64,000 nucleotides of DNA from Tetracentron sinense (taxonomy: Eukaryota; Streptophyta; Magnoliopsida; Trochodendrales; Trochodendraceae): contig CM026573.1 of the NCBI GenBank assembly GCA_015143295.1, positions 6,808,434 to 6,872,433 of the forward strand, read 5' to 3'. This document shows, one piece after another, positions 1 to 64,000 of the stretch. Positions within the stretch are counted from its first letter, which is position 1, and every line of letters starts with the position of its first letter. A program made the position numbers and the translations under genes. Under the pieces are notes generated by a model. The model worked only from the letters and a program-made list of their open reading frames with translations. It was not told where the DNA came from and searched no databases.

Positions 1-9
1 AAGATTAAG

Positions 10-310
10 ATGTTTCAACCCTTTATGAAAAATACATATGATGTTAGAGAATGTTTTGAACCATGATTCCCTTATGAAAAATATATATGATGTTAGAGAA
101 TGTTTCGAATCATGATTTTCTTATGGAAAAATACATTTGATGACTTGATAGTGTTTTAAATTATAATTCTCTTATAGAAAATATACCTGATATTTAGAGA
201 GTATTTTAAGTGATGATTTTCTTATGGAAAAATATATACGATGACTAGAAAATGTTCTAAATTATGATTTTATTATGAAAGATGAATGTGATGTTTAAAG
301 ATGTTTCTAT
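10..310. repeat. Tandem repeat, about 50-bp unit, six copies
   Basis: Diverged units of about 50 bp start near 10, 51, 100, 150, 200 and 252. Each has an ATGTTTYRAA-like start, then a CATGATTNNCTTATGAAAAATA-like centre and a TGATG end. The units differ by several substitutions, so the array is old. It lies in the putative LTR. Confidence 0.75.
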
Positions 311-775
311 GATTTTTATTTCTCATATCAATAAGGGGAAAGAGAATTATCTTGTAATGTGTGGATGATGGAGAATGAAGGAAGGGATGATGATTGAAAT
401 TGATGAAACAATTATGAGCTTGCCTTAAAATTTTGATGTGTTATGAAACTAGGGTTTGGTGAGATTAATTTTATTAAAATTATCTATTGAAAATTAGGCA
501 TGATAGATATAATTGTTTCTTATTTTATTATTGAAAACTTGATAGATCTATGTTTTATATTGATTAATTTATGGGAAATTCTACATGTTTAAATTTATGC
601 ATGATTTACAATCATCACTATTTCACTCACACTAATTCATGAAATTAAATATGAATAAGTATGAGAATAAACAAGATGATAAGTATTATGCAAGTACACA
701 GGGACACGAGAATGATGTATGATTGAGTTTTGCATTGACTGAGTACCCACAAGCCTAAGATCAAGGCAAGACCAG

Positions 776-895
776 CTGTATACACCGGCGAATGTGTAGA
801 CAAGCCGTATACACCGGAAAATGTGTAGACAAACCGTATATACCGGATAATGTGTAGACAAGTTGTATGCACCGAATAATGTGTAAACCGTATGG
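776..895. repeat. Tandem repeat, about 29-bp unit, four copies
   Basis: Four head-to-tail copies of a unit with core GTATACACCGG then AATGTGTAGACAA, the last copy degraded. The short open frames on the minus strand over this array only reflect the repeat. Confidence 0.8.
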
Positions 896-2174
896 TACCT
901 CGAAAAGTAGGGTATATATTAGTCTCTACCCAATATATAGGGTAGAATTATATTAAGTTATTGCATTTGCATGTTGTTGGAAACATTCACGTACAAGAAA
1001 AATAAGTAAGATAAACAAGAGAAACAAGTACAAGTGATTATGTGTAAGAATTGAAATTGAATTATGTTTCCGCACTCTGAATTGTTATATATTTACATGT
1101 TATGCTAAATTCTAAATTATGTTTATATTAAATATTGTTATATTGTTAGATAGGATTTTATATATATGCTGGGTAACTTGTTACTCAGCCGGTGACTGTT
1201 GTTGTAGGCAGGTTCTAGATTTGACATCTGTGCTCCAGGACCTTAGGAAGATGAAGAGTACGAGGAGGAAGAGGAAAAGCCAACAGGTGATTACCTCGAG
1301 GGTGAATGGAATTTGGACCGTTGACCATTTACTGGAAATTAGATTACTAGTATTTTGAGTTCGAGTTTAGACATTGTAATAGACTAATTCTAGATTTATA
1401 GTTAGTTTGAATTTGATGATTTGGAATCATAGAGGATGATTCTAATTAATTTTGATGTTTTAGTATCTATTTCAGATATTAGACTTGATCAGTATTTATT
1501 TAAAGAGAAAAATTTTCAGGTTTATGTTTTACTATTGCGTTGAATGCTTTATGACAGAAAGTGATGAAAGTTAATAATTAAGTCACGTGCCAAAATCTCA
1601 CATTAAGTTAGGTAGGATTTTGGAGCGCGACAGGTTAATCATAGTTTAGTAGAAAAATGCGCTCACCCACTACATTGACCAAGTTGAGATATGCCAACCC
1701 AAATCAGGATAAGATTAGGTTGGTTAGCATGTAAGGTCAAAGTTGCCACCCTAGTTATTGTTATGGAAATAAATGTAAGATGAGATACACTTTATCATAA
1801 ATATATCTTATAATAATTACAATCTTGGATTACTATCTAGTAGATTATGATTATGAATCCAAGATTGTGATTTTGATATGATACACTTATGATACAATGT
1901 ATATCATTTTACATTTATTTCCCTTATAGTTACAACCTCGAGGATTCGGAGGTAAGCTTCCTCCACAACTTTCAAAAAAAAAAACACATCAATTTCTCAA
2001 AACAGAAGACAGACAATAACAAATATAAAAATCCCCTTACATAAACCAAACCAACATCAGCCAAGGAATTATGAGAAGAGCTCAAAGCTAGGGTAATAAT
2101 CATACATATGTATGTGTGTAGAGACTCCACATCATTTATTAGGCCATTAAAAACTACCCAAGAACAGCTTCTAC

Positions 2175-2729
2175 TTATGCCTGGAGAAGATAAGCATCCA
2201 GCCCATGGAAGCTCTTGACTGCAGTATCTTGCATGAGGTTTGGATCAGGAACATCTCCACTTGCCTTTTCGAATTCACAAGTCCATTTCACCAAGCTCCC
2301 ATCACCATTTGGAGTCACCTGCAAATTGGCCTTGAAATTCTTGTAGAAGTTCAGGATATCTCCATCTATGACACTATATGCCACCACCTTGTTTGCTTCA
2401 TCTACCGTGTCGACCTTCTCCTTCGATACCGTAACAATAGGCATCCCTGTATATCGAAAAACCCAGATCAAAAACTTCTCCAATGTTACTATCTTTACAT
2501 AAGAGTAAGAGAATTTATTTATGGTCATCTAAATATATTTACCTTCGGCAAATTTCAAGAGCCTAACAGAGCCGACGCTCTTTCCATCGCCTTCGAGTAC
2601 TTCGATGCTCTTGTACTGCTCAGGGAAGATCTTGGGGAAGAGAGTGTTGGAGTCCCTAATGCATCCCCAGAACTTGTCTGCAGAAGACTTGACCTCCACT
2701 TGTACTTCAAGCCTACCAGTAGAAGCCAT
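2175..2729 (-). CDS. MLP423: MLP-like protein (Bet v 1 / major latex protein family)
   Basis: Two exons on the minus strand, 2729-2543 and 2446-2175, joined by a 96-bp GT-AG intron in phase 1, give 152 residues, the usual length of this family. The glycine-rich loop is GDGKSVG at residues 47-53, preceded by VEVKSSADKFW. The C-terminal half has the expected WTCEFEKA strand and a long final helix ending LDAYLLQA. Members form a hydrophobic pocket binding small ligands and are cytosolic; the ligand here is unknown. The ATG at 2729 is chosen over an upstream in-frame ATG because family members start just before the first beta strand. The sequence seems nearest to Arabidopsis MLP423, judged from memory. 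It looks intact. Confidence 0.92.
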
Positions 2730-2829
2730 GTTGAAGGAGAAACTGAGAGGAACCAAGGATACAAAAGGGAGGAAAACTGAGAATTCTGAATTACTGGTAT
2801 GAGATATATATGAGCACTACCATGACATG

Positions 2830-2837
2830 TATATATA
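2830..2837 (-). promoter_or_regulatory. Probable TATA box of the MLP-like gene
   Basis: TATATATA lies about 100 bp upstream of the chosen ATG on the minus strand, a normal distance for a plant gene with a short leader. It is called from motif and position only. Confidence 0.45.
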
Positions 2838-2961
2838 GTAGCAGTATTGATTGGTTTGTGGAGGTGGGGATTTAAATGACATGTATATACAGGTTCAACT
2901 GTCAGAATTGATTGAAAAATAGTTTAACCACAAAGGGGAAAAGTGGAGCTCCTCTTTTTAG

Positions 2962-3560
2962 TAGGGGTGTATTCGAGCCGAGCTGACCCAGATTTGCCAT
3001 GTTTGAGCTTGGTTTGAACATGCTCGAATATGACAAATGTTTAGGCTTGAGTTTAGCTTGATCGAGCTCCGTTCGAGCTTGAACTTTATTCAAGCCGAGC
3101 TGAGTTCTAGTTGGTTAAGTTTGATTCACGGAATTGTTTTATCTAATTTTACATAATTTTAATAAAAGTGTTCATTAATAAATTATAATACAAGAAATTA
3201 TATAAAATTAAAACGTTTATATACAAAAATGATATTGGGTAATAGTCATTGGGTCCAAGAATAGAGAGTTAAATCAGATTTCCTGCTTTAACTTCTTTAA
3301 CTTTTTTTTGTAGTAATATATGTAGCATTACTAAAATAATATTGTATATATTCAACGAGTCAAGCTCAAGCCAAACCGAGTCATAAACGAGGCGAGCTTC
3401 AAGTCGGGCCGAATCAAACAGGGTTTGGCTTATTTAAACATTCGAGCTCAAATAAAAGCGTGTCTTGATCCATTTGAGCCTAAAATGTTAACTTGAGTTT
3501 AGCTCAAACAAGTCGAGCTGAGTCGAGTCATTGAGCTAGCTTGGCTTGAGTGCAACCCTA
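2962..3560. mobile_element. hAT-type non-autonomous element, CGAGCT-rich family
   Basis: The ends TAGGGGTGTATTCGAGCC and, inverted, TAGGGTTGCACTCAAGCC are terminal inverted repeats. A perfect 8-bp duplication CTTTTTAG flanks them at 2954-2961 and 3561-3568. Subterminal regions are full of GAGCTCGAGC/CAAGCTCGAG words; there is no coding capacity. Related elements lie at 33670-34015 and about 46722-46988, with a one-ended fragment near 50030-50155. Confidence 0.85.
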
Positions 3561-3568
3561 CTTTTTAG

Positions 3569-4253
3569 TGTATAAATGTGGTGGCACTTTTGTAATTATG
3601 GAGAGAGATCCACATGACAATTTTGTAAAACATTTTCTTTCCATAATTATAAGATTTCACCGTTGATAGATAAAGAGGAAGCTATGCTTTTCCACCATGA
3701 AGCATAGCTCCGCTTTGTATTTAAACTCTTGAAAAACAAATAAAGAAATGCTAATCCAATACTCATGCTTCCAAAATCTCATTTTGTGATAATATGTGTT
3801 TTTCCTTTTCTCTATTATCTTAAAATTGGAATTAACTCAATTTAAAAGGATAAGCCTTGGTCACGGTGAGAGCTGGGAAGTGTGCGTATGGGACAAGCAC
3901 TCGAAATATTATGTATTATGTTTTTGAGTGGTTAAAATAAAGAGATAAAAAGTCTATTATCAATGAGAAGAGATAGCTTTGATTTTTGTGCCACTGAGTA
4001 GAGTATGCATGTGGCTTGAACAGAGTGTTGTAACACGAGAATACTGCCTTTTACCACAACCCATATCTAATTCCCTTTTTAGTACCAAAACAAAGGTAGG
4101 CGCATTGAATGGGAGGTATCTAACAACAGTAAGTAGGTGGGGGCTTGATGTTCCTTTATCACCTTTGAGACCGTCTTTAATTAATGTTGATAATGGCACC
4201 GACGTTGTTGTTAGGGAGGTAGGAACCTAAAATTCGACCAGACTGATCGAGAC
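3569..4253. other. Intergenic, no gene seen
   Basis: AT-rich spacer between two elements. Overlapping short open frames near 3960-4230 on both strands show no recognisable protein and no splice context. Confidence 0.5.
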
Positions 4254-4770
4254 CAAGGTTTAAAATTTCGAAATTTCGGTCGATTTCGGATGTCCCATCC
4301 GAAACGAAATTTTCCGTAATTTCGAAATTTCGGCCGATATCTCACCGAAATCGTATTTAATAATAAAATATTATTCCGAAATTTGATCCGAAATTTCGTC
4401 GAAATATTCCGAAATTTCAGAATATTCCGAAATTTTTTTTTTTTTATATAATATTAATTATATATATTTATTATTATTTTATTTTTAAAATTAATATATA
4501 AAATTTTCGAAATTTCACGAAATTTCAGTAAAAATTTCAAAATATTTCGGAATATTTCGGAATTTTAATTAAAAAATAATTTAAAAAATTTATTTAAAAA
4601 TAAAAAATCAGATTTCGGCCGAAATTCCGAAATTTTCGAAATCCGAAATTTCACCTGAAATTTTCGAAATTTCGACCGAAATCTGATTTCCGAAATAAAC
4701 TCAATTTCGATATCGATGGGGTTGTCCGAAACCGAAATTTCGCGAAATTTAAACGAAATTTTAAACCATG
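4254..4770. mobile_element. hAT-type non-autonomous element, ATTTCG-rich
   Basis: Ends are CAAGGTTTAAAATTTCG and, inverted, CATGGTTTAAAATTTCG, flanked by a perfect 8-bp duplication ATCGAGAC at 4246-4253 and 4771-4778. The interior is almost wholly made of degenerate CGAAATTTCG words, partly palindromic. The minus-strand open frame at 4565-4780 is a by-product of this repeat. Confidence 0.85.
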
Positions 4771-4778
4771 ATCGAGAC

Positions 4779-5693
4779 AACGAGTTTGACTTGGTGAGTT
4801 TGTTTTATGTGCCACCAATCTCTAAGCGCATAGGGCGAAGGTGTGTCCCTCATTGACGGAGGTATGAAATCTCTCCATTGTTTGGTAGCAAATCTCTCCA
4901 CTTGATATGACGGTGGCAAGAGCTAGGATTTTCTTATAAGGGGGCTAACAATAATTGATTAATAATGTTAGTAATTATTATTGATAGATTTATAAAGAAT
5001 GCTAAAATATTTTTGGTCCATGGAGATACTGAGAGATTTGGAGGCATAACTCCCGATTTTTTTTTAAGGGTCAAGTTCGTGAGCCATCATATTTGTTTGT
5101 GTTGGTTTATATAGAATATATATTTTAAAAAACTAGGAGCAACTACTCTCCTTACCCATGGCTATGTCATCTTAAATTAAATAATATAGTATAAAGTTAT
5201 GGTTTTTTGTTTTTTTAAGTTCAAGGGGACAACTGCCCTTGTCCATGCCTATTATTAATTTTTGACCATATGGGATAATTAGCCCTTCAACATTTTGTAA
5301 TCATTTTTACATGTATAATATTAAAAATTAAAAAATAGTTAATTTAATTTATATAATGGCTCTTTCAAAAGGGAGGACCTTTATTTTTCTTGTGTACTAA
5401 CTTTTATTAAAATACAATATTAATGAATTTTATGACCATGGTGGTCTCATTACTCAAGAAAGAAAAAAAAATGGGGGATACACTCCTAAACCCCAAGCCC
5501 ATAATATATTTTGTGCACGTTTGATCATTCTTCAAACCCCAGCTCAAGAAAAAATTATTGGCCCACCCATGCAACCATCCAATCAATGCGTTCGGGATGG
5601 GCTATATCTGAATGGTCCTAATTGACTGACTAGAGCTAAATTGAGATTACCTTAATGGGTGTGAAATGATTCCTTACATCAAATGGTTCAAAT
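4779..5693. other. Intergenic, no gene seen
   Basis: AT-rich sequence with frequent stops in all frames and no recognised protein, RNA gene or element boundary. Confidence 0.45.
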
Positions 5694-6070
5694 CAATGTT
5701 ACTTGGTTCGTCGGTTCGAATTCGGTCTAGAATGAACCCAGTTCGCTAGGTATAAGATGAGACAATTTGTTTCTCGGATTGCTTAGTTTTTTTCAATTTG
5801 GTTCGCTAGCTTGGTTCGTTATTAAACATGTAAAACAAATATATATTTTATAATATATTATAAATATATATTTTAAGCATGTAAATAATATATTATACAT
5901 GCTTATTTTTTTTTAAAAAAATCATAAAACATTCGACAAACCAATACTGTTTTCAAACCACCGTATGATTCACTCAATTTCAGGAACCAATTCGAATCAA
6001 ACCACGAACTAGTTTAGGTTTGTTCTGGTTCACGGTTCACTCTAGCATACTGCGAACATGGTAACCCTAG
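5694..6070. mobile_element. Inverted-repeat element, GGTTCG family, copy 1
   Basis: The left end CAATGTTAC and the inverted right end CTAGGGTTAC form short imperfect terminal repeats. Subterminal sequence is rich in TTGGTTCG words, and AGGTATAAGATGAGACAATT in the left arm recurs in diverged form in the copy at 45969-46664. No target duplication is clear and there is no coding. Confidence 0.6.
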
Positions 6071-6314
6071 TTCGGATCATCTAATGAATGCAATTCTATG
6101 GTTGTGGCCCATATAAGAGAAGTTTTCATGATTTGATGATTTGGATCAATCAGCAATTTTGCTTGTTATTGTACAAAGGAAAGCCACCTTGTGTCGTCTT
6201 CTTCCCTTAAAAATCCATACTTTATTTATTTGTTGGGATAGGTCATGGTTCGCTTGGTGGAGGTAGTCCGTAATTGGTAGCCCCACTTGGGGCCAGCAAC
6301 GGATTTCCTTTGCA

Positions 6315-6555
6315 GAGGCCCAAGTATCGTATTCGGGCCTAGCCTCTTTACCCAACGCGTCTCTTCTAATTGTGGTTAAATTTGTTAACTTTGGCTTTTT
6401 AAAAAAAAAAAACTCGGATTAAGATTAAATTTTTAAAATCAATTTTTAACAAATTTTATAATTTTTCTTTCTAAAAACTAAGGTTAGATTTTTTTACCCT
6501 AAGCAATAAAAAAGACATGCGTTAAGCAAAGAGGCTAGGCCCGAGTATTAGGAAT
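6315..6555. repeat. Inverted repeat, about 38-bp arms
   Basis: The segment around GGGCCTAGCCTCTTTACCCAACGC (about 6333-6356) is matched in inverse at about 6519-6550 (GCGTTAAGCAAAGAGGCTAGGCCC). The interior is A/T-rich and resembles the TTAACC-type miniature elements seen elsewhere in the window. This is probably part of a degraded transposon. Confidence 0.55.
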
Positions 6556-6669
6556 GAGGAGTTTTTATTTATTTTTAGAATTATGGTATCCGGGCCTCTT
6601 CGAGTATCGACTAAGTCACTCGGGCCATGCCGATTCCCTAATACTAGACCACCTGGAAAGCCAGGATAA

Positions 6670-6765
6670 ATTTCAAAAGGTGGCCAACAAGGGAAAGGGA
6701 CTTGAACTCAAGACCTCCGCTAGCATGGTCTTGGCGACAAGCCTAACTGTCGGCTGACGAAAACT
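6670..6765 (-). mobile_element. tRNA-derived SINE-like fragment
   Basis: Read on the minus strand, a B-box-like GAGTTCAAGTCC follows a CTAGCGGAGGTCTT region, as in tRNA-derived plant SINEs. It is short and partial, called on motif resemblance only. Confidence 0.3.
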
Positions 6766-7144
6766 TATTTCAACTCTTTGAGAGTTTTATTTTTATTTTC
6801 TATTTACTCTGCGACTCAATCTATGGCCACTTTCAAATGACACATCTTTGCCATCCTAGCTGGAGGAGCGGGTGTACGTATTGGACAGTCCATCACTATC
6901 CAATTCATTGGATGTTCTCACAGTCACCTATCCGATAATCTCATGTTATTTAATATAAGTTTTGTAATTGATCAGTTTAAATATGAATTTGAATTTCCCA
7001 GCCCTTTAAATATTTGTAAATATAATAATTTATAGACAAAAATATCCTTACATTACTTAAATATTTACATGCAATAAGGGATTTTTCGGGACTCTTATTC
7101 ATATTTAAACTCTTAGTGTTAAAAAAAAATAGGTTAAAGGAATG

Positions 7145-7440
7145 ACACCTAACTCATATGACACGCCCAGACTTAAGGTTACCGTTAAGGTACCGTAAGG
7201 ACCTCCCTAATGGAGGGTTGTTAGACCCTTATTGTAAAGTCTAGTTTCCAAGCGATGTGGGACTAATTAAGGGGATAGTATCAATCACCCGTAAAGCAGA
7301 TTCGCTAAGGTACCTTAAGGGTAAATCCACTTAACTACTCTAAAAGAGTCTAACAAATAGAGGGTTATTGACTAGCAAATGGAGGGTTGTTGGACCCTGA
7401 TACACCCTCCGAAGTCTTAGTTCCCAAGTGGGACTAATTA
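7145..7440. repeat. Dispersed repeat related to 32165-32450
   Basis: Words such as AAGGTACCGTAAGG, GGAGGGTTGTTAGACC and GTGGGACTAATTA, in the same order, recur in diverged form at 32165-32450 (AAGGTGTCATAAG, GGAGTTGTAAAGCC, GTGGGACTAAACAC). The family is not recognised and there is no coding potential. Confidence 0.4.
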
Positions 7441-7469
7441 CACTTAGTAATTAGTGTAATAAAGAAAGA

Positions 7470-8054
7470 TTCCTCATAAATTATTAGGAGTAGAGAAAAA
7501 CTGGAATTTAAGAAAGAAGGGTTGGAAGGTAATTATTGAAGAAATGATTGAAAATGGCCCCTCAACGGCTATCTTTCTCAGCACAAAAGAAGAAGAAGAA
7601 AAAATGGAGGGAGAGGTTGCAGCTTCTTTTTCCTTATCAAGCACACCCCTATTTCTCCCAACTAATTCTCTTTCAAAGGTAAGCAAGAAGACCTCCTTTC
7701 CTTGTTCTCTAAGCACACCTCTCTCTCTCTCTCTATACTTGGGAAATCCAGGTAGTTGGAGGTTGTTGAGTATTCTCTAAATTCAACTTCACTTGCTCTA
7801 TACGTACTCTTGAGAGGATTCTCATACTCCCCATTTCCCTTTTTCTGCTTATACTTTGTGATCTATTTCTTCATTTTCGGTTTGAGTAGGAATTGGGTTT
7901 TGAGTTAAATGGGCTAAATGGGGTTCTTCTTTACCTTTTGTGGGGTATATTTAGGAACTAATTGAGAATTTTCATTAAATTGTCTGTTTAATTTGATAAG
8001 GTGCCATTCCAATTCTCCAACACAATAATCTGATCGGCTCACCGGGGACTCATT
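7470..8054 (+). promoter_or_regulatory. Probable promoter / 5' leader of the PBL28-like gene
   Basis: The stretch before the first ATG has a CT-rich tract (7720-7735) typical of plant leaders. An open frame at 7544-7780 is low-complexity and has no recognised relative, so I treat it as leader or chance. No clear TATA box was singled out. Confidence 0.3.
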
Positions 8055-10815
8055 ATGCCTTTCGGGTTGGTCTCGGCATGGAACAAGAGGCGGAGAAGCA
8101 AGTCATATGAACAGATTGACCCTTGTATGTTCTTTTTCTTCTTCTTCTTCTGGTTGTATGGATTTTTTTATTTGTCTTCTTGGACCAAATTTTTCTTACA
8201 CATTTGACAATAATGGTTTCTTGGCATTGCCAATTCAAAATTCTAGTATTGAGCATATAACACCCACCTTTTCAGGGACATATAAGGCAGTGGAATATTG
8301 GCAACTTGAAGATCAAAATTCATCCGCAAGAAGGCGTCATGGATCATCAGTGTTCACGTTCAAGGAAATGGAGGAAGCAACTAGTTCATTCAAGGAAGAG
8401 AATTTGCTCGGAAAAGGAGGATTCGGCCGGGTATATAGAGGAGTTTTGCGGTCGGGAGAGGTAAGTAGGTAGCTTTTGGGAAAACAAATTTTGACATATT
8501 TTGGAAAGATCAAACATTGTATAGTTAAAAACTAATAACAAGAACCGTGGGGCTCACCGGTGGTTTATATCTGATAAGCTAATTGCTTATGTACTCAAAT
8601 CAATGCTCCTTCAATCGGAATTTTAGCCCGCTGCTCTGCCTAGACTCATGAGATAACCCTGCAACAAACTTTTTAGTATCACAATGCAACTATCATATAA
8701 TAATAAGGACATGACTTGAGAATTGCTGAAATCTTCACTAAAAGTACCTGTTTTAATGTATTCATTCACTTGTTTATTTTTCACTCTGGAGGTTGTGGCA
8801 ATCAAGAAAATGGACCTCCCACCGGTTAAAGAAGCTGACGGTGAGCGTGAGTTCCGTGTAGAAGTTGATATCTTGAGCAGACTGGAGCACCCAAATCTGG
8901 TCTCCTTGATAGGTTATTGCGCTGACGGAAAGCAGCGGTTTCTAGTATATGAATTTATGCGCAATGGAAATCTACAAGATCACTTAAATGGTTGGTTCAT
9001 CGCTACAACGTAACACCTAATCAGCACCTATCAACTGATGCCTATTCATCTGTCAGTTCACTTGCACTAAACTTGTAACTCTTTGAACCTTTCATTCTAG
9101 GAATCAAAGAAGCGAAGATGGACTGGCCTTTGAGGCTCAAAGTAGCACTTGGAGCAGCTAGGGGTCTTGCTTATCTCCACTCCAGTTCTGCGGTGGGGAT
9201 TCCAATTGTTCATAGAGATTTCAAATCCACCAACATACTTTTAAGTGCCCATTTTGAAGCAAAGGTAATTAATCTGAGGCATTTTTGTGATAAATATATA
9301 TTATAGCTATGACATCAGTAGCTATTGCTTCCCAGATCTCTGATTTTGGCCTCGCCAAGTTGATGCCCGAGGGCCAGGAGATGAATGTGACCACAAGGGT
9401 GCTTGGTACTTTTGGCTATTTTGATCCTGAATATACATCGGTATGCATCGTTACTTACAAGGGTTAACTTCTCATTAATGCTGTTTTTAAATGGTACAGT
9501 ATCAGTTCATCATCACTACTGTTCATATTCATGGATGCTTTTGAATTGGGATTTTCTTATGATAGTGATGACCAAGTTCGAGTGAATATTTCATAAATTC
9601 AAGTTATCATATGGATAGCTTATCTGAGTTTGTGGCATCAGACTTTCGTTAAAAAAAGAATTTAAACAGTTTAAAGTGGATATTTCTGTTGACTTCTCTA
9701 GCTAATTTAATTAGTCAAAAGTTGGTTGTTTCATCAGCTCTAATTTTGCTCGAACATACTCTCCTTAAATTTAGCTTTCGTTGCCAACTTCAATATGACC
9801 AGTTTCCTAAAGAAATTTCAGATATAAATCTCCAGCATCTATTTATCTCTTCATGTAATATAACTATATAAGTGGTTTTAGATTTCCTGGTGAAGTTTGG
9901 AGATTAGGTATTCTCCTATGAACTCAAAATAATGCCTTTTATTCAAGAACTTTTGATTTTTAAACTGATTCATTGTGTCCCATTGTATTCAAAAAGAAAA
10001 AGAGAGCTTCTATTCTTTAAGACTGCTTTTTAACATTGTTCAAAGAATAATCTTTGTTCAGAATTGTTTGGAGACTGGGTTTTCATCAAAATTTCCTGTA
10101 TATGTTTTTCTGTCTGTCCTTTAATGTCATCTTGATCTTTTTTTAATCATATGAAATATATCCTAGAAAATGCCTGAGTTATTTTTTTCTCATCATTTTC
10201 TTTAGACTACCCTTTCTGCATGTTCAGAATAGTTTGGTGTGTATATAAAAGTGGTTTCTTTCTTCAACAATATGAACTGATTGCCAAAAGGAATCTGAGC
10301 CATGGATATTTCTCCTTTGGTCACAGACAGGGAAGCTTACTTTACAAAGTGATGTGTATGCATTTGGAGTGGTTCTTCTTGAGCTTTTGACCGGGCGTAG
10401 AGCAGTGGACTTGAACCAGGGGCCCGCTGACCAAAACCTTGTACTGCAGGTAGAGATGAGTTCTTCTTCCCTTCTAAACAGGTTTCCCCTGATCTAATTC
10501 CTTAGTTTAAAATGTATAGGCAAAACAATTATAATAATTGACCATAAGATAGTAATTGAATACTTTTGAATTACTCAGGTTAGGCATATATTGAACGATC
10601 GGAAGAAGTTGCGTAAGGTAATAGACCCGGAGATGGGTCGAAGTTCATACACCATGGATTCAATAGCCATGTTTGCCAACTTGGCATCACGCTGTGTCCG
10701 TGTTGAGAGTAGTGAGAGACCCTCTATGGCAGATTGCGTAAAAGAACTCCAGCTGATTTCTTATACAAATTCGAAAGGCTTGGGTATGGCGATGCATACA
10801 TTCAGAATGGTCTGA
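8055..10815 (+). CDS. PBL28: Receptor-like cytoplasmic kinase, PBL28-like
   Basis: Seven exons: 8055-8124, 8276-8460, 8792-8990, 9101-9264, 9336-9440, 10327-10449, 10579-10815. All introns are GT-AG, phases agree, and the product has 360 residues. It is a serine/threonine kinase: glycine loop GKGGFG at 69-74, catalytic lysine K90 in VAIKK, HRD at 189-191, DFG at 209-211, then a [16 protein letters not shown] activation segment. These residues are all intact, so it should be active. There is no ectodomain or membrane segment, so it belongs to the cytoplasmic PBS1-like group that acts downstream of surface receptors. The N-terminus [17 protein letters not shown] matches Arabidopsis PBL28 (At1g24030) as I recall it; this supports the start, which lies in a short first exon. 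Confidence 0.95.
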
Positions 10816-11352
10816 AAACTACTAGAAATATGTTGTCAGCGGAGTGATACTGTTTTTTAAATGTTAATAAATATATTTTATTTATATTTATTTAAGAGTT
10901 CTTGAAAGTTAAGTGTAAGGAATACCAACAATAAGCAGAAGATTGTAACAACAGAACAGTTTGATAAGGTAAAAAAGTGCTTCAATTATTAATCAAACTT
11001 AAGTTCTTGAAATGAACTAAGAGAAGCCAGGAGAGAGAGAGAGAGAGTTAGTTAAATGCGGAATTAGGATCAGATGGAGTAGGATTTTGTCTTCCTCCCA
11101 AAAATACCGTTCTGTTGTAGACAATTTTACTTGGAGATTCCTGTTTTGAGATAATATATACTGTTCAAATACAGGGGACATGATTCTCTATCCAACTAAA
11201 GCAGTAAATTTTTAGGTTTTACAGATTTAAATTTGCGGTAAAAAACAAACATTCTGTACTTAAAATTGGTTCCATAAAATACATCAAAGTAAATCCAGAT
11301 ATTCTTCAACAAAATATGTGTACCTTAAGGATCAATCCATTGCAAGTGGCAT
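10816..11352. other. 3' flank of the kinase gene, no other gene seen
   Basis: AT-rich DNA between the stop codons of two convergent genes, with a GA microsatellite at about 11032-11047. It presumably holds both 3' untranslated regions. Confidence 0.45.
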
Positions 11353-13508
11353 TTAATGTCTCCGGGAAGTAGTGTGAATAGAACAATTAACCAACTTCAC
11401 AGCCTCTTCCGGTCCACTTTCCTTCTGTGATGTCCTAAATATAACATAAATCACAGACAGAAGTATACAGTTTTTCCTAGGAAATGGAACTAAAAGCTTC
11501 TAAACTTTTATACTCTCTTGTTTGATATAGGCAAGTGAACATCCCACTCTTGGGCGCATACAATATAGTTCAAAATATAAATTTTAATGAGCAATCACCT
11601 ATTGCTTCGCACAGCTTGCTCATAGCGCAGGTCCCACTTGTATATCGTATTTGGCCGTAGAAGCATTGGACAGGTTGGAGTTCCTACCTTCTTGGAACTC
11701 CATGGACCAAGATTTGCTATCATTATATGGGCAATACCAATCTACTTTAGTAGATCATATGGATGTAGAAAAAGCTTATGATTTTGATGAATTGGAAACA
11801 TCTTTTTAGAAAACGGGAGATGGTAGAAGGATTCCATTCACCACACATTCATAATTGTCTCATTGCATTTATTTTCTTTATAAAATTCAATAAAAATAGG
11901 GACAATGTTGAAATTGGGGGGAAAATGAAGGGAAATTTTAAAGCCGAAACATATACAAAATATGAAACAAATGTCAAAACTGTAAAGAACTGTCAAAAAC
12001 TGTTCCACTGAGCGTTGATGCTTTGAGAACTTCTACCTCTGCTTTCGCTGGAAGCAGGGTTCTTAATGGAGGCTTTTCTTCTTCTGGATTTTGCAAGGTG
12101 CTTCTAATTCTATTTGTGATATTGGGAAGAGAAGCAATGGAACAGTTTTAAGAAGACATTGCACAATTCTGAGGACTAGTTCCAGGAAAAGATAAATAAA
12201 ATGAAATATAATAAAGTAATGACCTTGTTCAAAATGTTGGCTGAATGAAAACTAGGCCAAATATGTTCTATAAAAGCCAATTTCTTGCCAATAGTGTAAC
12301 AATGTGACTGCAAATTACTAATATAAGTTGGTTACAGCTGCAGATTTTTTATTTTTACACAACAGGGTCTCTATCATACACATGACACTCGTCAAAATCA
12401 CCTCAGCTGGATGATCCTCACCACCCGATAAATGGACCTTTATCTTAACCATCGAACATATTTTGAGTAGTGTCATAAACAAAGCACCAGTAATCACCAG
12501 ATTTGGCTGACCTCCGGGCCTGGGGATTATTATGCAGGAATATTTAGTAATTTGAGGATCTGCGTCAGCATCTTACTGAATAAGCTAGAAAGCGAAAAGA
12601 AAAAGATAAAAACTCGAAACATAATAATTTTTTTGTAATAGTTTAGATAATGTAGAACATAATTTACACGAGTGTTTTCGAAGAAATCAACAGTTAAAGA
12701 GGAAAAAGGAAAGTTTGTTTGGTAGAACTTGTAAAAGTTATTGCATGTATAAACACCAGAGACCTAGATATCCATTTCTGATGGGTTGTTTAAAATTGGA
12801 AGCTTTCTTGCACATAAAGTGCTTACATTGCTGAAATGTCAACATGATCAAGGTGCTATCCATCTTGATGATGTTTTAAACCGTTTTATTATACATGTTG
12901 GATGGAGCAGTATCGATCCTTCTGCAGTGCTAGTACAGTTCTCTTGAATGACTCATGTATGATATCAACTAATACCCCCTGTAAAGTTCCAAGAACAAAC
13001 ACTCAAAGCCGGATCTTGTTCAATTATCGGATATCTCCAAAGACAATCTTGTTTCAATTATATCATATGGAAATGTGAACAGCTTCCAAACTGGTACGAC
13101 AGCCCCCTTTAGCCATCTGCATGACTGAGAAGGCATAAAACAATTGTAAGTAGGATGGTACCGAAGATGAAATGATGGAGAAGAGTAGATTCCATGAACA
13201 TCATCATGTATCTGATATAATTATGCTGTAATCACTCCCTTATTGCCATCAACGGGAAGCCAAAGTAACTGTTGACACATCACAGATGTGTGGTACTGGT
13301 GATACAAACTAGAAGTTTAGGAAACTATACATGTAAGAGGTTTTGTTAGATAAGGATATTGTGGTTGATTATGCACACAGTACCTATTCCACTCAAATAT
13401 CAAGCAATTGAAACCTGGTGCATCCAAAATCTGACCAAATTTGTCATATACCAACGCACGCCTCTTCAATAGTTGGAGCATATAGATATTATAAACAAAG
13501 GAGCTAAG
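11353..13508 (-). CDS. Unrecognised multi-exon protein gene, 5' end unresolved
   Basis: Seven minus-strand segments read as consecutive exons with compatible phases: 13508-13384, 13308-13236, 13116-13081, 12978-12895, 12519-12450, 11716-11599 and 11434-11353 (stop TAA). They join into about 195 residues with natural composition, for example LVYDKFGQILDAPGFNCLIF, then VLVDIIHESFKRTVLALQKD, then KSGDYWCFVYDTTQNMFD, then IYKWDLRYEQAVRSN. Donors are GTACTG, GTGATT, GTTCAC, GTATAA, GTTAAG and GTGATT, and each upstream acceptor ends in AG; the 36-bp third exon is the least certain. I do not recognise the family. No start codon is assigned; earlier exons may lie between 13510 and about 15060. It is convergent with the kinase gene. 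An aged pseudogene cannot be excluded. Confidence 0.6.
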
Positions 13509-15300
13509 CTAAAAACACCAACTATTCCAGATACAATATTGATAGGTCATAATGGAGGCCAAGTTGTGTCGCTTAGCTTCAATTGAATTAAGCCAAACAG
13601 ATGAAGTTTGCTCTGAGTGTCAAATACAGAGAATATGGTGCTTCTTGGAGCCTAATTATCTAAATCTACTTTTAAGGGGAAACAAGTTAAAGCCCATAGT
13701 CTAGGGCACAATTTTTATGTGATTCCTAATAAAGAGAGTGAAAAAGCTGTATTGAGATTCAATGATACTATGATAGTGGCAAGAGAGACTGAAAATGTGA
13801 AGGAATATTCAAGTACTTCATGCTGGACTCTAACCATAAGTAGAGGGGAATATGGAGCCCATCTCAACTGGATCAAATAAAAATTATTTTTCACTGTTCA
13901 ATGATTGTTAAATGTCGTAAATCTTTAAAATCCAAAACATCTTAACCAAATGCATGTCGTCTTTCTTTAGGTCCATAAAAAGTTATAGTTTCCTTGTGTC
14001 TCCTCTCATAACTTGGAGATTAAAGTTCCAAATACAAGAATTCATCCCACTTGCTACACTTGAAGAAGGAAAATTCAAATTAAACAATAAATTTCGCTGC
14101 AACCCATTATGAACCCCTCAATGCCTTTCATATGACTCACAAACCCAATAGAGTAAATTCTCTTAAAGCAGTTCCAGGAACATAAAAGCATACAATGGAT
14201 AGCTTCAGAGAATCCAACAAATAAAACAAGATAAAGAAGCAGAGAAAATTGTGAAAAATATGAGTACATTAATAACAATGGAACAAAGAAAACTCAGTCC
14301 CCAAGATCCAATTGAACATACCTCTAAAGTGGCATCTTTGCTGTAATATTACATATGTATGGATAATTCTTTGGCGTGGTGTGTCGGAGAAGAAGCATTC
14401 CTCTTCATCACCCTCTCATCTGTAAAATCCAATGAGTGTCGCCTGTGTGTGGTACTAGAGCTCTTCTCTCAATCATTTACTGCTTCACCGAGAATGCCAG
14501 CAGGCAGACATAACGGAGATTCAGTGACACAGACCCCGTGAACAATTCTGAAAGCAACCCAACTGTAATATCCATCTCATCTGCCCTCATCACACGTAAC
14601 CACCATGAACCAGAATCAAATTCATTGGAATATAAAAAAAAAATTCAAGGTTTCAGAGTTTCTCATCTTCTTTAGTGCTAAGAAAGCAACCTGTTCCGAG
14701 TATGTCGTTAAGATATGATTCAGAATAAGGTTCAGAAGAAGAATGCAAAAAGGAGGATAATAACAGATTAAAGCTGCAACAGTCGAATTGGTGGAGGAGA
14801 AAAGGGTGAGTAGGTTTAGGGGATGTGGGTGTGAAGGATAGTATGTGGTGGGGCTTGAGGAGATGGATGTTGAGACACAGGTGGTGCTGTTCTTGAGGGT
14901 CAGTAAAAGCAGAATGAGAGAGATGGTTGCAGCAAATTCGTTGTGGAAGGGATGAAAATATAACTGTGACTAAATTGTTGTACATTAACTGTGTCCGTTG
15001 GCACCATCGATCGAACAAAATGCAGTGAGGTGTTACTTTATCTAGTTTTTCACTTATAAACATATCTGGAAATGAAGGGGTGTAGAATCTATGCTGCAGT
15101 TAGTTAAACTATAACTGTTATGACTTATGAGAGAGATGGTTGCAGTCAGAAAGAGAGAAGATGGCCGTTGAATGGGTAAGAATTAAACTGTTTTATGCAG
15201 TAGCAGAGAGTTCATTGGTGCCATCAATCAAACAAATGTGAGGATGTTTTTACCTTACTCATCTAATTTCTTCTCTTAATAGACATCTGAAAAGAAGTGG
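13509..15300. other. Probable 5' part of the unrecognised minus-strand gene
   Basis: No exon can be fixed here. A minus-strand open frame at 14653-15063 (136 codons, Ser/His/Leu-rich) sits where a first exon or leader might be, and AACAG|GTTGCT at its 3' side could be a donor, but no homology backs it. The rest is stop-rich. Confidence 0.25.
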
Positions 15301-16672
15301 ACTAGAATCTATATTGTTGTCATTGTTATTGCTAGGTTAGTTGGAATTTGAGTTACTCAAATCAATCAATCTAGTCCTTGGAATGAGTGGACTGCAGAGT
15401 AGTCTAACCGCGTGTCATGTACCAGGAAAAAAAAATTGCTTTATGAATCAATTGGGAGGAGTTTCTTGTGGGTGACTGGGTCTATTATGACCCTGGGTCG
15501 TCATTTGATTAAAATAAATAGAAAAATTGGAGATGGATATAGTTGAAAGGAATCTAGACCTTTTGATCCCTATACTATGAGGGAGATCAAAACCTCCTTG
15601 AACTAATAAAGGAGTGCTAAACATAGGCAAATTTTAAAAATTTTTCAAACTCTCATTGTACGTGCAACAACTGTTGTTGTTGCTCTTCAACAGATTAAGA
15701 AGACAAAAATTTCAAAGGAATTTATGGTTTATATCAGATCTCAAAATAATATGAAATATCACGGTGAGAGCTTGGAACTTTTTTGACACCGGTCCTCTAA
15801 TCTTTAGAGCTTAAAAAGTAAGGAACCCTCCTACCACTTATTACATTGGAGGTTTTAATTTCCCTCTACTTCTAAAATATTTAGACGTGCAACTGGAGGT
15901 TTATCAAACACCCTAAAGTCGTACAAGCTCTAATGCAAATAAGCTCTAATTATTATTTTATTTTTTTGTTTTTTTTGGTGATAAATACCTTACTTGGATC
16001 CAAGGGATTGTTCCCACTTCTCACCATGTGTATCACAATAATGGCCTCGTGGGGTGGGTATTTGGTTTCTAGATAGTTATCACCATCTATACGTTTTCGT
16101 ATTAAAGACGTGCACTGTATTCTTTGGAAATGGATTAAGATCTGGCAACCATCAAAATACATTCAACAGTTTGTATGGGAAGGATCAAATAGTCCTTTAC
16201 ATGTAGATCTCCCTCTACTCTATAATTACTCCAAAATCTGTTTATAATCTTATTCTCAAAACAACCTTTCTTTGATCTTGAATTCCCTCTTTTCTTTTTT
16301 TCCTGATTCTTTTATCAGCTACTATCTTTCTTTTGTTTGCTTTTCTCTGTTTTGTTAATAACTCGATTGTGTTCTTTTATTGGGATCTCTCAATCTCAAA
16401 TTCTCTTGGGTTTTTCTCAATTTCTGGATTGGGTTTTTCGTTTTTCTCGTTCTGGGTTGTTTTGATTTTCATCTCTTGTTCGTCCATTTCTTCTGGGGTG
16501 TTGACATTTTCAATCTTGATCTTGGGTTTCTCCTGTTCTTCCTCACTGTTTTTGAAGGCCATTTTTTTTTTCACTTGTTCTGTTATTCGCTGTTGGATAA
16601 CTTACTGTTCTTAATTTCTTGTTCAAATTTCTCGTTTGGGTTGCGATTTTCTCTGAATTTCGATTCAAGACA
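15301..16672 (+). promoter_or_regulatory. Spacer and probable promoter / leader of the 2H-type gene
   Basis: Stop-rich DNA to about 16200, then a pyrimidine-rich stretch (16250-16670) typical of a plant 5' leader. Open frames here on both strands (about 16333-16733) are low-complexity Phe/Leu or Lys/Glu strings and are not taken as genes. Confidence 0.3.
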
Positions 16673-17221
16673 ATGTCACAAGGCTACGCAGTTGAGCTTT
16701 ACTTCGATCCTGCGCTTGAAAACCAGGTCTTGAAGGCTTGGAACGTTCTTGCTCGTCGTCAGATCAGTACTCAGCTTATCGAGATCGAATCTCGACCACA
16801 CATTACCCTTCTCTCTAGTCCTCATCTGGATCCTGTCAAACTGGAACATGTTTTGAAGAATTTTGCTTCGAATCAAGAACCTATGCTTCTATCTCTCTCT
16901 TCCATTGGAAGTCTCCCAAATGACAATGTTCTCTTTCTTTCACCAACTCCTTCATTGTCACTACTTCAATTCCATTCTTATTTGTGTGATGCACTGAAGA
17001 AGGAGGGCATCGAAATTGGCGAGGAGTACTGCCCGGACTCATGGATTCCTTACTGCTCTGTTGCACAAGAAGTGCCTAAGACTCGGATGCCAGAAGCTTT
17101 CTGTATTTTACGAGACTTGAAGTTGCCTGTTACTGGGTATGCAATGGATATTGGATTAGTGGAATTTTCGCCTGTTCGTGAGGTCTTCTCGTTTGTGCTC
17201 GGAAATTCATCTGAAATATGA
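16673..17221 (+). CDS. 2H phosphoesterase / 2'-5' RNA ligase-like protein
   Basis: A single-exon gene of 182 residues. The first signature H-x-T (H43-I-T45 in RPHITLL) of the 2H superfamily is present in a YAVELYFDP...RRQIS context typical of plant members annotated as RNA ligase/cyclic nucleotide phosphodiesterase-like. The place expected for the second H-x-T/S reads WIPYCSVA, Tyr127 standing where the second catalytic histidine would be. Active 2H enzymes need both histidines to hydrolyse or transfer 2',3'-cyclic phosphates, so activity is doubtful. The in-frame ATG at 16619 would add 18 hydrophobic residues; the ATG at 16673 is chosen because it precedes the first conserved strand directly. 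No organelle signal is evident. Confidence 0.85.
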   Translation: MSQGYAVELYFDPALENQVLKAWNVLARRQISTQLIEIESRPHITLLSSPHLDPVKLEHVLKNFASNQEPMLLSLSSIGSLPNDNVLFLSPTPSLSLLQFHSYLCDALKKEGIEIGEEYCPDSWIPYCSVAQEVPKTRMPEAFCILRDLKLPVTGYAMDIGLVEFSPVREVFSFVLGNSSEI

Positions 17222-18187
17222 GGTACCTGAGCCATTTTTGTATATATTCTTTCATTCTTTGAATACCTGTTTTATATGTTAAATTTTTCTTGTAGAATTG
17301 TTATATATGTATTGGTGTTAAAAATGTTGGATTTTAACATTGATGGCATCTTAACAAGATTGATTGTGATGTGGTGACTCCAATTAGAATTGTCCCACTA
17401 GGATTGGAATTGAAATTTCTTTCATGTAAACCTTACTAAGAAAGCAGAGTGAGATTCGAGTCCCCACCAAGAGCTTGTCTGTCACAAATTGTGAAATTCA
17501 AGCTGATGTGAAATCCTTGCTTTTTCTGCATATAATAACAGAATTCAACAACTTTACTGAAGACATTTGGCTGAATACATTTGGCATTGTTTCCATTGGT
17601 CCTGAGATTTTAAATGGTCATGAAAGTGGACAATCATGAATATGTAACGAGATTTTTTCATTAGTTAAGTTCTTCCTAAAATAGAAAAATTAGTAGCGGG
17701 TCATTTGAATTTGTTTTATTCCATGCAGGCAGTGTTGTAGCCTTCAAATTATAAACCTGTCAAGTTACGGTTGAAAATATGTTTGAAATTCTCATCTTTT
17801 TTAATTGTTGGAGTGGGAGATATCTCTACCGGAGGCTCTCCATACAGCCGGTGTTGTGGTCTTTAGGTTGAGAACTTGTCTTGTTAATGTTGGAAATATC
17901 TTTGAAATTATACCCATCTGATGTTATTGTTGGAGAGGGAGATATCTATTCAGTAGGTTCTATTTGTAGATCATACTAGCTTTAGAGAACATCTCTTTTA
18001 CTTGGGTTTGATATTAAGAGAATACCAATGATTTTTTACGTTGCAGTGAGATAGATAGAAGTAGAGCCAGCCAGTTATCCACATTCTATGGTTGTACCTC
18101 CACAAGATAGTTTTCATGAGACACCCCATAATAAGTTGATTCTTTATGCTTCATTTTCATTGATTGAAGTCATTTATGCGATTAAAC
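17222..18187. other. 3' flank of the 2H-type gene with a tandem duplication
   Basis: No further coding is seen. A unit of about 120 bp is duplicated at about 17727-17835 and 17846-17958; both copies run from a GTGTTGTRG start through GTTGGAGWGGGAGATATCT. Confidence 0.5.
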
Positions 18188-18587
18188 CATAGTTGCCGGG
18201 AAGCTATGTACAAGGTGGGAAGCTCGCTTTCTAGGAAGCTCGTTTCCTCGAATAGACTCTCTTTCTAGAAAGCTCGTTTCCATCACGTCTCATCTAATAG
18301 TCAAAGAGAGCTGAATGTGTGAAGTGATGTGGTAGACCACAATCTATAGCCTAGGGTGTAGACTCTAAGCAAGTATCGTCGGTTTGAAACCTAAGGCGCC
18401 TACTTTTCTACAAAAATCTCATGTAAGATAAAATCAAAGGTATAACTACCCATAAATAACATAATGGGATTGAGGAACCTATATCTCATTTCTCGCTTCC
18501 CGTTTCCTAAGGTTTTTTTTGAGTCTCGCTTCCCGCTTCTCGCTTTCGCTTTGCTTCTCGTTTTCGCTTCTCGCTCTGGTAACTATG
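18188..18587. mobile_element. hAT-type miniature element, GGGAAGC family, copy 1
   Basis: Ends CATAGTTGCC and, inverted, CATAGTTACC, flanked by a perfect 8-bp duplication GATTAAAC (18180-18187 and 18588-18595). The arms are rich in TCGCTTCCCG/GAAGCTCG words. A diverged second copy is at 20915-21299. Neither has coding capacity. Confidence 0.85.
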
Positions 18588-18595
18588 GATTAAAC

Positions 18596-20131
18596 ATCAC
18601 GTATGAACTACAATTGTTCATTATTATCATCAATGTCTTATCCCAATTATTAGGTGTCGCAACACGAATCTTGTTTCACAATTCCATTCTACTAAAAGCC
18701 ATGATTTTGGTCAAATTTTGTGCTATCAAATCTTTTGTTGTATCGCCATCCACTTAATTTTTTGCCTTCCTTTGTCTTTTTAGAGCCTTCAACTTGAACC
18801 AACTTACTTCTCACAGGTGTTGTCATTGGTCCTCGTTGAATGTGTTCAAACCATGTCAATCAACTCTCCCTTATTTTATCACCAATTCGAGCTACTCCCT
18901 GATTCTCTCCAATGTGTTTATTCCGTCTCAATAAAACTAATTCAATTAATATTTTATACCCTGAGTGCCCAACATTCAGTTCCATAAAGTACAGTTGGTC
19001 TTATGTTGTCTTTTAAAATGTTCCTTTTAGTTAGATTGGAACGCGTCTGTCACATAGGCCATAGCACTCTAGAAGCAAATCTCCACTCTAGCAACCCAGT
19101 TCTAATTCCATGAGCATCATCGTCCTCAAGCTCTCCATTCTTACTAAAGTTGCATCGTTATGTTTTATCTTTGTCCGATTTAAACCTCTTAGATTCAAGG
19201 TATCGTTCCACAATTCTAGTTTTGCATTTACCCCTTCTTTATTTTGTTAAATCATACCACGCCATCTACAAATAAAATACACCACTAATATGAGATATCA
19301 ATGTAAAAAGCTACAGGTTCATATCAACTATTACTATTGGGCATCTTTTTCTTATCCTTTGGTAATGATGTTGAGCTTGGTGCAACAATGCATGCTGTTT
19401 TCTTTTTTCTTTTGTATATGTGTGTGTTTGTGTTTGTGGGTGTGTGCTGAGACAAAGGGGATTGGGGGTTGGGAAAACCTTGTTTCTAAAATAATTGTGT
19501 TCCCTCACAGAAGAATGCACTATAGATGTGTGATTAGTTTCTGTGATGAGGTGTTTTGAGGTGACGGGTTGATGGGAGAAACTGGATAGTAGCTCTACAC
19601 ATCATTTCAACTCTTGATTGAATGATGCCAGGGAAAATGTATTAATGTGATAGTTTATTATCTGTACATATGTACAGATTAAAATCACTGAGAAATTGAG
19701 GCAAGGTTAGATTCTTCTTTATTCTATTCGTTCTGCAATGACTGTATCTTTTGCTATGTTATTGGTCATATAGCATAGTCTAGAGCGCCAAAACATCATG
19801 TTCAAAGTAATGAATTCAAGGAATTATCATGGTCGTTAGATATTACACTTGGTCTACTTGTCCTAGCATCTTTAGATTGTGTAGGTGTTGGACTGAAAAG
19901 TCTTGCCTGGTACTTATTTGACCAAAAGATGTCCACTCTGTTTCTACCCAGTGAATGATTGGAATGGAATAGATCTTGATGGTACTGGTAGCAGGCTAGC
20001 AGCCAAGGATATCTCCAATACCTTGAGTCAGAGGTGTTTTTTTAGTGTAATGGAGGTGAGTTGGGATTTTCTTTACAGGCTGTTAATGGGCTAGGCTAAG
20101 CTCTGCCAGAGCCCAGCCTGAGAACTAAGCA
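18596..20131. other. Intergenic, no gene seen
   Basis: Stop-rich spacer. The overlapping open frames at 19290-19559 contain a TGTGTG-rich stretch and show no recognisable protein. No element ends were found. Confidence 0.45.
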
Positions 20132-20139
20132 GCTAGGCT

Positions 20140-20562
20140 TAGGGCTGTCAATGGATCGGATCTTGATCCGGATCCAATCCGAATCCAATCCGATTAGATG
20201 GGATTCTAATCCTATTATAGATCCGTCGGATCGGATACGGATCTGAGATCTTGAATCCGATTATAAGTGGATCGGATTTGGATCTATAGTGATCCAATTC
20301 GATTATATATAACAATAATAATATCTATAAAACTTTATACATATACTATAGTACTAACCATATTGTTTTTTTATTTTTCTAATTAAAATATTAATTTTTA
20401 GATATATTAATGTTAATCAGATTGAATTCGGAGCTTGAATAAGTAATCGGATTCGGATTGGATAACTCAGAATCTGATGGATCTCGGATATGTCGGAATC
20501 TTAATCGGGTCGGATTTGGATCTAGGCAGGTCTAGTCCAAATCCGATCCATTTACAGCCCTA
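20140..20562. mobile_element. hAT-type miniature element, GATCCGGATC family
   Basis: Ends TAGGGCTGTCAATGGATCGG and, inverted, TAGGGCTGTAAATGGATCGG. Flanks GCTAGGCT (20132-20139) and GCTAGGCC (20563-20570) are an 8-bp duplication with one mismatch. The interior holds many GGATCCGAAT/GATCGGAT words. One end of a similar type (TAGGGCTGTCAATGGGCC) occurs at about 54312. Confidence 0.85.
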
Positions 20563-20914
20563 GCTAGGCCCATGCCTGCCCCTTAGCAACATCAATACAA
20601 GCCAAAGCCTTAGACCTATGTTTATAGGCCACACCTAAGCTAACTATTTGTAAAACACCATGCTTAAGCCTGGACCCTTCATCTAATGGACCTTAAAATC
20701 GAGTTGAGACCCTTCTCTCTATTCTTATATCTAAAATTTGTAAACCCCAGGCTCCTCCTGCCCACATTAGACCGACCCTAAAAGTGCCCCTTAACTTTTC
20801 TTGGACTGGACTTGTAGATTGCATAAATGTCATTGAAGTTGAAATCGTGTCAAGTTGCGAACGTGGTCGATTTTGTGAATAAAAAGTGGGCTTACATCAC
20901 ACAGTCCTTATATC

Positions 20915-21299
20915 CATAGTTGCAGGGAAGGTATGTACAAATGTTAGCTTCCCAATAAGCTCGCTTCGTGATCGTGACTCACTTTTCAGGAAACTTGCTT
21001 CCATCATGTACCAATAGTAGTCAAAGAGGGCTATGTATGTGGGACTTGAATCTTAGGGTATAGACCCTGAACAAGTATCATTGGGTTGAAACCTAAGACA
21101 CCTACTTCTCTACACATATCTCATGTAAGACAAAATCTAATAAATGGGAATGAGGCACACTACCCTTATTAATACAATGAGAATGAGGGGCCTATATCTC
21201 ATTTATCATTTCTCGTTTCCTAAAGACTTTTTGGGCCTTGCTTCCCACTTCTCGCTTTCGCTTCATTTCTTGTTTTTGTTTCTCGCTCCGGTAACCATG
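20915..21299. mobile_element. hAT-type miniature element, GGGAAGC family, copy 2
   Basis: A diverged copy of the element at 18188-18587, in the same orientation. It starts CATAGTTGCAGGGAAG and ends GGTAACCATG. Flanks CTTATATC and CTTGGATC agree at six of eight positions, consistent with an old duplication. Confidence 0.75.
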
Positions 21300-24200
21300 C
21301 TTGGATCAACCTATGTATAGAATCAAATTTGAGGCTTGAGAATTTCTCACATGTACTTTTTCTTTCTATTGTTTGAGGCTGTCCTGGTTCTCATTTCCTA
21401 GTTCAGCATAATGAGATAGATCAACTATTTCCATCATTAAACTCAGAATATATTTATTATAAAGTGCATTAGCTCTTGGAAGACATGTTTAATCTGCCCA
21501 GGGTATTTTCTTTGTTGTACAAGACTGATATCCTAATCTGAGCTTCTTATTTGAAAAGAAGTTGTGTATCCTTTATGTTGTTTCTCATTAATTTAATGCA
21601 TTTACTGCAGAAAATTGGTACACAAATTATTTGCTAGAGCTTGGAACTTGGAAGATTGACTTTTATCATTCTCTTGGAGTTCGGGATTATTCTTCCCGAG
21701 TTCAGCTTTCTTGTTGACTAAAGCTAGGGCAAAGGTATATTTGAGGAGACAGACTGTAAAATGCAGACGAAGAACCGGATTTCTTATGGAACTTTAATCA
21801 ATTCAATTTCATTGGTTATCATATTTGAGTTGGTGAAAAGAATCTAAGAAGCTTGATGCTGAACGTACAAGTTCTGAGTCAGTTAATCTTTTCTTTAACT
21901 TAATGTAGATAAGATGTGAATACTTTAATAGCTTAGAGTTTGGTTATATTCCTTTCTGACTTCACAGTGTTCTGTCATGTTCCTAAGTGCTTACTTGCAC
22001 TCTTGTATTTCTAATGATCTGTGTATTCATTATGGTCATTTAATGCATATGGGATATGATTGACTTAGGTTTGTTATTTAATGTATTCGGAATGATTGAC
22101 TTAGGTTTGTTATTTAGTGTATTCGGAAGAAGATTGACTTAGGTTGGGGATATTCGGTGTGATTTAAACATGAATAATTCTAAACCAGGGAAATTCACAT
22201 ATTCGACCTTCTAGGCAAATGCTTAACCAAGTATACAACTTGATACATGCCCTGCTGCAACTCAACTAGCTGAAAATTCCAACTCTTCTCTGTTCTTTCT
22301 TAGGAATGAAGCAAGTCCAAATAAGTTGGGCTCAACTAAGTTGAACCGAAGTAGCTTAAGTTACAAGTACTGACGTGAATTTGTATTTTAGGTTCTACCT
22401 TTTTTATTATCTCATGTAGATTTTCTTATCCTGCTCCCTCGTGCTTTAAGTTAGTATGGTAAGCAGTAAACACCCATCTATCCTCATATATGTAGACCAC
22501 ATTAACATATCATGGGTTAATCTATCCTTGGTTCATGATTCTGTACTGGAGGAATCTTTGCTTAAATGTCTCAAATTACATGCTTGTGTTTACCCTAATG
22601 TGGCGCAGATGCTTCTGCTGACCATCGAGTGCTTACAATTATCTACTACCTCTTGAGTCATCTCTTGTATCTCGAGAGCACAAGGAGCTCCCCCGTAGTC
22701 CCCAAATTAAGTTGGCAATGAGAGAACATCATTATCTTTCTGCTATTTGAGGGCAATTTCTCAGACTGGCATGCATCTCTCACCGCTACTATTTTTTGCA
22801 AAAAAATTGAAACCTTTAAAACTGTATCAACACTTATAGTCTGTTGTTCAGAATAAATCAAGTTCAATTGCCAAATTGGAATTTATGTCTAAATTCCTGT
22901 CGGTCTTTATTGAGGTTGACTTCCAGTTAGGAATTTCTAACTCGAGTCTTTAAGAAGGTTCTCTGTCTTTAAGGCTCAGGATATCCACGTTTATCAACAA
23001 CAAAAAACTTGATATAGAATGAAGATGGTGCTTTTGTCATGGATGAAGAAGGTTCTCTGTCTAGGGTTTTCAGTAATGTATCCTTTTGGTTCTGGCAAAA
23101 TGTTTCCTTTGCCTAAAGTAACGCCTTGTGGTGTTCCTGTGTTAACCAAAAAAAAAAAAAAATTTGAATGGTGTAGAAGAATAATACTTGAAGATGTATA
23201 ACATTGCTTCTTCATTTATAGATTATTAATTTTTATTTTTTTAAATCTATATCATCAGGAGTGTGCATGGTTGACGAATGATGCTGGAGGAAGTGCTGAG
23301 GCACCAAGCCCAGAAGCTCTCAACCAAGTAAACTTGAGTGAGATACTTCACTTTGGTTAAATGAAAGAACCAGGGGATTGCTGAAGGGCCTGGTTCAACC
23401 AATTGAGTCTAATGTTGAAATGGGCTTGGACCCAAGTTGCTTCAATCAGTTGAGTCAAATGAAGCTTGGCTTAGCTCCTTAAGCATTCAGCTGCATCTGA
23501 TGTGCGGTGTCGAACATGTCTTTATTTTTAGGGTCCATTTCTGCTCCATCAACCTTGTTTTGGATGCAACAATGATCGGCTAATTCATGACAAGGGACGA
23601 ATGAGGAAACCAAGAACCTGGTAGGATTTGTCTTTGTTTTAGTTTTATAACTCTCTAAAAAATTATATTTTTACAAAAAATACTTAATCTTGATTTTAAT
23701 TAAATTTTTCCTAAGATCTATCTTCTGATCCAAAGCATTTACTTGTTTATTAAATCGTGTTACATTAGAGAATTTAGAAATTAATTTTAGGATTAATCTT
23801 ATTCGATTTTTGGTAAAATCCGGATCCCCTATTCTTATTCAACTTTAACCAAAGTTTTCTTCTCTTCTTTTATTTGTTCTATTAATTCTATTTTATTTAT
23901 AATCGTTGTCTTCGCATTACAAATTTTAAATCAATTTTTATTAAATATATGAAGAAATTATACATTAATTTTAGTACCCGTTTAACAAGTCTTGATCGAT
24001 CCCGTTTTGCCACTAGTTTACAATAGAAAGTGTGCGTTCGGTTGTTTATATTTGAGCACGTCAAATTTTGAGACATGAATTTTTAGAGTTGATCCAAGCT
24101 TTGCTCAGTTTGAATAAAGCCCAAACCCAGTCCATTTTGGCGAGTATACAAAGCTCGAACGTCCCTTTCGAAGAACACCACCACTGCCCATCGGATATAA

Positions 24201-25409
24201 TTCTGAATAGTAACAAAAAAAAAAAGGCAAACAACTAAAGTGTTGATGCAATCTTGTGAGATATCAAATAGTAATCTTGTGGGCCAATGGAAAACACATC
24301 AAATGTTGGGGCCCAATTTATTGGCCCACAACAGGGAGGATGGATTCATCATCCCATGCTCCAACCCTACATGACTCTACATGAACAGTTTGAGTACTCC
24401 CCTTTTGAAAAAGACCCCTTAACAAGTGAGGAATCATCTAGGCCTAAGGAGCTTTTATTGGGGAGATTAAAACAGTGGGAAAAAGGGAACTAGTTATTAA
24501 TGGCAAAAAAGGCCCAAGACCTGCCTGACCTCTTCTTCTTTTTCCCTCCCCTAATTAGGAACTGACATTGAAATAGTCTGGTAGTTTCTTTCTAGATGAC
24601 CTATAGAAAGTTACTTTGGATTCCTAGCAACTTTCAATCTACCAAATGGACCCCTTCATATTGTAAAGATGAAAAAGGAAAAAATATTAGGTTGAGATGG
24701 CTACCTACAACTATGGTGATGTCTTCTTCATGAATGGATAATATTCAATGTTTTATGTCACATAGAAATCAAATGTTTAAACCAATCAGTGTTTCAACGC
24801 ATGCCGATCGATTTGATATGATTTTCCACCTAAGGTGATCCTCAACTCAACGACGACGGGCGGTGAAAATTCAATGAGATTTTGTCAAATAATGTGTTAA
24901 TTGAATGATTAGGTTATCTATTGCAACTTTTCTGCAATGCCATATCCAAGAGTTGTGCTACTTATTGAAATTGAAAGATAAAAAAGAGTCAATGAGAAGC
25001 AAGTGTTATATAAGAACAAAATCTTCAGAGACAAAAATTAAAGGCTAGTAAGTTGCTTTACCTAGACCTAGCTTTAGAATCTGAAATCTCATTAAAACAA
25101 CAAAACAATCCAAGAATGCCTCTTTATTTCTTGTACATCCTCCCATTAAAATCACTTGTACATTTCCCACAAACCAAAATCTTTCCAACAACAAGATTGA
25201 TTCCTCTCTCTCTCTCTCTCTCTCTCTCATATGAAAGGAGGGCCCAAACAATATAGAACTGACCGGTCATTCAATCCTCTTCTTTTGGCTTTCCTCTAAT
25301 GCACTACCCACAAAGAGAAAACAGGGGAGCAAAACAAAACCATTTAACACAGTTTTTTTCTACTTCTGTGGTCAGATTATGTATGGCCTTCCATGACTAG
25401 CAACATGTC
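21300..25409. other. Gene-poor spacer
   Basis: No convincing gene. A short tandem repeat of about 37 bp (GATTGACTTAGGTT core) lies at 22058-22160. A possible isolated exon on the plus strand at about 23260-23327 (acceptor ATCAG, open frame, donor CAA|GTAAAC) has no partner and no recognised product. A CT microsatellite is at 25202-25230. The 68-codon open frame at 24287-24493 lacks support. Confidence 0.4.
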
Positions 25410-26777
25410 TCATCCTCCTCTCCTAGATTGAGCATGCCATCTCTTCACCACCTCTAACATTATCTCATTCCAGGTATCGATAGGCCCCGGTAAGCACCAA
25501 TGAACACAATCATTCGGTACACGCTCCGTAACCCCATTAGCAAATGGAAATGGATACATATAAGGTCCAGGGTGACCGTCCGGTCTCATCGACGATAATT
25601 TGGTCACGTCCAACACCTCTAACCTCAATCCAGTACTGAATTGGGTAGCCTTGATCTTCGCCGCCTCCACCTCCTCTACCTCTATATTTCTCATCTCTAA
25701 ATCCATTCCCTCCAGTAGCTTCTCTCCCTCCATGAATGGCTTCTTCTTCGGACAGGCGCCCGCCTTGTCCCAATCCCCTTGGAAGTGTGAAGGAGAAAAT
25801 GTAGTCACAATTACATCAATTTCACTACTTCCATGCTTCTTCTCAACTATGGCCTTAAGGGTAGTCTTAAAAGCCTTCCTGAATATATCATAGAAGCCAA
25901 TCTCAGTGTGATTAAGACCTGGACAGTAATGGCATCCTAGTACTGAATCTTCCTCGAAATATACCGCCGGGTGGAGGAACCAATGCCCAACTGATAGGAC
26001 AATCATATCCATCTCACCCATATCTGATGCCCATTTCTCGTCCACGAGATCCAAGTACAATCTGTTATAATTGAGACCAGTGTTTGATTTTTCGATTCCT
26101 TTTACTAGAAATGGTGACCAATAGATTGAAATATGAATGTTATAAGAAGGAAAGTACCATCGTCGGAACTTGTTATCGTCCCCATTTTGATAAATGAGAT
26201 CAGGGGGAGAGACAGTTGCTAGTAGGCAAAGGAGAGACTCCAATTGATTCCTAGCCATGGAATCACCTACAAAAGCCAAGTGTTTGTTCTGAAACAGCCT
26301 AAGAAAGGTCGCGGGTTCGAACCTTGGAAGCTTGCATTGCTTAGGCTTCCACCTCCAATAGAGGTAACCCATGTCAGGTCTACCATGGCTGATGCAATTC
26401 TGTCCCTCCTTGATTGTACCGCAACTCGTGCCATTGTATAGAGGCCCGGACTTGTCGCGTACCCATTTGCCATTGGTGGTGTAGTCACATGGAATTCTGT
26501 TAAACCTATCATCTTCTGCAAACGAAAACAAATGTAATTAAAACAAACATTATATATAAGAATGCTTATGTTGATGAATGTACGTACCTTGAGAGGATGA
26601 GGAAGTGATGATGATGGGCTTGTTTTGAGGAACTTGATGCAGAAGAGATTGAGTTAGGGGGAGAGGATAGAAATATAAGCGAAGGAGAGCTAAGGAAAGG
26701 AGAGCATAAAGGGACCATGGTAGGAGCTTTGTTGTGAGAGAGTGAGGTTGGTCTTTCAATGGGTGTATTGTACCCAT
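25410..26777 (-). CDS. TBL family polysaccharide O-acetyltransferase
   Basis: Two exons, 26777-26588 and 26515-25410, with a 72-bp GT-AG intron in phase 1, give 431 residues. A hydrophobic stretch at about residues 18-40 looks like a type II signal anchor, placing the protein in the Golgi with its catalytic part in the lumen. The TBL domain starts at CDYTTNGKWV (73-82), the GDS motif with the nucleophile serine is at 147-149, and the DxxH motif (D399, H402 in DCVHWCLPG) closes the active site. All are intact. Family members acetylate cell-wall polysaccharides. The GCHYCPG...HTEIGFYDI block resembles the TBL25/26/27 (AXY4) group linked to xyloglucan acetylation, judged from memory; the substrate is therefore an inference. 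Confidence 0.93.
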
Positions 26778-28085
26778 TTTATCTCCTTCTTTCTTCTGCT
26801 TTGATCTCCCTTTGGTGTTTTGGGTTGAGATTCAGATTCAGAGGGAGGAGGGTGGACACTGGGGTGTCCTGAAATTAAGGGCTGCTTTCTTGGGTTGGCA
26901 CAGAGAGAGAGAGAGAGATTGGGTGGAAGAGATAAAAGGAGGTTTGGGGGGTGATTCAGTCAAAGACCCATGATGAAGAGAATCTCATCATCTTTGGTTG
27001 GCTTACAAAAATATTCTAACCTTTGGTGTTGTTTGCACGCCTCTTGGAAGTTGGAACATGTAATTTCTACTCTTTTTTTCTGTCTGAAATTTTCCACTGG
27101 TTCTAAACTCTCACTGTGGTGGTAACTTTGTGTTGCTATTTTTCTCCTGGACAATACTATGTCTACTTTCAGGTTGTCCACTCTCCCCTATCTTTGTACA
27201 AGTAGACAAAATAGTATAACATTTTTTGTTTAAAATTAGGAAAAACTATGGGAGAGTAGCAATTGCTCTTTTCTCTTTTGCCCTCCCTAAGGGGAAAGAG
27301 AATGCTAGCCCCATTTTCTCTCTTCTTCACTCTCTCTATGGAACCAACATGTGTCATCATTTCTTTTGGCTGTTTTTGCAACCTGTTAAAACTAAAGGAA
27401 GATAAATGATTTAAATGCGGAAGCTTTAATCGGCTATAAAAACAGCCAAAGGAAAGTAAGGACATGTGAAAGTGTGGAAGAAAAAAAACTGAGGCAGCAT
27501 TTCCCTAAGCGAAATGAGGAATGTTAATGTATTCATGAAGTGACAAATGGCTTTGTTTTAACCCATTATTTTTACCACTAGTTAAAGCAACAATAGTACT
27601 TTTTTTTAAAAAAGAAATGGCAAAGGACTTGTGTGGATGCACTCCCTTTAAAGGAAGGAGATTTTTACTCCCAATTTCTCTCTTCCCATTTCATCTAACT
27701 ATCAACAGGACCTCCTGGAGCAACCTAAAAATTGTCTTAGGAAGGGGTAAAAAATTACTGATCTTTGTGTTCATAATTATCAAACTATCACTTCTCAAGC
27801 AATTTTTGGATTGTTCCTATTCAACCAGGGCTCATGATCATAGTAAATCTCTTTTATCTAAGGGGGAAGAACACATCTTCACTATTCCCAAGGTTAAAAC
27901 TTCATTTACAAACCGTCTCCCTTCTTTAGTTTTAACCCATTGCAAGGGGAAATAGAGAAGACGCGTGTACTTCCTTCAGAGAAAGTGGAGAAGAGAAAAC
28001 TAGAGATCAAATCATAGCCAATCCCGGTTGAACTCGGGAGTGAGTTCAATCGCACCCACAGGTCAACATATGTCCCTTTTAACCC
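26778..28085. other. Upstream of the TBL gene; spacer
   Basis: The first few hundred bases presumably hold the TBL promoter and leader (a GA microsatellite lies at 26902-26918). Beyond that the sequence is stop-rich, with open frames at 27169-27465 and 27617-27955 that resemble no known protein. Confidence 0.35.
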
Positions 28086-28405
28086 CTATTAATTGTGATT
28101 AAGATTCATTAACCTTTACCCTATGTTTGGTTGCCAAGAAAATAAGTAAAAACATGAAAAAAAAAAAAAAATTGAACAAAACACAACTAAAAATTGTATT
28201 AGAAATCTATAATTTTCTTTTTTTTTTTCCATGTTTTCACTTATTTTCTCATCAACCAAACATAGCATTAGGGTTCAACAATCTAATTTTGGTTTTTAGA
28301 GAGAAAAAATTAACCCTAAGATTAAAAACAATTCATTATTTTTTTTCTTAAAAAAAAGATTAGATTGTTGAATCCTAAGAATTAGTAAATCTTAACTATG
28401 ATTAA
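28086..28405. mobile_element. Miniature inverted-repeat element, GTTTGGTTGCC family, copy A
   Basis: The inner arms CTATGTTTGGTTGCCAAGAA (28121 on) and inverted CTATGTTTGGTTGATGAGAA (to 28265) enclose poly-A/T tracts. Outer arms TTAATTGTGATTAAGATTCA and the inverse of TAAATCTTAACTATGATTAA extend it. Copies are at about 33150-33303 and 55180-55440. It folds into one long hairpin and codes for nothing. Confidence 0.7.
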
Positions 28406-28510
28406 TAAGAAATAAAATGGACACGAAATGCAGATACTATTAAACTCGCCCGAGTTCAATCGCGATTGGTTGTGATTCCATCTCTGAAAACTGGGGCTAG
28501 CATCCCCTTG

Positions 28511-28800
28511 GGCCTCGGATTGTCTCTAGCGAAGCCAGAAACCCCTTGTCGGGGCAACCATAGAATAAGGGACAAGTGGTGGAGAAGTCAAAATCATGGG
28601 CCCCATGATTTTAACTTCTCCACACACTATATGACACATGGCAATAAGGTGTTGAGATATAGGGGAGAGATATCAAGTAGGGAGAAGTCAAAATCATGGG
28701 GAGAAAATGAAATGACTTCTCCTCTTTTTAACGCCACATGTCCCCTATTCTATGGTTGCCCGAGAGGGGTTTCTGGCTTCGGCATAGACAATCCGAGGCC
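28511..28800. mobile_element. Inverted-repeat element, about 90-bp arms
   Basis: The left arm starts GGCCTCGGATTGTCTCTAGC and runs through AGCCAGAAACCCCTT and CAACCATAGAATA; the right arm is its inverse with few changes. Flanks ATCCCCTTG and ATCCCTTCA may be a decayed 9-bp duplication, as for Mutator-type elements. The 146-codon plus-strand open frame over it (28466-28906) is a by-product. Confidence 0.7.
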
Positions 28801-29109
28801 ATCCCTTCAAGGGATTTATAGGGAATGGAAGCAGATACTTATCCTGCATGTCACATCACTAATGGACATTGTCTTGGATTGGAGTGAGTCCTTCCTTCCC
28901 ATCTAAACATCTGGCTAAAACTTTTGAGTTTGGATCCTTTCTCGCAAGTATAAAGTAATCATACACATGTCATTTAAAATCTAGTGCGTTGTTGTTTAGC
29001 TTGTTTTAATAGAAGAGGAAAAAAAAATTGTATAAACCCTACTCAGTATTCCTTATTTTCAGTCAAAAATTAACACCTATTTTCTTTCTTTTTTTCAGTT
29101 CTTTAACAT

Positions 29110-29290
29110 AATCTTTTTTTTTGGTATATGGAACGCGGTTAGGCCACAACCCCGGTTAGCATGTTAGTATCTATTCAATTAATGCCTAGCATTTAAAACT
29201 TGGTTAAGGTTGGCAACGCAACCCTTAGGATCGATGCCGGGGCTTCCCTCCTAAGGAGGGGATACACAACCACGGGGCTAATCCTATGGA
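29110..29290 (-). mobile_element. tRNA-derived SINE-like copy
   Basis: On the minus strand an A-box-like TAGCCCCGTGG is followed after about 40 bases by a B-box-like GCATCGATCC, the layout of a tRNA-derived SINE head. A TTTGGT/T-rich stretch lies at the other end. Called on motif order only. Confidence 0.4.
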
Positions 29291-29526
29291 CATAATCGGA
29301 CATGTGTTTATTCAAATTACCATAATACACCTCACGAAAACTTGTCAATTACCTATTGTAGCAAAGCACGGTTTGAGGTCTTACTATTTTCTTTCTTAAT
29401 TCATCACCTTTGTACGAAGTAGTTAAGGGGGGATGTGTGGTGGGGCCTAATCTCCATTCTCATGTTTCAAGTTGCCGACATTTTTATTTTTTTTAGCCTT
29501 CATTTCTCGAAGGGAAGTGATTTAAA

Positions 29527-31618
29527 ACAGGGTTTTTTCTGGATTGCCCCTCTAGTATAGGTTCTTTCCTAAATACCACTGTTTTTGAAAACCCTTCTCT
29601 AAATGCCCTCATACACATGTGCATCCATTCGCACATGCGAACTTTTTTCATTTTATCCATATCATTTGAGGAAAAGACTTTGGGTATCCCTAGCTCATTT
29701 CTAATGAGTTCTTCGTTCCCACCCCATTTCCGGCGAAAGTTCTTCGTTTCAAGAAGATATGTACGTGGATGAGATGAATGAAGCTCCTTCACTCCCCTCA
29801 CTTCCAAATACCCCTCCATTACCATCTATATTGGTTTTGAAAAAAGAAAAATTAAAATTAAAAATAAAAAAATCGTAAAAATCTAAGTTTCTTGAAATTT
29901 TTTGTGTGCAGGATCGATATAATGCATCGACCTCGTGCATTTTATGCATCAACCGTACAAAATGCACTAGGTTGATACATTGTATTAACCCCGTGCATTT
30001 TATGCATCGACCTGTACAAAATGCATCGACCCCGTAAAAAATGCACGAATATATCAACCTAGTGCATTTCATGCATCGACCTCGTGCATTTTATGCATTG
30101 ACCATGTACAAAATGCATCGATCCGTTATAAAATGCACTGAGTTGATACATTCTATCAACCTTGGAACACGACTGTAACTCATAAAAAAATGAAAAAAAA
30201 AAAGCACATGTAAACACATATATAACATGAAATTTAAGATTTTGAACTATAAATACAATGATTATAAACATTTTTCCATGGATTAATCATACATCTATCA
30301 ACCTAGTGTATTTTGTACGGGGTCGATACATTTTGTACAAGATTGATACATAAAATGCACTAGATCGATACATGAAATGCACTAGGTTGATACAATGTAT
30401 CAACCTAATGCATTTTGCACGGGGTCGATACATTTTATACAGGGTTGATGCATAAATGTACTAGGTCGATACATGAAATGCACCAAATTGATACAATGTA
30501 TCAACCTAGTGCATTTTGCACGGGGTCGATACATTTTGTACGGGTTTGATGCACAAATGCACTAGGTCGATACATGAAATGCACTAGGTTGATACAATAT
30601 ATCAACCTAATGCATTTTGTATGGGAGTGATACATTTTGTACACGGTTGATGCATAAAATATACTAGGTTGATACATGAAATGTACTAGGTTGATACATT
30701 GTATCAACCTAGTGCATTCTATACGGGGTCGATACATTTTGTACGGGGTTGATACATGAAATGTACTAGGTTGATACAATGTATCAACCTAGTGTATTTT
30801 ATACGTAGTCAATACATTTTGTACGGGGTTGATGCATAAAATGCACTAGGTTGATACATTTGTGCATTTTGTATAGGGTCGATGCATTTTGTACTGGGTC
30901 GATGTATAAAATGTACGGGGTCGATGCATTGTATCGACCTAGATTGATACAATGTATCAATTTAGTGCATTTTGTAACGAGGTCGATGCATAAAATGCAT
31001 AAGGTCGATGCATGAAATACACTAGGTTGATACATGCGTGCATTTTTTACGAGGTCGATATATTTTGTACGAGGTCGATGCATAAAATGCACAGGGTCAA
31101 TGTATTGTATCAACCTAGTGCATTTTATATGGAATCGATGCATTTTGTACGGGGTCAGTGCATAAAATGCACGAGGTCAATGTATTGTATCAACCCTGCT
31201 CGCAAAAAACTTCGAAAAACTCAGATTTTTGCGATTTTTTTTTTTTTTTTCTTCTTTCAAAACCAGTATAAATGGTAATAGAGAGGTATTTGGAAGATGA
31301 GGGGAGTAGGTGAGCTTCATTCATCTCATCCACGTACGTATCTTCTTCTTCTTAGAACGAAGAACTCTCGCTAGAAATGAGGTGAGAACGAAGAACTCTC
31401 GCCGGAAATAGAGTGGGAACGAAGATCTTTCATCCACGAACCTAAATCTCTCTTCTTCTTTTTCTTCTTTCAAAATCAGTGGAGCGGTATTTAAAACTTT
31501 TCATAAATACTTAATTATGAAAAATGGATCATAATGACATTTAAAGAAGGATTTTTAAAACCTGAATATTTAGAAAAGAACCTCAAACTAGGAGAACAAT
31601 ATGGAAAAAAAAACCACT
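29527..31618. mobile_element. Foldback element with minisatellite core
   Basis: Arms of about 300 bp, 29527-29835 and 31245-31618, are diverged inverse copies: both hold ACGTGGATGAGATGAATGAA (or its inverse), then a CCATT/ACCA...GGTTTTGAAA segment, and the outer parts match through GGTTCTTTYCTAAATA. The interior is a minisatellite, listed separately. The exact ends and target duplication are not certain. No transposase is encoded. Confidence 0.75.
29915..31195. repeat. Palindromic minisatellite of GATRCATTTTGTAC-type units
   Basis: Over a kilobase of short units of 25-30 bp such as GGGGTCGATACATTTTGTAC, organised in part into a higher-order unit of 101-102 bp (AAATG starts at 30375, 30476, 30577, 30679). 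Each higher-order unit carries an inverted pair of 20-base arms, for example 30375-30394 and 30396-30415, separated by one base. Because the unit lacks stops in some frames, long Cys/Met/Tyr-rich open frames arise on both strands; they are artefacts. Confidence 0.9.
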
Positions 31619-31917
31619 TTGTTTTTTTTTAATCATTTTCTTCTCAAAACCTAGGCGTCGGTGATAATATCTCAAGAGCAAAGTTGGAGAGAAAGGGACG
31701 CGACAAAGACAAGACAATGCCTAGGAAAGGAATTATTAGCTGTATTGGGGTTGCCCCCATCGTATCGTTTTCACTTTTTTTCCTGCCAGGCCTAGCCCTG
31801 TAGCAGGAGCAACGTCATTGCAGGTTACGAGAACCTTTGATGCTTCGACAAGGACGTTTTACCCCTACACAGGCCACACCCTAGTCCTATGGTTTTTTTA
31901 GTAAGCACTTAGCTATT

Positions 31918-31919
31918 CC

Positions 31920-31999
<80 letters not shown>

Positions 32000-32005
32000 T
32001 TTTTT
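31918..32005. repeat. Compound microsatellite (CA)n(TA)n(T)n
   Basis: About seven CA, then over twenty TA, then a run of T. It is uninterrupted, so it is likely to vary in length. Confidence 0.95.
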
Positions 32006-32164
32006 AATACACTAAAACACACCCTTATGCAGCCCCACCTCCCTCTCTTGTTTTTGAGAGGGTTGTGTGGGAGCTGGCCTTATCCCCATGGTATTGATTG
32101 GGGCATTATCAACGTGTTATTATGTTGCCTACAGCTTTTTTTTTATTTCTTTTTCTCCAGGGAG

Positions 32165-32450
32165 GGTATCAAGTAACACATGCTAAAACACACAGTCAAG
32201 CCCAAGGGTACTGTTAAGGTGTCATAAGAGTTAAGTATCGTAAGAGTAACCTCACGCACACACTCAAAAAGGGCTCGACTAATGGAGTTGTGAGGAGTTG
32301 TAAAGCCTTATACACCCCCCAACTGACGTGGGACTAAACACGGGACAAATTTCAATTTTTGGTTTGAAGGGTATTACGTAACACACACATACAATCACAC
32401 CGAAGGGTACTACTAAAGTGCTAAGAGTAAACCCACACACTCACTTATTG
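32165..32450. repeat. Dispersed repeat related to 7145-7440
   Basis: Shares the ordered words described for the left copy. The GTATCAAGTAACACA block at its start recurs within the same stretch near 32372 (GTATTACGTAACACA), so it is itself partly duplicated. No coding. Confidence 0.4.
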
Positions 32451-32499
32451 TTAATGGCCATTAGCTATTTTTGTCCTTGATTTATTTTTTTATTTTTAT

Positions 32500-32640
32500 T
32501 TCTGTTTGCACTTTACTGGTTAGTCTATCTGTTCCAGGTGAGGAAACACCACACTCACTTCTCTCCCACGGGTTGAACCCAGGACCTCCCGCCTAAAGAG
32601 GGGATACATCACCACTCAGTGTGTGTAAATGAGGACTTTT
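32500..32640 (-). mobile_element. tRNA-derived SINE-like copy
   Basis: Minus strand: A-box-like CTGAGTGGTGATG, the shared GTATCCCCTCTTTAGG centre also seen (as GTATCCCCTCCTTAGG) in the copy at 29110-29290, then a B-box-like GGGTTCAACCC. The shared order and centre support one family. Confidence 0.45.
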
Positions 32641-33149
32641 TGACTTGTTAGTGTAAGTGAGCTAAGTGATCATGCCACACAATTTTTAACCAAATCCATT
32701 TATCGCATGGAGATCAGTCTCAGGTCCTAACAAGGGACACCTTTGCGATCGCAAGAATGGCATTCTACCAAAGCAGGTAACAAGTTACTCCTCAACCTGG
32801 CGCCTGAAGAAGTAGGGGAAGGGGCAGCTGCTGCTGCAATTCCGGTGGAACCTTGAGAACCACTATTTCTATTATAAGCATCAGACTATATTCATCGTAA
32901 GCTATACAACCCCCTGATATTTGATTTAGACGACCAAAATTAAACTCGAAGATTGCTCCATGCATCATAGGACCTTTCTAAGTGGAGGAGTTAGAGCTTT
33001 GGTCACAACTTTTTTTTTTATTGAAGAGTAAATTCATGCAAAATGCACTAACTTGATTCTTCACCATTATTTTTCAAGCCTTTTCTGGCAGTCCAATTCC
33101 AACAAAGGACCAGAATATTCATAATCTCTACTTTCTCCATGGTAACAAC

Positions 33150-33303
33150 TTTTACCTTATGTTTGGTTGCCGAGAAAATAAGTAAAAACATGGAAAAGAA
33201 AAGAAAATTAAACAAAACATAGCTAAAAATTGTATTAAAAATCTAAAATTTTCTTTTCTTTTCCATGTTTTCACCTATTTTCAAGGCAACCAAACATAGC
33301 TTT
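33150..33303. mobile_element. Miniature inverted-repeat element, GTTTGGTTGCC family, copy B
   Basis: Arms TTATGTTTGGTTGCCGAGAA and the inverse of AAGGCAACCAAACATAGC enclose AACATGGAAAAGAAAAG and its inverse. This copy has the best-preserved hairpin and lacks the outer arms of copy A. Confidence 0.75.
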
Positions 33304-33669
33304 TAGTGCATTCATTTCACAGGAAATTAGCATTGAGAAATATCAATTTCTAGGGAATAACAAATGTTTGTGTATTTGGTGAGCCAATTTTCCAAGAAAT
33401 GAAACTGGCATTAGAAACAAATTTACCACATGGGAAATTCATGTCACAACCTCAAGCCCTCAACCCTGAGACATGAATTTCTTGACAAATTTTAAAAGAA
33501 TGTGAGAAATCATAAACCATCACTTCACAATTTATTTTTTTATATTTTATCCACAAATTGACAATGCACACAGTTAGGGTCAGTTTTTTCTCAGATTTAT
33601 AAAGCTTAGTACTTTACACTTTATCATGTTAGTCGGTAAGAAATTTGAGTCACTTTGTAAGGTTTTTAA

Positions 33670-34015
33670 TAAGGGTGTATTCAAGCCCAGCTGGGCCAAG
33701 CTCAAGCTCGACTTGAACTATTTCAAGACTGGCTCAAGCTCGGAAAGCTTGGCTCGAATACAATAGCTTGGCTCAAGCTCTAATTTATTCAAGCTCAAGC
33801 CAAACTCAGCTTGATTTATTAAAAAATTTATTTTTCAATAATAATATTATCAAGCCTCAATCTCAATCGTAAACATACTTCGGTTCGAGCTCAGCTTGAA
33901 CACATTTCAAGCTTCGAAAAATAGCTCGGCTTAGCTCAATCGAGCCAAAACTTTAAGCTTGAACTCAGCTTGATCGAGCCAAGCCTTCGAGCTGGCTTGG
34001 TTAAATACACCCTTA
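33670..34015. mobile_element. hAT-type miniature element, CGAGCT-rich family, second copy
   Basis: Ends TAAGGGTGTATTCAAGCC and, inverted, TAAGGGTGTATTTAACC. Flanks GTTTTTAA and GCTTTTAA match at seven of eight positions. The AGCTCAAGCTCGA-rich interior relates it to 2962-3560. Confidence 0.8.
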
Positions 34016-35476
34016 GCTTTTAACAAAATTAATTCTTACAATCATGAAATTTCAAATCTTACCATTTTTTTTTTTAGAGATTTGAATTCATTCATGCTGC
34101 ATTTAAAGTCTAACAAGAATTGAACCCAATAGATTAAAAACATGAAGTCTCCGCAAAAAGAACGGACCCTTATAAGTCAAATCAAATTATTCATCTGTCT
34201 TCGTAATAAATAACATCTATTGAGCTGTTTTGAAACTTTAAATCTTGCTATAAAGTACTTTGTTTGGTTTTTCGCATCTTCCAGACATTTCAACGACTGC
34301 AGCACACGGGTGTATTAGCTCAAAGGAACTTCACCTTCAAAGTAAACCCGTTACCTTAATTTTTTGGGGTTGTATCAACTGAGCAAGCGATTATGGAACC
34401 CTAAAGCATATTATGATGATACAGGATATAAATGGAAGAACAAAAGGTGAAGCAAATTTGACAAGAGTAAAAATTTTGTATAATGGATGCAAAGTTAGAG
34501 ATGAAATTCCAACATTAGCGACGGGAACTGAGATCAGCCTATTGTACAAAATAAATATAAAAAACCTCACATGACCATGGTGACTCAATGCAAAAACAAA
34601 AACTGAAATGCTCAAATACGAAAATTCGACGGTCTAGGTTTTCACGTTTTCTTAGTATCTAAATGCGGAATATTAAATTTTAAAAAAAATAAAAATTAAC
34701 AGCAAAGAAGATTTAAAAGTGCTTTTGCTTATGTCAGCTCATAAATCCAATCTGTCTCGTAGAAAAGGGTTGGACAAGTGGACAAATCTGCCCGACAGGT
34801 TATTGTGGCACTAGAGACCTCATATGGGGCAACAATATCAAGAGTTCGGGCCACACAGCAAACCCCTGTTTTCAACAGTTGAATATCTACAATGGGAAAC
34901 TGATCTGGAGAGGCCATCCCACCCAGAACAGATTCATGGAACAACAGCTTTAGAGCCCAACTGATTCTCTTATGTTACAGTTGGTACAGCAAAGTTGTAG
35001 TTAGAGACTATGAATACATGGAAAGAACTCACTGAAAGAACTCACTTACCACCCGTCCTCCGAGACCCCATCAGTTAGATAAAACCCCTGGAGATTGCCA
35101 CTGCTCATCCTGAAAGAGCTGGGGAAGAAAAAGGAGGCACAGCGTTTGAAAGGTGTGAAAATCATGGAATCATTTACAAGAATGACATCCAAGGTGCGGA
35201 AATTTTCATAAGAGTTTCCTTGCAGTCCTCGAAGCAAACCGCATGACATGTGGAAGGAAGGGTAAGACTTAGATAATGAGCATGAGAGAGAGAGAGAGAG
35301 AGAGAGGAGGCCCCACATATGCCAGTGCCTGGATTTCAAGGTGTGATTCAACCTTGCACTGCAGATTAGTAGAGATATATTATATACACCATCATCACAA
35401 ACATTTTCACAACCTTAAGAGGACTGATAGCTCACCAGGCATTCACAGATTGCTGGATTGTGCCATAACAGACTTC
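34016..35476 (-). other. 3' flank of the SUO-like gene
   Basis: Downstream of the SUO-like stop codon on the minus strand, so the nearer part is probably its 3' untranslated region. A GA microsatellite lies at 35284-35306. The 71-codon open frame at 34729-34944 and the 101-codon one at 35046-35351 resemble no known protein. Confidence 0.35.
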
Positions 35477-38400
35477 CTATTGCCATGAGTGTTGCTTGAA
35501 GCTAAACCTCTGTGCATCCCACCCTCCATCTGGCTCCTTCCTCTTCAACACCCCGCCTGCCGCCTGGCACATCCTTGCTTGCTCCTCTGTTAGGGCCTGC
35601 GAACTGGAAACAGGGAGTTGCCTCATTGCCGACGGCAACCTCTCATCTCTCCCTTCTATATCCATACCTCCTGGACCTGTATTGAGATCAAGACCCTGCC
35701 TTCCCCATCTCCTACTGCTCTCAGCACCACTAATACCGGAACTATCTGATAGGCTTATAACATAGGGCCTTGGGTAGTGGGACGAGACTCCGCCAGCAGG
35801 TCCTACTAGCTGTGAAGGAATGGCAGGGAAGCAAAGTGCCCCACCAGATGAAGAATCCATATATGTTGTTATACCACCTGAAAAAGAGGTTGATGGCGGA
35901 GGGAAACTGGATCCAAAAGGGAACACGGAATATTGAAATGGGGTAGCAGGAGGAAAAGCCACAGCGGGAGAGGAGGATAGCACTGCTCCTCGGTAGACAT
36001 CAGGACTAAAGTTGGAGCCACCAGAGGGTCCCAAGATCCTTTGTGCCCCGGCAGTGGCAACAATTGGATAAGGCTGCTCCCCTCTATCAGGCAAGATTGA
36101 GGGGATTGTGATCGCTGAATAGGAGTTCCCTGGAGGGAACCACGACGAGAGATTTCCTAGTTCCGTATTGCTCGATCTGAGGCCGGCAACAGGTGGCATG
36201 AACGGCACACTGCTTCTCACATGCTGACTGCGAGGTGCTGGTTCAATGCCCGCCTCATCGAGGCTAGGTCCATTGTTCAAATCAAAGTTCCTTAGAACAT
36301 TCACCTCACCTTTAGGAAATCCACCAGATGATGATGACCTACCTGGCACAAGAGGGACTTCCCATCTATGACTGGTGCTCGCTGAGAACTGCCCAATATC
36401 AGTTCCTTCATCAATTCTGTTCAAATCGAGACCAAGTCCTCCAACATTACGAACAGCTGCAAGAGAAGAACCAAACATTTCACTGGGTGCCATCCTTGGA
36501 TTATTAATGGGTGGCCCAGATTCAGAACCTGTCACCTGAGCAGAGCTCTCAACAGCCAAGTCCTCAAAAACTCTCTCATCCGGCACATTCAGGTCAATAT
36601 CCAAAGGGGGACGAACTTGTTTGCCAACAGTTGTATCAGGAAGAGGGATATCAGTTGCACTGAGTTGCATCTCCAGAACCTTTCTAGGTTCAGCAGGCCG
36701 GAACGCACTGGTAGCAGCAGATCCTTTCCATCCAAGTTCCCCTTTAATCCTCAATAAGTTTTCAGGAGGAACAAATGGCCCTTTTGCAGCAGCAGCAACT
36801 GTAATTGAAGCAGGAAGACCACCGGACATGGAAGAAACAGGAAAAGGCAATGTGCTAGGCAGATGAATAGCGGATAAACATCCAGGTGCAGTTGAGTTAA
36901 CTGGCTCCCCTTGGTTCCCATCATCAACAGGGAAGCCTTCGTTCAAATCGAAGTCCAACTTTGCAGCCATCTCTGATCCTGCTGCAACAGATAACGAAGA
37001 AGCATCTGCAGAGGACACACATTCCTCTGACTCATCTGCTTTAACGCCAATCAATTTAGATCCACTAGACTTCAGGCATTCTTCAATTTCTTGCACAGGA
37101 ATTAAGGATGACTCTTCGTGAGGAGCTGGACCACCAGAACTGCACTCAAGAACCTCTTTTCTTTCTAAATTTTGCCCAACTCCTTTACTGTCGTGATCTG
37201 AAACAGCTGAACCTAAACCAGCCACAACTACATCGTCGATACTTAGAGTACTATTACTTGCCTGCTTTATGCCTTGTTTTCCACTCTGCTCAACATGATT
37301 CCTTGGCTCCAAGTCATCAGCCTTTTCAGACCTAAAAGCATCAATATTTTTTTGGCCCATAACATTACCAGAAGGTCCAGAACCAGAGAGCAGAACAGCA
37401 TCCTCACCACTTCTCTCTACGGATTCCGAGAGAATCAACGCAACAGGAAGTGTTTGCTCTGTTAACATACCACTGCTCAGCCGTTCATGCAGAATACTCT
37501 TGTTCTCGCCATTCATTTCCAAAGATGGGCATGATGGTGATTCTTCAACAGCTTCCATTTCGGCTTTTACGCTAGAAACGGCATTGTCAATATTATCACA
37601 CACATCGCCTACGGAACCATTAACGATGTCAGATGCTGCTGCCACACTGCTCTCCGCAATCTTTTCACCTGCATGTTCAAACTTCTTATTTTCATCAAAC
37701 AAGGGAGTCCTTATCTTTGGTTTAAAATCTGGGACAACGGCACCATTCACCTCGGTAACACCTGACGTCCTCTTCTCACGAATTTGGTTAGCTCCTTCAC
37801 CCTCTTCTCCTGTGTCTGTGGGGCACAAAGCCACAGAAAGAGCAACTGTGTCATCAGGTTTCCCATCATGTTTCAAGCATGGTTCTGCAGTTTGTTGCAA
37901 ATCCATAATGGAAGGAAACAGATTTTTGCTGTCCTCTCCTACTGGTTTCTCTTCGGAGAAGGATGAGGTGGTTTTAATGCCTACAGAAAAGTTGGTTGAC
38001 AAATGTGTAGTGAGATGTTGTAATCCATCCTTCACCCGTAAAGGACCAACAAAATCACCCTGCTTCTCCGGAACACCATCAGCACCGTTGTCAGGATGAC
38101 CTTGGTTTTGAGCAACAACATCCTCAGGTGATGAATTCAACTTGGCATCGGTGCAAGAGTCCTCCGGTAAAGGTGAGTTTCTCCCAGGAGAACCAATTGG
38201 TGAAACCAAATCAGATTTGGACATTTCTCCAGCAGCCACACTAGCAAGCAGGTTCATTCCAATATCATCACCAACTGACATTGAAACACTAGCTTCCGAG
38301 CATTTGACACAGCTATCAATCAAAGCATTTATGGAGCTGAAAGAAGCCTCGTATGATTTCGCTGACTTGAATTCAATTCCTGATGATGAGAATGTAGCTT

Positions 38401-41400
38401 TTGATGCTTCTGTTGTCTTCCCATCCTCATCAGCAGTCTTGCAACGTTCTTCTTCAAGAACAGCAGCAGGTGACCCGTCGCCTTCATCAGAAGCAGCCAA
38501 TCCATCTTTGACATCATTGCTTTGCCATGATTCTGTTTTCACATCTGATGTAATATTAGCCCGATAAACATCATTCATTCCTTTTACTTTCCGATCATGG
38601 TGATCATGCTTCTCAGATAGTCCAGGAGAAGAAGCTCTGCTACCAATGATGGAAGGATCTTCAAATGACCCTCCACTGGCACTTCGTGCAGGACTGCGGC
38701 CAGGATTTGGAAGCCTAACGATTAATCTGTGACTATTTCCGTGATCTACAAGGGGCATATCAAGTGCTCTTTCACTAGTCAATCCAGACCCAGACTGTGA
38801 TGCTTTATCAGAAGTCATATTCCTGTTGAAGGAACTACATTTGCCCATCCCAGTTTCCTTTTGAATTCCAGAGACAACTGACCCGACAAACCCATTGCTT
38901 GATTTCCGATGGCGAAAAGCACCACTAGAGATCTTATTGACACTCAATGAACCAGCAGTGGAGCTCCTCGCATCCTCCTTCCAAGAAGAATCCACCGTTT
39001 TGGCATGATCACTTGAACAAGATTGACTATTGTTCTGAGATTGACTAGAACTGCTGCTCTTCTCCTCTCCTATTGTTGTTGGAGGCAGATCTGTTGTGCC
39101 ACTACCAACTACGCTTTTGAAATCTGGATCCTTTGACTTAATACCCACTGATGCAGGCAATGAAGCCGACAACTTAGTAGACCCAGGAGATGCAGATGTG
39201 GACTTGGGAATAGCTTCCTCATGGTCAAGCTTAACAGGTACAGTTTTAAATGCAGAAGGTTGTGTAATGGAGCTCTTATTGGGAAGCTCAGAGGATCCAA
39301 CATTGCGTCTATTCCCTCCCTGAGAAACTTCAGAAAGACCTGGCTTGGTAGGCCATGAAACAGCCTGACTTGACCCAGACTTTGCATCGTTTATCTTCAG
39401 TTCAGCTTCAACACGTTTCTTCCATGTGTCAACTAAACTCCTAGCTTTTTTCTGAATTTCCAAGTTTTTATGACTTCGCAAATTATTCACAGATTTCCCA
39501 ACATGACAAGTCTGTAGGGCATGAAGATTCACAGGCAGCTTATCAAGTGCACGAAGTAAAGCCAAGAGGAATTCCTCAATCAATTTATCACTTTCCTTGG
39601 GGCTACTACCATGGCCAGGTTTCCCTTTATGCACCTCTTGGAGCCAATCATCCAACACCGGCAAACCCCTGAGCTGCACAAACCGGCCAAGGCAATCAAA
39701 CCTATCTGTGGCTGCTATCACATCTGCAAACATAATCCGTCCAGCCAAGTCTATTTTCTTCCCAGCTCTGTCAGGTTGAATGAGTTGCACCAGTTTATCA
39801 ACCCCTTCAAAGTCTACAAGCCCTCCATTATCTGTTATTTTGGCAATCTCAGAATTTAACATGCTTTCTGGTCTGAAGTGACCAGAATCCCCATCATCTG
39901 TTTTTGATGCACGTTCTTGTTTGACAGGATCAGAGCCCTGCTCGGTCCGCTCCCTCTTCTTTCCCTTGACTTGACAAGGAAAGGAGGAGGCAGTATTCGG
40001 GGCACTATCTGAACCAGGCTTTAACTGCGGTGTTGACGCCGGACCATTCAATGGTTTTGGAGAACGGCCTCCAGACTGCACTGCCGCCTGCATTTCTAAT
40101 CGTGTTTTGTCTAATAGTTGATTTACTTCTTCTTGTCGTTCCTGTAGATAAAAGATAAAAGTTGAGAATTGTGAATCTAGAAAATAAAAATGAACCACGG
40201 GTCCACAATGCTAGGAAGGACTATTGCATACTAACATTGATATAATCTTGATCAGTTAGCCACCATAAACGCTTGCTTGCAATGTCATATACTCGCCTGC
40301 ACACAAATGACGATATCCCTGAAGGAAGTTCAATCCCTTTACGAAGGAATGCGACTTTACAGGGATGTAGTAACGATGCACCAGGTATCTCATCCCTGTG
40401 AAACGAATAAAAGACTTCGTTTGGTGCGGCTTCCAGCAAGATGCCTTTGCCAAGCTTTACTTCAGCAGGTCGGTAAAGCCAATTCACACCTAACTTTAGA
40501 TTATCCTCTTTGCCTGATGTTAACCAGCTGATTATTCCAATGAAAGGTGGGGACTCCTGGGGCGGCTTGAAAAGTGCGCAGTCACCAACACTAATCTTGC
40601 GTCCATCCTATGAAACAAGAGAAACTTCAGCGAAAAATAAAACAAGTAAATGAGATGATGATGAAAAACAATACTAGATCACGCTTTCACCACTAATAAA
40701 CATAATAGATGATTGGCATGGAAATATATAGATACTTGGGTTGCAGAGAAATGATTGACTAGATAATCAATAGAAGTATTTCTATGATCTTTCAAAGGTC
40801 AAAGTAAAACTACCATTACGATTCTCCGATTGACACTCGAAAGCATTGCTTTTTTATCGGTACGATGAGAATATATAGGCTAAAAAAGGGGGGAAATACA
40901 AAAAACAATACATGAATAAAAGCCAGCTAAAAACACCAAAACAGTACGTAAAGGGAGGCTTTAAAAAGCGTATAAGTCTATGAAGCAAAACTATTGAGGG
41001 GCTACATCAATAAGCAGGCTATCTCTGGAAACTCCCTCAGGCGCCAACAGGTCGGCAATCATGTTCACCAACCTTGGGATCCATGAGAACAAGATGTTCT
41101 TATGAGATGCAAGGTCACAAATATCTATGATGTTATACGCATATCTTCAAGGTCCCGTTGAACCATTGGCCCAGGAAATGGCATTCCTTGATTCTCATTC
41201 AAGGATGATGGAAGGAAGGTCTAAAGGAGCCACTGAGAGACCTTGCTGCAGTGATAGAATCTCGGCATGGTTGGAGGTGGCGTCACTGATTGGACCCATG
41301 TACCAATGAAATGATTTCCCCTCACTCCCTCTAATAATTCATCCAACCTCAGCTGGGCTTAGATTTCCCAAAGAACTCTAGTTAGTTAATCTTAAAGGAG

Positions 41401-42614
41401 CAATTGAGGGAGGGGACCAACTAACCACGGCTGAAAAAGATGCAGGAGATGACAAAATCAACCGACCCCCAATCACTAATAAAGTCACAACTGCTCACTT
41501 CTCTGAAAAGAGAAGGGATAGCCATGAGGTGACTGAACTTTAAATTTATCAATCAAAGATGAGATACTAAGTCTGCTTCTGTTGAAGATCCCATTATTCA
41601 ATTCCCCCCAAATCATCCACAAAATAGGGTGAGAGATGTTTTGCCTCTTACTCCAATGTACCAGCCTTCCAAAGGAATAACAAATCTTGAACATTAAAGG
41701 GAAGGACCCAGCATAGGTTAGCCGGAGATAGAAAGAAGCACCAAAATCTGATGAGTTGGTTACTCGTTTCCCATCATTCCTACACATCAAACAAATGTGG
41801 GATAAAGGCAGCTCTTTCCCTTCTTCTCTAAATCAAGTCACGACTATCTATCTTATCATAAGTAAGAGTTCCCACAAAGATTTTAACCTTAGGAGAGCGT
41901 TGTCAATGCTCCGCCGATTTGTTATTTTTGGTAGGTACATGATGATTTGACATTTGTGCTTCAGGACCCTGGATTGAGGAGGAATATCCAAAAGAACATG
42001 GAGGTGACTACCAGGAGGCAAAAGTAGACTTGGATCATTATCCATATTATTGATCCATTAGTTAGTTTTGTTTTATTTTAATTGAAAGGGATGTAATAAG
42101 ATAATTAAAGATGTTGCTTAGGTTTTAATTTTGGAGTTGAGATCACACTGAATGATCATATTATTTATGTTGAGTTGGTCATTATATCATCGGATTATGG
42201 ATGTATTATATTTCAAGGTTTATTATTAAAGAAAATTTCATAATCATATTTTATATGTCTTGTACGTTGCTAAGATAAGATGGATATATATGTCACGGGT
42301 CCAAAGTCATTGACCAACAATGAGGTTTTGAGGTGCGACAGTTTTATTGAAACAATTAGGATTTCCCAAACCCATTCTCCTCTCATCTTCCACCCTAGAG
42401 TTTGCAAGTCATTGTTCACACCTTGCTTGCTTGTTTGATTATTCCTATTGTTTGGAATCCGACTAGGATTTGTTTATTGAACAACCAATAATATTGACTA
42501 ACAAAATTTCTTGTTTAAGTACCACTTAGCATATAGACAACTATATAAGTAGATAAGTACATGTACATATAATATGTATGTGCCAATTAGAGAGGGAGAG
42601 GGTAGAGGGGACAA

Positions 42615-42649
<35 letters not shown>

Positions 42650-42657
42650 CACACATA

Positions 42658-42696
<39 letters not shown>

Positions 42697-45178
42697 CAAA
42701 GGAAGGCCGTTAAATCTTCTGAAATGCTCCCACAACCATTTCCATAAAATTGCCACTTGCCTTATATTCAAAACATAATCAACTACCATAATTACCAGCT
42801 GAAATTATCACAAATTCATTGTATAGTGAGAAATAGATAGAAAAAAAGAATAAAATGCATTAATGAGGACAGCATCCGAAACCTATAAGGTTGAAGTGTT
42901 GAACTTCAAACTACTGATAAAGGACTTAGGACTTACAAAATCTTCAGCTCTATTCTATTTTCAGGCACGTATGTCATCAGTGTACTGTATAATTTGCAAT
43001 GTTTTAAAAAACCGGACAGGACGTCACCCATTGAAGAGGGCAGTCTAGTCCAAACCGGTTTGAATGGAGGGTCAATCCGGTTGGCCCAATTATGTCAATG
43101 ATGAAATAAATACTACAAATGAATTTAAAATTATAGAAGAGGTTGCGTTATTTTGCTAGTTCTGTTCATTCTGGAATTTCTTCAAAACATAATGCTTTGT
43201 TTTTGTTTCTTTTATACTATTAAAATTTGAAGCCTTTTCCCTTGCTTCTTCTGTGTAAAATCTATGATATCGAACATAGAAATCCCTTTTCTATTCATTT
43301 TGATATCTCTTTCGATTTTAGGTAGCTATTTCAATTTGAAATTGCTTAAAACATATGACTGTGTGTTCTCATATCCTTTATTTTCGTCAGCATTATCTCC
43401 TCCGTGTTAATCAACTCAATGACACATGACATCTCCTTGGTTTGAATAATTTTCACATACAATGCCCTAATCAATGGAATGGAACAGGAAGAAGGAGAAG
43501 GAAGAAAAAATGAGGCAAAAGAAGAAAATAGGAAGAAGAAAAATGAAGGAAGAAGAAATGAGGAGGGGACAAAGGAGGCCTACCTTTATCACCATCATCA
43601 TCATCATCAATGCCTTATCCCAAAGGAGGCTAACCATAGAGATTGAAATTGATTGGAAACCCAACTTTTTTATCCAGGTGCAATTTGACAAGGCGGAATC
43701 CTAAATGCTTCTCTCAAAACCCTCTTTGTTAAATGATAAAATGACACAAAAGGAACCCTCAATCCCACCAGGATCGAGCAGGTTTATGGTTAAACTGTCT
43801 GGTCCGATGATCCAGTCCGGTTTTGTGGATATTCCGAGCCCATTACCGACCCAACCAGTAAATATGCCAGATTTCCAGACCAACCAATTCAATCGGTCAA
43901 TCTGTTTTGGGTTTTAAAACACTGATAATTTCTAGATAATATTATAAGGTTCATGCTCCTTTAATGTGGGAGTGAACTTTTATAATCAAACTTATTATCT
44001 GTAATAGTATAGTGATAAGTGAAACCATCAAGCATATATATTAAGAAAATAATTATATAATAAACATATATAAAAGCACAGGTTGAAGCATGCTGGAATG
44101 TAAGGGGTTGCTCAAATCCATTACACCCCATTCAGTAGATATCCAAGACATCATTAACCTCTCTTACTGAACTTGTTAAAATGAAATCTCCACGCCACAA
44201 GGTTAATCTATAACCTCGTTTTACTAAATCAGATGACTTCCAAAGATGGGCTCCATACATTCCGACTTATCCAATGAAGTTAATACTGAATGAGCCTGAG
44301 AATAAGGACGAGAAACACAAACCCTTGAAGAGAAAGTTGTACCTGCCATTCATTTAATTTATATAACCACTTGACTCAGAATAGGCAAGATCCACAACAG
44401 TCCCAAAAGAATACAGGCGCCCCCAGGGCCTACTGGAGCTCCATTAAATTTGAGCTAAAAGGAAGCTGCGTAGTTCTCCAACAAACTCGGTTTAGTGTGA
44501 GCAATATCAATAGGTCCGTCTGACGTCCTCAAAAATATTATCATTTCAGAAACAGAACCTCCATAAGCTTCATATAAAATTTAAAAAAACCCACAAAATT
44601 TGAAAGCATCTGTTGACCCGAGACGTTGATAAACCAAAAACTCGAGCAAACCAGGAGTCAGCTGAAAGTTCGCATCTTTGCAAATTTAATCAATAGCAAA
44701 ACCCATGGAATATCTAACTGCTGCTAGTCCAGAGATTCAAATTTGTCTTTTTTCCTAAACCCAGCAAAACAACTAAATTGACTCCATCAAATGCCTGTTT
44801 CTCGAAGCATTCATGGAACCACAAAAAAAGCAAAATCAACACAAATTTACATGTCCTAACAGTCAGTAAACTCGTGATACCAAGTCCGAATCTTCCCTCA
44901 GCAAACACCAGAAAATGCAAACAAATAAACTACACAACACAAACGTGAATTCCATTGAACAAATCCAATAATTCCAAAAAATCGAGTTCGTTTTCTCCCT
45001 GGTAATTACACCAACAGTAAACCAGGTAAGCTCCATCTACCGAAAGAGCTGAAACACAAATTGATTCAAAACAAAATCGAAACAACCAAAAAATCCCCCC
45101 CTAAAAAATAAAAGATAATACCTTGAAGAAAGAATCAGCAGCTACAGTCGTAGTACCGAGCGCAGGGACCGACAACAT
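35477..45178 (-). CDS. SUO: SUO-like protein: BAH, TFIIS N-terminal and GW motifs
   Basis: Three coding exons, 45178-45122, 40607-40236 and 40141-35477, all in phase 0, give 1,697 residues. A BAH domain starts at KISVGDCALFKPP and ends near RLWWLTDQDYI (about 22-141). A TFIIS N-terminal (LW) helical domain lies at about 270-360. The rest is a long Ser-rich disordered region with five DLN motifs (FDLNEGF, DIDLNVPDE, GLDLNRIDE, NFDLNNGP, GLDLNTGP) and two Gly-Trp motifs, near 1280 (ELGWKG) and at 1683-1684 (GGWDA). Arabidopsis SUO (At3g48050) has this layout and is reported to act in miRNA-mediated translational repression through GW binding of AGO1. Intron 1 is 4,514 bp and full of repeats. 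Odd: the usual upstream start appears lost (see findings), so the ATG at 45178 is used. Confidence 0.9.
41485..41830 (-). pseudogene. LINE reverse-transcriptase 3' end (zf-RVT-like), relic
   Basis: The minus-strand frame contains LSHICLMCRNDGKRV, matching the usual Cys motif after a plant LINE reverse transcriptase, then ILWMIWGELNNGIFN and ISSLIDKFKV, the WxxWxxRNxxIF-type ending. The expected second Cys/His pair is missing and the piece is a fragment. It is in the SUO-like intron, in the same direction as the gene. Confidence 0.7.
41931..42340. mobile_element. LTR fragment related to window positions 1-1632
   Basis: Contains TTTGACATTTGTGCTTCAGG near its start (compare TTTGACATCTGTGCTCCAGG near 1218) and ends GAGGTGCGACA at 42340 (compare GAGCGCGACA at 1632). 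Left part truncated; no target duplication is visible. Confidence 0.5.
42614..42698. repeat. Compound microsatellite (TA)n(CA)n(GA)n
   Basis: About thirteen TA, eight CA and fifteen GA units with little interruption, in the SUO-like intron. Confidence 0.95.
42997..43924. mobile_element. hAT-type non-autonomous element, 928 bp
   Basis: Ends CAATGTTTTAAAAAACC and, inverted, CAGTGTTTTAAAACCCA. Flanks ATAATTTG (42989-42996) and ATAATTTC (43925-43932) match at seven of eight positions. Subterminal regions are rich in CCGGTT and CCAACCGG-like words. No transposase; the open frames at 43467-43917 lack resemblance to one. Confidence 0.8.
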
Positions 45179-45800
45179 GTGCTACCTCTTTTTCCAATCC
45201 TCAACTTCCCGCCCATGCAGAGCCTTGCATCTTCACCGATTTTGATTTCGATCCGAACTTCGTTGCAACGAGAAACATCAATTCTCCGTAATTCCAACGC
45301 CTGAACCACAAAAAAAAAAAAAAAAAAACCCTAGAACCCCATTTCCAACCCTCCTATTACCATCTCCGTGACTCCAATACCAGAAACCCTAATTTAGGAA
45401 TTGTGAAATTAGGGTTTATTTTTCTGGAGGGCAAATAGCGTTTGATGGATTGAATTGATGAACAGGAGTTGGCAATTTCAGATCCAAGGAGAGCAATCTG
45501 TGAGTTAGAAGCGAGCGAGGATTTCGCAATCTGTGAGATTGAGAGGAGAAAAAGTGTTGGTGAATTTCGAGACCATGGCAGAGAGCAAAGGACGCAGCAC
45601 GAGCAGATCGGGTAGCTCTGGGCCTTTGGCAGGCCTATATGCTTTTGAATAAGGCTTTTTAAGACCGAATAGTGAGGTCCTAGGTTTAACTGTTTAAGAC
45701 TTTGCCTCAAAATAAGAGACCTTATTATTAGTTTAAATTTTATATATATATAAAAACAAAATTATTATTATTTTATTTGTTTTTAAAAAAAATTATCTTT
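45179..45800 (-). promoter_or_regulatory. 5' leader and probable promoter of the SUO-like gene
   Basis: Upstream of the SUO-like ATG on the minus strand. Positions 45220-45185 read as the old N-terminal coding (LHGREVEDWKKR) ending in a stop at 45184-45182. An A run (T on the minus strand) lies at 45310-45328. No core promoter motif is firmly assigned. Confidence 0.45.
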
Positions 45801-45968
45801 GTACGAGGCATCATGTATCTATTATTTTTATTTATTTGTTTCTTTTCTTTGAAGGCATCATTTCATCTGTCTATTGGTAGGTTAGCAATAGTGATTCGCC
45901 TCTGCTTACTTCATCATGGATGTTTCATTTCAAGACATTCTCATGAGAACATACCTTGATATCTTAAC

Positions 45969-46664
45969 CAATGTTACCAATTGGGTTCGCAATTTGCAAT
46001 TCGTCACTCAAGAGTGAACCCCCGGTTCGTTAGGGATAGGATGAGATAATTCATTTTTCGGATCGCTTAGGTTCTTCAGTTTGGTTCACTTTGGTTCGTT
46101 ATCTAAATTTGCTTATACATATAATATATGTTATGACTATTTAACCCTGGTTAAGCTTAACTAAATTAAAGTTAAAATTTTTATTTTTTTTCTTCTAAAA
46201 ACCAAGGTTGGATTGCTTAACCGTGAGGGCTAGTGAATCTTAAATTCTTAAACACAATGTTGTGTGTTAAAAAGTGGGACGTGGCTGCCATTTCGTTGCG
46301 ACCATTTCGTTATATAATGAAACATGAGTAAGCTAAGCATTTCTCATTTAAAAATGAGAGAGGGCGCTATTTCCCAAAACAAAGAATCTGGTGTGCTAAT
46401 CTTGAGGCCCACCCACTTTCTCATGTTTATATTAATTAATGGGGAATTTCTATTCTACCCCTAAGTATTCACATTTATACATCCTCTTGTGTCATTCCAT
46501 TAAGAAATCCTCTCTATACTTCGCTTAACCCGATTACAATACCCGATGACTACAACTTCTCGGTTCACTCAAACCACCGACTTGGACCGAACTGAACCAT
46601 GAACCGGTTTGCTTCGAACCAGTTCGCGGTTTGTTATAGTGACCAGCAAATTAGGTAACCCTAA
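45969..46664. mobile_element. Inverted-repeat element, GGTTCG family, copy 2
   Basis: The left end CAATGTTACC and the inverted right end TAGGGTTACC match those of 5694-6070, and AGGGATAGGATGAGATAATT recurs in the left arm. A TTAACC-type A/T hairpin lies inside at about 46140-46260, so this copy is longer through insertion. Confidence 0.65.
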
Positions 46665-46721
46665 GTGGGGTGTGTTGAAGTCAAGTTGGCACGTCAAATT
46701 GGCTCTTGCAAGCTAAGGTTT

Positions 46722-46988
46722 TAGGTTGCATTCAAGCCAAGATAGCTCAATTCAGTTTGGCTCGTTTGAGCAAAGCTCAAGCTGGTATTTCAGGCTCAAA
46801 GTAATCAAGCCAAGCTCAAGTCAGACCCTATTTGATTCGACTCAGCTTGTTTAGGGCTTGGTTCGGCTCAATATATATATATACTATTATAATGGGAGAG
46901 GCAAGTGTAGCTGCAAGCTCGATCGAGTCAAGCCAAGCCAAGCTTTGTTTGATTTGGTTTGGCTCATTGAAAACTTGGTTCCACCCTT
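46722..46988. mobile_element. CGAGCT-rich family, third copy, decayed
   Basis: Starts TAGGTTGCATTCAAGCC and ends, inverted, AAGGGTGGAACCAAG, with CAAGCTCAAG- and GGCTCG-rich interior. The target duplication is not readable. Confidence 0.6.
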
Positions 46989-47034
46989 TTGGGAAGGTTA
47001 GCTCAAGAAACTGAGATCTGGTTGGCGAAAGATG

Positions 47035-49117
47035 TGTAATGACCCCAAATCCTACTTTGACCTAAATACGACTTTGGGTCGCCACATTTCTTAAACTTGC
47101 TTGAAACCCATGACATACAAGGCATAGCAACAAGAGTCACCAAAATGAGAATAATAAAATTTCGATATTTAAACAAATCATCCTGCATAAGTCTGACCCA
47201 TATAAACATAACCCACCATGAATCAAAGTAATCTGATAACTCAGTATAAAGTGACCAACTAAGCAACATCATCTAAAGTCTATTACAATTCTCTTAAAAC
47301 GAATAAGAAATCTAATAATAAGGAAACCGGTCAAGGTCCCTCACTTCCGCGGTGAAGAGATCACCTTCTTCCTCTTCTTCATATGTCTCCTCTATCTAAG
47401 GCTCTGTTATCGGCTCTGGCTCTAACCTGTCAGCAATAACAGGTTGACTGAGTATTGAAAACACTCAGCGGGTAAGCAGTTTAACCAACAACATAATATT
47501 ATTTGAACATATTCAATAACATAATTATTTCGTAAACAAATAATCAGAGTGCGTAAGAGCATGCGAGACATCATTTTTTCATTACTCGTGTGAACTTGTG
47601 AGTGTGAGAGACTCTTAGACTTGATCTTACATGATACATGTTCTTATGAGCTTACAAAATAGTTCTTATGAGCTTGCGAGATATTTCTTATGAGATTTCA
47701 TGTTCATGCACGGACTAATACTTTCAACATAACCATACCCATGTGCGGGCCAATATTTTTTTATGTTGTGCATGCATGCTTGTGAGACATGTGAACATAT
47801 GAGACTTATTTTTTTAAAAAAAACTTATAAACTTAACATGCAAGTAGATGTGTGCTTGAGTGTCGTAATTGATATTTGAGTAGGTCATCTCTGAAGTTCC
47901 GATCTCCCACCATGGAAAATCCACCATAGCATCCCATACCGAATGGTTAGAGAATTTCAGGCCTGGAAGTCTTCCCTCTCAGTTTTGGCTTATCCGAATA
48001 TCAACCACCATTCAATATAAATAGGATATAGTTTAACATGAGAAGCATCACTAACATTTTAACATAATTTAGCATAAGAATCATATCCAACATTCTTAAC
48101 ATAAATCATTCATTTCCAATATACATTTTTTAACTTCAAACTCATTTAATTTTCATTCACACATAAAAACAAACATCTTTCCTTCAACTCAAATAACCCA
48201 TCCTCCATTAGAATCATACATCAACATAGGCATATATTCCAATCTCATCACCATTCATTTAAACCCAATCCAACACCATTTCTCTTCCACCATTCTCATC
48301 CATTCATCAGTTAACAAAGCATAGAGCATAAGCTACTAATTCCCAATATCTTAAACACAAGCCAAAAACCCCATTTCATGAGTGAAATCTACCATTCACC
48401 AATAATATATCAATTTCCATGAAAATCATGCAAGAAAACTCTAAGTCAAACATACTTAAGATTAGAGATTACATAATAGAGTAAGTTAAAAGGCATATCG
48501 ACCTTTAGGATCCTTCTCTTAAATCCAAATCGTAAGATGAAGCTCCTTGAAGCTTTAAGGTTGATTTTCAAGCTAATCTTCTTCTTCTCCAAGCAAAACT
48601 TTCCTTCTTGAGCAATCTCTCTTTGAAACCCTAGGTTTTCTCTTCTCTTTACCAAATTAGGTTTAGACAAGTTAGAACCCTAAAACCCTCGAAATAGAAC
48701 TTCTATTTATAGCTTAGGGGTTAAAAACCCCGAATTCTGTAACCAATTTTTAAAACACCTGCACGCGACTGCGATCGATCGTAGCTCTCTCGTGCGATCG
48801 ATCGCACTTAATGGTAATCTGTCGCATACTACCCAGAAAAATTCTCAGGTTATTGGCTAAGTACGATCGATCGTAGCTACCCTGCGATCGATCGTAAACC
48901 GAATAGAGATTTCCAAAGTTTTTCACACTGAATGCGATCGATCGTAGGTCTCCTGCGATCGATCGCATGCTCTGTTTTTCCACCATTTTTAACACTTAAA
49001 CATTTAACACTCAACACAGCTCATCCATAATTAACACATGCATAAAAACATAACACAATATTAATCTACCCTTATTAAACAAAATAGAAACAGGGAATTC
49101 AGATTTGGGTCTCTACA
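47035..49117. mobile_element. Solo LTR, 2,083 bp, with 5-bp target duplication
   Basis: The element starts TGTAATGACCC and ends GGGTCTCTACA, i.e. TG...CA with imperfect inverted ends (TGTARNGACCC). A perfect 5-bp direct repeat AGATG lies at 47030-47034 and 49118-49122. Neither an internal LTR copy nor gag/pol coding is present, so this is a solo LTR left by recombination. Inside, at 48771-48967, six CGATCGATCG palindromes lie in three pairs. Open frames at 47003-47272, 48446-48670 and 48750-48995 are not gene-like. Confidence 0.85.
48771..48967. repeat. Paired CGATCGATCG palindromes in the solo LTR
   Basis: Six sites of NCGATCGATCGN start at about 48771, 48794, 48862, 48884, 48934 and 48955. 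They form three pairs with 21-23 bp spacing within a pair; pairs are 72-91 bp apart. The intervening sequence differs, though linkers such as TAGCTCTCTC, TAGCTACCC and TAGGTCTCC are alike. Confidence 0.85.
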
Positions 49118-49122
49118 AGATG

Positions 49123-52100
49123 TCATCATTGTTGGAGACGTTTGTGATGTCAAAGCAAGGCATGGTGGAGGCACCCCCTTTGCTGGTTTCTGACTAATGA
49201 ACATCAAATTCTGATATATCTCCACCTAGATGTAGCTAATTAAGCGAATGCCGAGAAAATCCTGGTAGTGTTGGGAGAAAGCTTGGGTCGCTAGAGATGC
49301 TTTGTGTTGAGAAAAAGTCCACCAAATCCCTAGTCCTATTTAATGTGTGAAGAGAATTGTATTGTATAATTTTGCATTGACATAGATAGATTCGTCTTCT
49401 GCAAGATTAAAATGATGTGTGACTTGTGCAGGTGTCATCCCCACCATTTTGGGGTTGAATATCATTTAGTTTCATTAATATATCATAAGAGGAAACACAA
49501 TTACAGTGCATTTTACAAAACTTTGTCCATTTTTTAAACCCTAACTTCATAATTTATTCCCTTCTTTATCTTGACCTCTCCTCTCTTCGGAGGTTTCTTT
49601 CTCAAGATGTATCACTTCACAACAGCTCCTGAACTTACTTCCATGGAAATGTCAAGGTGGATTGCCTTTGCCCAAACTGCATTACAGAAACATTAATAAG
49701 GAAAAAGTACCAAAAATAAAAATAAAGAATCCATAACATATTTATTCATTATTTGTAAACATCACCTAAGAAAAGCAAATCAGAATTGAAACAAAATAAA
49801 CAAACTCAAAATTGTCTACAAATTAGAAAATGACATTATAATTGAAATAAAAGAAACATAATTAAAAATTGTCTACTAATTAGAAAAAGACGAAATAAAG
49901 GGGTGAAGAGAAACAAAAAGTAACTTGAAGGATAATGAGTTTAGCAGATGAGAAGGAAAGTCATCGACATCCACAGAAGTACATCCAAAGAAGGCATCAA
50001 TAGCTAATGCACCAAGTTCGAGCTTGACCACTCTTATCTGAGCTTTAAGGCTAGATTTTTGAGCTCGAGTTGAGCCCAAGCCTAGCTTGAACAAATTAAA
50101 GCCGATCTCAAGCTTGGCTCAACTTGTCTCAACTCAGCTTGAATACACCCGTAGCTCCAGGCGATGTTAAATTCTAACATTTTATAAGTAGGTCATGAAA
50201 TAGCAAGTTGTTTGCTATATTAAAAAATGTGAAACGTTTTAAGGCTTGGTCATAGAAGACCTTGGATCTGATCTCTTTGTATTTTCTAGAGGAAGAAAGA
50301 ATTGATGACGAAAAGAAGTCTTCTCTGCTACAGAAAGTTGGCGAGGCTGAAGAAAATCAAAATGTAGGGTTGAAAAAACAATAGCCTCATTACTGTTGAG
50401 AAAAGAGGTGAAGGCTTTGATTGAAGATAAAACATTAAGAGTTGTTTACATGTTGGGCTCATACATCATTTATGCGTGTGTTCTTTGTTTGCCAAGCCAT
50501 TTAAGTGGCAAGTTAGCTAGAAACTCAAGCTAACCGAGTCATCAAAGCCAATCCAAGCCGAGCCAATGTGCATGAGTTTATTCTTAATGTGGATCTGATG
50601 TAAAGCATATGCATAAACATTGTGTATTGTTTCACGCATTTTCTACAATAAAGAAGTGGATTCAAGTCAGATTTCAAATCCATCTGAACCAGTGTGCTCT
50701 TGGAAATGTGGGGAACACAATAAGGAGTGAGTTGTGATTCAGAAAATTAAGTGATGCACGCACATGCAACAGTAACACTGCAAATGAATGGTCAGATTTT
50801 TGGAACTCAAACTCCTTATTTTATCTGTTAATTACTTGTATTATTACATGCTATCTTAGATAGTCATATATGATTTTTCTTATGACTAGATTAGTACACT
50901 AGTGATAGGAACATATATGAAACTTAGTGTATAAGTAATATAGTGAATCACACTTTTTAAAAATGCTAGAAATCTTAGCTTTAAATCCATTTTGATTGCA
51001 AATTAAGAGATATAATTAGAATGTACGCTTACATACATTGTAGACATGAATAATATAGTGGGAGCATAATTATAGATTAAAAACCAATTGAATTAAATTA
51101 ATGTGACTATTGAATTATCTATATGACAATGATATTGATGATCATTATCATGCATGCATGGAGGATAAATATAATAGTATAAAATAACCTCATGCATGCT
51201 TTTATAGAAATATAGATGTGTATATAGGTTGAATCCTATAATATGAAATGAATAATAGTCATATGTTTGGAAGGTAAGCATGATACAAACATGCATTATA
51301 GTATGAAATTACCTCATGACTTAGTAATCAGAATGCAGGTATGAAGAGTGAACCCGTTAGTTTAACGTGGAAAAATTCTCATGACTTGATAATCAAAATT
51401 GTAAAAAGTGTGATAGAAAGTCGCATGAGTTGCAGTGAACAAACCTCATGGCTTGATACATATGTGATAAGTTAACTCACTGTAGAGCGTGGAAAAGATC
51501 TTATAGAATCCTAGTAACAAAGCACTAACCATTTTATTCAAAAATTTCTATTTCCATCAATTTCAATGTAACCTTATGCACTAATGTGCGTGGGTGGTGT
51601 AGTTGGACAAAATATTTGTAAGATAAGGAGGTTATCAAATTGGATAATGCTATTGAGCATAAACCTAGTGCATGCTCTTTCGCCCCGACACATTGGCATT
51701 AATCCTATGGCTAATGCTTCATTCTTAGGCTTTTAAAATATGCTAATGTAGAACACATCGCTATGGTGCTTTTAAAATATGCTAATGTAGAACACATCGC
51801 TATGGTTGGTGTTCGATATCATGATCCTAGGCTTCTAAAATGTGCTAATGGAGAACACATCGCTATGGTTGGTGTTCGATATCATGATCCTATCAAAGTA
51901 TAGAAACAGATACTTTCACCGCTCTTAATTGAATAAGAATACATCACTATGGTTGGTCTTCTATATCATGATCCTATCAAAGTATAGGAACACATACTTT
52001 CACCGCTCTTAATTGAAGAAAGCTCATAAGACCACACATTGGGTTAATAGGGTTGAGAAACCTTGCCTCAAGTACAAGCCACCTTATTGAAAAAGATTAT

Positions 52101-53610
52101 ATGCAAAACACAATAAAAATGCTATGATTTTAAAATAACAACATATGCTATTTATCCCATTATTATACAATGTTAACTTTTAACATTTTTAAGTGGATGA
52201 TAAAATATCAAGCTGCTTGCTATTTTTGAAAATGTGAATTGTTTTAAGACACGGTCTTAACCTTTGGACCGCAAGTGCGATCCTTCTAGCAAAACTCTTT
52301 TTTCGTTGGGAAAATGTGGTAAAATGCTTCATAAAAATAAGATTCCATAAAAAGACCTTAATTCTTTGAAATATAATAATAGATCCATTTTTTAAAAAAA
52401 AAATTGCATTAAAAGGGTCAAAATATTGCCTTATATGTAACAAAGAAAAATTTTCATTTTGTAGGGATATTCATGATCAATGAAATGGTTCATATCTTTT
52501 TATTTTATTTTTTCAGCATATGAAACATGAAAAAAAAGAAAAAAAAAGTTAAAAGACAGGGCATTCACCTTGATAATCCCTTGGCCCAACTAAGTTTGGC
52601 AATACTAATTTTTTTTTACCATTGTAGCATATTCAGAGTCGATATTCGATTAAAGCATATGTAACCAAATATTTTCTCACTACCCTATTCAGCATTCTTC
52701 TTTTTTCATGGCCTTCAACTTGCAATAATCCACACATTCTTGATATGTTGTCTTTTAACTACTTGATCATGTTCAAATTACTTCAACCAATTTTCTTATT
52801 TTTGCACTTGCCTTGATACTTTAGTAAGCATTCATATGATCATATCAACATCCTTATATTGACTACACTTTTTTTTTTGGTTGGATATATGGACTACACT
52901 CATCATATGAATATTTCATATCTTAGTCGCTCATTTTTGTTCATTAAAGCATAGGTAATCTTATTGTTTCTTTACAATATTTTCTTTTCCGTCATATACA
53001 CTTCATATGGGTTGTTGGAAAAAAAATTTAAAAAGTATATCTATGATAAAAGGTAATAGAAGGTCATATCTTTATGATGGAGTTTAAAACAATTAACTTC
53101 TCTATATACTTCATTTTGCTATATATAGCATTTTTTGTTGTCCGAGTAACTATTAATTTTGGAGTGGGAGGGCACACCATAACATTTCTCGAGGAGAACT
53201 GCTACCAATTTATTGAGAGTCCGTGTCTATAACCTACAATTTCATTATGACCAACGCCGTGAATAACGACATGTTAGGTCATGTCAGAAAACCCGCATTT
53301 GAGACCTAATCCAATGTGGCCTTCTCCATCTGTTTGGTTCCTCTCTAGAGATGGATTAGCAGATGGAGAGATGTAGCAAACTCTTCCCAACCAACCACGT
53401 TTAGGGTTTAGGGTCTACGGTGGCATGTTGATTTGCGATAGGGACATTTCCTTTGAGGTGATAGCTTGAAAGCAACTTGTCTTGTCTGTTTACAAATAAT
53501 TCGATCCTTTACTACTCAACAAACCATATGAGAGAAAATCAGAGAGGCTGCACTTGCACATGGGCCGGTCCACAGTTTTTGCATGTTACATTATCATTTG
53601 TACTACTATG
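49123..53610. other. Gene-poor spacer
   Basis: No gene recognised. It holds a fragment of the CGAGCT-rich family (about 50030-50155, ending TTGAATACACCCG) and the tandem repeats at 51718-52020; otherwise AT-rich, stop-rich sequence. Confidence 0.45.
51718..52020. repeat. Nested tandem repeat, about 44- to 115-bp units
   Basis: The unit GAACACATCGCTATGGTTGG occurs four times in full or diverged form, and a longer unit through TATCATGATCCTATCAAAGTATAG and TACTTTCACCGCTCTTAATTG is duplicated. Step-wise duplication of different lengths explains it. Confidence 0.85.
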
Positions 53611-53611
53611 G

Positions 53612-53995
53612 ATTCACAATCTTTTACCCGACCCGTCCACATCTTAAATGGTTGTGGCTAGGGGTGTTGGGCCTAATTCAGGCCACAAAAAACCTCTCAT
53701 AAACGTGCTGGGTTGGAATAGGGTTTATTAAAAAGTTATAAAGATGCAAGTCCAAGCCCGGGCCATTGATACACCACACACCGTCGCCTTGTGGTGATTG
53801 TGTAGTTTAACCAAAAAAAAGATTATGCATTTGCAATCTTTTACCCGACCCGTCCACATCATAAATTGTTGTGGTTAGGGATATTGGGCCGAATTCAGGA
53901 AACAAAAACTCTCATAAACGGGCTGGGTTGGAGCCCAGTTTACTAAAAAAAAACAAAGATACAAGTCTAAGCCTTGCCCATTGATACCCTTAATT
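53612..53995. repeat. Direct repeat, two copies of about 165 bp
   Basis: 53612-53775 and 53828-53995 both run from CAATCTTTTACCCGACCCGT through TGTTGGGCC/TATTGGGCC and GGGCTGGGTTGG to GCCCATTGATAC. A short CGCCTTGTGGTGATTGTGTA tail lies between them. No coding. Confidence 0.8.
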
Positions 53996-54486
53996 GTGGT
54001 GTCTCAATCTGGCGAGTAATTGGGCTGGGCTTGGGCCAAACATATGTCTAATTGGCAGAGATTAACACCTACTTGAATAAACTTTACCAATAAATAGTTC
54101 AGGTTCTGGTACAAATCAGGCTCTGCTTATAAGCCTAGTAAATGGGCTGCGTCCCACAAATGCAGCTGGTACATAGGCTAATCCATTCCATACATTCCTT
54201 TACAAGATCCCTCCTCCTCCTCCTCTTCTTCTTCTTCTTCTTCTTCTTTATACTGACTATTTAAGGTCAGTCAGCAAGCATTTTGATATGTAATTATATT
54301 CAATTAGGAGTAGGGCTGTCAATGGGCCAAGCCCGGCCCATGCTAGGGTCTGTCTTAGCCCAGCCTTCACTTTCAAGGGTCTGGCTCAAGCTCTCGGAGG
54401 ACCTAAACTAGCTTAGGCCCAATCCATACCCTCAGGTTGAGGGTGGGCCTGAGCTTCAAAAAGAAAAATAAAAATTTATTTGAGAA

Positions 54487-54646
54487 ATGCTAGCCCTAAT
54501 CTCAGTCAAACTTTACTCTCAGTCTCCACTAACCACTTGTGCATTCTTGATGAGAGAGAGTGCTTTAACTACCATAACTGATTTGATAATGGATAGGTGG
54601 TTAGTGGAGGCTGAGAGTAGAGTTTGACCGAGAGTAGGGAAAGCAT
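54487..54646. mobile_element. Miniature inverted-repeat element, 160 bp
   Basis: The left arm ATGCTAGCCCTAATCTCAG continues through AACTTTACTCTCAGTCTCCA and CTAACCAC; the right arm is its inverse with few changes (about 50-base arms). The target site is not clear. Confidence 0.7.
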
Positions 54647-55179
54647 GCCTCAATTTATTTTGTAGTGAAGATTTGATGAGCAGTTCTTGTTGGGCCAACC
54701 TTAGTTAGATCACAACAGTTAGAAAGAAGGCGAGAGACAGACAAAAACATAGCCAAAGCTAGAGCCAGAGTGGTAGAGTGATAGTCATAAGAGGGTTGAG
54801 AGGCGACGTTCGTCGTCACGCGAGAGAAATTTTTTTTTTTTTGGGAAGGAAATCTGGGGTTAAGGCAGACCCGATCAACAAGTTTTCATTGGCGATGTGA
54901 TAAGCAACACACTCATTTAGCCAACGAGGCACCCTCAGACGAGTCCAATGGAGAGCTAATAGACACACGGATATCTTGGCAAAAATAGAGAGAACGTCTT
55001 TGGATTTTTTAAACAACTTAGACACATGTTCTTTTGACTATAGTTAAGAAGCTTTAACTCTTAGGGTTATACTTCTAACCATAGGTTTTAGATTAAATTT
55101 GCAAAGTGTAAATTCATGATAAGGAAAATAATCACCTCTTCACCCACTTTTTGTGCTAAGTGTCCCCATTTTTAATTCT

Positions 55180-55440
55180 TTTAATTGTGTTTAAGATTCA
55201 CTAACCCTTAATGCTTTGTTTGGTTGTTAAGAATATTTGTGAAAACATGAAAAGAAAAAAAAATTTTGGATTTCTAATTCAACTTTTAGTTGTGTTTTAT
55301 CTAATTTTCTTTTATTTTCCATCTTTTTACTTATTTTCTTGACAATCAAACATAGGCCTAGGATTAGAGCATCTAACCTAGTGTTTAGAAATAAAAAAAT
55401 TTAACTACAAGGATGAAAACTTGTTAACCATAATTCAAAA
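55180..55440. mobile_element. Miniature inverted-repeat element, GTTTGGTTGCC family, copy C
   Basis: Has the outer arm TTAATTGTGTTTAAGATTCA as in copy A, inner arms TGCTTTGTTTGGTTGTTAAG and the inverse of CTTGACAATCAAACATAG. More diverged than copies A and B. Confidence 0.65.
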
Positions 55441-55547
55441 GGGCTTTATGAGGGTGAGAAGAAATAGTCCCCTCTTCGTCCCCAAGAGAGTACTATTGCT
55501 CTTCTGGTAAAAGCCAGCGATGTTTCTATTTGGCTTTTGTAGAGAGT

Positions 55548-56081
55548 AGGGGCGGAGCCAGGGGAGCGGGGGCTGGCAATGGCCCCCCCAAATTTTTTGG
55601 AAATCCTTATTGAAGTAGTATGAATAGTGGGCCCCTCAATCCATTTTTTTTTAGTATACTTGGCCCCCCAATTTTTTTGTCTAATATAATAGTGGCCCTT
55701 CAATGGAGTCCCCTTATGCCCTTGAGGTTGCCACATGTCCTTATTGACACTCCTTAACTATGGTTAAAATTCACCCAATCTCAAGGTTCATCTACTTATC
55801 TTTGGTTTTTAGAAAAAAATATTTAAATAATTTTAACCTTAGAAGTTAGTAAATTTTAAATTAGGGTTTGAAAAGAAATTTGATATTTTTTTTAAAACCA
55901 AGGATAGGTGGGTGAATCTTAACCACAATTAAAGGGTGTTAATAGGGACACACGACAACCTCAAAGGTATTACCGGGAAAAAAAATTCTCAAAATAAAAA
56001 AACTATCCCAAAAAAAATTTTCTCGAGAGCTACGGCCCGAACCCCCAAATTCCATACCCTCAAATCAAAATCACCCCCTCT

Positions 56082-56112
<31 letters not shown>

Positions 56113-56129
56113 TTCCTGGCTCCGCCCCT
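55548..56129. mobile_element. Mutator-type non-autonomous element (AGGGGCGGAGCC ends)
   Basis: Ends AGGGGCGGAGCCAGGG and inverted AGGGGCGGAGCCAGG, flanked by a 9-bp duplication with one mismatch, GTAGAGAGT (55539-55547) and GTAGAGGGT (56130-56138). A 20-base C run lies at 56082-56101. Another hairpin element sits inside at 55756-55938. The minus-strand open frame across the left end (55446-55736) is not a gene. Confidence 0.85.
55756..55938. mobile_element. Nested TTAACC-type hairpin element
   Basis: The left arm AACTATGGTTAAAATTCACC and the inverse of TGGGTGAATCTTAACCACAA pair over about 60 bases, through TTGGTTTTTAGA. It lies inside the Mutator-type element. Similar outer arms occur in copies A and C of the GTTTGGTTGCC family. 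Confidence 0.65.
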
Positions 56130-56423
56130 GTAGAGGGTCTCGACTCTTATTAGGCTAATTACCAACTAAGTACCCCCAAAGGAAAAAAATTGTACTTGCT
56201 TAAACTCCCTCATGGAATGTCCAACCCTTTGATGATCATGTATCAAAGTTACTAGGGAGAAATTGATCTGGAGGACGATCCAACGGAAGTGAACATATCA
56301 CCTGTAAGCGTATGTTATATTGGTACTACGTGCTGTACTAAATCATTGAACATATTATAGTTTGAGAGACCAGAGAGAGCAGGCTCTGTTTGAGTCCCTG
56401 TTACACTCGCAGGAGCAGCCGCC

Positions 56424-56999
56424 ATGGCCATGGATGCGAGCAACGGCGAGGAATTTACAGTGGGTTGCTTTCTCTCCATTAAAACCACTTTAGGGGGTGA
56501 GTTCGAAGGTCAGATTATAACCTTCGACAGACCTTCTAACATTCTTGTTCTTCATATCCATTTTGAGTTTTGTCTCCATTACTTGTTTGCTTTTCTTCTA
56601 GAAATCTTCATTTCTATAGCTATTTTGTTCAAATCATATTTGAATTCCTTAACTAAGTTAGATTAGCACAAGAGGGCTCAAAAGCAGGACCTCGACGAAA
56701 CCTACGCCTTTTGAAGGTGAACTATATAAAGGAATTCACCCTCTTGGGCAAAGATGAAGATCCACTCGATCTCAACAATTTTTACCTTGATCTTAATAGT
56801 CTTCATGCTAGGGAGGAATCTGCTATAAGGTGATGAAATTTGGAGCAGACCCCATATGCCAATTTTACTTATTTTTTAATTTTTCGTTTATATGATGTTT
56901 TGATTATATGAATTGCAGACAAGCAGAGATAGATGCTGAGAGGATAGGTGTCGGAGTTACGACTGAGGCCCAGAGCATATTTGATGCGTTATCTAAGAC
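56424..56999 (+). CDS. LSM12: LSM12 homologue, N-terminal exons, 3' part not found
   Basis: Exons 56424-56553, 56670-56829 and 56919-56999 give a continuous frame: VGCFLSIKTTLGGEFEGQII and TFDRPSNILVLQEG form the LSm domain; then LRLLKVNYIKEFTLLGKDED and the RQAEIDAERIGVGVT...AQSIFDALSKT start of the AD domain. The family links an LSm fold to an anticodon-binding-like domain and binds RNA or RNA-binding partners. Intron 1 (56554-56669, 116 bp) begins ATATCC and ends AC with TTCCTTAAC 17 bases before its end: a U12-type AT-AC intron; a GT-AG reading does not keep the frame. Exon 3 ends at a normal donor (AC|GTAAAT), yet the last third (about 65 residues) is not found in the following 7 kb. Either a very long intron or a truncated gene. 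Confidence 0.85.
56554..56669 (+). other. U12-type AT-AC intron of the LSM12 homologue
   Basis: 5' site ATATCCATT (consensus ATATCCTTT, one mismatch), branch-site TTCCTTAAC at 56645-56653 identical to the U12 consensus, terminal AC at 56668-56669. Joining 56553 to 56670 restores ...LVL-Q-EGSKAG with the glutamine codon split C|AA. Length 116 bp. Confidence 0.88.
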
Positions 57000-57001
57000 G
57001 T

Positions 57002-58490
57002 AAATCGTTTACCCTCTTTATCACTTATTTTGATTTTATGAAATTTCAATTTGCTCTTTGTCCATTGCAGTGCACTTTTTATTTTTTTCTGAACATCAGA
57101 GCAAATATATAAAATTTCACATTTTTTGACTTATGATGTTTTGCTCCTTAATATTGGAATGCTCAATTTGTATCATATGTATGGCGCATTTTGATCATTG
57201 CCACATGGCACATTGACGGCAGCTCAGATGCCATCTAAAAAACACGTGGTAGCATCAAAGTATGTAGCAGATTCCCACATGGACTTGGAATGGATGTAGC
57301 AAGTTTCCACATGGTGGCATCAAATTGTTATGGTTGTAGCAGGTTCTAATGACTTTGTGGAGTGGTTGCTCCATCCCCATTCTTGAATGACATGGGTCAG
57401 GATGATGGCATCCTAGAGGGCTACTGACATCTTGGACTACAACTCTTGGCATTCACGAGACGGCTGATCCTTGGAAAGGGAAGTCAAGTATGGGTGGGCC
57501 TTCTTCCCAAGAGAGCCGGTAAGAGCTGGATGGTGGGGCTCGGTTTAAGTGGCGTGACGAGAACACGTCCAGTGAGGACAATGGCATCCCACTTGGGCTA
57601 CTGATGCCCTATAAGTGCGGCTCGTTGCCCTGGGTTGAGGCCATCATCAAGGTAGTGGTCTTGCATGCTTTCGTACTATCTAGATGCATTGCCGCTACTG
57701 GAACATGGCTATAGATGTCATCCCTAGAATGACTTGGCATTGCCTTTGTCAACCTACTTAGAGAATTGGAAACACAAGGGAAGGGCTGCCATTGATGTGG
57801 CGTCCTGGATCACTGCTTGCTAAAGTGGTGTGTAATTGTGTCGTGGGGTCAGAAGGTGGTTAGTTGCAAGAGTTTGTTAATGATTTGTCCAATGGTTGAG
57901 TGCTACAATTTAGTAACTGAATGATGTCACAATTAGTCGGTGACAACATTTTATTCTCACGTGGGTGGTTACTGATGTGCACATATGGGAAGTTATAGGA
58001 CACGCGATGTCACAAGTCCCCTTTGTCTTTGTCATGAAAAATTATAAATAGCGAACTCCCCTATTAGAACAGGATTCAGATTCTAGTCATCTTCAACCTT
58101 TGAGCTCCCCTCAATACCTAAACCCTAAAACAGCAATGCCTAAAACCTATGTCAATTCCAAACCCTAAAACAATAGCATTCCATAACCCTAACCCCTATA
58201 CAACCCTTTTAAACCTCAAGAAAGGTTAGAAAATCTGCATTGAATTAAGAGCTAATTCCTAAGCTTTTGGAATCCATACAACCCTCACAAATACAAATGA
58301 GGGTCGTATTGTAGGTTTGTGACATGACCTTGAATCTTTATAAAATTGCTTTATTGAATTTTCTTGGATAATTATTTGAGGTAGGATTGCTATTTTATGA
58401 TTTTCCTAGTTCTTGTTAATCCAATCTTGATCTTAGCAGTTAGCACACTAGATTTTAGGCCATTGCATAGTCCTACATCAAAAAGGTTCT
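57002..58490. other. No gene seen; probable transposon-derived sequence
   Basis: Follows the last LSM12 donor. It contains repeated GTAGCA(G/A)RTTYCACATGG words (57247-57345) and a stretch with several CCTAAACCCTAAAAC words (58120-58190) as in retrotransposon leaders. No LSM12 exon and no other coding is recognised. Confidence 0.35.
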
Positions 58491-58504
58491 ACGGGGTCTT
58501 TCAA

Positions 58505-59320
58505 AAATAGCTCATGAACTTCATGTCTTTATCTGAAACAATCGTTTTTGGAACTCCATGCAAACATACCACCTCCTTGAAGAACAACTTGGCTATCCTC
58601 AAAGCATCAGACATATTGTTACATGGAATGAAATGTGCCATTTTAGCAAACCTATCAACGACGATATATTGGAATTGTACTCCTCATGGCCTTTGGTAGC
58701 CCCAAAATGAAATTCATGCTTAAATCTTGCCATGGTTCGTGGAGTATGGCGGCGGTGTGTAAAGACCAATGTTGTGCTTCTTTCCTTTAACTAGTTGGCA
58801 TGTAGACACTGCTGTAATATCTGGGAAACATCATGCTTCAGACTCGGCTTGGAGTGATTTTTAACCATAACTGTAGTCTTATCCTTTCTAAAGAGACCTC
58901 TGGCATGGAATTTCCATATAACACACTCTCGAAGAGACGTACCAGACAAACATAAACATGTCCCTCGAAATAAGTAGCCACCATGCACACAATACTTTGG
59001 ATGGTCAACTTGTTCTCCAACATTGGTGTCGACGTAAATTGTGCTAAATCTTTGTCCACATCATGGTCCCGCTTCACTCTCTCGAACAGAATGACTTCCA
59101 TGGCCATAGAAACCAGCATGTGACTTTGTCTACTCAAGACATCAGCAGCCTTATTTTCTACCCCCGCTCGGTGCTTAAGAAAAAGAAAAACTCTTGCAAA
59201 TAAGCACTCCACATGGTATGTCGAGGATTCAACTTTCTTTGGGAGTCTAAGCACTTCAATGCCTCGGCCAACCACAAAATAGGAAAACTGTACTTGATGC
59301 TGAGCTTATTTATGGCATGA
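58505..59320 (-). pseudogene. Ty3-type retrotransposon pol relic (RNase H to integrase)
   Basis: In minus-strand order: an RNase H end (ALKCLDSQRKLNPRHTMW, about 59300-59200), then after a frameshift KHRAGVENKAADVLSRQ with the linker leading to integrase, then an integrase-core piece [19 protein letters not shown] and [16 protein letters not shown] (58700-58510) followed by a stop. Much of the zinc-binding and core region is missing or scrambled. The order and motifs are those of Ty3-type plant elements. Confidence 0.85.
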
Positions 59321-59449
59321 ATATCCACGCACTTGAGGTGTGGAAATGTATAGGAGAAGCTCTTAATAGGATGAAGATAAGATAGGCTTTGTGATATTCC
59401 ACTTGAAGTGTGGAAATGTGTAGGATAAGCTAGCACATCCTATCTTATG

Positions 59450-59790
59450 AGGTTGTTTAATAATATTTTGAAGAAAATTGAGGAAGCATGGAGGAAAAGT
59501 ATTGTGGTACATATCTACAAGAATAAATGAGATTTTCATTATTGTACCAATTATCGTGGAATCAAACTCATGAGTCAAATTATGAAGTGTTGCTTCATGG
59601 GACGTACGTTCGCAATCCCCCTCCCAGAACAAAGACTAATACAAGTAACTAGGGTTTCAGAAGATCAGTTTGGATTCATGTCGGAGAGGTCAACTATTGA
59701 GAGGCTATCTTCTTACTTGGACACTTGATGGAGAAGTTTAGGGTGAAAGAGATCTCCATATGGTATTTAGAGACTTAGATAAAGTTAATA
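59450..59790 (+). pseudogene. LINE reverse-transcriptase relic
   Basis: The plus-strand frame has EAWRKSIVVHIYKNK, CTNYRGIKLMSQIMK and EDQFGFMSERSTIE, the early reverse-transcriptase blocks of plant LINEs (IYKNKGD, NYRGI, QFGFMPGRST). It is broken by in-frame stops and a shift, and ends before the catalytic YADD block. Confidence 0.85.
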
Positions 59791-60170
59791 TGGACATGAA
59801 ATATGTGGGGAGACTGCTAAAAGTGCTTTTGAGGAGAGTAAATCAACCTCCTTTTGTGAGAGGGAGATTTTCAGCTGGCTAAACTTTTGTCAAACCTGTC
59901 TACCACAGTGCCCACACAGATTCTCATGCACTTAGTTGGTGGTAGATGGATGTTAACCTAATTGCTCATTATGTATAAAGTTAATAGGGACATGAAATAT
60001 GTGGGGAGACTGCTAAAAGTGATTTTGAGGAGTGTCAATCTCCCGTTTGTGAGTTTGAGAGATTTCCATCGTGCTAACCTTTTGTCAAACCATTCTGCCA
60101 CTGGGCCTAAGCATATTTTTAATGCACTTAGTTGGTGGTAGATAGATGTTACCTTAATGCTCATGATTAC
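59785..60170. repeat. Tandem duplication, two copies of about 195 bp
   Basis: 59785-59965 and 59980-60170 both run from AAAGTTAATANGGACATGAA through GGGGAGACTGCTAAAAGTG and TTTTGTCAAACC to CACTTAGTTGGTGGTAGAT. Confidence 0.85.
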
Positions 60171-60182
60171 ATCTCTTGTATA

Positions 60183-60417
60183 TGTTGAATATTGTTTTGG
60201 CCTATTGTACCTTTATGGTATAGTAGACCTTTGGGTGTTACTATGGTAGAGTATAATGTAGTAATGACATACTTGTACTATTCATTTCTAGATTTTAAGT
60301 ATATAATTTAATGAATGAGAGAGAATAGTTAATCTCTCTATTATTTCTTTTCTCCTTCTTCCTCTTCTCCTTCTTCCTTCTTTCAAACCCTAACCTTAAA
60401 CTAAACTAATCAAGTCA
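60183..60417 (+). mobile_element. Ty1/copia-type 5' LTR, putative
   Basis: Starts TGTTGAATATTG and ends AATCAAGTCA three bases before a primer-binding site. The length of about 235 bp and the CT-rich end fit a copia LTR. The other LTR is outside the window, so the ends are inferred. Confidence 0.5.
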
Positions 60418-60420
60418 ACT

Positions 60421-60432
60421 TGGTATGAGAGC
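60421..60432 (+). other. Retrotransposon primer-binding site (initiator tRNA-Met)
   Basis: TGGTATGAGAGC differs at one base from TGGTATCAGAGC, the usual plant copia site complementary to tRNA-iMet. Its place right after the LTR end supports it. Confidence 0.65.
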
Positions 60433-60767
60433 ATCTCAAGATCTAAGGGGCCATACGACGAAGGTATGGATAACGTAGCTTTTTCTCCCATCTAATGAGC
60501 CTTGATGTGTAGGGATTTATAGTATTGATTTCAGATTTTTTTTTTTTTTTTGAGGCATGGAGATGGGAGTTTTGTGAAATTAGTTGGTTGTGTTTGATCC
60601 GTATGAGAATTTCAAAGATTTTGGGGAGGTCTCATGTTGATTGGTGGAATATTGAAGCTCTGATAAGAATTTACTAACTAGTTATCATGAAAAAATGTTT
60701 TTTGGATTGTTTGATGATTTTTTTTTAATGGCAATGTGCATGAGAAATGGTATTTGGTCTCTCTTGA

Positions 60768-60965
60768 AGGTGATGTGTAAGTTGGGTGCCCTCCAAGTGT
60801 TTGACAAAAGTTGCGTGAAGTTGGAAATGTTGTTTTGGACTCTCTAAGTGTTTGAAAAAATATGTGTGAAGTGAAAACTGTTCCATGAAGGTGATGTGCA
60901 AGTTGGGTGCCCTCCAAGTGTTTGATGAAAGTCATGAGAAGTTGGAAATGTTGTTTTGGGTTGTG
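60768..60965. repeat. Direct repeat in the copia leader, about 121-bp step
   Basis: 60768-60842 and 60889-60963 share GAAGGTGATGTG, AAGTTGGGTGCCCTCCAAGT and GAAGTTGGAAATGTTGTTTT. They lie between the primer-binding site and gag. Confidence 0.8.
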
Positions 60966-61071
60966 TAAACCCTTTGTGTGAAGTTGAAAGTATTGATTTG
61001 GGTTGTTATGTATTCATTTGTGGTGATAGTTTAAGGACTTGATTTGTGTAAATCAGTCCCTTTGTGGTGCA

Positions 61072-61200
61072 ATGGGTGATTTGGAAGTGAGTCAAGACTC
61101 TTCTAACCCTGAGGCTAGAGGTGGGCAAGTGCACCTTGGACACGGGGATGCCCCAAATGTGCAAATTACTACCATTAAGTTGAATGACAACAATTTCTTG
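61072..61200 (+). pseudogene. Copia gag, N-terminal part
   Basis: Reads MGDLEVSQDSSNP... to ITTIKLNDNNFL, the start of a plant copia gag with the KLNxxNFLxW signature cut after NNFL. The missing continuation appears 1.7 kb further on, at 62906. Confidence 0.75.
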
Positions 61201-61202
61201 GT

Positions 61203-62905
61203 ATGTTATCTCGTATTTTGGATTTCCAAATCCCTATTCTGGTGCTATCCCCCTCTATGTGTTTGTTTCCCATTCCTCCCAAAGTGTTTAGGTGCGTGTG
61301 CTTCGTTCATATCGCTCGTTCTGACCGTATAAAGTTTGATCCTAATGCTCTCAAGTGTGTATTCTTTGGGCCTACTTCAAGTCAGAAGGGCTACCGATGT
61401 TATCATCCTTCTTTTCGTCGGGTATGTCTCTATGGATGTGATTTTTTTAAAAAAATTTATATCAATAAGACATGTATTAATCAAAGAAGAGTTACAAAAA
61501 GAGTTTACAACAATGTAAACCCGGAAATGACTAAAGAGGATACAAACCAAGCAAGAGGGAAACCCAAAAACAGCATAAAGGTCCTATGTATTAAGGGAGT
61601 TGTGATGGTACTCCAGGATGTGACATTCTTTGAGTCCATTTCTTTTTATTCAGACTGGAAGACCTCTCTTCAGTGGGCGAGTATCAGTGAAGAGATGTTT
61701 TTTGAGTTTCCTTTGCCAGTTCTAGCTTCAATGCCTCCTGATAGTGATAGTGCTAGACAGGGGGAAATTGTTCATACTTTGAAGGTATATGAAAGAAAGA
61801 AGAAAGATAGTAAAGAAGACCCTCATACTTCCTTCCAAGAAGTCTCCTCTAATCCATCGGTTAAAGGTAATGTCCCTCATTCTAATCCTGGGTTAATTGA
61901 TGATTCTTCCCGTCCTATTGCTCTAAGGAAGGGTGTTCGTTCTTGTGCTCATCCTATCTCTAACTTTGTCTCATATTCGGTTTTATCTCATTCGTATTGC
62001 TTTTTTGCCGTCTTTATCTTTTGTGTCTATTCCTCGCAGTGTAACAGATGCTCTATCTCAGCCAAAGTGGTGAGAGGTAATGGAAGAGGAGACGCAGGCT
62101 CTTGAAAAGAGTGGCACTTGAGATGTTGTTGAGCTTCCTAGAGGAAAAAGATCAGTGAGCTACAAGTGGATCTTTACTGTAAAGCATCTTTCAGATGACT
62201 CAATTGATAGGTATAAAGCAAGCCTTGTTGCCAAGGGATACACCCAGACCCATGGTATAGACTACCAAGAGATCTTTGCTCCTGTAGCCAAGATGAACTC
62301 TATAAGAGTGTTGTTGTCCCTGTTGCCAACCAAGATTGGCCTCTATTCCAAGTTGATATGAAGAATGTCTTTCTACATGGTGACTTGAAAGAAGAGGTGT
62401 ACATGACACCTCCTTGCTTTATGAGTTCCTCAACCAAGGGGAGAGTGTGCAAGCTAAGGAAAATAGTTTATGCCTTGAAGCAGTCTCCTAGAGCTTGGTT
62501 TAAGAAATTTTGCACTGCCATGTTGAGAATGGCTACAAGTAGAGCCAAACATACCACACATTATATATCAAGCATTCTCACCAGAAAGTTACTATCCTTA
62601 TTTTGTATGTGGATGACATTGTGGTGACCGGGAATGACTATGGTAAAATGGGAAAGCTAAAGAGTAAGTTGGCAACAGAATTTGAGATCAAAGATTTGGG
62701 CCATCTGAAGTACTTTTTAGGGATGAAAGTTGCCAGATCAAAGGAAGGTATCTTTGTCTCTCAGAGAAAGTATGTGTTGGACTTACTTGAGGAGACCGAG
62801 ATGATGGGTTGTAAATCGAGTGACACCCCTATTGATGTGAACCACAAGAGTGGGGAACGTCTTTCAAATACAGGGAGGTACCAGAGACTTGTAGGGTGCC
62901 TAATT
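61203..62905 (+). pseudogene. Ty1/copia pol fragment (integrase end to reverse transcriptase)
   Basis: Starts inside the integrase C-terminal part (RILDFQIPILVL, IPPKVFRCVCFVH, KFDPNALKCVFFG, QKGYRCYHP) and continues into the RVT_2-type reverse transcriptase: SYKWIFTVKH, YKASLVAKGYTQTHGIDYQE, FAPVAKMNSIRVLLS, YALKQSPRAWFKKF, YVDD (62606-62617), LGHLKYFLGMKVA and TGRYQRLVGCLIF, where it stops before RNase H. Frames shift several times and a 174-bp insertion lies at 61442-61615. It cannot make a full polyprotein. Confidence 0.9.
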
Positions 62906-63735
62906 TTCTTGCGTGGCAATGCTCGGTTGAGCTTTATATTGGGGGTCACTCTAAGATGGGGTATCCTGATCGTAAGACCCCACAGTCAGAGACAGGTATT
63001 GTTGAAATTGCTAAGTGGAAGGCAGAAAATTGCATTATTTTGGGCTAGTTGTTTAATTCCATGGAGCCTCAGATTATTGGGAATTATTATTTTTTTTATA
63101 AAGATTGTCATGAACTTTGGGAGACTCTTATTTAGACTTATGTCCTAGTAGAGAATGATGCTCAAATTTATCAACTTACTCGTGAGATTGCTCACTTTCA
63201 ACAAGGGAATATGTCTATTTCAGATTAATTTGGGGCTCTTTAGCGTCGTTGGGAAGAATTGAACCATTATGAGCCTCTTTTTGAACTATATGTTATTTCT
63301 GCCAAGATTATGACGAAGTGAATTGAGCGTCACCGCATTTATGATTTCTTATGAGGTCTTTAGGCTGAATTTGAGCAGTTGCGCACTTTGATTCTTGCCA
63401 CATCTCCTTTGTCATCTCTTCGATCTGTGTACTCCACTGTGTTTGATGAGGAATTCCGTCGAGTTGTTATGTCTTCGAGTACCACTCCTATGCCCCTTCT
63501 GGATTGTACCGCCTTTGCTACTGATTTTCGTCCTGCTACTGGCCGTGGTAGGGGGACTAATAGGGGTCGTTGTGGTCGTGGTAGACCTACTCCTTGTAGT
63601 CACTTTGGTATAGTGGGACACGATTGTGATCATTGTTATCGTTTGCATGGCTATCCCAAGGGTTACCAGCCTCGTCCTGACTACGAGGAAGATTGTTGGA
63701 AGAGGAGTGGAAAGAGATGGACTTTACTACCTTGA
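62906..63735 (+). pseudogene. Copia gag, continued, with knuckle-like end
   Basis: Resumes with FLAWQCSVELYIGG and KMGYLDRKTPQSETGIVEIA, KWKAENCI, NSMEPQIIGNYYFF, ENDAQIYQLTREIAHFQQGN, in several frames with stops, then an open stretch 63379-63735 ending in an Arg/Gly-rich part and CSHFGIVGHDCDHCYRLHGY. This last is a copia gag zinc-knuckle region with the second Cys changed to Phe. It continues the gag begun at 61072. Confidence 0.85.
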
Positions 63736-63819
63736 CACTGATTATGCTCCTCATCGAGTCTCCTCTACTGTTGCTACTGTTTCTATTTTTCCTTTTTCTG
63801 TCGATGCTACTCTTGATAC

Positions 63820-64000
63820 TTATCATTTATAGCATGTCAAGCTTGGGCATATTGAATCTAAGACTTTATGTTATTTGATTTCTACTTTTTATAAACTTTG
63901 TTCTTCATCTACTTTTCAATGTGATACTTGTCAGCTTACTAAATATGTCCGTACTGTTTATACATCTCGGATGCATAGATGTTCCATTTTTCAGTTAGTT
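63820..64000 (+). pseudogene. Copia pre-integrase region, runs off the window
   Basis: A frame from about 63830 reads HVKLGHIESKTLCYLI and STFQCDTCQLTKYVR, the GAG-pre-integrase H...H...CDxC signature of copia elements. It lies in the expected order after gag, but with protease sequence largely lost. Confidence 0.75.

Follow-up and report, generated by a model that had tools for sequence, protein, structure and literature searches.

How are the first two coding exons of an LSM12 gene of Tetracentron sinense joined to each other, and is the stretch between them removed by the major or by the minor spliceosome? The question was addressed with the window, that is, the whole stretch of 64 kb of DNA in which the gene was noticed. 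The stretch at 56554-56669 is very probably a U12-type AT-AC intron, which would be removed by the minor spliceosome and would be intron 1 of the plant's LSM12 gene. This reading, which was also the original prediction, is supported by the LSM12_LSM and AD domains of the product and the fit to them, by the signals at the 5' splice site and the branch site, by the uniqueness of the junction and by the phase 1 position.

The LSM12 gene and its surroundings

The exons and the second intron of the gene are as follows:

56430..56553, plus strand: LSM12 exon 1, coding part, ending ...CTTGTTCTTC, with an alternative in-frame ATG at 56424
56670..56829, plus strand: LSM12 exon 2, which joins exon 1 across intron 1
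56830..56918, plus strand: intron 2, an ordinary GT-AG intron of 89 bases by direct reading
56919..56999, plus strand: LSM12 exon 3, in which the AD domain begins, with a GTAAAT donor after it

All three exons are open; exon 1 is preceded by an in-frame stop at 56391, and the Pfam match to LSM12_LSM begins at residue 7. The spliced product matches LSM12_LSM (PF21166) with 51.3 bits (cut-off 29.5) and, after it, AD (PF09793) with 37.5 bits (cut-off 23.4). An LSM12-type LSM domain followed by an AD domain is the layout of LSM12, and the two scores bear out the name that had been given to the gene before any database was searched. The AD match is partial, covering positions 3-44 of 90, because the later exons are missing. 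A sequence comparison of the product with the Protein Data Bank (E up to 1) found no match, and the search for relatives of the protein gave 76 pattern matches in viral_contigs and 152 in genome_contigs, 0 of which were confirmed in either set. The Arabidopsis LSM12 is presumably AT1G24050. This locus is listed among those of RNA post-transcriptional processing (PMC4714525).

Elsewhere in the window, the minus strand carries a gene with PMR5N and PC-Esterase domains (25413-26537), which we take to be of the trichome birefringence-like kind, and a very long open frame of 1577 codons (35477-40607) with a BAH-domain stretch before it (40224-40607, 51.1 bits), presumably resembling SUO-like plant BAH proteins. 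On the plus strand, a 2'-5' RNA ligase superfamily domain is found at 16601-17218 (48.5 bits), and a copia-type reverse transcriptase fragment lies 3' of LSM12 exon 3 at 62543-63145 (RVT_2, 69.0 bits). The PMR5N/PC-Esterase gene and the copia-type reverse transcriptase are plant-like content. The comparison of the 64-kb window with Rfam gave 0 matches at the gathering score.

Splice signals of intron 1

The features of the predicted intron are:

56554..56669, plus strand: predicted U12-type AT-AC intron 1, 116 bases, phase 1, 27.6% G+C
56554..56561, plus strand: 5' splice site ATATCCAT (consensus ATATCCTT), with a mismatch at +7
56645..56653, plus strand: branch site TTCCTTAAC, with A56652 or A56651 as the candidate branch A
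56667..56669, plus strand: preferred 3' splice site CAC/AAG, 17-18 bases past the branch A, with the top LSM12_LSM score among 17 models
56664..56666, plus strand: alternative in-frame acceptor TAG, giving an AT-AG intron of 113 bases and one additional proline, 14-15 bases past the branch A

Direct reading of the DNA confirmed the coordinates, the AT-AC termini and the ATATCC start of the intron. The donor agrees with the consensus in seven of eight bases, with an A at +7 in place of T, and the branch site is an exact match to TTCCTTRAY, a degenerate form of the U12 branch-site consensus. The original prediction had placed a perfect branch site 17 bases before the 3' end; the perfect match stands, and the distance was imprecise, being 17 bases from A56652, 18 bases from A56651 and 16 bases from the last base of the motif. 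The U12 5' consensus is published as ATATCCTT together with a distance of 10-15 bases from the end of the branch motif to the junction (PMC2426677), and 11-13 bases from the branch A to the acceptor are given as the optimum (PMC3584512; PMC6717393). The mismatch at +7 and both distances thus count against the AT-AC reading.

The intron ends with TTAGCAC, and the CAC at 56667-56669 holds the first AC 3' of the branch motif. By eye, the bases before the acceptor lack a distinct polypyrimidine tract (56654-56669 read TAAGTTAGATTAGCAC); a pyrimidine tract within the intron is located further upstream, before 56601. The intron interrupts the gene at about codon 42 and splits as C/AA (phase 1) the CAA codon that encodes the glutamine of LVLQEG, and joining of exons 1 and 2 yields ...FDRPSNILVLQEGSKAGPRRN... 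and the protein sequence LVL-Q-EG. Published biases of minor introns are towards phase 1 and towards a 5' location (PMC10639083; PMC2426677).

Junction uniqueness and chance expectation

The exact LSM12 mRNA can be obtained by only three cuts, i.e., CA-CA, AT-AC and TA-CA, and AT-AC is the only known splice class among them; the predicted C/AA join is upheld. The AT and AC termini sit exactly at the position at which the exons are joined, as is characteristic of a U12 AT-AC intron, and this cut has both the donor motif and the branch motif. With a plain base-composition model, ATATCC falls on any of the three mRNA-equivalent junctions with a probability of about 1e-3, and TTCCTTRAY on any of its 12 allowed places with a probability of about 3e-4; the product of the two, if they are independent, is about 3e-7. 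These values are a rough guide, because the T content of the intron is higher than that of the window and because the motif and its range were fixed post hoc.

The trio of ATATCC, TTCCTTRAY without mismatch and a YAC that follows the branch A by 9-20 bases (at an intron length of 60-400 bases) occurs at a single place on both strands of the window, namely at intron 1. In 300 dinucleotide-preserving shuffles, the mean number of such places was 0.11, and 26 of the 300 contained at least one. The trio by itself is therefore only modestly rare over 64 kb, which counts against the AT-AC reading, and it was rejected as a standalone proof; the case is convincing because the trio falls exactly on a coding junction, not because it is rare. 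When one mismatch in the branch site was allowed, three places were found, i.e., intron 1 and two on the minus strand, versus 2.5 expected by shuffling. The two minus-strand places (approximately 19807-20012 and 13299-13359) combine the full ATATCCTT with a YAC end and a branch-like site that deviates at one base, and are within the chance expectation.

Competing joins and alternative explanations

Joins were enumerated for donors that begin at 56441-56660, next exons that begin no later than 56719 and introns of at least 40 bases. This yielded 25 GT-AG, 12 GC-AG, 26 AT-AC, 37 AT-AG and 43 AT-AA pairs that are in frame and free of stops. The Pfam scoring covered 17 models, namely three of the 26 AT-AC pairs, three of the 37 AT-AG pairs, ten of the 25 GT-AG pairs (all seven with a donor at or after 56547 and three of the 18 whose donors lie further upstream) and retention; GC-AG and AT-AA pairs were left out. 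The AT-AC intron 56554-56669 had the highest LSM12_LSM score of all 17, i.e., 51.3 bits. The AT-AC pair 56560-56669, the donor of which lacks the U12 motif, reached 49.2 bits, and the pair 56554-56690 reached 36.8 bits. AT-AG introns ending at 56666, 56657 and 56672 gave 47.5, 46.0 and 46.1 bits, respectively, the ten GT-AG models 11.7 to 43.2 bits, and retention of intron 1 gave 37.1 bits.

It had been stated for this locus that the GT-AG rules allow no in-frame join of the exons. This is wrong as written: a GT-AG junction that restores the frame was looked for, and 25 such pairs exist. Nevertheless, it is extremely unlikely that a U2-type GT-AG intron with other borders removes the stretch at 56554-56669, because the ten pairs that were scored fit the LSM domain more poorly than the AT-AC join; the enumerated GT-AG products have residues deleted or inserted near the junction. 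A pair with a strong-looking donor and acceptor is the following:

56497..56601, plus strand: possible cryptic U2-type pair, donor GGGGTGAGT in exon 1 and acceptor TTTTCTTCTAG in intron 1

Its GTGAGT donor (GT at 56497) and its pyrimidine-rich TCTAG acceptor (ending at 56601) would speak for major splicing, but joining them leads to an early stop; the pair may come into use where minor splicing fails. A closer competitor is the TAG at 56664-56666, which could be used, alone or in a mixture, with the same U12 donor and branch site, so that a proline would precede the glutamine. It lies three bases upstream of the preferred acceptor and keeps the frame, its distance from the branch A is nearer to the optimum of 11-13 bases (PMC3584512), and it reaches 47.5 bits. 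The gap of 3.8 bits in favour of AT-AC is not decisive alone; in addition, AT-AG terminal combinations appear to be disfavoured, according to a review (PMC3584512). Use of this acceptor is very unlikely, in a mixed form it overlaps with the AT-AC reading, and the distance of 14-15 bases together with the preserved frame makes a mixed TAG/CAC acceptor possible.

The locus could also be a decaying or truncated LSM12 copy in which the apparent intron 1 is no longer spliced. In line with this, only the first three exons are recognised in the window, and an exon for the C-terminal second half of AD was not recognised in 57000-64000 by open-frame reading and a loose word search; moreover, the copia-type reverse transcriptase is found at about 62.5-63.1 kb. 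Either intron 3 would be longer than 7 kb with the copia-type element inside it, or the gene is truncated. Long introns that hold retroelements are, however, common in plants, and the window ends at 64000. Furthermore, three open exons, GT-AG ends of intron 2 and domain scores above the Pfam cut-offs argue against decay, which is very unlikely, even more so than use of the TAG. The AT-AC intron 56554-56669 thus remains the preferred reading.

Proposed mechanism

It is established for minor splicing that the donor is read by U11 and U6atac, and the branch site by U12. At this locus, U11 and then U6atac would pair with the ATATCC donor, and U12 would pair with TTCCTTAAC, with either A of this motif bulged out to act as the branch point. 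The CAC at 56667-56669, as the first AC beyond the branch motif, would be used as the acceptor, and exon joining would restore the glutamine in the LVLQEG of the LSM domain. The splice signals, the reading frame and the agreement with the LSM domain are shown by the sequence; from them we infer that intron 1 is spliced, which machinery is involved, and any regulatory role. On retention of the intron, translation would continue for 37 codons after LVL, as far as the TAG at 56664, and intron 1 could therefore be an on/off or a rate-limiting step. In human cells, depletion of CENATAC led to more retention or to the use of alternative major sites for 92% of the A-type minor introns (PMC8280824). 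Such a response might be carried over to Tetracentron sinense, by analogy with the human cells from which it is known.

Relation to known minor introns and LSM12 genes

AT-AC introns had been called a small minority of the minor introns, which is too strong for plants, as their share of the U12 introns is 26% for Arabidopsis, 22% for rice, 23% for soybean and 13% for maize (PMC7367187, Table 2). They account for about 0.06% of the plant splice-site pairs on average (PMC6310983). Thus, AT-AC introns are rare among all introns and make up about one-fourth to one-eighth of the minor class. The LSM12 intron shares with the plant U12 AT-AC introns the ATATCC donor, the TTCCTTAAC branch site, the AC acceptor, phase 1 and a 5' location in the coding region; it differs from them in the A for T at +7, in its spacing of 17-18 rather than 11-13 bases, and in the in-frame TAG acceptor three bases upstream, which, with its more favourable distance, also weighs against the AT-AC reading.

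U12-type introns have been published for human LSM12 (intron 4) and for Drosophila CG15735/lsm12a (intron 1), both of them GT-AG (PMC2831892), and the Drosophila gene is also contained in PMC2952598. Flies without the minor-splicing factor Miso retain minor introns, the one of lsm12a among them, and the level of the Lsm12a protein is reduced (PMC12084885). The plant and metazoan genes belong to one family and are alike in that each has a (in the plant, predicted) U12-type intron, whereas the metazoan introns are GT-AG and that of Tetracentron sinense is predicted to be AT-AC. The human intron is the fourth, and the plant intron is the first, at about codon 42; judged by these ordinal numbers, the two positions are probably not the same. 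Among the matches listed in a limited body of open-licence literature, supplementary tables aside, no statement on a U12 intron in a plant LSM12 gene was found; the text seen of PMC3695525, PMC8002431 and PMC12898128 names LSM12 and plants and mentions no U12 intron in LSM12. A plant U12 survey may well list the intron already.

Implications

The first intron of LSM12 is a sound call and an ordinary member of the well-known AT-AC class of U12 introns, and knowledge of minor splicing is unchanged by it. It should be noted that a gene finder that accepts only GT-AG could mis-call genes of this kind; at this locus, the in-frame GT-AG alternatives would yield a plausible but damaged LSM domain. 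The plant case now stands beside the minor introns in the human and fly LSM12 genes. If plants have an AT-AC first intron in the LSM domain and animals have GT-AG introns at a different position (intron 4 in human), one might tentatively speculate that control of one RNA-binding protein by the minor spliceosome was kept or acquired independently in the two lineages, and that the tandem TAG-CAC of Tetracentron sinense may give rise to Q and PQ variants of the LSM domain.
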